From Phymorhynchus buccinoides (Eukaryota; Mollusca; Gastropoda; Neogastropoda; Raphitomidae), in NCBI GenBank assembly GCA_017654935.2, contig CM065682.1:39903569-39967568 (forward strand): a stretch of DNA of 64,000 nucleotides, in the 5' to 3' direction. The position numbers were made by a program, and so were the translations under genes. Position 1 is the stretch's first letter, and each line of letters opens with the position of its first letter. Positions 1 through 64,000 of this stretch are shown here, piece by piece. The notes under the pieces were generated by a model. The model worked only from the letters and a program-made list of their open reading frames with translations. It made no database searches and was not told the DNA's origin.

Positions 1-948
1 TCTCTCTGTATCTGTCGAGTCCTGAGTCCCAAAGGTGTTCATGAATTCACAATTTCTTGCAGGATAAAAGAATTTTTTTTACATAATAATTTTGCTGTCT
101 CAGAGGGTGATTTTTACAGGATTCAAATTCTTTAGCATCAAAGGGCTTCTTTTTTTCCTTCTTTTTGTTCTGAGTATCTCATCTACTGATTATAGTCCAA
201 TTGACGTATTATTGGATTTATTACAAAAACTAATAACTTGTATTAATTTTAACAATGACTGCAGAAATATAAAAAGGGGTTTTTTGCTTTTTATACTTCA
301 GCAGTCTTTTTTTTTATACAAATGATTAGGTTTCGTAATGATATGTCAATGGACTATATAAAGATAGTCCGTTTTAACCCCAACTCATCGTATTGTCCAG
401 GATGACAAACTTGTCAGAATGCTTCATCAAGACATGACCATACCTCTTACAGTAAGGGTCTAAGAATATAAGTATCTACTAATTTCGGTTTCCAGCCTGT
501 CACGCTTGTTGCATGATCAATCCCGAAAGCGGACAGGCTCGAATAGGATGAGCACCCAACATCCACAAGTGCCGTCCCAACCGCACACCAGTCCAGCGAG
601 AGTGCGTGAGTGAGTGATCGATCGATTGCTTTTGGGGTTTTTTTTTTTTTTTTCATTGATTGGTTCATTGATTGATTCATTGATTTGTTCATTGATTGAT
701 TCATTGATTGGTTCATTCATTCATCCATTCTTGTACTGATTACTCCCTCTGGCCACCACCACAGCGCCCAGTTCCAGATACCTGAAGAATTTCTCCGAGA
801 TGTAATCCTGGCAGAAAGCGCATTCGAAGGCGTGTGTGTTTCTTTTTGTGTGCGCGCGTATGTATGTGTTCTGCGCGTTTTCGGAATGCGGTACAATTCC
901 AGAATTGGGCGGGACGAAGTGAGAATTCCAACTTTGCGCAGCCGATAC
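1..948. repeat. Left arm of a ~0.95-kb inverted repeat
   Basis: The reverse complement of this stretch is found at 16143-17059 with only scattered differences. The match stops sharply just after the shared motif gcgcagccgatacta and runs off the left edge of the window, so the full arm is longer. It contains an A/T-rich part, a (TTGATTCA)n-like tract at about 645-735 and a mixed GT run near 835-875. No coding capacity is recognised. It is either one copy of a dispersed element inserted twice in opposite orientation or the arm of a large inverted duplication. Confidence 0.85.
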
Positions 949-1000
949 TAAGTGTCACTCCCCTGTTGCATTCTGGCGTCTTTTCTTCCTGCCACAGGGC

Positions 1001-1500
1001 NNNNNNNNNNNNNNNNNNNNNNNNNNNNNNNNNNNNNNNNNNNNNNNNNNNNNNNNNNNNNNNNNNNNNNNNNNNNNNNNNNNNNNNNNNNNNNNNNNNN
1101 NNNNNNNNNNNNNNNNNNNNNNNNNNNNNNNNNNNNNNNNNNNNNNNNNNNNNNNNNNNNNNNNNNNNNNNNNNNNNNNNNNNNNNNNNNNNNNNNNNNN
1201 NNNNNNNNNNNNNNNNNNNNNNNNNNNNNNNNNNNNNNNNNNNNNNNNNNNNNNNNNNNNNNNNNNNNNNNNNNNNNNNNNNNNNNNNNNNNNNNNNNNN
1301 NNNNNNNNNNNNNNNNNNNNNNNNNNNNNNNNNNNNNNNNNNNNNNNNNNNNNNNNNNNNNNNNNNNNNNNNNNNNNNNNNNNNNNNNNNNNNNNNNNNN
1401 NNNNNNNNNNNNNNNNNNNNNNNNNNNNNNNNNNNNNNNNNNNNNNNNNNNNNNNNNNNNNNNNNNNNNNNNNNNNNNNNNNNNNNNNNNNNNNNNNNNN
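1001..1500. other. Assembly gap (500 N)
   Basis: Exactly 500 unknown bases, a conventional placeholder length, so the true distance is unknown. It starts about 50 bp after the inner end of the inverted-repeat arm. Open frames that run through it are meaningless. Missing upstream exons of the + strand PROPPIN could lie here or left of the window. Confidence 0.98.
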
Positions 1501-2040
1501 TGTGTGTGTCTTCCAGAAATTAACATTTTCTATGGTACCACATTTTCAGAAAATGTCTTAAATTTGGAGGTCCAAAAACGCTTTCGCAACTTCGACGTCT
1601 TCATAATGCAATTTCAATTTCTGTGGGATCCGGACCAAATCTTTATTCATAATTATGTGGGCTCAAAAAGTCGGAATATGTTAACAGTGTACAGTGTTCA
1701 CTGCTGCATTCCAATTTTCAGGGCAAAAAAAGAGAGCATGTTTGAAAAAACAGACAGTTTTCAGACAATTGACATTTTCTGCAAATGTGTTTTTACCCCT
1801 CAAAAGGGGACTTTTCTAAGAATGGGTTAGCTTTAATATATATATTTTTAATTCATATTTTTCATAATTTTTTAACACTATGAATAAACAGACAGAGAAC
1901 AGCTACAAAAACAAAATTAACATCAACACAGAAAAATGTGATAGATTTATTATTGATTATTTTATTGACGATTTTGTGGGTTGCATTTGTTTTTAAGTCA
2001 CCCTCCAGATCATGATACTGCAAGCATACAGAGGACAGTG
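1501..2040. other. A/T-rich stretch without recognised feature
   Basis: An open frame runs from the gap edge to 1830, but it has no recognisable domain, an average A/T-rich codon make-up and no convincing splice context. Presumably it is intron or intergenic DNA upstream of the first visible + strand PROPPIN exon. Confidence 0.5.
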
Positions 2041-2310
2041 ACTGTTTAGTTTTGGTTTAAACTTCTTTATTTCTTCCTTATAACGTAACAAAATAATAAA
2101 TATGAGAATAAAGGGCAGCAACAAGCCTTCGGCTTATATCGTGCCCGTACACATTACACAATTTAAAATTTATGAGACGGAACATAAACAGCACATAAAC
2201 ATTTTCCAAACATTTCCAATCAGCATTTAGATACACCAATTATATGATTTGAGCAAGTTAGGAGTTTCAAAAAGAAGAAGAAAAAGGGATGAACAACATT
2301 ATCACATGAA

Positions 2311-2362
<52 letters not shown>

Positions 2363-2375
2363 AGACGAGAGGATC
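2041..2375 (-). repeat. Truncated LINE 3' end, same family as the 53.7-57.4 kb element
   Basis: This stretch shares landmarks in the same order with the 3' end of the LINE near 53715-53995: a tggtttaaac block, a ctttatt stretch, a gcaacaagc...cggcttatatcgtgc-like block (agcttataccgtgc in the other copy), and then an (AAT)n microsatellite at 2309-2359. No coding part remains. It is a typical 5'-truncated dead-on-arrival insertion. Confidence 0.65.
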
Positions 2376-2553
2376 AACAATTTATAATAAATCGAATTAA
2401 CATTTGCCAAGTTTTTACAGGCTTGTCTACCACACATTCATATGTACTATATGTCGAGCAATAGCTTAGTTTTCTATCTTAAAGTTAGGAAATTGTATCG
2501 ATGTCCAGATCACTGACTGCTGAGTGAGAGTTTCGTTGTTGTTGCTGTTGCAG

Positions 2554-5500
2554 GGTACCGTCATTAGAGTCTTCAGAGTCCTGACAGGAGAACCTGTCCA
2601 TGAATTCAGGAGAGGCGTGACAAGGTAATAATGGATTCACATTGGCCAGACACACTGATTTCCACACATTAGCAATGTAATACAAAGCATAATGTGTAAC
2701 TAAATATATTAACAACCGAAATAAGCCTTTAATGTGAAATATCAGCATTTGTAAACTAAGTCGTTTGTATGTAGTAACACTAACATATTTATAAAGCAGC
2801 ATAACGCAAATACATTTGAACCTTTGTTACACTAGTCTTGTCATGAACATCTCCATTTTGGATGTGCAGTGGAATAACTTTTCGTTGGACATGAGCAGGA
2901 TTTCAGCTGATGCACTTTGCACTATTAAGAAAGTCTTGCATTTCCAGTTAGTCATTCACAGTTTGCTGGCTTGCATCAGTGTAGTTTGTGCATCAATAAC
3001 CGACAATATAATAGTGGACATATTTCGTTTGTGGTCGACTTATATGTACATAAAGCATGAGTCTGATTTTGTACGCTTTCTCCATTCTTGGACAGTCATA
3101 GCAAAAAAGGGTATGCCAGATATTGTGAAACTTGTCTGTGTCGTGCCGGTTTGCAGGTCAGTGGAAGTGACATCCCTGATTTTCAACAGGGATGACAGTC
3201 TCCTCATACTGGCCAGCAACACGGAGACTGTACATGTCTTTGCCATGAAGAGGTAAGAAGCTATCAGGTAATTGTATTCTTCTTGCTGATAGTGTGTTAT
3301 TCTAAAAACAATACGGCCGTCTCCTGCTACGGCAATTATGAGTACCTCTTAAGCGGTTAATGCGGGTAGTAACATGTAAATGAGCATAAATAGCCAATAT
3401 AATGGGCTGTTTAATCTAATTTACATGTTACTACCCGTGTATACTGTTTCAGACGCAGTCATGATGACTGTTTGCAGACCAAGGGCTGAATGAACCAGCC
3501 TATATTGAGTGCAGTCATGGCTAGGAGTCGATGGCTGCAGGCCCAAAGGCCAATAACTCTAACAATCTATATTCTCCAACAAAAGTTAAGGATCAAATAT
3601 TTTAGAACTAGTTCGTTAAAAAAAAAACATTGAAAAAAACCGTAAATCAAAGATAACTTAGCTGAGACATTTCGTATTTTGGGAATATTTTATTTAACCA
3701 TTATTGAACAAAAGACTGACATTTGATAACGTTCATTTCTGTCATTTAAAAAAAAGCAATAGCAGAAGAAGAATTTGTTGAAGCGTATGTTCGCTGTAAT
3801 TGGAATGTCTTTGTGCAGGCCGAAAGAGGAGGCGGGGTGGGCCAGCTACCTGGGTCTGGGCAGAATGGTGTCCATGGTGGTGGGCGATGTCAGCCAAGAC
3901 AGAGCTTCTGCCGTCGCTTATCTCCCTTCCCCTGTGGGCACAGGAAACGCCTGTGGTATTGTCACGTACGTAGTTCACGTGCTAGGCCCTTTATTCATTT
4001 ACTCAAACGGCTTTCATCATTGGTTGACATGGGCCCCAAGTTTGGGCCAATAGTAAAATGAAAGTTAGTGATATACGAATGATTTTTTACAGTACTGAAA
4101 CAATCAGATTATCTTTGTTCAGCTTAATCTTTTGTGAACGAGTGACTATCAAACCTGTTTTTGTACTGGCTCTTCCATGTTACAGCCTTGTGAATTAGCT
4201 GGCCTTCAGGACCATTCACAATATCAACTGTCCTAAGTCGTTTACGACTGAGCGAGAATGTCTCCAGTGTAAGGCATCTTCACCGTAAACAGATTCTTGT
4301 CCAGCTTTCGAGAATAATGCCTACTCACCTATCTGAAAGACATATAGTAATTTGCACATATTGTGCGTACTTGTGTTGTCTTCTTTACTGATGCATTGAT
4401 GGTGTTTGGAAATATGTGCAATATCACATATCTCGGAGTCTCATAATTATATCTCGATAATATGAAAAGAGGTTATTCACTTAGTTGGGTGGGTTTTTTT
4501 AAAAAGTCAAAGGATCTTGAAATTGAAAATTTTGACAGTTTCTTTTTGCATGTAATCAGTAGGGGTACCTACATGGAGATTAGTTTTCTATTTTAACAGT
4601 TATTCCAGATTAATTATAGTCACACTTATTTAAAGGATAGTTGCGTAAATCGGGCTTAGGTAGTTTTGCTATAACAACTGTAAAAGAACCAATCAAATGG
4701 GTCCTCATCTGCTGTAAAAGTCCTGATCAAATACTTTCAAAATTTGAAATCGTTTTTGATGTAGTTTTGTAAAATTACTCTCGTCTTATTGGTAGTTTGT
4801 GTCACTTATCTAAGCAAACCATAAGAAGTAGTCAATCATCCTATAAACTTGACAATGCGTTTTATTATTAGAAACAAACATGATTATGTTTGTCCCTGTT
4901 TTTCTCATAGCATTGAAGGCAACCCCTACCTGGTGGTTATGGACTTGGAAGGGAACCTGTACATTTACCTCCCACCCTACAACTCAAATGACTGGGCGTG
5001 TCGTCTCCTGGAGCACCACAGGTAACCTACATGTCCTCACAGTAGTGATATCGATGGGTTTCGGCATCTGTTCACAACTCCTACGTGTCTTCGTTTTGGA
5101 ATCATAATATTGCATCGCTATTCACTCTGTTGCCACGTGCTTTCTGAAAGGGCTGTGTTAATCAGACCATAATAGCTAAATGCTCCTTTTGGTTACATGC
5201 TTTGAGATGTACGATAACTTAAAAAAGTATATTCCCTCAAACAAATATGTGATTGCGCTTTATTTTCTTATTAACTACTTTCCTATACACATTCTAATCA
5301 AATATGTTAAATGTGGACTAAGTTAGCAAACAAGTGTCGACAGTATTTTAAAGAATTACACCTGTAAATTTACAATCGAAGGATTGACTGCAGAGACGAC
5401 CATATCTAAGATATGAATGTTATTATTGACCTTTTCAAAACCGAGGTTGAAGGACATACAAATCTTTTGTTCTTGATGCATAGAACACTGGAACTCAAAA

Positions 5501-8500
5501 CACCCACAGCCTATACTTGAATTCTAAACACATTTTGTCGACTCTATACCTTGCATGAATATTTATAAAAACAACGCACATTATAAGGAGCAAATATATG
5601 TTTACATTAGAAACATATTTGTGCACATATAATTTCAAATAAATCCAATGCATGTGAACAATTCATGATGGAAAAAAGGAAACTTTCTCTCTTTTGCTTC
5701 ACTTTAGAAATATTCGGTCTTAATCCCGTTGCCTGTTGTGTGCATTTTATGTTTGGTTTTGCAGAATCCCAACGGGGAAGCAAGAAGAGGCTGCTGCTGA
5801 CGATCTGCCAGACATGCTCAAAGACATGACAGTTGGTGCTGGAACCACGGGTAAGTGGAATGCTAGCTCCTCTCATTTTATAATGTGCTACCAGAACACC
5901 AAAGCACTGGCTTCACTTCAACGACAACGACAATGCTACTTTATGAATAAAACTGAAATGAAGCAACTTTTTGAACTCTCAAGTCTGCATTTTATGATCA
6001 TTTATTAAAGTTATTTAACATACGATGTAACTCTTATTGCTAAACAAAATGTTTATTGTTCATCAAACTTGTCCTTATGTTTATATAAGCAAAGTAATGG
6101 ACACATTGGCTGATCAAGTCACTTCTCAGTTAAAACCCCTTGACTGCCAGAGAAATATTAAAGACAAACTCATTGGGCAAATCATGCCATGAAAAAGACA
6201 ACTGATAGAGCCAATCTGGAAAAAATGGTCTAGGGATATAACTCTCGTGACTGCGTTGGAGCAGAAGACAGCACATGAGGGTTATTCCTCTTCATCTGAT
6301 GACATCATTAGCGATGTCATCAGGTCAGTATGTGATACGTTGGTGGCAGTCAAGGGGCTAATACAATGTACTGAACTGAGAAGAAATGGACACATTTAAT
6401 AAATTAAGAACAGTAACCCTGTATTGTTTAAAAAACCGATATGCAATTGAAAGGTTTTTTACGTAATAAACCCACTGTGCAGCTATGAACTGTGCAGCTA
6501 GAAACTGTGCAGCTATAAATTGTGCAGCTATAAACTATGCAGCTATAAACTGTACAGCTATAAGCTGTACAGCTATAATCTGTGCAGCTATAATCTGTGC
6601 AGCTATACATTGTGAAACTATATATACTGTACAGCTGTAAACTGTTCCACTATAAACTGTGCAGCTATAACCTGTGCCACTATAAACTGTGCAGCTATAA
6701 ACTGTACAGCTATAATCTATGCAGCTATGCATTGTGAAACTATATATACTGTACAGCTGTAAACTGTGCATCTATAAACTGTGCCACTATAAACTGTGCA
6801 GCTATAAACTGTACAGATATAAACTGTGCATCTATAAACTGTGCAGCTATAAACTGTACAGCTATAAAATGTGCAGCTCTAAACTGTACAGCTATAATTG
6901 TGCAGCTATAAACTGTACCGCTATAAAATGTGCAGCTATAAACTGTACAGCTATAACTGTACAGCTATAAACTGTGCAGCTATAACTGTGCAGCTATAAA
7001 CTGTGCAGCTATAAATTATGCAGCTATAAACTGTGCAGCTATGAACTGTGCAGCTATAAACTGTGCAGCTATAAACTGTGCAGTTCCACAACACAAGGTG
7101 CAGGTGAATGAACCAGCTGTCGTGTAAAGTGGTTCTGTTGTACGCACCATTAAACAAAACACGGTTGCTGTTCGTTGTTCACTATTATGTTCTCACTGGT
7201 TTCTTTCTCTCGTTTTATTATTGCATCCAAATTGAGATAATAACAATATATTATGGAGGGGGAAATAATCACAATACAGTCGAACCCTGTCTGTCTGACA
7301 CCCTGATGTTATTGTGCAGACGCCCCTTTAACTGGCAGGGTAGTTTTACTCTTTTCACACTGATATTATTACTCAAATATTCTCCAGAGTAATGGCCTCT
7401 CGCAATTACGGACAACGTTTGGTCAGTCTATTCAATACTCGCTATATTCAGCAGACCAGTTTCGAGTAGTATTCTACTCAATTTGGACCTCTACTACTCT
7501 TCAAAATTGAAAATAATGCTCTAACTACTCATTTTCAGTGAACATTGTTTGATGGTTTAATGAATAAAACTACACATTTTGCACCAAAACTACTCATTTC
7601 AGCTAACCAGACTACTCAAGACTTGTGTAGGTGGGTAAACGGGTCTGATTCAGGTTCGACTGTATTAATTTTTTTCTTGACATAAATATTATGTTAACAG
7701 CCCTAATGTCCCTGTAATCAATACACACTGTATGAACAATGATATAACATCAAACGCATTCTCTCATTTTGAACAGGTTCAGGCTATGCCAAGAGGAAAG
7801 AAGAGCTGGCGGCGAGGGCACGTGCGTATTATGATTCAGCGCCTGTTGCCAAAGCTGCTGCTACCAGTGTCCCTGATTCAGCGCCTGTTGCCAAATCTGC
7901 TGCTACCAGTGTCCCTGATTCAGCGCCTGTTGCCAAATCTGCTGCTACCAGTGTCCCTGATTCAGCGCCTGTTGCCAAATCTGCTGCTACCAGTGTCCCT
8001 GATTCAGCGCCTGTTGCCAAATCTGCTGCTGCCAATGTCCCTGATTCAGTGCCTGTTGCCAAAGCTGCTGCTACCAGTGTCCCTGATTCAGCGCCTGTTG
8101 CCAAATCTGCTGCTGCCAGTGTCCCTGATTCAGCGCCTGTTGCCAAATCTGCTGCTGCCAGTGTCCCTGATTCAGCGCCTGTTGCCAAATCTGCTGCTAC
8201 CAGTGTCCCTGATTCAGCGCCTGTTGCCAAATCTGCTGCTACCAGTGTCCCTGATTCAGCGCCTGTTGCCAAATCTGCTGCTACCAGTGTCCCTGATTCA
8301 GCGCCTGTTGCGAAATCTGCTGCTGTCAGTGTCCCTGATTCTGCGCCTGTTGCAAAATCTACTACTGCCAGTGTCCCTGTTTCAGCACCTAATACCAAAT
8401 CTACATCTGGCAGTGTCCCTGTTTCAGCACCTGATGCAAGATCTACTGCTACCAGTGTCTCTGATGCAGCGCCTGTTGCGAAATCTGCTGCTGTAAGTGT

Positions 8501-8594
8501 CCCTGATTCTGCGCCTGTTGCAAAATGTACTACTGCCAGTGTCCCTGTAACTCTCGTGACTGCGTTGGAGCAGAAGACAGCACATGAGGGTTAA
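2554..8594 (+). CDS. WIPI2-like: PROPPIN (WIPI1/2-like, ATG18 family), 5' partial, with repeat-expanded C-terminus
   Basis: The family binds PI3P and PI(3,5)P2 on early autophagosomal membranes and recruits the ATG16L1 conjugation complex. Six exons are read: 2554-2624, 3157-3252, 3819-3965, 4911-5021, 5765-5850 and 7777-8594, all with AG acceptors and GT donors, joining in frame to about 442 residues. The first exon starts GTVIRVF and holds the FRRG motif (EFRRGVTR), whose two arginines contact the phosphoinositide. The second ends NTETVHVFAMKR, the blade pattern typical of the WIPI1/2 branch. The third and fourth resemble blades 6-7 (CGIVT, then EGNLYIY). The fifth is an acidic linker. The sixth starts with a basic SGYAKRKEEL segment, continues as about 17 repeats of VPDSAPVAKSAATS and ends AHEG-stop. 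Exons for the first half of the propeller were not found between the gap and 2554, so the gene is 5' incomplete here. The paralogue on the - strand has the same intron phases. The repeat tail is unlike known WIPI tails; whether it is translated is inference. Confidence 0.8.
3253..3818. other. Intron of the + strand PROPPIN
   Basis: Donor gtaaga at 3253, acceptor ttgtgcag ending at 3818. A short imperfect inverted repeat (acatgtaaatga near 3370, mirrored near 3420) surrounds the pair gggtagtaacatg / catgttactaccc. No other feature is visible. Confidence 0.6.
3966..4910. other. Intron of the + strand PROPPIN with a degraded dispersed repeat
   Basis: Donor gtacgt, acceptor tttctcatag. At about 4225-4345 it carries a segment similar to 13296-13395 (shared blocks ggcatcttcac, taaacaaattc-like, agaataatgc-like), an old fragment of a dispersed repeat. 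The rest is A/T-rich. Confidence 0.5.
6236..6475 (+). repeat. Duplicated segment, copy 1
   Basis: From aactctcgtgactgcg to the first units of the 15-bp array, this segment is almost identical to 8548-8795. Copy 2 supplies the last codons, the stop and the 3' flank of the repeat-tail exon, while copy 1 lies inside the preceding intron. It contains the small palindrome tgacatcattagcgatgtca. Confidence 0.85.
6468..7085. repeat. 15-bp minisatellite (gtgcagctataaact)n
   Basis: About 40 imperfect units of gtgcagctataaact, with variants gtacagctataaact and gtgccactataaact, in the intron before the repeat-tail exon. Longer-period structure is visible, since the cluster ctatatatactgtacag occurs at about 6618 and again at 6740. 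The small ORFs over it are periodicity artefacts. Confidence 0.9.
7453..7646 (+). mobile_element. MITE-like element, ~190 bp (family with agacctgtttac ends)
   Basis: Copies lie at 44792-44977 (same orientation) and about 30657-30843 (inverted, one end missing). The best copy begins agacctgtttactct and ends gtaaacaggtct, so the termini are inverted repeats. The interior is conserved, with motifs actactcttcaaaattg and gtttgatgg. A fragment of its right end also appears at about 9029-9093 in the duplicated segment. No coding capacity. Confidence 0.75.
7833..8550 (+). repeat. 42-bp coding minisatellite in the PROPPIN tail exon (VPDSAPVAKSAATS)n
   Basis: About 17 tandem units of 42 bp, hence 14 residues. 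The consensus VPDSAPVAKSAATS has mostly conservative replacements (A/T/S at the last positions, and DARST or NTKST near the 3' end). Because 42 is divisible by 3 and the unit lacks stops, all three forward frames and one reverse frame stay open. The frame continuous with the upstream acceptor at 7777 gives the Pro/Ala/Ser-rich, low-complexity version. The 3' units are more diverged than the central ones, as in arrays growing by unequal exchange. Confidence 0.85.
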
Positions 8595-9093
8595 ATTCCT
8601 CTTCATCTGATGACATCATTAGCGATGTCACCAGGTCAGTACGTGATACGTTGGTGGCAGTCAAGGGGCTAATACAATGTACTGAACTGAGAAGAAATGG
8701 ACACATTTAAGGAATTAAGAACAGTAACCCTGTATTGTTTGAAAAACCGATATGCAATTGAAAGGTTTTTTTACGTAATAAACCCACTGTGCAGCTATGA
8801 ACTGTGCAGCTATAAATTGTGCAGCTATAAACTATGCAGCTATAACCTGTACAGCTATAAACTGTACAGCTATAAACTGTACAGTTATAAACTGCAGCTA
8901 TAAACTGTACAGCTATAACTGTACAGCTATAAACTGTGCAGCTATAACTGTGCAGCTATCAACTGTGCAGCTATAAACTGTGCAGCTATAAATTATGCAG
9001 CTATAAACTGTACAGCTATAAACTGTGCAGACTACTCAAGACTTGTGTAGGGGGTAGACGGGTCTGATTCAGGTTCGACTGTATTAATAATTT
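8548..9093 (+). repeat. Duplicated segment, copy 2 (with 15-bp minisatellite 8787-9028)
   Basis: A shortened second copy of the 6236-7690 segment. It has the aactctcgtgactgcg block, about 16 units of the gtgcagctataaact array, then the end of the MITE (gactactcaagacttgtg) and the ggttcgactgtatt block, running directly into a second 42-bp array at 9094. The order matches the intron-to-exon order of copy 1, indicating a tandem duplication of intron end plus tail exon. Confidence 0.85.
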
Positions 9094-10783
9094 TTTCCCA
9101 AATCTGCTGCTGCCAGTGTCCTTGATTCAGCGCCTGTTGCCATAGCTGCTGCTACCAGTGTCCCTGATTCAGCGCCTGTTGCGGAATCTACTGCTACCAG
9201 TGTCCCTGATTCAGCGCCTGTTGCCGCCCAAATCTGCTGCTACCAGTGTCCCTGATTCAGCGCCTGTTGCGGAATCTACTGCTACCAGTGTCCCTGATTC
9301 AGCGCCTGTTGCCAAAGCTGCTGCTACCAGTGCCCCTGATTCAGCGCCTGTTGCGGAATCTACTGCTACCAGTGTCCCTGATTCAGCGCCTGTTGCCAAA
9401 GCTGCTGCTACCAGTGGTCCTGATTCAGCGCCTGCTGCGGAATCTACTGCTACCAGTGTCCCTGATTCAGCGCCTGTTGCCAAATCTGCTGCTACCAGTG
9501 TCCCTGATTCAGCGCCTTTTGCGGAATCTACTGCTACCAGTGTCCCTGATTCTGCGCCTGTTGCCAAATCTACTGCTACCAGTGTCACTGATTCTACGCC
9601 TGTTGCCAAATCTGCTGCTGCCAGTGTCCCCGATTCAGCGCTTGTTGCGAAATCTACTGCTGCCAGTGTCCCTGATTCAGTGCCTGTTGCGACATCTACT
9701 GCTGCCAGTGTCCCTGATTCAGCGCCTGTTGCGAAATCTCCATCTGGCAGTGTCCCTGATTCAGCACCTGATGCAAGATCTACTGCTGCCAGTGTCCCTG
9801 TTTCAAGGTCCATGTACAAATTTCCCACTGCCGGTGTCCCTGTTTCAAGGTCGATGTTCAAATTGCCCTCTGCCAGTGTCCCTGATTCAGCGTCCGTTTT
9901 GAAATCTTCTGCTGCCGATGTCCCTCGTCTTGCCCACACTGCTCACGGTGTATATGCCCCCACTTTTCCCAGTATCCCTACGCCTGCCCACACTTTTACA
10001 GGTATCCCTCTACCTGCCCACAATGTTCCAGGTATCCCTCTACCTGCTGACACTTTTCCAGGCATTCCTCTACCGTCCCACACTTATGCAGGAATCCCTC
10101 TTCACAATGTCCCTGTTTCTGCCCACACTGTTCACAATGTCCCTGTTTCTGCCCACACTGTTCCCAGTGACCCCGTTTCTACCCACACTGTTCCGAGGGT
10201 CCCTGTTTCTGCCCACGCTTTTCCTGGTGTCCCTGTTTCTGGCCACACTGTTCCCAGTGTCCCTGATTCTGCCCACACCGTTTCCAGTGTCCCTGATTCT
10301 GCCCACACCATTTCCAGTGTCCCTGATTCTGCCCGCACTGTTTCTATTGTCCCTGATTCTGCCCACACTGTTCCCAGTGTCCCTGATTCTGCCCACACCA
10401 TTTCCAGTGTCCCTGATTCTGCCCACACTGTTCCCAGTGTCCCTGATTCTGCCCACACTGTTCCCAGTGTCCCTGATTCTGCCCACACTGTTTCCAGTGT
10501 CCCTGATTCTGCCCACACTGTTTCCAGTGTCCCTGATTCTGCCCACACTTTTTCTAGTGTCCCTGATTCTGCCCACGCTGTTCTCAATGTCCCTGATTCT
10601 GCCCACACTGTTCCCAGTGTCCCTGATGCTGCCCACAGTTCCCAGTGTCCCTGATTCTGCCCACGCTGTTTCCAGTGTCCCTGATGCTGCCCACAGCGCT
10701 TCCAGTATCCCTGATTCTGCCCACACTGTTCCCAGTGTCCCTGATGCTACCCACACTGTTCCCAGCAACTCATTTAAGCCCTC
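9094..10783 (+). CDS. Second repeat-tail array, possibly coding (VPDSAPVAES... then VPDSAHTVSS...)
   Basis: This array is open for 498 codons (9158-10654) in the frame that spells VPDSAP. About 17 units of 42 bp (9094-9815, with AES/AKS alternation and a 28-codon-like mixed higher order) give way to a degenerate zone with VPVSRSM and IPLPAH motifs, and then to about 22 units of 30 bp (10 residues, VPDSAHTVSS) up to 10783. Near 10640 a 2-bp loss (cacagttccc against cacactgttccc) shifts the frame; another frame then continues to a stop at 10832. No acceptor like the one at 7777 precedes it. A splice using the ctgctgccag of the first unit is possible but unproven. It may be an alternative tail exon, a pseudogenised duplicate, or repeats only. 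Confidence 0.4.
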
Positions 10784-11475
10784 GAACACTGACACTGGTC
10801 ACTTTGGCCTAATTTTACCGTTTGAATGCTAATTAGTGTATTAGGAGTTCAAATGAACTTTTTTTTATGTGGTTGACCAGTGGTCAGTGTCACTGACCAG
10901 TGGTCACTTTGGCCTATTTTTACTGTTTGACTGCAAATTAGTGTATTAGGAGTTCAAATGAACAAGGTTTGATGTGGTTGACCAGTGGTCAGTCACACTG
11001 ACCAATGGTCAACCACATTTTTTTTAAATAGGCCAAAGTGACCACTGGTCAGTGACACTGACCACTGGTCAACGACATCAAAAGTTGTTCATTTGAACTT
11101 CTAATACACTAATTTGCAGTCAAACAGTGAAAATAGGCCAAAGTGACCACTGGTCAACACTGACCACTGGTCAACACATCAAAATTTGTTCATTTGAACT
11201 CCTAATACACTAATTTGCAGTCAAACAGTGAAAATAGGCCAAAGTGACCACTGGTCAGTGACACTGACCACTGGTCAACGACATCAAAATTTGTTCATTT
11301 GAACTCCTAATACACTAATTTGCAGTCAAACAGTGAAAATAGGCCAAAGTGACCACTGGTCAGTGACACTGACCACTGGTCAACCACATCAACAATTGTT
11401 CATATGATCTCCTAATACACTAATTAGCATTCAAACGGTAAAATTAGGCCAAAGTGACCAGTGTCAGTGGTCAGC
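10783..11475. repeat. Large composite palindrome of ~690 bp
   Basis: The left outer segment (tgacactggtcactttggcc, then accgtttgaatgctaatta) is mirrored by the right outer segment (cattcaaacggtaaaatta, then aaagtgaccagtgtca). Inside, a ~115-bp unit containing gaccactggtca palindromes, ttcatttgaactcc and aatacactaatttgcag occurs twice in forward orientation and several times in inverse orientation, turning near 11020. It starts within a few bases of the end of the 30-bp repeat array. Confidence 0.85.
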
Positions 11476-11556
11476 TTGTTATTCATTTTATTTAACAAAG
11501 ATTTTTTTTTAAAAAGAGAACTTGTCAAGAATGAGTTTTTATAACTTCAACTTTCA

Positions 11557-11755
11557 TTTTGGACAAAACGGCGGTTCAAAATCGGGCGCCGTTTTGTCCA
11601 ACCCGCCGTTTTGTCTATAGACAAAACGGCGGATTGTTGAACCGCCGTTTTGTCCAAATCATAATAGAAAATTTGGACAAAACGGCGGTTCTAACCCCGC
11701 CGTTTTGTCTATAGACAAAACGGCGGAATTTGTACAAAACGGCGGTTAACACCGC
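11557..11755. repeat. Nested palindromes with gacaaaacggcgg cores
   Basis: The core ggacaaaacggcgg and its reverse complement alternate about eight times in 200 bp, twice as the perfect hairpin gttttgtctatagacaaaac. Each half of the block is itself a mirrored pair. No coding sense is recognised; it could be a MITE with foldback ends or a tandem duplicate of one. Confidence 0.8.
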
Positions 11756-11867
11756 CCCCTCCACTGATGCTGCTTTTACAATTGATTCTGGCAGTGAGGA
11801 ACTTTTTCTTCCGGCAGTGTCTTCTTTCAGTTGAGTCCAAATACATTTTATGAGAGAACAGCAAAGG

Positions 11868-11985
11868 AGTTGTTATTTATTGTGTGCTCAGAGTATGTAA
11901 CCAGACAGTCGACCTGTACATTTTTAACTTTCCACCAAATAATACAAACGAATCCTGGAAATGCTGATGTCTGGAGAGGCACAAG
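11868..11985 (+). pseudogene. Relic of PROPPIN exon 10 with an in-frame stop
   Basis: The frame over 11908-11985 reads VDLYIFNFPPNNTNESWKC, stop, CLERHK, matching exon 10 of the - strand gene (AELFLFDLPPNTTAESWKC, R, CLESHK). The stop is TGA at 11965-11967, where the intact copy has CGA. Upstream similarity fades after about 40 bp and no clear acceptor remains; a GT follows the exon end. It is on the + strand, about 3 kb past the + gene, yet resembles the - copy more closely, so it is a third, dead copy rather than a missing exon. Confidence 0.7.
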
Positions 11986-11989
11986 GTAT

Positions 11990-12988
11990 TTGTTAATAGT
12001 ACTGCTGAGGCTTAAAGAGGTTAAAATTGGTAAGATGTATGTTAATATAACATTCTGGAGTTTTAACTAACCGGTTACTTTTCCACTGTCAAAATTCCAG
12101 GGCCGTGAGTTAAAATACTAACTTTTAAAACTTTTAGTGTTAAAGTCGGATCGAAAAGTGTCTGATTTTAAAATAAACATTATTTACAAATATATGCAGA
12201 TCTATTTACATATTGCCAACCAAACTTTCGTGTCCCAGTTGACTAGAAAGTTAAAAAAGAAAAAAAAAAGTTATTTTGTTTCCAAGGGAGGTTACATAAA
12301 CATTGTGTTCAAAAATCAGGTTCAAAAATACTCAATATGATACTATGTTTTGTCAGCAAAAACCTGTTAATTAGTATGGTGACTTAAGAACACTTTTAAT
12401 GCATAACACTTTGCTTAAAAATAGAAGTTTGCGAATCCTTTTAAAAAGGAGGCGCCTTCCGAAAAGATGTTATGATCGTTCTGAACTCTGAAAATCTGTG
12501 CAAGAAGCAATCTCTATTTAGAATAATACTACATTACTGTTGTGTACATAATAAACCTGTCTTAAAAACACCTACTTTCTAATTCAATTATAAATAGGTT
12601 GTGTGTTCTGAAAACTGTAAATGAGTTTTGATAACTATGCGCCTTTTGTTATTTTGCTGACACTTGCCTGAAGTTTGGGAAAAGTAGAATGGGGAATGTG
12701 CATAAATGATTTTTCCACTGTAAATAATGAAAACTCATGGCACTCTTTAGTCTTATGTGAAAGACTGGCTGTCTGTAAATCAGTTTTGAAAACTATGCAT
12801 CTTTTGTTATTTGCTAAACACTGGCGTGTAGTTGGGAGGAAAGAAGAATAAGGGATGTACAATAAATGATTTTTTTCACTAAAGAAAAGATAATGAAAAT
12901 TATGGTACCTTTTAGTCTTTTGTGAAAGACTGGCTCTTTAACATGGAAGCATTTACATTGGCTTTCAGAGCTGCAACTAATTGGTACA
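11990..12988. repeat. A/T-rich stretch with a two-copy tandem repeat (~165 bp)
   Basis: The block at about 12613-12768 (motifs ataactatgcgccttttgtt, aaatgatttttccact, ttatgtgaaagactggct) is repeated at about 12773-12942 with small changes. The remainder is A/T-rich with no ORF of interest. Confidence 0.6.
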
Positions 12989-13280
12989 TTAGGTTAGGTT
13001 AGATTAGGTAGGTGCATTATAGTCACTGATGCGTCTCTGTGAAATTCGGGTTACTCCCACCTGGAGAGCGCGTCGCAGCCAGAGGTGCACCACCCAATTT
13101 AAAAAAAACAACTTTGGCATGCGATTTTTGTGTGACTGATGAGAAAGGAAGGGAGGGGGGTAACTTTTGACCAAATGACAACTTTTTCGTTGCCACTGGG
13201 TTTAACGTGTGCTAAGTGCATGAGCACACGGGACCTCGGTTTATCGTCTCATCCGAAACGGAAAGACATTAGGCTTTGGG
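12989..13280 (-). repeat. tRNA-type SINE, reverse orientation, head truncated
   Basis: Reverse-complement match to the SINE body at about 61265-61555: gtgaaattcgggtt, ctggagagcgcgtcgcagcc, gcatgcgattttt, caacttttt..gttgccactggg, and cctcggtttatcgtctcatc. The tail is (CCTAA)-like (aggttaggttagatta in this orientation). The tRNA-like promoter head is missing. Confidence 0.75.
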
Positions 13281-13719
13281 AATCTTCCTGAATGCCAGCG
13301 GTCCTAGATAGTTCCGTCGGGGACGGCATCTTCACTATAAACAAATTCCGGCCCAGCCCCTCAGAATAGCACTGCCTTCTCTGCTATCTGGAAGTCATGG
13401 CCAAGAAACGCAAGATGGCATACATGAACGTCTTTATTGAAAACTATGCACTATCCGTTATGGTGGTGTTTTCCGCGTCCTAACAAACTGAATAAAATAC
13501 ATTCAAAATTGTAAATACATGTTTAATTAGCTTAATGTTTCTCTCGCTCGTTGTTTTTCCAGGAGTAAACAATAAAAGCATTGTGTTCATTCTTCGTTTC
13601 GATGCTCTGCATTACTATTCCAATCATATTGCCACACGTACACAAATTGGGAGTCTTTTGAGTCAAACCAACGATGATTTGGTTTGTCTTACATTTGTAT
13701 TTCTGTTTAACTTTATAGG

Positions 13720-13864
13720 GCCAGCCACATGTCCGCTAAGCTCGCACGACTGTACAGTACGATTCAATCACGTGGTCTCCAAGAACAAAATGTGATTGGC
13801 GCATCGAGATGACATGATCGTATCGTACAGTCGTGCGATTTTAGTGGACGTGTGGCTGGCCCTT
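13720..13864. mobile_element. Fold-back MITE (agggccagccaca ends)
   Basis: The ends agggccagccaca and tgtggctggccct are inverted. The next blocks tccgctaa/ttagtgga and tcgcacgactgtaca/tgtacgatac...cagtcgtgcga pair as well, so almost the whole 145 bp can form a hairpin. It is noncoding. Confidence 0.75.
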
Positions 13865-13865
13865 A

Positions 13866-14345
13866 AGTGGTTTTATTATTGCCCTCTAAACCGATAAATT
13901 TAAACCGGTGGTCAATAGTTTTCTGTGATACGTGGTCGAACTATGCGTGGTGACATCCTGAGATGACCATAGCTGTTGACGGGACTATGATAGACTAATT
14001 CACTAACAATACTTTTTCTGAAATAATTATGTATTTCTGTTTAAGTGAAGGATTTGCATAATGTTTATGCGGACATTATTGTATGTTTATAAATGTGTGC
14101 ATTGTTTTATAATTAAGCATGATTTGAACTCACATTGTCATAAATTATATTGTAAAGATGTTTCAGAGAAATGTATATATTTCTGTTAGCCTGTTATCAT
14201 CAAATCGTTTTGCAATAAACGTGTTGCAAAGAACTGAACCTGTTGGTTAATTATTGTGCTGTTTGGTGTGTGATGGACGTACATGTTTGTCTCTCCTTTT
14301 AAGTCGCTCCATAATTATGCCAATCTAAAATTGTCTCTATTTGTC
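13866..14345. other. A/T-rich stretch, no gene seen
   Basis: An aataaa hexamer occurs at 14213, but no coding exon could be tied to it on either strand. Confidence 0.4.
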
Positions 14346-14349
14346 CTGT

Positions 14350-14875
14350 CAGTTGATACTGTCTAATCTCCCCGTGGGGATACCGGGGGTCTTTCGTATA
14401 AAACAAATAAGGGGGCACACACAAAACGCACACTATCCAAAGGCGCACGGCAAAAGGCGCACAATTTTACCGTCCAAAGGCGCACACTTCAACCGTTCAA
14501 AACTTGAGCTCATTCTGCTGAGCATTTGTATCATTGCAATTCTGCGTACCCAGGTATTCCTTGTTTTTCAGATAGGTTAGGGATAGGGTTAGGGTTAGGA
14601 ATAGGTTTAGTCCACCCGTCTCAAAAACAACTGTGCGCTTTCCGATTGTAAATATCGTGCGCTTTTCTACCATAAATATGTGCGCCTTTTGACGGCTCTG
14701 TGCGTTTGGGAAAAAGCAATATTGTGCGCTTTTCGACTGTTGCTAAAAATAGTTCCCCCTTGAAGTTCTGTGCTTGTAACTTCCTCTAATCGTCCACTCT
14801 CTTTGACTTCATTTGCTTTCAAGAAAGTAACATCTACCGTATCTTTCTGATTTATTGACCCATTCCGCTTTTCAG
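14350..14875 (-). repeat. Dispersed repeat family A, copy interrupted by a gcgcac-rich insert
   Basis: The start ctccccgtggggataccggg and the later part agttcccccttgaag...cttcctctaat...ctcttt match the copy at 23036-23375. Between them lies about 340 bp with repeated gcgcac motifs (aaaggcgcac and gtgcgctttt in both orientations) and a short run gggatagggttagggttagg. The insert looks like a separate element that landed in family A. Confidence 0.6.
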
Positions 14876-14932
14876 TTTTCACTGGGTGTTTTTGTTTCTC
14901 TGTCTGTTAGTCTATTATTATTGTCTCTGATT

Positions 14933-15283
<351 letters not shown>

Positions 15284-16142
15284 ACGCGCACATGCGAATG
15301 CACACATACACGTGGGTGCAACTCCCCCAAATGAAACAAACTGAAAGGCAGGGTTCCAAGGACCCATGGCCCCAGCAGGGTACAGGGGCAGAGCCCCGTC
15401 AGACGATTCAGGAGGGCAATTTAAGAGAGAGAGATAACGAGACAGACAATTAAAATGAGCGACAGTTTCAGTGCGATAAGACTTGTACAATTATTACATT
15501 GCCTTTGTAAACTTCCAAGAACAACCAAGTTCAAAATGCTCCAAATAGCCTGTGGTCTTTTTTTGTGAATTCAAAAAAAACACCTGAAGTTCAGTTTCTG
15601 GTAAAGTTAAAAATACTGAAGAGTAGCACCCATGCATATGTTCTGCGCGTTTTCGGAATGCGGTACAAAATTAGAATTCCCACTTTGTCCGTCCTATTCG
15701 AGAAACTGAAAGGCAAAGCGGCGCTATTCAAAAACGAAAATGTGAGCCGGATTGTGACGAGCTCACATGAAAGAAATAACGAAGAAAGCTGCTCACTTTT
15801 TGTTTTGTTTCTGAAGCTGCTCAGGCGTCAAACTCAAAAATCATTTCAAAAGACAAATGCGATAGGATTGTTTCTTTTTTGGTTTCCCCACGCTGCCCAC
15901 ACGTGTTTTGGCTGCCCACACGTTCTGAAGCTTGCAGGGGAGTTTTATGATTTTTAAGGCAATCAAATGGGCCAATAGTTCAGAGACATAAATAGCAACA
16001 CAGAGTGATAGATGAGAACAGGTTTCTAGCACAGATATTCCAGAAAGCGTGGGAACTATTCATGTATAGGACCTGTATCGCCATAGGAAGAGAGACTCAC
16101 TCAAGGTGGGCAGAGTTGTCCGTGAAAGGGGGGCAATTCTAG
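15284..16142. other. Noncoding stretch containing a fragment of the inverted-repeat element
   Basis: At about 15632-15690 the block gttctgcgcgttttcggaat with flanking bases repeats, in inverted orientation, the part of the arm at 16194-16230. No gene is recognised; a 130-codon open frame (15565-15957) lacks domain similarity. Confidence 0.5.
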
Positions 16143-17059
16143 TATCGGCTGCGCAAAGTTGGAATTCTCACTTCGTCCCGCCCAATTCTGGAATTGTACC
16201 GCATTCCGAAAACGCGCAGAACACATACATACGCGCGCACACAAAAAGAAACACACACGCCTTCGAATGCGCTTTCTGCTAGGATTACATCTCGGAGAAA
16301 TTCTTCAGGTATCTGGAACTGGGCGCTGTGGTGGTGGCCAGAGGGAGTAATCAGTACAAGAATGGATGAATGAATGAACCAATCAATGAATCAATCAATG
16401 AACCAATCAATGAATCAATCAATGAACCAATCAATGAATCAATCGATCGATCACTCACTCACTCACTCTCGCTGGACTGGTGTGCGGTTGGGACGCACTT
16501 GTGGATTTTGGGTGCTCATCCTATTCGAGCCTGTCCGCTTTCGGGATTGATCATGCAACAAGCGTGACAGGCTGGAAACCGAAATTAGTAGATACTTATA
16601 TTCTTAGACCCTTACTGTAAGAGGTATGGTCATGTCTTGATGAAGCATTCTGACAAGTTTGTCATCCTGGACAATACGATGAGTTGGGGTTAAAACGGAC
16701 TATCTTTATATAGTCCATTGACATATATTACGAAACCTAATCATTTGTATAAAAAAAAAGACTGCTGAAGTATAAAAAGCAAAAAACCCTTTTTTATATT
16801 TCTGCAGTCATTGTTTGATACAAGTTATTAGTTTTAGTAATAAATCCAATACGTCAATGGTCTATAATCAGAGATGAGATACTCAGAACCAAAAAGAAGG
16901 AAAAAAAGAAGCCCTTTGATGCTAAAGAATTTGAACCTGTAAAAATCACCCTCTGAGACAGCAAAATTATTATGTAAAAAAATCTCTTTTATCCTGCAAG
17001 AAATTGTGAATTCATGAACACCTTTGACTCAGGACTCGACAGATACAGAGAGAGAGAGA
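16143..17059. repeat. Right arm of the ~0.95-kb inverted repeat
   Basis: Reverse complement of 1-948, including the (TGAATCAA)-type tract at 16364-16460. A and T run lengths, one substitution cluster near 16725 and loss of a short tract next to the tetranucleotide region are the main differences, so the two arms are recent or homogenised. Confidence 0.85.
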
Positions 17060-17559
17060 AACAGACAGACACTGAGACAGACAGAATGAACTGATTCAGT
17101 GATTGAGAACAAAATATCTATCGAACTTTTCACATCTTTGCTTCAACATAAAACTTAGCCCTATCCCCCCGCCAAATGTTCTCAACAAATTTACACTGAT
17201 CTCAAAAATGACCCCTGGGGCCATCAAAAAGTAGGAAAACCTCCAATCAGAGGAACAATCTCATCTCTGATAATGGTAATCCCAATGAAATTTGGGGTTT
17301 CAGTTTTGTAGCCATCATCATTGAGATGTGGTTATAGTAATTCCTTTCAAATTATGTATGCTGTGTCCCTGTCTTTTTTTACTTGTAAATATATATGAAA
17401 CGCATAACTGTTGGTATGCAAAAACAAATCTAATCCAGTACATGGAGTTTAGTTGTTTACGGCTACACTTTATAGAGCTAAACGCTGGCACGAGTTGTCT
17501 ACCTGGCTTCACGTGTTTTTGTTTGCTTGTTGTTTTTTCTAGCGATGGTTTCCATTGCT

Positions 17560-17995
17560 GTCTGCTCCAGTGCTTTCCAGACGATTTTCGGAAAAAACTA
17601 AGGGAGAGCACTTCGTGAAAATTAGAATTGCTTACCTCCAAAACTCGGTCAAATTCCATAGCAACAATGCAACAATGGCGTCGAAGCTTCAAACCGCAGG
17701 ATGCGAGTCAGCGACTTGTAGGCATAAACATTGTTTTAGAAAAATGAGGGGCGGCCAGTATCCACAAACTGAGAGAACTTGCAAAATGTGACGTAAAAAT
17801 ATAAATGACATCAATTTTAAAATGACGCACGGTGTTCTAAGTGATGTAAGTCTAATCAAACACGCGAGCTGAGAACTGGGGATCTACGACCTGAAGTAGG
17901 TAGAGTAATTCCCCTTGTTTGACCGATTGAATTAGGCAAGATCACTCCCACACACCATAAATTACTCCCCTTAATTATTTCCGAACAATTCCTAA
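17560..17995 (+). repeat. Dispersed repeat, ~420 bp, copy 1
   Basis: Matches 27545-27965 in the same orientation: gacgattttcgga, gagagcacttcgtgaaa, tagcaacaat, gcgtcgaagctt, actgtgacgtaaaaatataa-like, and finally ctccccttaattatttccga. Function unknown; probably a nonautonomous transposon or an old retroposed sequence. Confidence 0.8.
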
Positions 17996-18116
17996 TGCTT
18001 TGTCACCGATTAGGCCCTGTACTGTGGCGTCAGTGTTCCTGGGGTCTAGGTGATTATCGTTGGAGACCATTTATCAGGGACCAAAACATGAGTTGCTGGC
18101 GGATTTGTGATAGTCC

Positions 18117-18600
<484 letters not shown>

Positions 18601-20390
18601 AAAGAGAGAGGGGGTGGACATAACAGTTAGACGATGGCAGAAATGAAGACGCACACGTCGCTAAGCGTTCGAAGCATCCGACTGAGTAATCAACTTATCT
18701 TTGATGCAATTCTGTGTCACTAAGTGATGAACATGAGCATAGTTCTTGTCAACAGCACCCAGAAGAACAATCTGTGAATTCTGAGTATGAACAGCTCAAT
18801 TCTTCGAATGCCAGACTTGTGAATCTCATGATTCTAATCCCCATCAGGCCAATGTTGGACACACTGAGAATTAAGATTTATTGAGAGTTAACGTTGGTTC
18901 CGAATCCATTTCTTAACCTTGCTTCCAATAGACGGTTTAGGTGGAGTTATAATCCTTAGCCCTTAGGTGGTGTTTTATTTAGAGACAGTTTTCTAGTAAC
19001 AGAAAACGCTCTCTGTCTCTCTGTGTATGTCTGTCTCTCTCTCTCATGGCAAACAAAGAATATGTTGCCTCTTATTTGTGAAAGCGAAGTAATATAAGCC
19101 GGAAGAGTGATCTTTAATTGGTTGGCCAGAAGTGCTCTTATCAATTAATTAAGGACATTAACCGAGATTGTATGTGCGAACATTTCAATATAGCTTCTTC
19201 GGCTTGCATTATTACTATCATCATCTCCAGCAGCATTCAAAATAGAAACGTTCAGATTAATTAATCGTACCTATGGAATCATGCGATCTATGTGAAACAT
19301 GGAGAGAAGAACGTAACTGTCAAATATAAAAACATTCAGTTATAAATCCATAGATTAACAATGAAACACACAGTCAGGAATCACAACACATCACCAGCAG
19401 GAAACAAGAGTCAAGTTCTTTGAAGGGAGCACATTTTATTGCGAAACAATTGTCATGAAAATAACAATAACATATACATTTTTGTGTGTATTAACAATGG
19501 TAAAAACCAAAACAAATAAATCTTTGTAAAAGTTCGGTATCACAGACAAGCTTAGACGGTACAAAAAACGATACCCGTCTATTTGATTGTTTTGCTTCTT
19601 CGAAAATATCATCAAACTATACAAGCATACAATGGAACTATTATTCAAATTTTATGTTTCTGTTACAAGATATAACTTATAATAAGGGGTAGACCTAGCC
19701 TAAAAGAGCAAATATCACATTTTCTTCTCTTTTAAAGTTATATAGATTTTTTTGTTTGCTAAAATGATTATGATTTCATATGAATTTAAAATTTTGTTCT
19801 TTGTATCATACATGGACTGTATGCCATTTTGCATTTTTAAAAATCAGGACAGCACAGCAAAATCTCTTGCGTGAAAACGCTAGCGAAAATTCACAATTTT
19901 GCCATTTTTAAAAGATATTATTTGAAAAACTATTAAAGATATTTGCTTGACAAGTTGCGTACAGTGGTATAACCTAATTTCAGCCGTTTTGAAAATAATT
20001 GTTTAGTATTTATTTTGACATATGTTTTGCGTATATATGTGTTAAATTAGCCATATATCTGTTATTGCCTATCACAAGATCCAGATATGGCATCCACGTA
20101 TTTGTACACCCAAACTCAAAGCAATCAAAACATTCTTTCTTATACATTTTAGTGCAAAAGTGATATATGCTATTTTTAGTAACACTGCCAGGTACATTTT
20201 CATTTAATTTTTATTTTGTTGAAACATGTGATTTTTAACCATTCATAAGTTTCTGTATGGTTTCTTTAGGCTATGTTTAACTTTCAGGCTAAATTTGGGA
20301 TCATTTCATGGAATCCATTTATTTTGATGACTAAAAGAATTTAGTGACCCCTCATAGGGTAGGTCTACCCCTTTAATCTTGTACGTTATA
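18601..20390. other. A/T-rich stretch, no gene seen
   Basis: No open frame with recognisable similarity and no tandem array. It contains a short interrupted CT tract near 19015-19045. The repeated phrase taggtctaccc occurs at about 19690 and 20360 in opposite senses (gtagacctagcc / gtaggtctaccc), and may mark the ends of an ~680-bp insertion. Confidence 0.4.
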
Positions 20391-20394
20391 TACA

Positions 20395-20480
20395 TGTCTT
20401 ATAGTGGTATTTATTTATTTATTATGTACATTTCTATAGCGCTTATTCATCAAAGCTCTAAGCGCTTTACAATTTTTACT
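20395..20480. repeat. Retroposon tail-like fragment (agcgctta...ctaagcgctttacaa)
   Basis: The phrase tctatagcgcttattcatca, followed by gctctaagcgctttacaatt, is a common 3' segment of animal LINE/SINE elements. The family assignment comes from general knowledge; the rest of such an element is not recognisable here. Confidence 0.5.
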
Positions 20481-20634
20481 AAAGAATATGATATTAAAAA
20501 CATATATGAACAAACATTCCTATCCTTCACCGTCACCCACCCACCCCAATGCTCCATCTCTCATTATGGAACACAGCCACACAAAAAGATAAAAAATGAA
20601 CAATTATTGTAAACAACATAATATACAACGTAGT

Positions 20635-20815
<181 letters not shown>

Positions 20816-20819
20816 TCAA

Positions 20820-22990
20820 TTTTAATAAAACAAATTCATAATCCTTAGCAACACTATTTACAAACATTACATAACTTGTTATATTAAAGAAGGATTTTCT
20901 TATAAACAGTCATCTAGTAAAATATAGAACACACACACGCGTACAATTAAGCTACAGTTAAGTAAAACATGTCATAAACATGACATATCAGACATCTAAA
21001 CAGACAGTTAGGCAGACACTGAAGTGTCACGAATACGTAATTGCAAGGGTAGGCGTGTTGACACAAACCTTCGCTGAATTTATATTTTCAGCTGAAGGTT
21101 GCGTTCACTTCAAGAACAGAAATTCTCGTGAGAAAGGATCTTCTTCTGGCAGACCATTACCCGAACCTGCATACAATTGCCTGAAATCAGGCTGCAGACA
21201 CATAGGCCTACACCCCTGCAATTAGTTATCTTTTCACTACCCCATGACGATTATTTGTAGTCATCCTGTTTGTATATTCCATCAAAAATCTCTGGGCAGA
21301 AAGACACAGCAAATAATTTATATCTGTATTCTTGTTGCATACACGATGTATACATTTCCCAAGGTCTTTTTTTCTGGAAACTTTTGGCAAGTGTCAAGTT
21401 TAAGCCCCTGTTGGCATTTCTGCGCAGGACAGCTGATTGAAGGGGCGGAACTGCTACAAGGCTTTGTTTGAGTTGACTCATTTTAGTCACAAGCGCGATA
21501 CGGGAATGCAGTGTTTCTACTTTTAAACCAAAATTTATCATTGAAAGTATTAATTAAGAAGTACACTTTGCTTTGCTCGGATAAGGGATAGGGTTAGGGT
21601 TAGGATTATTTTGTGAAGTGGAAAGAACAATACCTTGCGATTGAAAAAGAAAAGCAAGCATGTGTGGGGCTGCTAAACTGCACGTGGTCACACATTAAGC
21701 CATTTACTTCTGGAAAGGAATTCATTGATAAAATAGAAAACAAGCCTCAGTTGGCATCTTTCCGTTAATGAATGATCTCCTTTAAAGAATGAAGAAAGAT
21801 AATTTCAGGCGTATGAGCTGTTAACCTAACTTAGTGTTTAACAGAGGGGAGACACTGGGTGAAACAACAGCCAGGATGAATGAAAGAGTCGGAGTTTATA
21901 AAGCTTTAATTAAAACATTTTAAAAGCATATCAGGGTGTGCGTGAAGGAACAGGGGGCTTCAGTTTGACATTTGCCAAACTTTGTTTTGTTAATTATCTG
22001 CCTCGGAAATCAAAATGTCCAGAATAGTCAGTACAGACATTTAGAATGTCATAACAAATCTGATTCTATAGAATTCTGTTGTATCATAAATCTGTGCTGA
22101 CCACTAATTTCATGATCAGCTTTCAATAGAACTAACCATCCCAATGTTAACCCTATAGGTTTTACACTGTACAAGTCAACCAACCGCATTTTATATACAT
22201 TCAGGTCATGCCGTAATTATTATACATATTATACAATGTTCAAACCATAGTCATGACTTGGCATCATCTGTGTCACGTTTTATACAGCACAATACACCAA
22301 CAAAATAATTGTTATTTTTAGAGTATCCAAAACACTTTGGGTCTTTGTCATCATCACGCCATCAGTTTCCTGTCATCCTACCCTGTTCATAATTCCACAT
22401 CAACAACGTTACAAGCCATGAAAAGTTAACAATGCAAACCTTGTAATAATTTTACATAATTAAACATAAGATTTTAGGTATTTCTGATGCTTTTTTCTAA
22501 ATTCAGGATTTCCACGAATCATTCCATGTAAACCAAAATTGCATGGTCAGGTTTTACATAATTAAACGGTTTTAGGTATGTCTTAAACCCTTTCTTTTCA
22601 GGGTTCCCACAAATCATTCCATGTAAAAACAATATGTACAGGGTTGTGGACTTTTCAAGGACTTCACAAAACATTTCAGAGACAGGTAAAGTACGCTACT
22701 CAAAATAATTGAAGAGCCAGTCTCATATCTGGCATGCTTTTTTACATTCAGTTTCGTGTCACAAATACAACCATTTCTGGCCAACGTGTTATTATTTAGT
22801 TACCATTATTTTGTTTATGTTGAATAGCGACGAAGTAATGAGTGGCCCTTGAATTCTTTTGAGTAGCATCTCAACAGATTAAACGTGGTCACTGTTTATC
22901 AATATCATATTGAAATCCAGTTAACATTCATTGGGACACCAAACACAACTGCAAGTGAAAGAGTCAGTGTAAGCATGAGGATAGTTTCTG
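20820..22990. other. Noncoding A/T-rich stretch with minor repeats
   Basis: Contains an interstitial telomere-like run (gatagggttagggttagga) at about 21587-21607. An imperfect two-copy repeat at about 22445-22640 shares ttttacataattaaac, tttaggtat and atcattccatgtaaa. No gene recognised. Confidence 0.45.
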
Positions 22991-23035
22991 GTCTGTACTC
23001 TTGTTCAAACACTTTCTTTTTTTTGTCCCCACAAA

Positions 23036-23375
23036 GCTCCCCGTGGGGATACCGGGGAGTCCTTTGTAAAAACAGTTCCCCCACCTTCTGGAAGTTCTGT
23101 GCTTGAAACGTCCCCTAATCTGCCACTCTCTGTGACTCTGTCTTTTCCCTTTGCTTTCTATCATCTACTGGTATTATCTTTCTGACTTATTGGCCCATTC
23201 TCCTGCCTTTTAAAAAAAAAATCTTCCAAATAATTTTTCTCCTTTGAGCTCCTCCGAAATCGGAATGTGTCGGATGTACGCAGCGGGAAGACCAGTGAAA
23301 AATAAACACCGGACGCATACGTACCTTACCCATCATGGCCATAGGGCCTGGGAACGCAGAAGAAGAAGTCCCCAC
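23036..23375 (-). repeat. Dispersed repeat family A, best copy
   Basis: Begins ctccccgtggggataccggg, continues agttcccccaccttctg, ctctgtgactctg, ttggcccattctcctgcctt and gagctcctccgaaat, and ends cctgggaacgcagaagaaga. Other copies or fragments: 14350-14875, 31800-32085, 45660-45960, 60045-60110, 63560-63640. The GAA-type microsatellite at one end suggests a retroposon tail. Noncoding. Confidence 0.7.
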
Positions 23376-23906
23376 AAAGACCTTACCAGCTTGCTCGATG
23401 TTGCACAAGTTTTTCAGGATTGGTCGGTGGGGAAACTGTTCAATTGAAACTAGATTTAGCTTAAATGAAGAAAACAAAGTTCATCACACACAACATAATA
23501 TACTAGGGGCACTCCATATGGTTTGCAATGTGAAGATTCAGGTGACAGAAAATGTTAAATGGTGTCACGAAATAGATCATTATCATAATAGTAAAAAAAA
23601 TACTTGCGTCGTACATTTTCATTACGTCCCACCAGTCCATAACCGTTGAGCAAAACAAAATGTCTACCAAGGTGAACGTTGACCCCGAGCTGTGAAAATC
23701 TCTATAACGCAGATTATCTCTATCTATAAACTTCTATTCTTATAGTAATATACTCAAGGAAAGACATTCAAACGAAGGTTTTTTAAACTTTGATAAATTG
23801 TTTCTCAGACCTTGCTCAGTCAGAAACAAAAGTTCATAAATGGCTCAAGGGCTTTCAGTTTTGCAGAAGAAGAACGTTAGAAAAAAGTGACCGCTAACAT
23901 TGTCAA

Positions 23907-24185
23907 GTGGCCGTTGTGACTGTTAAAACCACAGCCAGTGTAAAGATTCCTTTCGGAAATGATCTCTGGATAAGTGCTAATGAGATGCAACATGTATTGA
24001 ACTTTTCATCAGGAAGCCTGGATGAATTCTTACATGAACACATGGGTATGCAGAAGCGCTATAGCCGTTATTTCCCCAATAGCTTACTGAAGATCAGGAA
24101 AGAAGTAGGGTTGAATGCTGCACCCAAATCATACAAACAATTAGATGGTGAGAAGGCAGCCAGCATTTGGGACATTGTGACGTAA
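23907..24185 (+). CDS. Orphan open frame, 92 codons, unknown
   Basis: The translation has balanced composition rather than repeat character. Its first part, with KIPFGNDLWI, SANEMQHVLN and LDEFLHEH, loosely recalls the N-terminal part of KilA-N/Bro-type DNA-binding modules found in large DNA viruses and mobile elements; this is only an impression. No ATG precedes that part. The first methionine is inside it, so it would have to be an internal exon or a decayed fragment. The stop is followed by a C-rich run at 24225. No neighbouring exon was identified. Confidence 0.3.
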   Translation: MAVVTVKTTASVKIPFGNDLWISANEMQHVLNFSSGSLDEFLHEHMGMQKRYSRYFPNSLLKIRKEVGLNAAPKSYKQLDGEKAASIWDIVT

Positions 24186-24189
24186 CATG

Positions 24190-25208
24190 GAAAGCACGCC
24201 CCACTTTCTCCCTTTCTACATACACCCCCCCCCCCCCCCCCTTTCTTTATTCGGGCCACCACTTTAATTACAATTCAACATCAAACCCGTCGCCGATTAA
24301 GGCGCTTATCTCTTTGAAGCCCGTTTTACCTCCCCTGTCAGCTTGTGACACCCACATCGGCGGTCTCCCTTTGTTCCCCGTATCTCCTTTCCCGATCACG
24401 AGAAGGATTGGAATGTGAGAGGAATGTGACCCGTGCCAGTGATGTAACCGGCTCGTGATCGTTCTGTACTACTATGCATAATATTATAACATCATCTTGT
24501 GACTTGTCGACTGCTATGAACCAATGACAGGCTCTCGGGTGTTTGAAATTGGAGGGGAAAATTTGAGTAGTGAGGAAAGTTAGCCTACACATTCTCTCTC
24601 ACAATACCTCCAAAACCTGGCGAAGCAACATTGCAGAATCAACCTCTCTCCCAGCCAGTCCTAATAGCCCAACTAGTGAGTATTGATGGCTGGTGATTGA
24701 AATTTGTTTTTGTTAGATCCTATTTTTGATCTAGATCCTATGTTCAATGATGAATAAGGAGTAGATATGTTATTGAAAAGAAGTGGTAAACATTCTGTTC
24801 TAATTATGTGCACTGATTATTTGTGTGTGTGTTTTTGACTTTAACTCTTTTGGTACCAGAACCGGATTTTATGCCTACTAACCCTTTTGTCTATTTTTAG
24901 TAGGAAGCCTGTGGGTTGCAACCTTGCACTTTATGATAACATTCCTTTCCAGGTGTTGGATGGAGAGTGATGTTGGCTTGATCATAGACTTTGATCTAGC
25001 CGGGTACTGAATCATATCAGTTGATTCCAGTACACCTTTTATGTTTTACTGATCTCAGTTTGTTAACTGAAATTCAGTTTATTTATTACTAGTGCTATTG
25101 TACAAGGGCAGCCTTCTAGCCGGTTGGGATCCACTAATTCCCTGCCGACTGAAGCCCCTTGTCTCTAAGCCATAGAGATCTACATCCACCTTCTCCTGTG
25201 ATTATCAG
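24190..25208. other. Stretch without recognised gene
   Basis: A C-tract at 24225-24241 is followed by ordinary noncoding sequence. Possibly the upstream intron of the candidate terminal exon at 25209. Confidence 0.35.
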
Positions 25209-25380
25209 CAGGGCATCGTGGTCAGAACGATCATCCCTGACTCACAAGCACCAAGACGGGAACGCCGCAAAGACGGCCCGCACCCAGAATCCGCGAGGAG
25301 ACCACGCCTGAACCGTGCCATCCCGCGACGCCGTAACCGGAACGACTGGGAGCTACTCTCACCTGACGAGCAAGCCTAGT
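25209..25380 (+). CDS. Candidate terminal exon with arginine-rich C-terminus
   Basis: After the pyrimidine-rich acceptor-like ttctcctgtgattatcag, a frame of 56 codons runs to TAG at 25378-25380. It is GC-rich, unlike the A/T-rich flanks, contains an Arg/Pro-rich segment (PRRERRKDGPHPESARRPR) and ends NRNDWELLSPDEQA. An AATAAA at 25634-25639 would fit as its polyadenylation signal after a ~250-bp 3' UTR. No upstream partner exon and no family were recognised. It may also be the end of a transposon-derived transcript. Confidence 0.35.
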
Positions 25381-27000
25381 CAACCCAGCACTCGCCGATC
25401 CCTACGGAGGAACTTGACAACAGCTAAGTCCACAGGACCGCGCCAATCATTTGAACTTTCCTCCTGACACTGAAGATAATTAGTGACCCTTCCCGCTTGG
25501 GGCTAACCTTCTAGAAAGACAAAAGTCTTGTAAATCCTTTTGGATTTCATTGTTTTTCATTCATATTTTGTTTTGGCGCCATTGAGCTGCTTTATTATTA
25601 TTGTTGCATAATCTTATGCAGATTTTGTGAGTAAATAAAATACAAGTGTCAAATAATTCTGAACCCTTTGGTCAGACTGATGAGAGTGGAAGTCTTGTAA
25701 TTTCATGTAAAACCCTACTTCTCTCTGTCTGCCATTTAGAGCAAACTACCACTTGTATTTCATTCAATCATACGAGCCAGAACCCGGGCACAAATATAAA
25801 TTTATTAGATGAAAAGGGGCCGGGAAAGTTGCTCATCTCCCATACCCTAGAAGGTAAATTTTCTATTTGAAAATTTAACATACTAAAAGTCTTCCCTAGA
25901 GACTTAGCCTTTTAACCCATTCCCTGTCACAGACATCGCTAATGATGACACAACACGTATCTGGCAGTATGATCCAAACAAGCAAACATTATCCGTTCGG
26001 ATGTTCCAGGTGAGACCCCACCAATAAAATGCCACAAAAAAGAGAACAGCAGCAAACTTATCAAAGAAATAGTTGCCGTTATATTTCCTAAAATCAACTG
26101 GTTCTATGGCATCAGTTCACCCAGAGAGAAGAGCTGTCTCTGTAGATTCTAACATACCTATCAATTTAGTTAAAGGCACTTTGGGTGTGCTGTCCAAGCA
26201 CCGGTACCAAGTCTCCCCCTGTTTCAGTCTGACAACGCAGTGACCACACAGTTGCAGCTACTTTGAACGTTTTGCATGAAAACAAACTTTTGTAGAGTGT
26301 GGCTGGTCTCCCAACCACTGACGTTTTTAAAACGTATTCTGCTATGACTGTTTCCTACTATCACAAGTCAAACACTAATGAAGGGGGGGGGGGGGGGGGT
26401 ATCTAGGTAGTTGAATACGCTTGAGCGTTCGTCAAGGGCACTGTTTTTGTCTCTTTGACATACCTCAGTTGACATGGTCTGGTGCCATATCCGTTTTGCT
26501 TGAAAGAATATCGCGGTGCATGTGTTCTAGTGAGGGATACTTCTAAAATTTGGACTAGCCAGAAGGAAGACACACACACTGCCAGTTCGCCACATTGCAA
26601 AATATATGGAGTGCCCCTCGCATACATCGATTTCAAAACAATGAAAAGCACACAAAATGGGCAAATCATACTCGATTAACTCAAACCCTGCTGTCAAAAA
26701 TGGAGGCCTTCAGAGCCTACACATAAATAATAAATCAGTCTGATATTCTGGCAACATGGACTTTTCTTAGCACTCTTCTTTCATCCGTTCAAAAACATTG
26801 CTGGAAAATAGAATATGTACATTGCGGTGTACGCGCGCACGCACACGCACACACACCCTTCCCCCACTCTCTCCCACCCCACCCACCCCATACTCACGGC
26901 ATGCTCAACTACAAAAAGCCGTCACAAATGGAAAGTAGACTTAGTTGTTGACAAGGGTGCACTTTCCACGGTCCACCAAATGTTCACAATGAGAGACTTA
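25381..27000. other. Stretch without recognised gene
   Basis: Contains a G-run at about 26383-26398 and a short (CA)-like run near 26830. A frame at 25929-26010 was considered as an exon and rejected (see rejected items). Confidence 0.35.
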
Positions 27001-27007
27001 GTGCGAT

Positions 27008-27205
27008 TTTTCTCACGCCAGAGGGCATGACGCTCGTGTGGGGCTAATCCTCACTATATTATTAGTTGGGGATAAAGAAAGAGAGAGAGACAGTGAGTGG
27101 TCCTACCATCACTCTCTCTCTCACTACGCCCAAGTAAGAAAATCGCGTGATAAGCCCCTAGTGCATTGACTGCCCTCTGGCGTGAAAAATATCGCCATAG
27201 GTTGA
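27008..27205 (+). mobile_element. Fold-back MITE with internal (GA/TC) tract, copy 1
   Basis: Starts tttttctcacgccagaggg and ends ccctctggcgtgaaaaat, with inner blocks gtggggctaatcct and tagttggggataaaga. Inverted copy at about 33860-34140, where the central GA tract has grown to about 100 bp. Confidence 0.7.
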
Positions 27206-27544
27206 CCATTGATATGCTCGGTACGATTAAGAAGCAAGATTGTTTTGCCTTTCCGGGGTAAGGATTATGTGGCGGGGTAATCAAAAACGGTCACACGCAC
27301 GTAATGTTCTCATCCGTACCTGATGCACTTGTACCACCGTGTTCAAACGCTTCCGCTGTTGGGATGATCCCTGGAGTCTTTTAGCCAGGGTAACAACAAC
27401 ATTGAAATTCATTCTAATTAAACGGCTTCTATCTTATGGAAAAATATAAAAAGTCAGACTCTCATTGATAACTATTATATCCACCTTCACATGGGTCGAA
27501 TACCATTAATGACACATCACTCTTTGACTTAAAACAAACAAACA

Positions 27545-27965
27545 ACCTTTCAATAGACGATTTTCGGAGAGAAAAAAAAGACCTACGGGAGAGCACTTCG
27601 TGAAATTTAGAGTTGTTTACCTCAATTACTCGGTCAAACACCATAGCAACAATAGCGTCGAAGCTTGAAACCACAGAATGCGAGTCCGCGACTTGCAAAC
27701 ATGTTTTAAAAAAATGAGGGGTGGCCAGTGGCCACAAACTGATAGAACTTGCAAACTGTGACGTAAAAATATAAATGACATCAATTTTAGAATGACGCAT
27801 TGTGTTCTAAGTGCTGTATGTCTACTCAAAACACACGAGGCGAGAGCTGGGTATCTACTTGATGGTAGATCGAGTAACTTCCCCCGTTTGACCGATTGAA
27901 TTAGGCAAGATCACTCCCACACACCATGAAATTACTCCCCTTAATTATTTCCGAACAATTCCTAT
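27545..27965 (+). repeat. Dispersed repeat, ~420 bp, copy 2
   Basis: Direct copy of 17560-17995; see there for shared blocks. Short deletions (for example the aacaatgc doublet is single here) distinguish the copies. Confidence 0.8.
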
Positions 27966-27967
27966 TG

Positions 27968-28105
27968 GTACATACAGTCATGGGTGGGTGCAGAAAATGT
28001 CAGCTATACTGAAAACAGGCCATCAGGGATATTAACAATGTTCCAATCAAGGTATGTGGACATCATAGCTATACTGAACTCAGTATTTATACTGTAGGAC
28101 TCCCA
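27968..28105. mobile_element. MITE-like element (gggtggg / cccaccc ends), copy 1
   Basis: Starts gggtgggtgcagaaaa and ends ctcccacccctgc, with internal phrases agctatactgaa, atgttccaatc and ctgaactcagtatttatact. A second copy is at 37735-37880 with the same order of phrases. Confidence 0.65.
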
Positions 28106-28131
28106 CCCCTGCATACTTTCCACGTGGAATT

Positions 28132-28246
28132 TCATCCCAGATACCACGAGCGTGAGGATCGCATTGGAAAGAACACGTCTTCCCTCATGGCGCCACTGAT
28201 CGCGTCCTCATAGTCCACGAGGGGCGTGGCACAACCGACCGGTCTA
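28132..28246 (-). CDS. Candidate alternative terminal exon downstream of the - strand PROPPIN
   Basis: Reading leftward after the acceptor-like cactgccccgcag, one frame gives RPVGCATPLVDYEDAISGAM, then REDVFFPM and a stop at 28132-28134. WIPI1 and WIPI2 have a Y-x-x-D-x-GA-like segment near their C-termini, which this recalls only loosely. Base composition (G/C at third positions) resembles the true PROPPIN exons. The phase fits exon 10 of the - gene directly (phase 2) but not exon 11 (phase 1). It could be an alternative tail that skips exon 11, or an unrelated exon. Confidence 0.35.
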
Positions 28247-28784
28247 CTGCGGGGCAGTGGAGCCAGCCGTGTGAGCAGCAGAACTTCATAGCTACCAACC
28301 TTGGAGAAATTAAATTCCTGACAAAAAGTACAGGGATTCAGGGGTCTTCAGCAGCACCAGGTAGGATCCAGGAGCAACACCCATGGTGTTTGTGGGGGCA
28401 ACGTCCCTGAAGCTGAAGGTTTTCTATGAAATGAAGTTGCAAAAATGAACTCCGTGTTGTTGTTTTTTTAAAGTACACTTTGATAAATAAAGGTATCAAA
28501 TATCAATATACTGTATATACAATGTCTATAAAGAGAGTTCTGAAAAATCCTACTTTTAAAGTTCAACTGGCTGCATGTTCAACTTTAATCTAAGAAAATG
28601 CATTAAAAAATTTCCTTCAGTACCCCTATCCTTCCTTGGAAATGTCAAATTCAGGAAAATCAGATAGTTTTCTGTATTTTCCTGACAGACTTTAGAAATC
28701 GGGACATTCCTGAAAAATGCCTGACAGTTGGCAGCTATGGAACTTGTATTTTGAGTGATGGACTACGGAGGAGCGGGTAGCACT

Positions 28785-28834
28785 CTAGTTTCCACTGCGG
28801 CTCTCCGTGGACCTGGCAGAGGCAGCGTCTGACT
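28785..28834 (-). CDS. Possible exon 12 of the - strand PROPPIN (short tail)
   Basis: The acceptor gggctcttgctgttgcag is strong. In the phase left by exon 11 it reads SDAASARSTESRSGN and a TAG stop. The residues recall the DARSTATS variant of the + strand repeats, suggesting that this is the unexpanded homologue of the repeat-tail exon. It lies after an in-frame TAA in exon 11, so under the simplest reading it would be 3' UTR. Confidence 0.4.
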
Positions 28835-28923
28835 CTGCAACAGCAAGAGCCCGGTGTTACTGTTAGCATTTAGCTCGTCACCCACCTCTCTCTCTCCTCC
28901 GTGAATCATGCCATGCACGTGTT

Positions 28924-29146
28924 AAGGGCCGGCTACACACATACGAATCGGATCTGAACGCGATGCGATTTTGACGATGTGAGTCATCATTCACGTGAAA
29001 TTCGTGAACTGGGTCTACTTGAGAATAGTGAGCGAAAATGGAGATTTATTTTTATAGACGGAAGTATTATTTCACGTGAATCATGACTCACGTGACCCAA
29101 TCGCATCGCATCCCCATACGATTTTACGCGTGTGCGGCGCCGGCTT
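28924..29146. mobile_element. Fold-back MITE (ggccggcta / cgccggc ends), copy 1
   Basis: Outer blocks acatacgaatcggat and gcgatgcgatt pair with aatcgcatcgcatcc and atacgattttacg; inner blocks ttcacgtgaaattcgtg and atttcacgtgaatcatgact pair as well. A related copy is at 60343-60566. Confidence 0.75.
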
Positions 29147-29199
29147 TAGACATACTACACAAAAGCATTCAAGACGTAAAACAGAAAGCTTTAACAGGA

Positions 29200-29675
29200 G
29201 TAAAGCTAAGCATTTAAGACGTATTAAAAAGCTTTAACAGAAGAGCTTAGCAAGTAAGGCGTATAATAAAAAGCCTTAACAGTACAGCTAAGCAAGAAAG
29301 GCGCATAATAAAAAGCCTTAACAGTACAGCTAAGCAAGAAAGGCGCATAATAAAAAGCCTTAACAGTAAAGCTAAGCAAGAAAGGCGCATAATAAAAAGC
29401 CTTAACAGTACAGCTAAGCAAGAAAGGCGCATAATAAAAAGCCTTAACAGTACAGCTAAGCAAGAAAGGCGCATAATAAAAAGCCTTAACAGTAAAGCTA
29501 AGCAAGAAAGGCGCATAATAAAAAGCCTTAACAGTACAGCTAAGCAAGAAAGGCGCATAATAAAAAGCCTTAACAGTAAAGCTAAGCAAGAAAGGCGCAT
29601 AATAAAAAGCCTTAACAGTACAACTAAGCAAGAAAGGCGCATAATAAAAAGCCTTAATAGTACAGCTAAGCTGTG
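29200..29675. repeat. 42-bp minisatellite (aaggcgcataataaaaagcc)n
   Basis: About eleven units of 42 bp, each with aaggcgcataataaaaagcc, then ttaacagtacagctaagcaa-type sequence; the main variable position is aca/aaa in acagtacagc. The unit length is a multiple of 3, so long antisense frames appear, but there is no sign of coding use. It lies between exons 11 and 12 of the - gene. Confidence 0.9.
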
Positions 29676-30281
29676 CTGTATAAATTGGTTGGTTTGTTCA
29701 GCCTGTCGTACATGGCGAAAGCCGATACGCGACGTTAAACTGAACTTCCATCTAATTCATCGCAAAAAATCACCTATTGTTAAAAACTCGGGACTTAACT
29801 GGTGTTGCACTGCCTCCGGGTAATGCAGCCAGTATTGTTCCCACCATCTTTGTATTTACAAATGTCCCATATGTGTCTATGACCGAGAGGACGTAAAACA
29901 CCATTTTTCATTCATTCTAATTCATCGCATCTGTTAATATCTGATACACTCCCTATCCGGGGGCTTCGATATTAAACTTTTTGAAAATACAAGTAAAAGA
30001 GTAAGTCGGCACGATATGAGGCGCACGGTTGGTGATTTAGCGTCTTAACGCTCTAGTTTTAATATTGTTTTTGGCAGAACGACACCCATGGTAACCAAAG
30101 CTTTTGCCTGAACTTTAGATCACAACCCTTGATATAACCGTCATTTCAAGAGCTTGGTTCTGTAAAGAAGGGCCTTATTTTCAGGCAGACCACTGCCTGA
30201 ACCTGTATCAAACTGCCTGAATTCAGGCTTCAGGCATACCCACATGCACCCTTGAGAATCTCTGGTGGACATCGTGCTTAC

Positions 30282-30379
30282 CTTCATTTGCAGAGCGAAG
30301 CATCGCTTCAAATGCTTCAGTGAGGTCGTCGGACAAGTCCAACGCGCGAACCTCCTCTTCTTAATTTACCTTTGAAATC
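30282..30379 (-). CDS. Exon 11 of the - strand PROPPIN, with stop inside
   Basis: The acceptor ttgtgtttttttaccttcag is excellent and the donor is gtaagc. After ISKVN comes TAA, and the frame then stays open as EEEVRALDLSDDLTEAFEAM to the donor. The post-stop part resembles the + strand linker (QEEAAADDLPDMLKDM), where the stop position is a CAA glutamine. Thus an acidic linker beyond the propeller existed in the ancestor. Today it is either lost by nonsense mutation or restored by an event not visible in DNA. Confidence 0.7.
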
Positions 30380-33300
30380 CTGAAGGTAAAAAAACACAAG
30401 AGCAAGATGCAAATAAGCGCTGTTGGCAATCTTTTTTTGCGTTGGATTGTTTCCATGTAAAATTATTCAGGTTAAGTGTGGTCCATGGGGGATATTCACG
30501 TTCACGTATTTCAAATACTGTTAACATTACAGGGAAAGCAGAGATACTAAAATACATTATTGTCCTGCTCTGTATCTAACAAACCACCAATTAAAGTGAC
30601 GATTAAACAGTCAGTACAGATTACTCAATTGCTTAAAATAATATGATTTTCCTAACGCAGTCTTGAGTAGTCTGGATAGCTGAAATGAGTAGTTTTTGGT
30701 GTGAAATGAGTAGTCCTCTTCATTAAACCATCAAATAATGTTCACTGAAAATGAGTAATAAGAGCATTATTTTCAATTTTGAAGAGTAGTACAGGTCCAA
30801 ATTGAGTAGAATACTACTCGAAAAGAGTAGAGTAAACAGGTCTGCTAACGGTTTTACGTACCCTGATCACATGATGACAAAGTCGTGGTCATACCATGCA
30901 TTTACTCAACCCTATGGCTTGTTTTAAGTGACGCCTTTATGTGTATATATTTTTTACTATTAAATTACAGTCAAACTTCTATTTTAAGACTGCCAAAAGG
31001 TCAGAAAAAATCAGTCTTAAATTGGAGGGAGTCTTTTAACGGTGTCTTATAGTAAAGGTTTGACTGTCTAAACATTTTTGTTTCTTGTTTATGCTCGTAT
31101 CTAAATGTTTGTGTGCATTCATTTTACTGCCTAGTGTTATTTTTTTTTATACGTTGTAATGGAAAACATTGTTTTATGAACATTTTTGTTTCAGATAAAT
31201 GACCCCCCCACCCCCTTTTCATTTAGTTTCAGTTTGCGGAAAAAAATAATTCCAACATGTCCTGAGATTTATTGAAACCCAAATTGGCAAGATGCAGAAC
31301 TATGGCTATAAAATTCATATTCCAACATTCAACAAAGCGTATAAAGTCTTAAATGGAATGGTAAGGCAATCCCTATGGATTTACTTTGAACGTCTTAGTA
31401 CATTACCCGGTAATCAATTTGATGTGCCCCCGTCTCTACGTGTCACCTGTCATCGTGCCCCCATCTCTATATATCCTAGTCTCTATGTGTCCCCGTCTCC
31501 GTGTGTCCCTGTCTTTATGCGTCCCCTCGGATTAGGGACAGGGTTAGAGTTAGGGACACGGTTAGAGTTAGGGATAGGATTCGGATTTCTGGTTATGGGT
31601 AGGAATAGGGTTTCAGATGTTGTTGATGCCGTACCCTGGCTAAAAGACTCCAGGGATCATCCCCATCAGCCGAAGCACTTGAACACTGTGCAGTGTGGTA
31701 TACAAATACACCAAGGGATGAAAACATTTACGTGTGTGACCGTTTTTTAAATTATCCGCCACGTTGGCAGCCACACTCCGACTTCGGAGGATAGGGTTTC
31801 AGATTATTTTTCTTCTTCTTCTTCTTGGATCGCCCAGTCAGTTTCCTGTCAATTATGAGCGGATATGCGTCATGCTGCCATTATGCGCCTAACTAAAAAA
31901 ATAGTTAGGCCCACCAAGACAGACTTCGGCTGTAGGAAATCTTTTTGAAAGTGTTTCTTGAAAGAAAGAAACAAGCAGAATGGACCGGAAAGGTAGAAAG
32001 ATAGTAGATGACAGTAAGCAGACAAACAGCTACAGATTAGAGGAAGTTACAAGCACAGACCTTCCAGAAGGTGGGGGAACTATTTATGCAAAAGAATCCC
32101 AGTATTCCCACAGGGTGGTGGTGGGTTAGATTAGGTTCAGGGTTTGGATTCGGTTTCAGTGTCACATGCAGACAGACAGATGTGTGGCGGGAACATCTAC
32201 AGGGTTCCCAGGGCTTTCAGCTATCCCCAAGTAAGGACCTTGTAAGGACCTGTAGGCCTAAGGATAATGTCCATCTTTTAGCCAACGATCTTGAAAGGAA
32301 CACTTTCCCAGCATTGTGAACAATGTCTAAGCAAGATACAAAAACTATGGCTGACACAGATATACACGTTTTCTCGCAAAACGTCACCAGGATAAAGAAC
32401 GAGATTTCAGTCCAATTTCTCTTGACAACTCGCGGTGCATCGTTCGTCTGCTAAGCGGTCAGTTGAAACGGGAAGGTGGGGGAGGGGGGTAAGGTGGAGT
32501 AGGTGCTGAGCGATGTTTCTCAAGTGTAAAAGTGCTGCTTCTGCGATCTATTTTGATGGTCTTGCTGCTCAGGGCAGTTTTGGGCAGCTGTCAGGACTTG
32601 TAAGGACCTTGAAGTGAATGTAAGCACTTGTAAGGCCTTACTTGGAGATTTCAATTGGTCAAGACTTATAAGGACTGGTAAGGCCCCTATGAACCTTGAT
32701 CTAGAGACAAGGACACGTGCTGACACAACTGGTGACACGTAGAGACAATGCTACATAACCCCTTACTTGTGACTCTCCAGGCATCGGCATTTCCACGATT
32801 CGGCAGTTGTATTTGGTGGAAGGTCGAAAAGAAACAGCTCAGCAGTCTGATGGACAACACCGAGAAGGTATTCCCTTCTTGCGATGCTGAAATGGAAAGA
32901 AAAACCAGTTGTTGGATAGGAAATCGTAATGTGATGACTACTGAAATAGAATTTAGCTGCAATGATAGCCCTGCTGTAATTGAATTAAAAAGTACCAACA
33001 CAGTGTACAAACGTTCCTGTGTAGAAAAACAGAATAATCACCAAGTACTTTAATTAAAATCAATGTAGTGTTCAGTGTGATCAGTAAAATGACAAGCACG
33101 TTATACACAAAAATAAATTTGGGAAAACAGTATGAGCTAAATGTAACCCAAATAAGCCTATGAGATCAGAAAAGGGGGGATTCTGGGTTTGAAGAAGGCT
33201 CTTACTTTCACTGCATACTTGCACACTATAAGTCTAGATATATTCATTGCATTAATTTTTAAGGAAAATAAAGGGACTTTGTGAATCCTGTTTTAAACAA

Positions 33301-33947
33301 CTGTTGTGAATCATCTGTGTTTGATATAATTCAGGAGCATTTCTGTCAGTATTTTATTTATGCTCTGATATCCTCTTTCATTAACAGGTAGGCCTACCCT
33401 GACAAACTATATATTTCACCATACCAACAACTATCTCTTGCTATACGTACAATTTAAAATAAGAACTTTTACAAACCCGCTCGAAAGGTAATGGATCTGT
33501 ACTTTCCTCAACCCTTAAGGATCACTTACAGTTACGGTCATTCTTTCTTACACCAACTGATGTTTTATATTTCTATTTCATTCATTTCCTTCGATTCCAG
33601 AGCACAGGTAAAAGCTCTTCTGGTGATTCTACGGGAGATAACTCTCCTGACTTATTATACCCTCCCTTGATCAAATAGGAGGCATAATGCGTTTTGTTTG
33701 TTGGTTACTACTAGTCAAAGTTTTTTGTTGTTGCTGCGTGCGTATGCAAGAGAGACACAAAGAAAAAGAGAGTGAGCTTGACATCACTGACCAAACGCTT
33801 TCGATTGCGCCCACTTATGCGAAGGGGTGATAAATCTACCTAAAGTGGTAACTGTTTACCCAATGGTTGACTTATGGCGATGATTTGACCGCCAAGGAGC
33901 AGTCAAACCACTAGGGGCTTATCACGCGATATTCTTAGTTGGGTGTA

Positions 33948-34031
<84 letters not shown>

Positions 34032-34876
34032 GGCGAGACTCCTCCCCCCCCCCTCTCTCTCTCTTTATCCCCAACTAAGAATATAGAGAGGATTAGCCCC
34101 ACTCGAGTGCTTATGCCACCTGGCGGTCAAAAGAGCCAGCTAAGCCGCTCGTTGCAGATCAGACATGAACGTACGTAACAATTCCACAGGTTTTGGTGGT
34201 GCCCTCGGGGCCAGGGACAGAAGCGGTGGCCACAGCCCTGTCCCCCAGCACCTTGGTGCCAACCAGGCCGTCCACCCAGCTGCTGACCGTGTTGTAGAAC
34301 GTGTCCAGCCACCCCACTTCCTTGGGCCTGCATGCAAAACAGTGGTGTAACAAATACCAGACACTAAGCGTCAGAATCACCTGAAGTCCTACCCCCCTGA
34401 AACCTGCTGCAAAGAGCCCACCAAAAGCGGCTGACTGTATGTAAAAGGCATAGGCATTGTCTATCTCCCCCATTGGGAGAAAAAAGTAAATCAGCACATT
34501 ATTTTCTTTTCTTCTTTTCAGAACACAGAACAAATCGTAAAGTTAAAGTTATAGTAATTGAGTTTGTTTCTTAGGTTCACAAACACATACATTGGACACA
34601 CAAAAAGTTTTATTAAAGCAAACTATATATATATATATACATAAGAGGAAAGTTTAATGGTGTGTTTGTTTTTTTCTTCTTCAATTCTTGATCATGTATG
34701 TAAAAGGGTCAGACAAATCCTCTGCCAGCACTTCTCTCATAAACTTCAAATCTGCAAATCCGCTGACAATTATGATGCTGTCGACAGCTCTGCGAGGAGA
34801 TACGTCTGAAGGAGAGCTCGTTTTATTGTTACTTCAAAGCTAGATTCCTGGGGTCGTACTCACCAACAAGCATATA

Positions 34877-34936
<60 letters not shown>

Positions 34937-37900
34937 TTTTTGGTTAAACTAACTGTACACCACCAATACCTCACATGTAAAAAAACAAGGGACATAATTT
35001 TGGGTTTCAGTATGACAAGCATAGACGGGGGTGATTATTTTGGTTCAACTGTACGCCATCAATACCTCACATATTAAAAAAGGGAGATATTTTTTGGGCT
35101 GCAGTATGACAATGTACATAGACTTTTTTGTGTATTTTGTTAATTCTGGGGGGTCTTCGTGAGAATATAACACGTGTGTTCTTTATGTTATTATAGAACT
35201 AAAGAAACCAAACAAATTTAACGACCCCCCAAAATAACAGAGCCTATATCTGCATTAGAACATAATTTAAAAGGTCTATTCAGGGTCTTACCACCATATA
35301 TTTATCATGTAGTTCAAATTCAAATTATTGCACATGAAATGTTGCACTCTTCATCAACAAACATTAACAAGCTTACACTAATTTACACTAAATTACCATA
35401 TTTCGGTGGTATTATTTGGTGTAAGGTCAAATATGAACACTTCAGCTGACCAGAAGATATTGCCTGTTTTCGATGCTGACATTGATAAAATATTATATGT
35501 CACATTCAATCTGTCCAAATATTAGACATATTCTTTGACACATACATAACTTGATAAGACAAACCTACATTATATCTCATTCAAATCTACTTCAGGGCAC
35601 ACCACAACCAATATTATCAATAATGAGATGCAAATTTCTAACTTACTTGGGAGTGGGAAATACATGGAGACAGGTTGCTACATACTTGGAATTGGGAGTG
35701 GGAAATATGTGGACTGTCTCCACGTTGCTACTTACTTGGAATTGGGAGTGGGAAATACGTGGACTGTCTCCACGTTGCTACTTACTTGGGAGTGGGAAAT
35801 ACGTGGACTGTCTCCACGTTGCTACTTACTTGATATTGGGAGTGGGAAATACGTGGACTGTCTCCACGTTGCTACTTACTTGGACTGTCTCCACGTTGTT
35901 ACTTACTTGGACTGTCTCCACGTTGCTACTTACTTTGGAGTGGGAATTACGTGGACTGTCTCCACGTTGTTACTTACTTGGGAGTGGGAAATACGTGGAC
36001 TGTCTCTACGTTGCTACTTACTTGGGAGTGGGAAATACGTGGACTGTCTCTACGTTGTTACTTACTTGGGAGTGGGAAATACGTGGACTGTCTCTACGTT
36101 GCTACTTACTTGGGAGTGGGAAATACGTGGACTGTCTCTACGTTGTTACTTACTTGGGAGTGGGAATTACGTGGACTGTCTCCACGTTGTTACTTACTTG
36201 GGAGTGGGAAATACGTGGACTGTCTCTACGTTGTTACTTACTTGGGAGTGGGAAATACGTGGACTGTCTCCACGTTGCTACTTACTTTGGAGTGGGAATT
36301 ACGTGGACTGTCTCCACGTTGCTACTTACTTGGGAGTGGGAAATACGTGGACTGTCTCTACGTTGCTACTTACTTGGGAGGGAGTGGGAAATACGTGGAC
36401 TGTCTCTACGTTGCTACTTACTTGGGAGGGAGTGGGGAATACGTGGACTGTCTCCACGTTGCTACTTACTTGGGAGTGGGAAATACGTGGACTGTCTCCA
36501 CGTTGCTACTTACTTGGGAGGGAGTGGGAAATACGTGGACTGTCTCTACGTTGCTACTTACTTGGGAGGGAGTGGGGAATACGTGGACTGTCTCCACGTT
36601 GCTACTTACTTGGGAGTGGGAAATACGTGGACTGTCTCCACGTTGCTACTTACTTGGAATTGGGAAATACATGGACTGTCTCCACGTTGCTACTTACTTG
36701 GAAGTGGAGAAAACGTGGACTGTCTCCATGTTGCTGGCCAACAACAGGTAGCTGTCGTCCCTGTTGAAGGCCAGACAAGTGACGTCCACCCTCCTGCAAT
36801 ACATCACATGATTACAATCAATATGTGGATGGCGATACAACAACAGGTAACTGTCGTCTCTGTTGAAGGCCAGGCAAGTGACGTCCACCCTCCTGCAATG
36901 CATCACATGATTACAATCAATGTGGATGGCGATACAACAGGTAACTGTCGTCCCTGTTGAAGGCCAGACAAGTGACGTCCACCCTCCTGCAATGCATCAC
37001 ATGATTACAATCAATGTGGATGGCAATACAACAGGTAACTGTCGTCTCTGTTGAAGGCCAGACAAGTGACGTCCACCCTCCTGCAATGCATCACATGATT
37101 ACAATCAATGTGGATGGCGATACAACAGGTAACTGTCGTCCCTGTTGAAGGCCAGGCAAGTCACGTCCACCCTCCTGCAATACATCACATGATTACAATC
37201 AGGGTTCGTACAGCAGTTTCATGATCAAATTCTCTAACATTTCCCTGACTTTCCCTGACCCTTCCAGTCACCGTGTACCACACATATACAGTGTAACTGG
37301 CAAACAAAAACAACTTACCAGTAGACTTAACTTACCCTACATGACAGCTGATCAACCCAGCAATACACAGATATAGAGGCAGTGTCCTTCATTGCTCCTC
37401 AGCAACACAGACGAAATTGTAATGCCGGTAAGGCCGATTGATCGCAAAGATCACCAACAAGCATTTTTAAATTATGTTCTGTATTTTTATCTCTTATTTT
37501 TCAACCCATGATATTTTTAAGCGCTGATTATCTTTTTGATGTGCATAAAGATCAAATTCCCTGACTTTGAGCAGAAATTTTATTTTCCATGACTTTTAAG
37601 TGACTGGAAAACATTTTTTCTAAATTCCCAGTTTTCCCTTACGCGTACGAACCCTGTACAATAAATATGTGGATGCAATGGCGATACTATTCTCGTATAA
37701 GGGGATCATCAATGATGATAAATATTAATAACATGGGGGGGAGAGCAAAACATTTCAGCGATACTGAAACATTTTTAAGCTATACTGAAAAAGAAAGCAA
37801 GGATATCTTTAAATGTTCCAGTCGGAGAGAATTGCTGTACTGAATTCAGTATCTATACTGAAGATCTCCCACCCCTGTAATAATCATTTGGTATATAATA

Positions 37901-38815
37901 TAATACACAGCGCTTGCACAGTTGAAATTTTACATGCGTACAAGATCATTTTCATCTCCTTATCCCTCGTCTAAATTCGTGGGTGCATTTTCCACTCACT
38001 ACGTTGTGCACCCTGATCAATGTAACCTGTAACATACTATAATATCATCAATGATGAGTACTCATTTGGTATGTTATATACACAGAGCTTTCTCGTATAA
38101 AGATCATCAATGATAATAAATATTGCTCATTTGCTGAACGCCATTGCGGCAATGGCGGACTCGTGCGCCTGGATGGTCACAGGCTTTTGCTGCACATCAT
38201 TCAACATGGTCATAAACAATTAGTACATTTTAATTTCCTCTGATGTATTTTAACTTGTCCACTCGATACTACATCACCACATGCATGTCTACACGATCAT
38301 TTCACAGTTAAACTTTTACAGGCGTACAATATCATTTTAATTTCCTTACCTCACCATCCCACGTCTGAATTCGTGGATGCAATTCCCACCCACGCTGTGC
38401 ACCCTGATCAATGTAGCCTGAAACAAAACAATGCAATTCGTGATAAGACGAACAATAAAACATTAATACAGTCAAGCATAAGAAAGGTATGCTACTGAAA
38501 ACATAGCTTTCCTGAGCGTCACGCTCTCTTTTACTTATTCAGCGTGGTCTGACGGGTGAATGGTGGGTCCGTGCATGCCACCAAAAGGCTGCATTCACAT
38601 TGCACCTCCTATCAATCAATGAAATCAATTTATCGTCTTCAAACAGAAGCAATTTGTTGCCCACAATAAATAAATAATAAAAACATTTCATTAACTGGTC
38701 AGTTACACATCATACATTGAAGAAGACAATTCTACACAAACAAAAGGCCGGCACAAGTAGATAACATGGAAACAATGAAAGTTAACAGGAACAGCGCGCG
38801 CGCACGCGCACACGC

Positions 38816-38860
<45 letters not shown>

Positions 38861-40217
38861 GTAAGTTAAAACTAATAAAGATAGCCTAGTTAAATGCACT
38901 ATTCATAATTAAAAGCAAACTGAGTATGCATGAAATATATGATAATTACCATTTGTAACCTAATCAACATACATTGAGAATATTAAGACAGACAAAGAGA
39001 ACAGAAAGAGAGAAAAAGACATCTTTCCCTTCTTGGCGGGGGTAGAAAAGTGAAAAATAAGTAAAAAGACGGTTTTTAATAATGTTTAATAAAACAGGTG
39101 TGTGCACTGTGTGTAAGCTTTTATTTTTGTTTGTGGCACAAGCCACAAACCTATAACTCACTTTGTCGGTCTGTCGGTCCAAAATTGTTGCACGCCACAA
39201 ACGATTGCGAATCCGCGCTTGTTACAGTAATACTTCACCAAACTTTATATTGAATGAACAAGCGCGGATTCGCAATCGTTTGTGGCGTGCGACAATTTGG
39301 GACCGACCGACCGACCAACAGACCGACAAAATATACACACCTTTAGGTTTAATTTTATGGAGCCTACCTTTTCGGAAGCAGTGGCGATGCAATCTGCACT
39401 GTTGCTGAACGCCATTGCAGCAATGGCGGACTCATGCGCCTGGATGATCACAGGCTTTTGCTGCACATTGTTCAACAGGGTCATAAACAATTAGTTAATA
39501 GTATATACACCAGCGCAACGCCGAGTACCGGTAACGGTAACGCCAAGTACTGGTCAACGCTGAGTACAGCAAATTTGAAGCGATTCGGTTAAGAAACAGC
39601 GGAGTTATAAGGCCCCATGTCCCGTTGGCGCAGCTCTGAGAGTGACGCTCTCTCCCGATTCTCTTCAAATTTGCTGCCAGGCTTTGCCCCTGCCACAGCA
39701 AGCCTGATGGCAAATTTAAAGCCATTCAGTTACACAACGGCGGAGTTATTTGTGAAAAGGTGAAGCGGCGTATATCGCGCGCGTTTCTACATCGATTCGT
39801 TTCCGGTTTGGCACATCGATAGTCACCGTCCCCGGTCATCTACCTGTCAAATTGGGAGGCAATCGGTCCAGAAATACCGGAGATACGGGCGCCGAGAGGC
39901 CGGTGGATACGCGTTTCGCGCATTTGCCAAACCGCGTAAATGACACGACCGCCTCGGTTGCCGTTGCCATCGCCCCGTTAGGGCTCATAGCAAATTTGAA
40001 GCGATTCGGTCGAAAAACGGCGGAATTATAAGGCCCGTTTTGTGTTTCACACACACACACTTGCCTTTTTATTATATGATTTTAATTTTCGGTAAAGGTC
40101 AAGATGTGCCCCCCCCCCTACATTTATGGGTTAATTCCATTTTTGCCTTTCTTGCCAAACATAAAGCTGTATTTTAGGAACCTTTTCAGCTAATTATCTT
40201 TTTGGAATAATAACCTT

Positions 40218-40248
<31 letters not shown>

Positions 40249-43200
40249 ATAAGAAGGAAAAACGCAATGAACCACAAGGGTAGGGTTAGGGTTATTATTG
40301 CAAAAAGATAATTAGTTGAAAAGGTTCATAAAATACAGCTTTATGTTTGGTAAGAAAGGCAAAAACGGAAAAATGGAATTAACCGAGAAATGCAGGGGGG
40401 TGGCACATCTTTACCTTTGCCACAAACTATATTGAAATATCACAAAGGACACCGTTAATAAGCTGACAGATAGTAGGGTGATTCCGTTGGATTTACATAA
40501 TTAAATGAATCTAAACGGCCTAAGTAGCCATATCTCTGTAGAGACTGCAAACAACGTAACAGTAGTAAAACACACAAACCAGACCGCTTACTCTACTGAC
40601 AGTAGTAGTGTGAGTGAAACCCATGGATGCTATACTTAGATTCTTAAAGTAGCGTCCGTGGTGAAACCAGATGCTAAAGATCCACTGACCCAGCAGATTT
40701 AAACCCCTTGTTTTTTTCTGGGTGGGTGTGACCCACATACAAATTCCCCTAGCTCAAACTTATTCTGATCTTCAAAGTCTCAGTTTGGGGGCATTTGCAT
40801 GGGCATTTGTATTTGCATGGGACTTAAACCTGGTCAAAATAAGATTTCTTACCAGAGAGAGAGAGAGAAAACCGTGAAACCCGTGATTTTCACTCATCAG
40901 TCATGGATCCACCACCCTCGGCAGGCACCTAAAATGGTAAATGGTAGGGAGAGATGCCAGCTAAATGTGGCTTTGAAGACCCACCAGATCACGTGTCAAA
41001 ATCACGGGTTTCACGTGTTTTCCCTCTTTTAGCTGGTAAGAAATCTTGTTTTGACCAGGTTTGACTCCCATACAAAATGCCCCCAAATTGAAAACGAAAC
41101 ATCATTTTAAAGAGCAGCCTCAATTTGAAGTTGCGAAATTTGACGCGTTTCGGTTGAAAACCGGCGGAACTATAAGGCCCGTTTTGCATCATGCTGCTAT
41201 TATGCGCCTAAGTAATCGATTCGCTTCCGGTTTGACACAGCGATAGTCACCGTCCCCGGTCATGTACCTGCCAAATTTGAAGGCAATCGGTCCAGCAATA
41301 CCGGAGATACGGGCGCCGAAAGGCCGGCGGATGCGCGTTTCGCGCATTTGCAAAACCGCGCAAATGACACGGCCGCCTCGGTTGCCATTGCCATCACCCA
41401 GTTAAGGCTCACAGCAAATTTGAAGCGATTCGGTAAAAAAAAAAACGGCGGAGTTATAAGGCCCGTTTCGTGTTTCAGACACACACACACACACACGGAC
41501 ACTTGCTAAATTACTATATGATTTATTACTACAGTACGTAGAAATGGCGCCATTTTACCTTATTTAAGGCTACCCACTCACCGTCCAGACCGTGCCTACA
41601 AGCGTGATGCACCCACTCTCGTTATCGATGGGATAGGCCAGTGTTGCAGTCCTTGGGCACAGAGCCATGACAGGAGAGTCCAGTGTCTTCGGGCGTATCG
41701 TGCTCTGCACATCCAGTTGCTCGTTCAGGATGTCGATGCTATCATTGAAGCAGAGCACCAGACGCTGGAAAACAACAGAGATGGGTCCGTAAAGAATAGT
41801 AGAATACTCGACTATCGTTTGTATATTACACAAGCTCATTGATCGTGGGCCCTCAAGAGAAGAAGAGATGGTACTTAAAAACAAAGAACACAATGCTAGA
41901 CATTGCGAGCTTTCTATTTATTTTAAATCTTCCCCAGGCAACATTGTGATCGACTGCACTAACAAACCAAGCACAAACAGGTTATAACATTGATTTCACC
42001 AGAGCTTCGTATTGACGGTGGGCTTACCCTTCATTTTGTGAACCCATGAAGTTTGTAACAAAATTTAAGTGTAATACTACAGTGACACATTATTGGCCCA
42101 TTATTTTGGAAATTGACCCATCATTTTCTGTAAGCAGGGGTCATATGACCCATGAAGTTTGAAAACAATCTGAAGCTCTGTTTAACTACTACTTGCATGT
42201 GATTTAAGAGAGAAAAAACAAGAATGAAGTTCACTCATTTACCTTGAAAAGAATTAACTCATGCACTTTTATGAACAGAACGGGATTTCCAAACTTAAAA
42301 CAAACACTGTGCATACAGAGAAAAAAATGGAACTGCCAAACTATCATGTGTATTTTAGGCACACGCCTCAGTTTTTCACCTACAGTAACTGAGAAGCAGC
42401 ATTTAGCCTTTTAAAGGAATGAAATAATGTTAGGATCAGCCTAAGATTGTTTCCACAAAATTAAAAGAAAAGATTTTGATATTGAGGGTCGTAAATATGG
42501 AGGAGTGTCTAATACACCTTTGTCGAATAATCATACAGGTTTTAAAAAATAGATACAGAAATGTATGTTGAAAACAAAGACAAAATGGCCACATTTTTAC
42601 AAGTCAAAGGAAATGGACATGGTCAATGCAATATGGAATATACATCACATCAAACTCACAACATAGCACATTCCTATGGCAAGCATATTTATCATTGAAC
42701 ACTCAAATCAAAGGCTTTAACGTTTACTTTAGTAAGTTATATTTCACCCAAATCAGAAAATGGTGCATGACGTGAAATAAATATTAATCATATTCACACT
42801 CGAACCAAATGTAGAAATTCTCTATCTTGATTTCATACACGATCCTGTGACTTGAGTGAATTCATCTACAAGTCAAGCGTTTGCACATTTGTTTTATTTA
42901 TTAAACCACACACAAACTGGTTTAGAAATCGAAAATGTCAAAGGAAAATATAAGTGTCTCACTCTCTTCATGACACACTTGCGCATTCACCCACACAGGC
43001 AAACATACATATATGCACACATATACACTTACAAAAGCACACTCATATACCTAGAAAACAAACCAAGAGAAAGGGAATGACTCAAAAATGAAATATTACC
43101 CAAATCAATTTTTAAAAAAGAAAGAAGAAAATTTGATCTTAAGTCTTTGAGCTACAAACTTAGAATAAATTTGAAACTCAATATACCTGTAAACTATAAA

Positions 43201-46200
43201 TAAAACAAAAAACAAAAACACAAAGATATACCAGCCTAACCACATTCACTGATATAAACCACAAGAATTTGCCTGGGTGTAGGCCTAAATACGAGAATGT
43301 CAAATTATGTCACAGTGAGAAACTATGTGAAGAGGAATACCATTCACATTAACCCGTTAAATACAATTAAAACTCCCCGGTAAACAAATGGTTAATTAAC
43401 GATGGTAATTGTATAATTCAGCATGCACATAAGTAAGAACTGCGAGTCACATTTCATGAAAGAAAACAACAACATTAAAGTAAAGATGAACCAACTCATG
43501 CACACTACGCACACAGGGACTGGGTGTTAGGCATCTAATTTATAATTAAAAAAAGTTAATATCATTCATGCAATCTGCTGGTGTGTTGTTGTTTTTAAAA
43601 CTATTAGCACATGCTTTTTATTATTTAGCATAGTATTTCAGAACATGTATTAGTTGATATATACCATTATTTTGTTGAAGAAAGAACACAGATTATCACA
43701 GACACTTTTATCACGATTTTATGATAAACTTGACCCAAAATAAGTTTAAGCCCATCGATGCCTTAGAGTAAAAACGGACTATATCAGATGGTCCTTTCAC
43801 ATAGTTTGGAACTTATTGCGAAAAATGGTAACTTGTGTTAAATAAGACTGAAGAACATATACAATGGGGATTATGCTAAAAACAAATTAATTCAAGTTAT
43901 TATTCTTCGCAGTCCGGCAACAAAGAAAAAGAATAGACTCTTAGCAAAAAGTTATAAAATAAGTCAATGGACCATCTAAAGATAGCACTTTTCCACTGCA
44001 ATGCATCAAAATTAATATATTCTCCCATCTTAACCCTGAAATGAAGTATCAATGAAATATATGTTTGGCATATATTATTGGCCTTGTGGTCTCATCTGTG
44101 AAAATAATAGTCAACAATAATGTATGTATGTCCACTATCATTGGGCTATTGAAACATTAATAAATCCAAACCCAGTCAAAAAACATTAAAGGAAATAATG
44201 AATCACAATTATAATATACACAGCTATAATTACGAATTGAGTCTGACACCTGTATTGTTACCCGGCCAGATATAAGGGGGGGGGGGGGGGGGGGGGATGG
44301 GGGGGGGGGGGGGGGGTACACAGGCAGGTTTTGAGGTTCGCACACGTGTCTGTCAGTGTTTGTTATGCTTCAGTCTGGTCGGGTTGCGCTGTCACAATGT
44401 ATTTCTAGTTAAAGAATGAACAAATAAAAATGGTGAGTTTTGTTTTGCTAGCATGCTTTACATTAGTTACTAAAATAAATAAACATCGACAGTGATATGC
44501 CAGTGGGTAGTATCAATCCACTCAGGTGAAAGCCAGAAGGCTATCTCAGCCTTCTTTAAGGTCTGTGTACACGTTAACAATATTCACAACATGTCTTTAT
44601 TTCCCCATGGCAACACAGTGTAAGGTCGCTCGTTAATATGACTTACAACTCACTGCGTTGCCATGGGGAAATAGTGATATAGTGATATTTTGTGAACATT
44701 GTTAACGGGTACACAGACCTTTACTCCTATCGTGATAGTATCTTCTAGCTCACTCGAGAAAAAAATGATAGTACATTCTAGCATATAGTCCAGACCTGTT
44801 TACTCTACACTTTTGGATCTCTACTACTCTTCAAAATTGAAAATAATGCTAGATTCTACTCATTTTCAGTGAACATCGTTTGATGGCTTAATGAATAAAA
44901 CTACACACTTTCGCACCAAAACTACTCATTTCAGTTATCCAGACTACTCAAGGCTTGTGTATGAGGTAAACAGGTCTAATATTAGATACATGTACTTTTA
45001 AAAACAAAAACACGCAGAAAAACATGCAAAACACAATGGATGTGTCCGGTAAAGCGTTCACATTCTCTTCACCTAGATTAGTTGTATGATGAAACCTAAA
45101 ACAAAATCACTCATTATTACCAAGGCATCATTACTTATCCAACCCTTCATAGCCAGGATCGGATTGAGGAAGCAGGGTGTTTTGCGGTATTGATTCTGAA
45201 AAACAAAAAGGAATGCAAGAATCCAGCATGAGAATAAGAAATTAAGGAATCCAATTACGCACACTTCTTAATTGAATAATTATTCCATTTCAAAACGTAA
45301 TACTTTTCAGAAAGACGAGATAAAGACGGGAACAAATAGAAGAAGTTGGATAAAATCAAAGATTGGACAAGGAATAAAATGAGCATCACAACCACGTCTA
45401 AATTAATCAGAAACAATGGAATAATAGAAAAGGCTAGACACCTCGTGACCTGCATCGTAGCCGAAGTTTTACAAGAACGATCTAAATCAGGGCCTGTATT
45501 CACGTTGAGATAGCATGAGACTTAGCATGATGCTAACTTAGAAGCTCTTCCAATGTCCTATAGGATTTAATAAGACTTTTGGAAGAGCTTCTAAGTTAGC
45601 ATCATGCTAAGTCTCATGCTATCTCAACGTGAATACAGGCCCTGGTCATATTGAACACTACTGCCTTCTTCTTCTTCTTCTTCTTCTTCTACTACGTTCC
45701 CATGCCATATGGCCGGAATGGATAAGGTACATAATTCTTGTCCGGTTTTCAGTTGTCACCGGTCTCCCCGCTGCATGCAGCCGACACATTCCGATTTCGG
45801 AGGAGCTCAAAGGAGAAAAGTTAAAAAGGCAGGAGGATGGGCCAATAAGTCGGAAAGATAGTAGATGACAGAAAGCAAAGAGAAAAGGCAGAGTCAAAGA
45901 TAGTGGCAGATTAGAGGAAGTTACAAGGACAGAATTTCGAGAACGTGGGGGAACTATTTTTACAAATGACCCCCCCCCCCCCCCCCCCCTTCACATTATA
46001 GCAACAACAACAATATACAAGAAGAAGAAGAACAACAACAACATCAATAACATTACAACAAAAAATAATTGCACAACAATACAACGTGCATTTCGCTTCT
46101 AGTCGTACACAACTCTTTTTTTTGTTACATTGTTTACACTATAGTTTCGTCAACAGCAATGGCCTACCCCGGGCTGTCACCATATTAGGCTAGATATCAA

Positions 46201-49200
46201 ACACGTCAATAACACATCCTACACATATTACATGATACAGATTTGTGTATGGTGTGTAAGGATGTGTTACTGACGGGGTGATATCAAACACGTCAATAAC
46301 AATACACATGTTACATGATACATCATTGTGTATGGTGTGTAAGGATGTGTTACTGATGAGGTGATATCAAACACGTCAATAACAATACACATCCTACACA
46401 TGTTACATGATATGTCATTATGTGGGGTGTGTAAGGATGTGTTAGGGGAAGACGGGGTAAAACGCGCATGGGCGGGTAAGAAGCCCACCCCAATTATCTC
46501 ATGAAATAAAGAAAATTTCAGTCAAATGTGCCCATGAGACGAATGCTAGACATTAACGCTCGTCTCATGGGTAAAATGAGACTGAAATTTGCTTCATTTC
46601 ATGAGATAATTGGGGTGGGCTTCTTACCCGCCCATGCGCTTTTTACCCCGTCTTCCCCTACTGACGAGGTGATATCAAACACGTCAATAACAATACACAT
46701 GTTACACATGTTACATGATACATATTTGTGTAGGGTGTGTAAGGATGTGTTATTGACAGGGTAAAAAGTCCATGGGCGGGTAAGAAGCCCATGCCAATTA
46801 TCTCATGAAATAAAGCAAGTTTCAGTCAAATTTGCCCATGAGACGAATGCTAAACATTAACACTAATCTCATGGGCAAAATGTGACTGAAATTTGCTTCC
46901 GATTTCATGAGATAATTGGCATGGGCTTCTTACCCGCCCATGGGCTTTTTACCCCGTTTTCCCCATAATGTTGAGAGAAAATGTGTGCAGTGCAGTTTAA
47001 CCAAATTAACAAACAAAAAAACTAAATATTGGATCCACTGCCAACTCTTTATGCACTGACTTTCCAGTTCTTTACATGTTGGGTTCAGGGAGTAGCTACA
47101 CTACTAGGTTTACTTGCATCCCTTTAATTAGAGGATCACCTCAGTGGTCGGCTCTTTCTACCCACATGCATTACATTTTTCAAATCACAATTTCCGCATT
47201 TTAATAACTTATCTATTTTGCCCAAAATGTTCTTCATTTTTCTTTTCACCTTGTGCTGGTTTGCTTAAATTGTGGACTTTTCGGCCTAATGCAGACAAGA
47301 CACCATTCTTTTATCAGAAATGTCTTCCTGTTGGGGTTGATCCACAAGTTAGTGTTTGTTAGCAAATATACATACTGACGAGAATTCCATAATTCGAAAG
47401 AGATCTCTCTATGTACCATGCTCATACAATGTCTGTCCCCCCCATTGGTACAAAAAGTAAACCAGCACAATCTTTTACTTTTATTTTATTCTTTTCACAG
47501 CACAGAGCTACCTTCAAAAAGTATACAGTTAGTGGTGTTTGTGGTTTCTTTGATCAAAAACTAAATATAGCTTGCGTTTCAACAAGACAGAACCACCTAC
47601 CCATTTTCTTCTGTCCATCTTGTACAGGTGAACTGTACGCGGACTCTTTTCGTAGACCGCGGCCAGGCGTCCACCAAACCTCTCGCACATGGCCACGTCT
47701 TTCACGTCGGCTAAATAAAAAAGGAAATAGGATGGCAATGCCATATAAAGGTACTCCAAATTCAATAGAGAGATTTAAAAAAAGAGAGAAAAAACTCGGA
47801 ACGTTTAAGGAACAAGGACACAATGCCCATGTCATGGGGGTGGGAAGAAAAATTAAGTGAATACGAAAACACAAATCAATGATGAGAGAGGACGAACGAA
47901 ATTTTATACAGGGCAATGAGATAAGAATACATACTTTGCTAGCCCAGAGAGAGAACAATGAACAACGGTTTATTTTCTTTAGGCCACTAACCCCTAGAAA
48001 CAGGGTCAAGTAACAAAAAAATATACGATATTTACTACACCTCGATTAGATAACATCATTAGAGAGAGAGAGGGGCTATGACACTTATTAAGCACTCTGG
48101 CGATCTATTAAGTAAACAGAAATTAATACATAACTCACCAATCAGGGTTTGTTCCATTTCATTCAGACTTCTGAATGAAATCTCCCAGAGACCCCGTCGG
48201 TCGTGGGCGTAGATCGTTCTGCGGGGGCAGAGCACCAAAGACAATTATTAGGGTAAGTCGGGTAATGCACCACAAAATGATATGCAGCAATCCAATTTCT
48301 CTTTTCTACGCTTAGTAGAGAGAGAACGGGGGGTGGGGGGGGGAGATAGAACAAGAACAACGATTTAATTAACTGGGCCATCTGCCCATGTCAAACGGAA
48401 CAGTGGGGATGGGGCAATATCAAATAAGAAAAAGAACATAAATCAAAGTAAATTCAGAGAGAGAGATGTGTGTGCATGCATCCATACATTATCAATGCCA
48501 CGTGGGAATTTTAGATTTAAACGCTGGACGAACGAGTCAATCCATCGTAAAGCAGCAAAGGGAGACGATTAAGGCTCGTCAAAAAGCACGGAGTCATTAA
48601 CATTATTACAAATACTGCAATTGTCTACATTCTTGGCCGAAATTGTAACAAGCGAAAACGAATAAGTTATCAGTTTTATTGGTAGTTTTTACATAATATT
48701 TGATTCCTTCTCTTGAACACAGACGCCAAATTCGACCGAATTTTGTCAACTCATGCAGCCCGTAAGCGCCGATTGCGTCCGCTGAATGCAGGTCTAGTAC
48801 GTTCACTTTCACTTTCTCCCTACCCACAATGCAATTTACTAAGTTAGTTCTTCCTGTTCCTGACTCGCTGGTCTGCTTTTGGTTCTTACAGCAAGGGAAA
48901 GCACCCACTAGTCTTTTTGAACGGATTTTTCGAAGTAACCCCAAATTTTCTTCTTTCCATATTGACTCGGCGCGATGCTCGGAGTGCCATTACGGATTTT
49001 TTTTATTCCAATTCATGGTTTGTTGTGTGACAGTGTGTTAGCTTTGGAATAATAATATCATCATTGCTATTCAATATGCATCTTTCAGAAATGAAATGTG
49101 AGTTAGACTTTATTCTGGGTGATTTTTTTAATGAAAATATTTGGTGTGATGTTCGGAGTTAATTCCCATATCTCGGGAACTGGGATCGATTCCCGGTTCG

Positions 49201-50047
49201 AATGGTTGGGCGTCATTGGGTTAATGGCACACAACTAGTGGAGGACAGATTTGTCGAACGGGGTGTTCAACTTCGCATTGTTAGACCCTTACCAGTCAGG
49301 GTTTGTTCAATTTGATTCATGCTTGTGAATATACGGTAACTAGGCTTCGAGGAGCTGTTTATCTTAAATTATAATTGTCCTCTGCCGATCTACGATCGCA
49401 AAAGAGTATGAATTTGTTCATGTATGTTTCTTTGTTTTGTTTTTTGGGGTTTTTTTTCTGTCTGTCCCAAGGATATCTCCCGAACCGCTTGGCAGAATCG
49501 CTTCAAATTTTGTGTGGTGGTGTGTCGCCATGCGAGGAAGGCATCCGTATGGAAAGCCAAATACCTCAAACCCGTTTATAAACGCGGGCGGAATTTCGCC
49601 CGCAAAAGTAAAAATGTGCGCGGATTTCTTAAAAATGCGCGCACGTTTTATCAAAACTGATCGCCCATCTTGATGCTGATTGGTTGAACAATTTCTGAGC
49701 GCGCAGATCCGTAAACGCCGCTGCCGCGCCGATCAAAATTCCGCGCTGTTTCGAAACAGGTCGCATTTTTACTTTGAACATAAAAACTTAGATCAGAAAA
49801 GGTGCTGAAACGAAACGGTGCCCTCAAGGTAATTGTTCTTCGCATTAGGCGGCCTTTTTGTGGTGTGTGTGTGTGTGTTTGTGTGTGCGTGCGTGCGTGT
49901 GTGCGTGAGCGCGTGTGTGCGTGTGCGCGTGTTTGCGTGTGCGTGTTGTGTGTGCGCGTGTGTGTATGTTTTTTTTATTCCTCTCTGACTCTTCTCTCTC
50001 CTCTCCCCCCTCTCTCTCTGCGCGCGTTTGTGTGTGTATGTCTGTAT

Positions 50048-50115
<68 letters not shown>

Positions 50116-50728
50116 TCTCTCCCTGTCCCCATATCTCTCCTTGAACATGAGAATATGCGCGCGCGCGTGCACGCGTGTGTGTATATGTGTGCACGCGTGT
50201 GTGTGTATATGTGCGCGCTATTGCGTGCGTGTGTGCGCGCTTGTGTGCGCGCGTGTGTGTGTGTGATATTTAAATCGTTTTGACCTCCTGCATATGCGTG
50301 CGCGCGCACGCACGCGCACAGACACACGCACGCGCGCGCGCGAGAGAGAGACAGATTTGGAAAACATCATCGTTCGAATGTAGCATCATAGCATGAAGCC
50401 TATCACGTGGTATTTTTGCGCGCGTGTGGCTGCTGCAACTAACGGTCCTCACGTAAAAGTTGATGACTGGGCAAAAGGGGAACCTAACTAAAGTCCACCC
50501 CGTGTAGTCTGCTAAACAATGCAGGGTGGCTGGACAGATGGTAGGCAGTGTGTTAACGGGTGGATAAGGGGTGAGGTGGGGTGGGGGTGGGGGTGAATGT
50601 CAAGAAAAGGGGAAGGAGACTGGCGAGTGGTAGGTAACTTGTCAATAGGTCTTTCGAAAGGGACTGATTCTTGTTTTCCGTTACATGTGCTCCCGCACCC
50701 CCCCCCCCCCCCTTCTCTCTGAACTAGG

Positions 50729-50803
<75 letters not shown>

Positions 50804-51788
50804 GTCTGCCTTGTTCTGATCGGACATTAACTGCCATATCTAACTGAAGTAATTTGTATGTGTGACGACACTATTAGTATTATGGTATCATACATGTATC
50901 AATGATGATAATATGTATTCCGATTTAATTATCTGATGGATTGCTAATGTTACTATGGCCGTTGATCTTTGTTCACTTACCCTTCATAAGGGGCCTTGGC
51001 CTATTTGAATAAATCATTCTCATTCGCATTCTGTGTGTGTGTGTGTGCGCGCGCGCGCGCGCGCGCGCATGTGTGTGTGTGTGCGCGCGCGCGCGCGTGT
51101 GTGTGCGTGTGTGTGTGTATGTGTGCGTATATGTGTACGTAGAAACAAACATCAATTACTTTGGTTTTAAATAATGTGAACCGAGTGAAGCTGCCAGCAG
51201 ACGGAGAGACCCCAATGCTCTTATTCAAGCTATTGCCAATCTCTTTGTGTGCTCCTAATCCAACCGGTTTTTAAAAAATAAAAATAAAACACTAAAAAAA
51301 AGAAACAAACCCTTCTTTACATGTCGTCTACAGCAGGCTTACACGCTTTACATTAACAAATTAAATTTTGTTAGTATTAACACCGCAATTTTAGCGGCCA
51401 GGTTTTTTCTTCTATTTTTCTGAAAGAGTTTGTAGTTGCTACAATAAGTTACTTGCATAAATATATGCATAGATTTAATTTGTAACAATAGCATCACTCT
51501 GTAATGAGAAACAATTGAATACCCGACTATCGCTCATCAAATCTCCTAAATAATACAAATAAATAATAAAACAGTGAAAGGCAGCCTGGTGCATGGCGCC
51601 ATTTACACACTACTTCTTTTTCTTGCAATAAACAGCCGCCATCATCTTTCTGATGGTTCTGTTGTGCGTAATAATAAAATAAATAATAGATAACCACAGA
51701 GAACTTTAAAATTATAAAGTAAAACTTACGATTGATCAACAGGACAGGCTGCCGAAATGAGGGGATGGTCGTCACAAAAACTGGCCAT
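30361..51788 (-). CDS. WIPI2-like: PROPPIN (WIPI1/2-like, ATG18 family), complete in 11 exons to an in-frame TAA
   Basis: Exons in transcript order: 51730-51788, 48139-48218, 47601-47710, 45121-45195, 41582-41764, 39368-39460, 38350-38417, 36698-36793, 34175-34327, 32767-32886 and 30379 down to the stop TAA at 30361-30363. All junctions have GT donors and AG acceptors, and the phases join to about 351 residues, normal for the family. The ATG has A at -3 and G at +4. Blade patterns appear in order: LNEMEQTLI, DVAMCERFGGRLAAVYEKSP, RLVLCFNDSIDIL, TLAYP, AHESAIAAMAF, IATASEK, then FRRG at residues 217-220, NMETVHVF at about 245, CGIVT and ELFLFDLPP. FRRG gives the PI3P/PI(3,5)P2-binding arginines. 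The exon-4 donor (gtaata) is weak. The stop replaces a CAA codon of the + copy and lies 79 nt before the exon-11 donor at 30282, so extra downstream exons may exist. Introns are filled with repeats. Confidence 0.82.
30657..30843 (-). mobile_element. MITE-like element (agacctgtttac family), inverted copy
   Basis: Reverse complement of the 7453-7646 family; the right end gagtaaacaggtct is preserved and the opposite terminus is missing. In intron 10 of the - gene. Confidence 0.75.
31420..31610. repeat. Short gtctctatgtgtcccc-type tract followed by telomere-like repeats
   Basis: Degenerate units of the 60.6-kb minisatellite (cgtctctacgtgtcacc, ccatctctatatatcc, ccgtctccgtgtgtccc) run into ttagggacagggttagag repeats. 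The same pair of motifs in the same order occurs at 60590-61070. Confidence 0.65.
31800..32085. repeat. Fragment(s) of dispersed repeat family A
   Basis: cttcttcttcttggat near 31815 and ggtagaaagatagtagatga, agcagacaaacag, gaggaagttacaagcacag and gtgggggaactattt (31995-32085) match the family A copies. Confidence 0.6.
33855..34140 (-). mobile_element. Fold-back MITE with expanded (GA)n core, copy 2
   Basis: Inverted copy of 27008-27205: gcttatcacgcgatattctt and ggattagccccactcgag are shared. The middle is about 70 bp of GA plus interrupted GA/CT. It ends only about 35 bp downstream of the exon-9 donor. Confidence 0.7.
34840..35110. repeat. 58-bp G homopolymer and duplicated flanks
   Basis: An uninterrupted G-run at 34878-34935. 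The flanks tatgacaagcatagacgggg and caatacctcacat occur twice, so a ~125-bp unit is tandemly duplicated and the G-run grew in one copy. Very long G homopolymers are prone to assembly error. Confidence 0.85.
35645..36697 (-). repeat. 44-bp minisatellite made of the exon-8 5' splice site, about 23 extra copies
   Basis: Read on the - strand, each unit is the end of exon 8 and the start of its intron: the codons for ETVHVF, then cccactcccaagtaagtagc. The genuine junction is at 36697/36698 (TTCTCCACTTCCAA, then gtaagtagc). Unit variants: a 30-bp short form near 35880-35935 and 48-bp forms with an extra gggaggga at 36376-36585. The long + strand frames here (up to 469 codons) are antisense artefacts. 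Confidence 0.92.
36740..37199 (-). repeat. 94-bp tandem repeat carrying the exon-8 3' splice site, five copies in all
   Basis: Units begin at about 36746, 36845, 36939, 37033 and 37127 (spacing 99, 94, 94, 94). On the - strand each has catgtgatg, tattgcag or cattgcag, then the exon-8 start RRVDVTCLAFNRDDSY. The copy nearest 36698 is completed by the rest of exon 8; the others continue into gtatcgccatccaca and the next acceptor. The frame stays open from one unit into the next. Confidence 0.9.
37200..37656. mobile_element. hAT-like MITE inserted in the 94-bp array
   Basis: Termini cagggttcgtac and gtacgaaccctg are perfect 12-bp inverted repeats. The flanks tacaat|CAGGG and CCCTG|tacaat give a short direct target duplication (6 bp visible), and the 94-bp unit resumes on the far side (tatgtggatgcaatggcgata). 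Subterminal parts repeat ttccctgacttt-type words. Noncoding. hAT assignment rests on the CAGGGTTCG-type ends and is inferred. Confidence 0.8.
37735..37880. mobile_element. MITE-like element (gggtggg / cccaccc ends), copy 2
   Basis: Same phrase order as 27968-28105 (agctatactgaaaa, atgttccagtc, ctgaattcagtatctatactg, ctcccacccctg). One end is a G-run. Confidence 0.65.
37962..38225 (-). pseudogene. Decayed duplicate of PROPPIN exons 6 and 7
   Basis: 38131-38189 copies the first part of exon 6 (QKPVTIQAHESAIAAMAF) with its acceptor and flanking intron, but the SADCIATASEK end is gone. About 37962-38036 copies exon 7 (VTLIRVHNV...HEFRRG) with its flanks, but the donor gtaagg has become ataagg and the last codons are deleted. 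Order on the - strand is exon 6, exon 7, exon 6', exon 7', so a two-exon segment was duplicated in tandem before decay. Confidence 0.8.
38796..38857. repeat. (CG/CA)n microsatellite
   Basis: gcgcgcgcacgcgcacacgc followed by (CA)n, in intron 6. Confidence 0.95.
39150..39335. repeat. Palindrome with cgcacgccacaaacgattgc arms
   Basis: gcacgccacaaacgattgcg with gaatccgcgcttgt on the left pairs with acaagcgcggattcgcaatc and gtttgtggcgtgcg on the right, turning near 39235. It lies just 3' of exon 6 (- strand) and ends with ccgaccgaccgaccaacaga. Confidence 0.75.
39500..40075. repeat. Dispersed repeat family B (gcgattcgg / ggcggagttataaggccc)
   Basis: Two partly overlapping copies with caaatttgaagcgattcggt, cggcggagttataaggccc, ggtccagaaataccggagat, gcgtttcgcgcatttg and gaccgcctcggttgcc. 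Further copies or fragments: 41130-41520, 49470-49600, 62860-63005. Copies end in (CA)n followed by acttgc..ttattatatgatt. Noncoding. Confidence 0.75.
40090..40435. repeat. Palindromic element with ~120-bp arms
   Basis: gtaaaggtcaagatgtgcc, ggttaattccatttttgcc, aaacataaagctgtatttta and cttttcagctaattatcttt on the left are mirrored by the right arm (aaagataattagttgaaaag through catctttacctttgcc). The centre holds a C-run and a gggtagggttagggtt motif. Confidence 0.85.
40775..41095. mobile_element. Fold-back element (tttgggggcatttg ends)
   Basis: Left end tttgggggcatttgcatggg, then acctggtcaaaataagattt, cttaccag and gtgaaacccgtgatttt. Right end aaatcacgggtttcac, ctggtaagaaatcttgtttt, gaccaggttt, gggagtc-type and atgcccccaaa in reverse. 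The arms match over about 100 bp with short differences. Confidence 0.8.
41130..41520. repeat. Dispersed repeat family B, second cluster
   Basis: Same words as 39500-40075 in the same order, ending in (CA)n and cttgctaaattactatatga, 60 bp from exon 5 of the - gene. Confidence 0.75.
41765..44555. other. Part of intron 4 of the - strand gene
   Basis: A/T-rich with no ORF of interest. G-runs (21 and 18 bases) occur at 44276-44296 and 44299-44316. Confidence 0.55.
44560..44722. mobile_element. Fold-back MITE (aaggtctgtgtac ends)
   Basis: Ends aaggtctgtgtac and gtacacagacctt are inverted. Inner gttaacaatattcacaa, atttccccatggcaacaca and mirrored ttgccatggggaaat with attgttaac extend the hairpin over most of the length. 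Confidence 0.8.
44792..44977 (+). mobile_element. MITE-like element (agacctgtttac family), best copy
   Basis: Both ends present: agacctgtttactctac and gtaaacaggtct. Interior as in 7453-7646. In intron 4 of the - gene. Confidence 0.75.
45488..45644. mobile_element. Near-perfect hairpin MITE, 157 bp
   Basis: cagggcctgtattcacgttg and its mirror at the other end, then gagatagcatgagacttagc, atgatgctaacttagaagct and cttccaa on both sides, with only a ~25-bp loop. A close relative at 58574-58732 has the same stem with a different outer tip. Confidence 0.9.
45660..45960 (+). repeat. Dispersed repeat family A, opposite orientation
   Basis: (CTT)n at 45663-45690, then cgttcccatgccatatggcc, tgccgacacattccgattt-like, ggaggagctcaaaggagaaa, ggatgggccaataagtcgga and gtgggggaactatttttaca. 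C-run at 45970-45989 follows. Confidence 0.75.
46190..46755. repeat. ~85-bp minisatellite (caaacacgtcaataac...), interrupted by palindromes
   Basis: Five or six imperfect units containing gatatcaaacacgtcaataa, acacatgttacatgata and gtgtgtaaggatgtgtta. One unit is split by the palindrome at 46444-46662 and another is bounded by the one at 46757. Confidence 0.8.
46444..46662. mobile_element. Fold-back MITE (ggggaagacggggtaaaa ends), copy 1
   Basis: Outer ggggaagacggggtaaaa, then gcatgggcgggtaagaagcc, caccccaattatctcatgaa and cccatgagacgaatg on the left, all mirrored on the right. A second, more diverged copy is at 46757-46965. Confidence 0.85.
46757..46965. mobile_element. Fold-back MITE (ggggaagacggggtaaaa ends), copy 2
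   Basis: Left part gggtaaaaagtccatgggcg and cgggtaagaagcccatgcca mirrored by tgggcttcttacccgcccat and gctttttaccccgttttccc. Only 95 bp from copy 1. Confidence 0.85.
47441..47520. repeat. Intron-level duplication shared with 34471-34540
   Basis: cccattgg..aaaaagtaaa, ccagcaca, ttttatt..cttttcacagcac match the upstream flank of exon 9 of the same gene (34471-34540). It lies just downstream of exon 3. Short and diverged. Confidence 0.5.
49175..49260. repeat. Possible SINE head fragment
   Basis: gatcgattcccggttcgaat contains a B-box-like ggttcgaat, followed by ggttaatggcacacaact. No A box or tRNA fold was found, so this is a weak call. Confidence 0.25.
49288..49335 (-). pseudogene. Fragment of a duplicated PROPPIN exon 2
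   Basis: On the - strand the frame reads SMNQIEQTLT and then gtaagg, against exon 2 SLNEMEQTLI and gtgagt at 48139. Only about 40 bp of exon survives; no acceptor is visible. Confidence 0.6.
49470..49600. repeat. Dispersed repeat family B fragment
   Basis: gatatctcccgaaccgcttg, cagaatcgcttcaaattttg and tgtgtggtggtgtgtcgcca resemble the 62860-63005 copy in reverse. Confidence 0.5.
49860..50350. repeat. Compound GT/CT/CG-rich microsatellite tract
   Basis: GT with GC steps (49860-49965), (CT)n (50049-50104), (CA)n, then alternating gcgcgc/gtgtgt to about 50343. Alternating purine-pyrimidine sequence with Z-DNA potential. Confidence 0.95.
50700..50800. repeat. C-run and (CT)n microsatellite
   Basis: C-run at 50699-50711 followed by (CT)n from 50731 to 50799. 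Confidence 0.97.
51032..51125. repeat. (GT)n/(GC)n microsatellite
   Basis: Alternating gtgtgt and gcgcgc blocks, in intron 1 of the - gene. Confidence 0.97.
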
Positions 51789-52200
51789 TTTCTGGAACTA
51801 TAAACTTTTCTGCCTTGATGTTGGGGGATGACGGGTCTTGTCAGTCGAACGGAGAACTACTAGGTATACTGGGGACAAAGTGTGTGTGTGAAACTACTAG
51901 GTCTACTGGGGACAAAGGACAGAGCACATGGTTTTATCTGACCAGGGGGACAATGCACTCAATCGGACAGCCCCCCGCCCTCCCCCTGATTGGTTTGAGT
52001 TTGCTTGTAAACCATCTCCGCGGGTATGACCTAAGCTTCAGCCAATCGCCGAGCAGTAAACAACCTCACAGCTCGCTCTTGGATTTGTTTGTTTGTCTGT
52101 TAACACCTGTCAGCCATTCCGAAACTGTCAGACTATCAATCAATTAAGTTGAAATGCCATACTAATAAAAAAAATTCCATAAAATAAAAATACTTTAAAA
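51789..52200 (-). promoter_or_regulatory. 5' flank of the - strand PROPPIN
   Basis: Immediately upstream of the ATG at 51788. No TATA box is evident at a usual distance, and the 5' UTR length cannot be told. A ~35-bp unit (gaactactaggtatactggg, then gacaaag) occurs twice at about 51853-51918. The promoter position is inferred from the start codon only. Confidence 0.3.
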
Positions 52201-52499
52201 AAAAGACCCCGTGCAAAGACTAAAAATAGAGGGGCTGGGAGGGAGGGAGGGCGGGGGGGGGGGGGGGTATTTTACCCCACCGCCACTTTCTATCCCAACA
52301 CGGGTAGGTAGATAGAGAGACCAACGCTGTTGAAGCCATGATGTAACGTTGCGTGATGCAATCCTCGATAGCCTAGCCGTGGGCGACATCCATTCAAAAT
52401 CTGCTGACCGAGTTATTCTGTTCAATTGTCGAGTCCTTCACCTTTAGACCCACTCTCTTTACTGTGTCACATTTTCCCGCTCTGTGAACAGTTCCTTTG

Positions 52500-52720
52500 T
52501 TTGGCCTGCTTCACGAGCGCGCGTGCGTGCGTGCGCGCGCGCGTGCGTGTATGTGTGTGTGTGTGTTTGTATGTATGTGTGTGTGTGTGCAAGTGTATGT
52601 GCACGCGCGCGTGAGTGTATGATATATCTTCGTATGGTGTGTACGCGTGCACACACAGTCTCGCGCGCGTGCACACACACATACACACACACACACGCAC
52701 ACACACTCGCACGAACACAC
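52500..52720. repeat. (GT/GC)n and (CA)n microsatellite tract
   Basis: gcgcgtgcgtgcgtgcgcgc, GT runs, then CA runs to 52718. The overlapping ORFs are artefacts. Confidence 0.95.
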
Positions 52721-52864
52721 ACTCGTAATCCATATACAAACCCCTATAATGCACATTTTATGGGCACGTCGTACAGTAGGCTAATAATTATTGTACTGTC
52801 TGAAAAAAAGATGTCAAACTTAGAAAAGGAAAATGGAACGTTTAGTGGAATCAAAAAGCCTAAA

Positions 52865-53048
52865 TGTATATATGTTACAGTCAAAATGAGAAATTAGTCA
52901 TTACGGGTAATGCCTGAAAATTTCAGTCATTTCCGGAACAACCTGTTTCAAACAGCCATTACTGGAAATGGCTAAAATTTTCAGTCACTACCGGTAATGC
53001 CTGAAAATTGTCTCCAGTCAATACCGGAAATGACTAAACACAAAACAC
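52865..53048. repeat. Element with attaccggtaatg palindromes, copy 1
   Basis: tacagtcaaaatgagaaatt, agtcattacgggtaatgcct, atttccggaacaacctgttt and ccattactggaaatggctaa recur inverted at 58140-58285. Many words are self-complementary (cattaccggtaatg, catttccggaaatg). Confidence 0.8.
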
Positions 53049-53257
53049 CATAGTGAACCTATATGGTTTTTATTTTATGGTGCATTCAATCAGAAAAATA
53101 AATGAATTTTATGGCTAAAAGCAAGTCTATGAACACGATAACAAATAAAGTCAGAACAATAAAAAAAAAAATTCAAGGCTAAAAGCAAGTCTTTGAACAC
53201 AATCACACATAAGCATGCAGAGTCTGTCTAAAAATAACTAAAAATTACTACATTGAG

Positions 53258-53542
53258 TGTGACAGTCAAATCGGTCACTCGTTCAAAACAGATGCAACTT
53301 TGTGAAATATGCTTTTTTCCGTCTTATGAAATGGAAATAAGGCTGATATTGACCCTAAACTTTTATTAAGACTGAAAAAGCAGTTTATCAGTGTAATTTT
53401 TGCAACAAATATCAGAGGGGGAGAGGAGGGTTTGAAATTAAGTTTGAAACTAATAGTTTGCGTTTTATAAGACAGAAAGAAGCATTTGGGAACCGTTGGC
53501 ATCTGTTTTGAACGAGCGACTGATTTGACTGCGACATCGAGT
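53258..53542. mobile_element. Fold-back MITE (agtcaaatcggtcactcgtt ends)
   Basis: Left agtcaaatcggtcactcgtt with caaaacagatgcaac and tccgtcttatgaaatg. Right mirror with cataagacagaaag-like, ggcatctgttttgaacgag and cgactgatttgact. Arms of about 85 bp, interior A/T-rich. Confidence 0.75.
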
Positions 53543-53544
53543 CA

Positions 53545-53545
53545 T

Positions 53546-53581
<36 letters not shown>

Positions 53582-53640
53582 TGCGCACACATGGCAGAGA
53601 GAGAGAGAGAGAGAGAGAGACACAGAGAGAGAGAGAGGGG
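53545..53640. repeat. (CA)n and (GA)n microsatellite
   Basis: CA from 53547 to 53578, GA from 53596 to 53638. Confidence 0.97.
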
Positions 53641-53714
53641 GGGGGAACTGCAAAACACTGGAAGTTTGTCATTAGCTAAACAGCTCTAGGGGGGTGTCAA
53701 CAAAATCACTTGGT

Positions 53715-53945
53715 TTAAACAAATCTTTATTCACTCACTCGGAAACGATCAAACAAAAAGACAATTAGAGCAACAACAAGCTCGAAGCTTATACCGTGCT
53801 CCTTAAATTAACATCATAATTGCACAATTGATTGAACAGATGGAGACTGCGTTTAAACCAATATAAACTGTGAATACAAACAAGAGTTTTAAGTGTGAAC
53901 AAAACAAAAGTAATAATAATAATAATAATATAATAATAAATAATA

Positions 53946-53985
<40 letters not shown>

Positions 53986-56900
53986 TAATAAATAAGTTTA
54001 CCAATTTGTAAATTTGGGAGAGACCAAGGGGAAACAAAACAATAATTTTTCCATAGTACAACATGAACTGTGAATCAGCCAGTATAGCACAATTCGTACA
54101 CGTTTCTGATATACAGACAGTATTGCTTTTTTAAAATTTCAATACTACTAGTGCTAATAAATAAGATAAATAAATAAATAGTTAAATAAAATAAATACAA
54201 ACATGACTTAAAACCTGTTGGTTTCGGAAATATATTCATGGACAGTTTCAAATATCAAAATGTTTGTATTAATGTGTAGTGTAGGGTTACCCTTGAGAAG
54301 TGTTTCGACAATACAATATTCTATTAGAAGTGTTGAAATTGTACGAGCACGGGCTCCATTAAAGAGAATACAATGTAACAAGTAATGCTCCACCGTCTCC
54401 GCCCCGTTACCACAAGCACAAAAAGGGTCATCGACTAGATGTCGATTAAACATATCATTCTTTAAGTCGCTCATGCCAAGACGGAGACGGCAGTGCATCA
54501 CTTGCTGTTCCCTCTTGCCAAGATAGAAATGAGGCGGTACAACAGGATCATCTGCCGACAAGTAACGCTTAATTGTACTTAAAGAGTTGCATGTTTTAAT
54601 ATCGTTTGGCAAAGAGTTCCACAGGAGCGTTGTAGATGGGACAAATGACTTTTTATATAATTCTGTTTTGCATCTAGGCACATTTCTTTCTAAGAGTCTT
54701 CGTCTATGGTATGGGTTTCTGTCTGCAACAAGGCCAGGTAGAATGTTTGTTAAATAATCAGGGCACATACCATTTATAATTTTATAATAAAAAATAATTT
54801 TATGTCTTTCTCTTCTTTTCTTTAATGAACAAAAGCCAGATTCTTCATGTAACTTTTGATGACTTGTTCCACGAACTGCTCCAACAATTGTTCTTATGGC
54901 TTCTAAGTGTAATTCTTCAAGTGAATTTGATTGTGTTTCAGTACAGTTATCCCAGACGACATCAGCATAATCAAAGTAAGGTAGTACAAAAGATTTATAC
55001 ATTCTTTCTAAAGCTTTTCGGCTAATTCTATACTTATAACTTTTCATGCAAGAGAGAAGCATGGTGACTTTGTTAACGATACTGCGTATATGCTCGTCCC
55101 ATTTACAGTTATTTTGGAGCACAAGTCCTAAGTGTTTATGTTTGTCAGTATCGTGTAATTGAACAGTTCCAAAAGTAAGGGGAAGAACGACATTATTTCC
55201 GCGTACAAAATTAAGCAGTTCAGTTTTTTCTTCACTAAATTTAACTTTCCAATGCATGGCCCAACTGTTGATCTTTAATAAGTCAGCATTAATCATTTCT
55301 GTACGAGTAACATAGTTATTGAGTGATAGGGACATGCTGGTGTCGTCAGCGAAAAGTTTAACGTTAGATGCTATGCCATTAACTATATCATTTATATAAA
55401 TAAGAAACAAAAGTGGTCCGAGAACAGAACCTTGTGGAACCCCTGCTGGGATCTTTATATAATCAGATTTTTCACCCTTGATTACTACTGCCTGATAACG
55501 GTTTGATAGATAATCGGTAAACCAAGCTAGTAATTTCCCACGAATACCAATTCCATTAAGTTTACAGATGAGGCCTTTATGCCAAACACGGTCAAAGGCT
55601 TTAGAAATGTCAAAATACACTGCTTGAGTTGTAACACCACTGTCAAATGAAGAACACAAATCATTATAAATACACAACAATTGATTGACAGTGGATTCAC
55701 CAGTAATAAAGCCAGATTGTGAGGGAGAGATGATATTATTTGACATAAGAAAATTGTAAACATATTTATGGATGCATCTCTCCAGTGCTTTTCCAACACA
55801 ACTCAACAATGAAATTGGTCGATAATTATTGCAAATATGTTTAGATTCTTTTTTATGTAAGGGGCTTACGTGAGCTAATTTCCAGGCACCAGGAAATTTA
55901 CCTTCGGCCAAGCTCCTATTAAAAATGAAAGTCAAAGGATAAAGTATTACAGGGAGAGCTGAGATTAATAATCTATTATGAATCAAATCAGGCCCAACTG
56001 CCTTGTTTGTGTTAAGATTCTCAATAACAGTCTTCACATCAGTAAGTGTTAAGGACATTTCAGGAATAAGGTAAGGAACATCTGGAACGTCGTCATTACT
56101 ATTTTCTAATGTGGATTGGGCTATGAAGAATGCATTGAAAACATTGGCTTTTTCTTTATTATTATAGTGTACTGTACCCTCATGAAGAATGGGTGGGATC
56201 TCATTTGACTCAATTCCTTTTTTGTTTAAAAAGGATTTAACAAGTTTCCACCATTCCTTGTTACCAAAGTTAGTGGAATTAGAAACCTTATTATCCAGTT
56301 CACTTATATAATCTTGTTGTCTTTGCCTTTCTTTAGACGTTACATAATTTCGGAACTGACGAAAAGTGTTCCAGTCATTTGGATCATTAGTCTGTTTGGC
56401 TACATTGTGAATGGCTATGCGCTCCTCAATCAACAGTCTGATCTCGTCTGTCATCCAAGGCACGTCATTCGGACGAATAGTGACAGTCTTAGTTGGCATA
56501 CATAGTTTAGCTTTTTCCATAACTATTTCTGAAAACATTGCCACACTTTCATCCAAAGACCTGCCCAGGATGACATTGTCCCAGTCTACATTATCTAACA
56601 AGTCACAGAAACGCAGTGTGTCTAACTTATTATAAACATATATTGTTCTTTTATATGGCTTATTTTTAGTTATATAGTTTTTAACAATAACACAAGGAAC
56701 GCTGTGGTCACTGCAAACTGCAGGCAAAACGTTTTTAGAGGTCACAAAATTAGGACACTGCGTGAGGATCAAATCCAAACAAGTCTTACTTGTGTCAGTA
56801 ATCCTTGTGGGTGTGTCGATTAATTGAGTTAGGTGATATCGGTTAATAATTTCAAGTAGATGAAGTGATGGATTGGTTAGGAAATCAGTATTAAAATCTC

Positions 56901-57420
56901 CAAGAATGATAAACTTTAATGAAGTGCTGTTAACTTTGTGGATGCTTTCATCAATCAGTTTCCAATAGTTAATATTGGAACTTGGGGGTCTATAGAAAGA
57001 TCCAATTAAGAAGCTTGTTTGGTCAAGTTTAGTCTCAACCCAAACAGCTTCCAAGTTGTCAACGTGGAGATCAGGGCGAGGTTTACAGACTAGATTATTT
57101 TTTACATATATAGCAACACCACCATGAGGATCATTTGGTCTATCACATCTGACAGGTGGGTGGAAATTGGACATAGTTATAGAGTTGTTGCTAACAGAAG
57201 GTGACAACCATGTTTCTGATACAGTGATAATATCAAATTTGTTGTATTCTGCTTCGAAAATGTCCATTTTGTTTCTGATACTGCTAATATTTACGTGAAT
57301 AATTCCAAGATCAGAGTTAGAATTGGGACCGGGGTTAAGTTCACTTGAGTAAATAAACAAAAATATTGCCTTAAAAAAGGAGTATAAGCTCACCCACCCC
57401 TTTGCACAAATTGAGGTGAT
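53715..57420 (-). mobile_element. CR1/jockey-group LINE, 5' incomplete, with intact EN-RT ORF
   Basis: One insertion comprising the ORF at 54208-57393 and a ~490-bp 3' UTR with an (AAT)n tract at 53911-53995 and aataaag near its end (- strand). The 3' end shares a sequence with 2041-2375. The 5' boundary is uncertain: the reading frame opens at a TAG near 57469 without an ATG, and a GT microsatellite follows at 57545. No ORF1 is visible. No target-site duplication could be fixed by eye. Confidence 0.85.
54208..57393 (-). CDS. LINE endonuclease-reverse transcriptase, 1061 codons, uninterrupted
   Basis: The protein nicks target DNA and copies its own RNA into it (target-primed reverse transcription). 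Order of domains: a hydrophobic stretch ending SSELNPGP (about residues 15-24), APE-type endonuclease with SETWLS (~58), GDFNTDF (~163) and SDHSVP (~225), then reverse transcriptase with NNYRPISLL (~520), motif A YFDISKAFDRVWH (~591), GVPQGSVLGP (~650) and the catalytic FADD (~678), and a C-terminal Cys/His segment (CACGNG...VEHYLLHC). NPGP at that place recalls the ribosome-skipping 2A motif of some CR1-like and ingi elements, but the usual D-x-E is degenerate (SSE). The first codon in the frame start given here is GTG; a true ATG start is not seen, suggesting that the 5' part (ORF1 or the start) is missing. No stop or frameshift breaks the frame, so the insertion is young. Confidence 0.9.
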   Translation of the reverse strand: MSLYSFFKAIFLFIYSSELNPGPNSNSDLGIIHVNISSIRNKMDIFEAEYNKFDIITVSETWLSPSVSNNSITMSNFHPPVRCDRPNDPHGGVAIYVKNNLVCKPRPDLHVDNLEAVWVETKLDQTSFLIGSFYRPPSSNINYWKLIDESIHKVNSTSLKFIILGDFNTDFLTNPSLHLLEIINRYHLTQLIDTPTRITDTSKTCLDLILTQCPNFVTSKNVLPAVCSDHSVPCVIVKNYITKNKPYKRTIYVYNKLDTLRFCDLLDNVDWDNVILGRSLDESVAMFSEIVMEKAKLCMPTKTVTIRPNDVPWMTDEIRLLIEERIAIHNVAKQTNDPNDWNTFRQFRNYVTSKERQRQQDYISELDNKVSNSTNFGNKEWWKLVKSFLNKKGIESNEIPPILHEGTVHYNNKEKANVFNAFFIAQSTLENSNDDVPDVPYLIPEMSLTLTDVKTVIENLNTNKAVGPDLIHNRLLISALPVILYPLTFIFNRSLAEGKFPGAWKLAHVSPLHKKESKHICNNYRPISLLSCVGKALERCIHKYVYNFLMSNNIISPSQSGFITGESTVNQLLCIYNDLCSSFDSGVTTQAVYFDISKAFDRVWHKGLICKLNGIGIRGKLLAWFTDYLSNRYQAVVIKGEKSDYIKIPAGVPQGSVLGPLLFLIYINDIVNGIASNVKLFADDTSMSLSLNNYVTRTEMINADLLKINSWAMHWKVKFSEEKTELLNFVRGNNVVLPLTFGTVQLHDTDKHKHLGLVLQNNCKWDEHIRSIVNKVTMLLSCMKSYKYRISRKALERMYKSFVLPYFDYADVVWDNCTETQSNSLEELHLEAIRTIVGAVRGTSHQKLHEESGFCSLKKRRERHKIIFYYKIINGMCPDYLTNILPGLVADRNPYHRRRLLERNVPRCKTELYKKSFVPSTTLLWNSLPNDIKTCNSLSTIKRYLSADDPVVPPHFYLGKREQQVMHCRLRLGMSDLKNDMFNRHLVDDPFCACGNGAETVEHYLLHCILFNGARARTISTLLIEYCIVETLLKGNPTLHINTNILIFETVHEYISETNRF

Positions 57421-57544
57421 GTTTGAAGTGACAGCTGTTTGCCATGTGCAATGAATTGGCTATAATTTGCTTTTTCCCTGATAAATTCGAAAGAAGCAAA
57501 GAATAGGGACGACGGACAGAAAAAGGAAAGAAGGCTTAAATCAT

Positions 57545-57654
57545 AATGTGTGTGTGTGTGCGTGTGTGCGTGTGTGCGTGTGCGTGCGTGCGTGCGTGTG
57601 CGCGCGCGCGTGCGTGCGTGCGTGTGTGTGTGAGAGAGAGTGAGAGAGATAGAG

Positions 57655-57716
<62 letters not shown>

Positions 57717-57740
57717 TGTGTGTGCGTGTGTGCGTGTTGT
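57545..57740. repeat. (GT/GC)n and (GT)n microsatellite
   Basis: GT with GC steps, a short GAGA interruption at 57631-57656, then GT to about 57735. Confidence 0.97.
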
Positions 57741-58014
57741 TAATTGAACATTTGCACACACGTTGCTTAAAGAGCCCCTGATATGAACAAAAAATTCTTT
57801 CAAACGTGCTTAGAGGTCACCAAGAAAATGTATTCTACACAAAGCACACCACGCAGTTTCTCTTGGTACCCACACAAATCAAGCATCAAAGGTGGTCGAT
57901 TTTACTTAAGCAAAGTGGGGGGTGGGTTTTTACAAGGTGTTTCACCCTTTTTCCAAACAGGAGATGGGTTTGTACTAAAAGATGGGCTAATACTCAGTAT
58001 TTTACTGCAATCAA

Positions 58015-58290
58015 CACTTTCCCATTCTGGCTGACATGCATTTCCCATTCTGCCTGATATCTAGTTCAGCCAGATGGGTAAACCCAGACCATTTCCCATA
58101 TTGGCTGAAATTCAGGCAGAATGGGTACAAACTCCTCTTGAATTTCAGGCATTACCGGTAATGACTAAAAAATTTAGCCATTTCCAGTAATGGCTGATTG
58201 AAACAGGTAGTTCCGGAAATGACTAAAAATTCCAGGCATTACCCGTAATGACTAATTTCTCATTTTGACTGTAACATATATATATTCAGG
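58015..58290. repeat. Element with attaccggtaatg palindromes, copy 2, plus cccattctggctga inverted words
   Basis: 58140-58285 is the inverted copy of 52865-53048. Next to it, cccattctg[g/c]ctga and its reverse complement alternate at 58020-58130. Confidence 0.75.
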
Positions 58291-58573
58291 CTTGTTGGTG
58301 GAATGTACACTCTGAGCAAGCAATAAAGGGGATGGGTGTTCGTTCGAAGGGGAAAAGCAGTGACCCATGTTACTGACAGTTGGCCAACCGCTGAAACTTT
58401 GCAACCCATTGAACAACAGGCAAGTTTGCAAAATCACCCCCAGCAGCTGTGTGTGTACAAATAACACTGTACTGCGTGTTTCTTCTATGTATACCAGTGT
58501 GTCGTTTCCGACCACGACTACCAGATAGCAGAGGGAGGGCGGGGGTGCGCGGCGCTGCTATTCTGGATGGAGG

Positions 58574-58732
58574 CCTGGGACGGTATTCATGTCGAGATAG
58601 CATGAGCCTTAGCATGATGCTAACTTAGAAGCTCTTCCAAAAGTCCTATTAAATCCTATAGGACATTGGAAGAGCTTCTAAGTTAGCATCATGCTAAGTC
58701 TCATGCTATCTCGACATGAATACCGTCCCAGG
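58574..58732. mobile_element. Near-perfect hairpin MITE, 159 bp
   Basis: Outer cctgggacggtattcatgtc mirrored at the end; the inner stem gagatagcatgag, cttagcatgatgctaactta and gaagctcttccaa is shared with 45488-45644. A single mismatch (gagccttagc against gagacttagc) is visible in the stem. Confidence 0.9.
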
Positions 58733-59049
58733 GCTACATTTTGTTTATAATAAAGATGCCTTGCCCAGGGTAAGCTTACATCTCCACTTTCTCGCGCGAA
58801 GACATTTGAGGACAAGATCTCTGCTAAGACCATGGACACTACATGTTAATATAGAATCCATGCTAAGACCAAAATAATGAGGAGTTCTTCAAATGGATGA
58901 AGGTGGATGATTAACTTAATGGAAGAAGAAGAAGAGCTATACACTAGCTTAGGCTTAGAGGCCTATCTGGTCATGTTATAAACCTGTACAGTAGTTTGTG
59001 TGCGTGCGTGCGTGTATCTGTCTGTCTGCCCGTATGTCTCTATGTTTGT

Positions 59050-59091
59050 GTGTGTATGTGTGTGCGTGAGAGAAAGAGAGAGAGAGGGGGT

Positions 59092-59125
<34 letters not shown>
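59050..59125. repeat. (GT)n and (GA)n microsatellite
   Basis: Short GT with interruptions, then GA to about 59122. Confidence 0.9.
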
Positions 59126-59254
59126 CATGAAATGTTGGGAACTAAACGGGAAGGGACCCAAAATAATGTGAAAGCTTGGGGTGAATTGGAGAGTGTGGGG
59201 TGTGGGGGTGAATATATATGGTGGGAAAGAGGACATTTCGTAATGTTTTGATAG

Positions 59255-59455
59255 TCGCTGGTGTCGACCCAAACTATGTCCAACTCCTTGCGAAGCATGG
59301 TTTGTTGTCCTTTGTTCTTTCTTCTTAGTTTTGTTTCCATTTTTGATGCATGCAAATGTGTTTCCTTGCTTGTATTGTGCTTGTACGAAACCACACTGTA
59401 ATTTCACCTAACGTGATAATAAAGTAGTTTTGACTTTGACTTTGACTTGAGGACA
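59255..59455 (+). repeat. Retroposon 3' tail with (TTTGAC)n
   Basis: cctaacgtgataataaagta followed by ttttgactttgactttgact looks like the 3' end of a truncated LINE, where an aataaa motif precedes a short simple repeat. The rest of the element is absent. Confidence 0.5.
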
Positions 59456-59603
59456 ATTGTCGTTGGGGAAGATCCCAGATTAAAGTAAGACCAAACCCTA
59501 GCACTAAAGCCACAGTGATTCCCTGTATTTGTGTACTCCCAGTTCTATTAGAAAGGAGGGACGAAAGTAGTGATTGTTTATGCATGTGTAAATATTGTAT
59601 ACG

Positions 59604-59606
<3 letters not shown>

Positions 59607-59686
<80 letters not shown>

Positions 59687-59695
59687 TGTGTATAG

Positions 59696-59760
<65 letters not shown>
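59607..59760. repeat. (GT)n microsatellite, about 150 bp
   Basis: GT throughout with one tatagatatatatat interruption at about 59691-59707. Confidence 0.98.
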
Positions 59761-59763
<3 letters not shown>

Positions 59764-60342
59764 TCCCCATTGGTGAGCTTCATATCAGTTTCAGCAAACT
59801 CAACACTGCATAAACGTACTCCAAGTGAGTCTGATTTTCAAAATAACAACGAATGATTTCTTTTGTCAAAGATATGAAACTGATGATACTGAAACTTTGC
59901 CGAATTGTTCCTGAAAAAATTAAAATGATGCACATGTTTGTTTACGGCTAGCCATATAAACGCGATCCCAGTGAATTCGATTTTCAATGATGAAAATATG
60001 TGTTCCAGTCGCCAGAGCGGTCTAAATGACTAAACTGATAATACTTTTTAAAAACCCTTACCCATTATGGCCATATGACCTGGGAACGCAGAAGAAGAAG
60101 AAGAAGCAGCGCCTGATCTTTCCTGTGTCCGTGGGCCTGGAGACCATGTGTTGACCACAGGCGTGTCCATGCATTAATTGTGATCGAACAGCAACATGCC
60201 AACTAGGGGCTGAGCTTAATTATCTGTTTAGAGAGATCTATGGCTGACCTTAATTATCTGTTAATTAAGCTGGCTATCTCTGGGTTTTAAACGAAAGGGA
60301 CTTTGCATTGCGTTCGTTTCTTGTCGAGAAATCAGAGCCTAA

Positions 60343-60566
60343 AGGGCCTGCTACACTACATACGATTCGCTGTCAATAATGCGATGCGATTGTGACGATG
60401 TGAGTCACGATTCGCGTGAAATTCGTGTGTTGGGTCTACTCGGAGTATGTTACAGAGCGAAAGTAGTACGATTATTTTTTTTTGACGGAAGTATTTCACG
60501 TGAATCATGACTCGCATCGTCACAATCGCATCGCATTGACAGCGAATCGTATGTAGTGTAGCAGGC
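60343..60566. mobile_element. Fold-back MITE (gcctgctacac / gtgtagcaggc ends), copy 2
   Basis: gcctgctacactacatacga and ttcgctgtcaataatgcgat pair with atcgcatcgcattgacagcg and aatcgtatgtagtgtagcag. The interior (ttcgcgtgaaattcgtg, gggtctact, gacggaagtatttcacgtga) matches the copy at 28924-29146. Confidence 0.85.
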
Positions 60567-60589
60567 AATGTACCCCCCCGTCTTTATAT

Positions 60590-60945
60590 GTCAGGATCAA
60601 TTCGACGTACCCCCGTCTCTTAGTGTCCCCGTCTCTATGTGTCCCCATCATTGTGTCCCCGTCTCTATGTGTCCCCATCATTGTGTCCCCGTCTCTATGT
60701 GTCCCCATCATTGTGTCCCCGTCTCTATGTGTCCCCATCATTGTGTCCCCGTCTCTGTGTGTCCCCATCATTGTGACCCCGTCTCTATGTGTCCCCATCA
60801 TTGTGTCCCCGTCTCTATGTGTCCCCATCATTGTGTCCCCGTCTCTATGTGTCCCCATCATTGTGTCCCCGTCTCTATGTGTCCCCATCATTGTGACCCC
60901 GCCTCCATGCTTCCCCGTCTCTATGTGTCTCTGTCTGCATGTGTC
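60590..60945. repeat. 30-bp minisatellite (cgtctctatgtgtccccatc attgtgtccc)n
   Basis: About ten units, with rare tgtgac and ctgtgtg variants. Open in several frames on both strands because 30 is a multiple of 3. It is followed at 60958-61070 by telomere-like gggttagggttagg words. Confidence 0.92.
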
Positions 60946-61163
60946 CCCTTCGGTTTGGGATAGGGTTAAGGTTATGGGTAGGATTTTTGGTTTCTGGTTA
61001 GGGTTGGGGATAGGGATACGGCTTCGGATTAGGTTTAAAGGTTTGTACTAGGGTTAGGGTTAGGATTTTGTGTGTTACATCAGACAAATATAGATATGAC
61101 GGGGACATATTACAGAGAGAGACACGGACACATTGAGACGAAGACACATAGAGACGGAATGTG

Positions 61164-61282
61164 GTGTAGAGCGGCACAGTGGTATCGGGTTCGCTTCGTG
61201 TCAAGTAAACCCGAGTTCGAATCTGGGTACAGGGGATTTTTTCCTCTCATTCTGCACTAGGCCTTAACGGTCTGAACGTGGA

Positions 61283-61313
<31 letters not shown>

Positions 61314-61558
61314 CGTGTGCCCATGCACTTAGCATACATTAAACCCAGTGGCAACGAAAAAGTTGTCATTTGGTAAAAATTTACCCCCCCCCCCCCCCCC
61401 CCTCATCAGTGACAAAAATCGCATGCCAAAAAAACCCAAAATGGGTGGCGCGCCTCTGGCTGCGACGCGCTCTCCAGGTGGGAGCAACCCGAATTTCACA
61501 GAGACGCCTCTGTGACTATAAAGTACCTAATACCTAATAAATACCTAATAAAATTGGG
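61164..61558 (+). repeat. tRNA-type SINE, near complete
   Basis: The head has an A-box-like gcggcacagtggtatcggg (from 61171) and a B-box gagttcgaatctgg (61213-61226), as in RNA polymerase III promoters. The body carries ggatgagacgataaaccgag, ctgcgacgcgctctccaggt and the gaatttcacagagacg block. The tail is tacctaata repeated. Inside is a C-run at 61384-61402. A truncated inverted copy is at 12989-13280. Confidence 0.8.
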
Positions 61559-61930
61559 GACACCCAGATAGGCTGGTGAACACAATGCTCCGTAACCCAC
61601 AGGACTTTGTATAGGGTTCATCTCTTATCAAGAAGTCTCCAGGCCCCTGTGTCAGCAGAATGGGTCTTACTACTACCACTACTACAGACCTGCATGGAAT
61701 TAACTTCGGGATTTTATCTGTCACGTACGGGTTTTTCAGAGAGAACGCGCATGTTGGACCCACCCCCACCCGCGTCCCTCATGTTTACGACTCTTGATCT
61801 CAAAGTGTGGTTCTTCGCGTTTTATGAAAATAATAATGCTCCTAGGCTGATCCTAACCTTATCCCTTTTAATTTGATTAACGCATAATGTTGTTTCTCAG
61901 TGAAAACTTTCAATGTGACAATTTTGATGG

Positions 61931-62365
<435 letters not shown>

Positions 62366-62708
62366 GGAGAGGGGGTGGGCTGAACTTTGTTTATCATCAT
62401 AGGGCCATCTGTGACCAGTCCGTTGCTGTTGGTAATCCCCAATGCTATCTTGCCCTCTTCAAGCTTAAAGCTAACAATTAAGCTTTGATAGTGATTTACT
62501 GAACTGGTTTTGCCAAAAGGAATAGGCCTATATCAGCGCAATGTCTGCGCCAAACCCCTGGATATACTGGCTATGGAGTAATTGTAAATTTCGGTGCGAT
62601 TGAGACGTAACCAGAAAACTAATAAAGCAAACTGAAACAAAACAAGTGTGTCTCCGAGCGAGAGACATGCCCTTTGCCGGTTTTTCCCAATACCTGCCCC
62701 GCCCTCTA

Positions 62709-62709
62709 C

Positions 62710-62740
<31 letters not shown>

Positions 62741-62826
62741 ACACTTCCTTCAGTCATTTTGGCCCCTGCCGTCTTTGCCCCCCCCCCCCCCCCCCGCTCT
62801 AAAGAAAAAAAAAAAAAAAGAAAAAA
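62709..62826. repeat. C-runs, (CA)n and A-rich simple sequence
   Basis: C18 at about 62709-62726, CA to 62744, C15 at 62780, then an A-rich run with AAG. Confidence 0.9.
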
Positions 62827-62859
62827 AGAAGTGGTTCCATCCCATCCAGTGGTTCACGA

Positions 62860-63005
62860 GATACAGCCCGGACAGACAGAGAAAAACACAAGGTCAAAGT
62901 GATCGCGGTTATGATTTTGGCATGGGACCATCCCTGCATGCACCGCGATACACCACCACAGAAAATTTGAAGCGATTCGGTCCAGCGGTTTACGAGTGTC
63001 AGCCC
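62860..63005. repeat. Dispersed repeat family B fragment
   Basis: gatcgcggttatgattttgg, gcatgcaccgcgatacacca, aaatttgaagcgattcggt, ccagcggtttacgag and cagcccggacaa; the ending caggtctacc-type part is absent. Confidence 0.55.
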
Positions 63006-63392
63006 GGACAATTATTTAAAAAAAAAAGAAAAAAGAAATACAACCGAACAAACAGCAACAAAGAAAACGAGATTTTGCCGTTATACTCCTTTACCATTCA
63101 TAGATCGGGCAAAGGACAACAAACCCCCTACGCATCGACGTGTATCTTTGCCTCTTCAAGCGAGGTAACTGTTGTTTTTTGCACACTACGACTGTTTTCC
63201 CAATTAGGGTGAATTGTCTCCCGTCTTCTCTGGTTAGCTACAACAGTTTTAGGAGATCGGTTGGGCTTAAACTGTTCCAGTAACAGTACGTACACCATGC
63301 ATGTAATATTGCTGCACCAGTTAATGCTTCATGTTTCCATAACCATTGCTGAAATTGTACGACTTTGAATGAAAGAATGAACCAGCAATGCA

Positions 63393-63550
<158 letters not shown>

Positions 63551-63644
63551 GAAAGAAAATAAGGCAGAGTCGAAGAAAGTGATAGATTAGAGGCAGATGC
63601 TAGCACAAAACACCCAGAAGGAGGGGAAACTATTTGTACTGAAA

Positions 63645-64000
63645 GATATGTTGCCACCCTCGTCGAAAACAGAAAACCCTTGTTTCGGAATGCCTCAATC
63701 AGATTTATCATTCAAATAAAGGTCTTTCGCATCTTTACAGAATGCATGTGCATAATAATCCTGAAATGCCGCAGGTGGGAGAATAGAGATGCAGATGAAT
63801 CTATGGAACTATGTAAGTGTCGTTGCTGTTCGGAGGACTGGCGAGCGCCAATGAACATAATAGGAGTGATTTAATAAATTGCTGTCTGTGAGGGTGAGCA
63901 TGTTAACGCCTCTTAACGTGATGAATATGATCAGCATTTCTTGGTTCTCCGTCTGTGTGTCAGGCAGAGAGATGTAGTCTTTCTCTCTCTGTCTGTCTGT
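63645..64000. other. Window end, no gene seen
   Basis: No ORF with recognisable similarity; a (GTCT)-rich tract begins at the right edge. Confidence 0.4.

Follow-up and report, generated by a model that had tools for sequence, protein, structure and literature searches.

Exon 8 of a minus-strand gene of the gastropod Phymorhynchus buccinoides (gene B), which is predicted to encode a PROPPIN (WIPI-like) protein, is bracketed by two arrays of splice sites, with five acceptors on its upstream side and 25 donors on its downstream side. We consider it probable (roughly three chances in four) that this is a neutral double mirage, the term being that used for the repeated exon boundaries of amphioxus discussed below, which is spliced mainly at the innermost acceptor-donor pair and in which use of the decoy sites is predicted to be unproductive. 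All coordinates are positions in the window, by which we mean the whole 64,000-nt stretch of P. buccinoides DNA that was analysed (CM065682.1, 39,903,569 to 39,967,568).

TRF delimited the donor array at 35692-36735, with a score of 1513, a period of 44 bp, and 22.9 copies. Read along the minus strand, the sequence between 36697 and 35646 offers 25 donor-like sites, 24 of them GTAAGT and one GTATGT (35685). The earliest in transcript order is the genuine GTAAGT donor of exon 8 (36692..36697, minus strand), its position being set by a second gene of the family in the window, paralog A. The 24 additional sites (23 GTAAGT and the GTATGT at 35685) lie in 24 repeat units at 35641..36691 (minus strand), and the final one (35646) bears the downstream intron flank. 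In the window, the sequence CAAGTAAGT has 22 minus-strand occurrences, every one inside the donor array, versus 0 plus-strand occurrences, and the array is therefore not a product of chance. A preliminary description had recognised a 5' splice site within a minisatellite and some 23 extra donors, and both statements are supported by the TRF array and the donor-like sites, with 23 intact GTAAGT extras or 24 if GTATGT is counted.

The same description gave each unit a length of 44 bp, which applies to 14 of the 24 intron units, the others measuring 48 bp (four units), 50 bp (three), 27 bp (two), and 39 bp (one). The 44-bp unit includes coding sequence of exon 8 and the adjoining intron, so that the repeat spans the exon-intron boundary. 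The further claim that every unit repeats the same exon codons and consensus donor fits 17 of the 25 donor-like sites, which read AAGTAAGTAGC, while six read AAGTAAGTAAC, one reads AAGTATGTAGC, and the last reads AAGTAAGTTAG; it does not fit the two 27-bp units, which are without the second half of the exon tail. The last eight columns of the unit (AAGTAAGT) contain a single variant cell across 24 units. Selection on the repeated donor motif was considered and dropped, other stretches of the unit being nearly as constant.

Directly upstream of the donor array, and absent from the preliminary description, lies a second array identified with TRF (36741..37201, minus strand), in which a 94-bp segment running from the last part of intron 7 across the acceptor and through the first half of exon 8 is present five times. 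The exon-like starts are at 37174, 37080, 36986, and 36892 for the decoys and at 36793 for the genuine exon (spacings of 94, 94, 94, and 99). A stretch of about 455 bp with inverted ends (37197-37656; AGGGTTCGTAC) seems to break the upstream edge of the 94-bp array, and this is also seen in the second copy of the locus described below.

Six exons of gene B, all with GT/AG borders, were located on the minus strand, and a single open frame runs through exons 5-10; the numbers follow the designation of exon 8 in the preliminary description, and none was located before 5 or after 10. They are the exon numbered 5 (41582..41764, 183 nt), exon 6 (39368..39460, 93 nt), exon 7 (38350..38417, 68 nt, with intact acceptor and donor), the genuine exon 8 (36698..36793, 96 nt), whose final ~38 nt resemble a source copy of the 44-bp unit, exon 9 (34175..34327, 153 nt), the skipping of which, like that of exon 8, would keep the frame, and exon 10 (32767..32886, 120 nt). 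The protein joined from exons 5-10 matched the Pfam PROPPIN model with 90.8 bits (cut-off 30; E-value 1.2e-25), and exon 7 closes with HEFRRGMVR, the FRRG of which we take to be the lipid-binding motif of the PROPPIN (WIPI/Atg18) family. A homologue search of a large protein collection yielded 652 candidates, none of them at E <= 0.001, and the window had no Rfam match above the gathering score. Intron 7 also contains decayed tandem copies (37956..38189, minus strand), recognised by similarity, of exon 6 (truncated, with an in-frame TGA) and of exon 7 (donor GT lost); the coexistence of an intact exon 7 with a decayed copy nearby was counted in favour of gene B being held as coding sequence. 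Elsewhere in the window, a 1083-aa open frame (54208-57459, minus strand) resembles a retrotransposon reverse transcriptase by eye.

Paralog A (2555-5021, plus strand) served as an internal control, as its exon 8 (3157..3252) has no array. This exon is also 96 nt long and has the same codon phase at the junction with exon 9, and because length and end phase are identical the first donor of gene B is identified as the genuine one, as the preliminary description had proposed. Over the 139 codons of exons 7-10 the two paralogs differ with a dN of 0.45 versus a dS of 1.44, and both are therefore maintained as coding sequence.

Little in the local sequence separates the true sites from the decoys. 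In a simple duplex computation with the 5' end of U1, the true donor and 22 of the 24 extra donors had the same energy of -7.2 kcal/mol (exceptions: -4.0 at 35685 and -5.6 at 35646), so that scoring each unit against the true site, a check suggested beforehand, came out as anticipated. The five other donors of gene B gave -10.5, -9.2, and -10.1 (exons 5, 6, and 7), -1.5, and -5.0 kcal/mol. Because 23 of the 558 other GTs in gene B also scored -7.2 or lower, the decoys are unexceptional as isolated U1 sites, and their strength, which is below that of the donors of exons 5-7, is to be understood as relative. What distinguishes the decoys is the exon-like sequence preceding many of them. Concealment of the decoys by RNA structure was considered and not seen, since predicted folding leaves the donors more open than their surroundings (median unpaired probability of the donor 11-mer 0.148 versus 0.008 for the segment). 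The pyrimidine content is 0.50 at all five acceptors, true and decoy alike, and such pyrimidine-poor acceptors may cause exon 8 to be poorly recognised. As local sequence barely separates true from decoy, the discriminator would be position, and the choice among the sites is likely made by position and not by local sequence.

All 125 combinations of an acceptor with a donor (5 x 25) were spliced in silico to the flanking exons, and two of them remained open, namely the genuine pair (96 nt) and the nearest decoy acceptor (36892) combined with the genuine donor, which gives an exon of 195 nt with 33 additional codons. The genuine acceptor with any of the 24 extra donors led to the same TAA immediately past the true exon end, which bears out in 24 of 24 cases the expectation that each downstream donor would add a stop and places that stop at one shared codon. 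Since this codon is shared by all extra donors, transcripts using a decoy donor are likely unproductive.

The genome assembly (2.12 Gb, 3962 contigs) contains the locus a second time, at a distance of about 55 kb and in inverted orientation, and the inverted similarity ends near a gap of 500 N. Positions 1-950 of the window correspond to 17053-16140, and 17621-46444 correspond to a neighbouring stretch of the contig. This large inverted duplication is either an unremoved haplotype or a real duplication; among the WD40 matches listed for the genome, several with equal scores lie near one another in either orientation, a pattern compatible with haplotypes left in the assembly. The second copy has 24 donors (23 GTAAGT; one unrelated GTATGT 101 nt past the array is excluded) versus 25 in the window, and both copies have five acceptors with spacings of 94, 94, 94, and 99. 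Mismatches between the copies numbered 125/14218 outside features, 10/920 in the donor array, 1/408 in the acceptor array, and 5/234 in the relic exons. In the exons there were 2/707 versus 6.2 expected (one-sided P = 0.053), which weakly suggests purifying selection between the two copies. When the unit types were mapped, the distal half of the donor array had the same order in both copies while the part near the exon differed, as if the array turned over adjacent to the coding exon; the 24 versus 25 donors and the changed order near the exon are what is expected of a minisatellite that turns over. The sole difference within exon 8 is at 36729 (minus strand), where the window encodes Met and the second copy Val, the latter having the base of the array units; both conversion by the array and a new mutation in the window copy could account for it.

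The protein search of the genome returned 68 exon matches, the majority on the same contig, where the PROPPIN-like genes have undergone a local expansion. Exons 7-10 of paralog A are identical in three further copies on this contig, with ~94-97% identity in the surrounding alignments. For exon 8 the sample of other family loci comprised paralog A and 10 further loci, and a TRF array within 60 nt of the exon was found at 0 of these 11 loci, which are not independent cases because some are near-identical. Both arrays were present at 2 of 2 B-type loci.

Repeats at splice boundaries were also looked for in a wider sample of 20 loci taken from the 150 WD40 matches listed, one of them with N in part of its sequence. 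At 8 of the 20 loci, an array of period 10 or more lay within 150 nt of the WD40 match, counting L038, to which a laxer test was applied as it spans several matches. An extra copy of a predicted acceptor (5) or donor (4) was found at 6 of the 20 loci, a figure to be taken as rough because the boundaries were picked by a simple score; tried on the six exons of gene B as controls, this score went wrong in three, misplacing both ends of exons 6 and 7 and the acceptor of exon 8. The clearest repeats were those of L045 (three acceptors 60 bp apart, 475-641), the acceptors of L034 (168 bp, 340-662) and L050 (154 bp, 293-676), and the L033 donor. Both ends of L034 may be repeated; its donor is doubtful, as are the donor of L050 and the repeats at L032 and L039. 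Local repeats were not significantly enriched at the splice boundaries of this sample (9/40 versus 679/4422 flank positions, P = 0.15), and no special targeting of splice sites was thus seen. This speaks more for a genome rich in local duplication than for a mechanism directed at splice sites. A genome-wide count of AAGTAAGT occurring three times at 20-50 nt intervals gave 942 forward and 719 reverse hits; the pattern written backwards, used as a control, gave 6588 and 6546. Among the places listed, many are simple repeats. Several arrays of 15, 30, and 42 bp with long open frames, e.g., 502 aa at 9146-10654, occur at 7832-10765 (plus strand) of the window itself.

The 2.12-Gb genome in which gene B is found is far larger than that of amphioxus, in which mirages were named, and belongs to another lineage. 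The preliminary description knew of no comparable case; this is contradicted by the amphioxus mirages (PMC3087553) and by a VNTR in human ABCA7 (PMC5954066). Mirages are minisatellite-like repeats over intron-exon boundaries, at either exon end (PMC3087553; PMC3902484), with splice signals in many units and unstable length (PMC3087553), and are reported for Adh3, the globins BflGb6 and BflGb9, TnC, and PGBD5 (PMC3087553; PMC3902484). Regular splicing is described there as undisturbed and normal by RT-PCR (PMC3087553). Gene B likewise has splice signals throughout, with GTAAGT at 24 and GTATGT at one of the 25 donor sites and AG at all five acceptors. In the amphioxus globin clusters, units of 150-160 bp occur 3 and 6 times, whereas gene B has 25 donor and 5 acceptor sites. 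Both boundaries of one exon are arrayed in gene B, and in amphioxus PGBD5, too, repeats are described at 5' as well as 3' splice sites; within the portions of the literature consulted, no single exon with arrays on both sides was found. A narrow literature search yielded no report of repeated splice boundaries in molluscs, and nothing directly usable was found in the literature on competition between equal donors.

In the ABCA7 study, the unit of the intron-18 VNTR starts at the exon-18 donor GT; the human reference has 23.7 copies, and people carry about 12 to 427 (PMC5954066). Gene B resembles it in that about two dozen tandem donor GTs stand right past the exon, that every unit gives a donor of which the earliest is genuine, and that moving to the next donor changes the reading frame. 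Two frameshifting events close to the VNTR are given as 14 +/- 6% and 2 +/- 1%, the second apparently a retention of one unit, and a longer VNTR is associated with more exon-19 skipping and lower expression (PMC5954066). The ABCA7 unit is 25 bp long and starts with GT, whereas that of gene B is mostly 44 bp and includes ~36 nt of exon tail; the available portion of the study describes no acceptor array, which gene B has, and it offers RNA and population data, whereas gene B is known here from the sequence of one genome. Internal tandem repeats at exon-intron boundaries of recently duplicated genes in human segmental duplications (PMC2812944) are minisatellites placed as in gene B, but they comprise on average 4 copies of a 30-bp unit and are associated with new introns, and no new intron is proposed for gene B.

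Under the neutral double mirage, the exon-8 tail and its GTAAGT donor would have been repeated head to tail, likely by slippage or unequal exchange. The spliceosome is predicted to stay mainly with the first donor, and exon definition would favour the shortest exon, of 96 nt. Where an extra donor were joined with the true acceptor, the shared TAA would be included and the transcripts would likely be degraded or truncated; by analogy with ABCA7, more copies may then mean slightly less product. The array looks like something that frequent local duplication in the genome has left behind and that is tolerated, and a function need not be assumed for it. This neutral reading is supported by the finding that splice boundaries elsewhere in the genome are repeated too (the 6 of 20 WD40 loci).

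That decoy exons hold introns back is a known idea, and it speaks for the alternative that the array is a regulator, its decoys engaging U1 snRNP without productive splicing or supplying a poison extension, and its length determining how much intron 8 is retained or how much productive mRNA is made. Splicing decoys and decoy exons are like the sites of gene B in being non-productive sites that could compete with true ones, whereas the known decoys are whole decoy exons or cryptic sites and those of gene B are lone donors or lone acceptors in tandem. The single stop reached from all 24 extra donors, their predicted accessibility, and the fall of ABCA7 expression and rise of exon-19 skipping with VNTR length (PMC5954066) would agree with regulation. 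We nevertheless think it unlikely, given that the donor motif does not clearly stand out in constancy from other parts of the unit, that the 11 other family loci have no array, and that local repeats are not significantly enriched at the splice boundaries sampled.

It is highly improbable that the arrays serve to make alternative proteins, notably a long exon 8 with 33 additional codons from the acceptor at 36892 and the true donor: that pair is in frame and stop-free and its 99-nt spacing is the same in both copies, but only 2 of the 125 pairs are open and none of these uses an extra donor. Decay of gene B into a pseudogene, with nothing keeping its splice sites clean, would find a place for the decayed exon 6 and 7 copies in intron 7, the absence of any exon found before the one numbered 5, and the weak reduction of exon mismatches between the copies (P = 0.053). 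Against this stand the six exons found, all open and with GT/AG borders, the PROPPIN match (E-value 1.2e-25), and a dN of about a third of dS relative to paralog A, and we judge such decay to be quite improbable. The notion that the donor array is an assembly artefact is barely credible. The 500-N gap in the window, the inverted second copy on a neighbouring piece, and possible unremoved haplotypes could raise this suspicion, but both copies are arrayed, with many distinct unit types in a largely common order and counts of 25 and 24, and collapse or looping of repeats would not yield a shared order together with different counts.

A bolder form of the positional argument, which we regard as doubtful though possible, is that, between two independent arrays whose sites are nearly all locally equivalent, one pair of the 125 is picked by position alone and that, with every wrong donor leading to the same stop, the length of the array acts as a rheostat of output. 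If the choice were indeed by position only, the locus would constitute a natural test of an 'innermost pair' rule of exon definition. Since true and false sites have nearly the same letters, measuring donor use would separate the effects of position from those of sequence in a natural gene. The findings also suggest that mirage-like repeats are common in a further genome, and a large one; such repeats of splice boundaries could lead gene prediction astray there and could make splicing vary between individuals, as in ABCA7.
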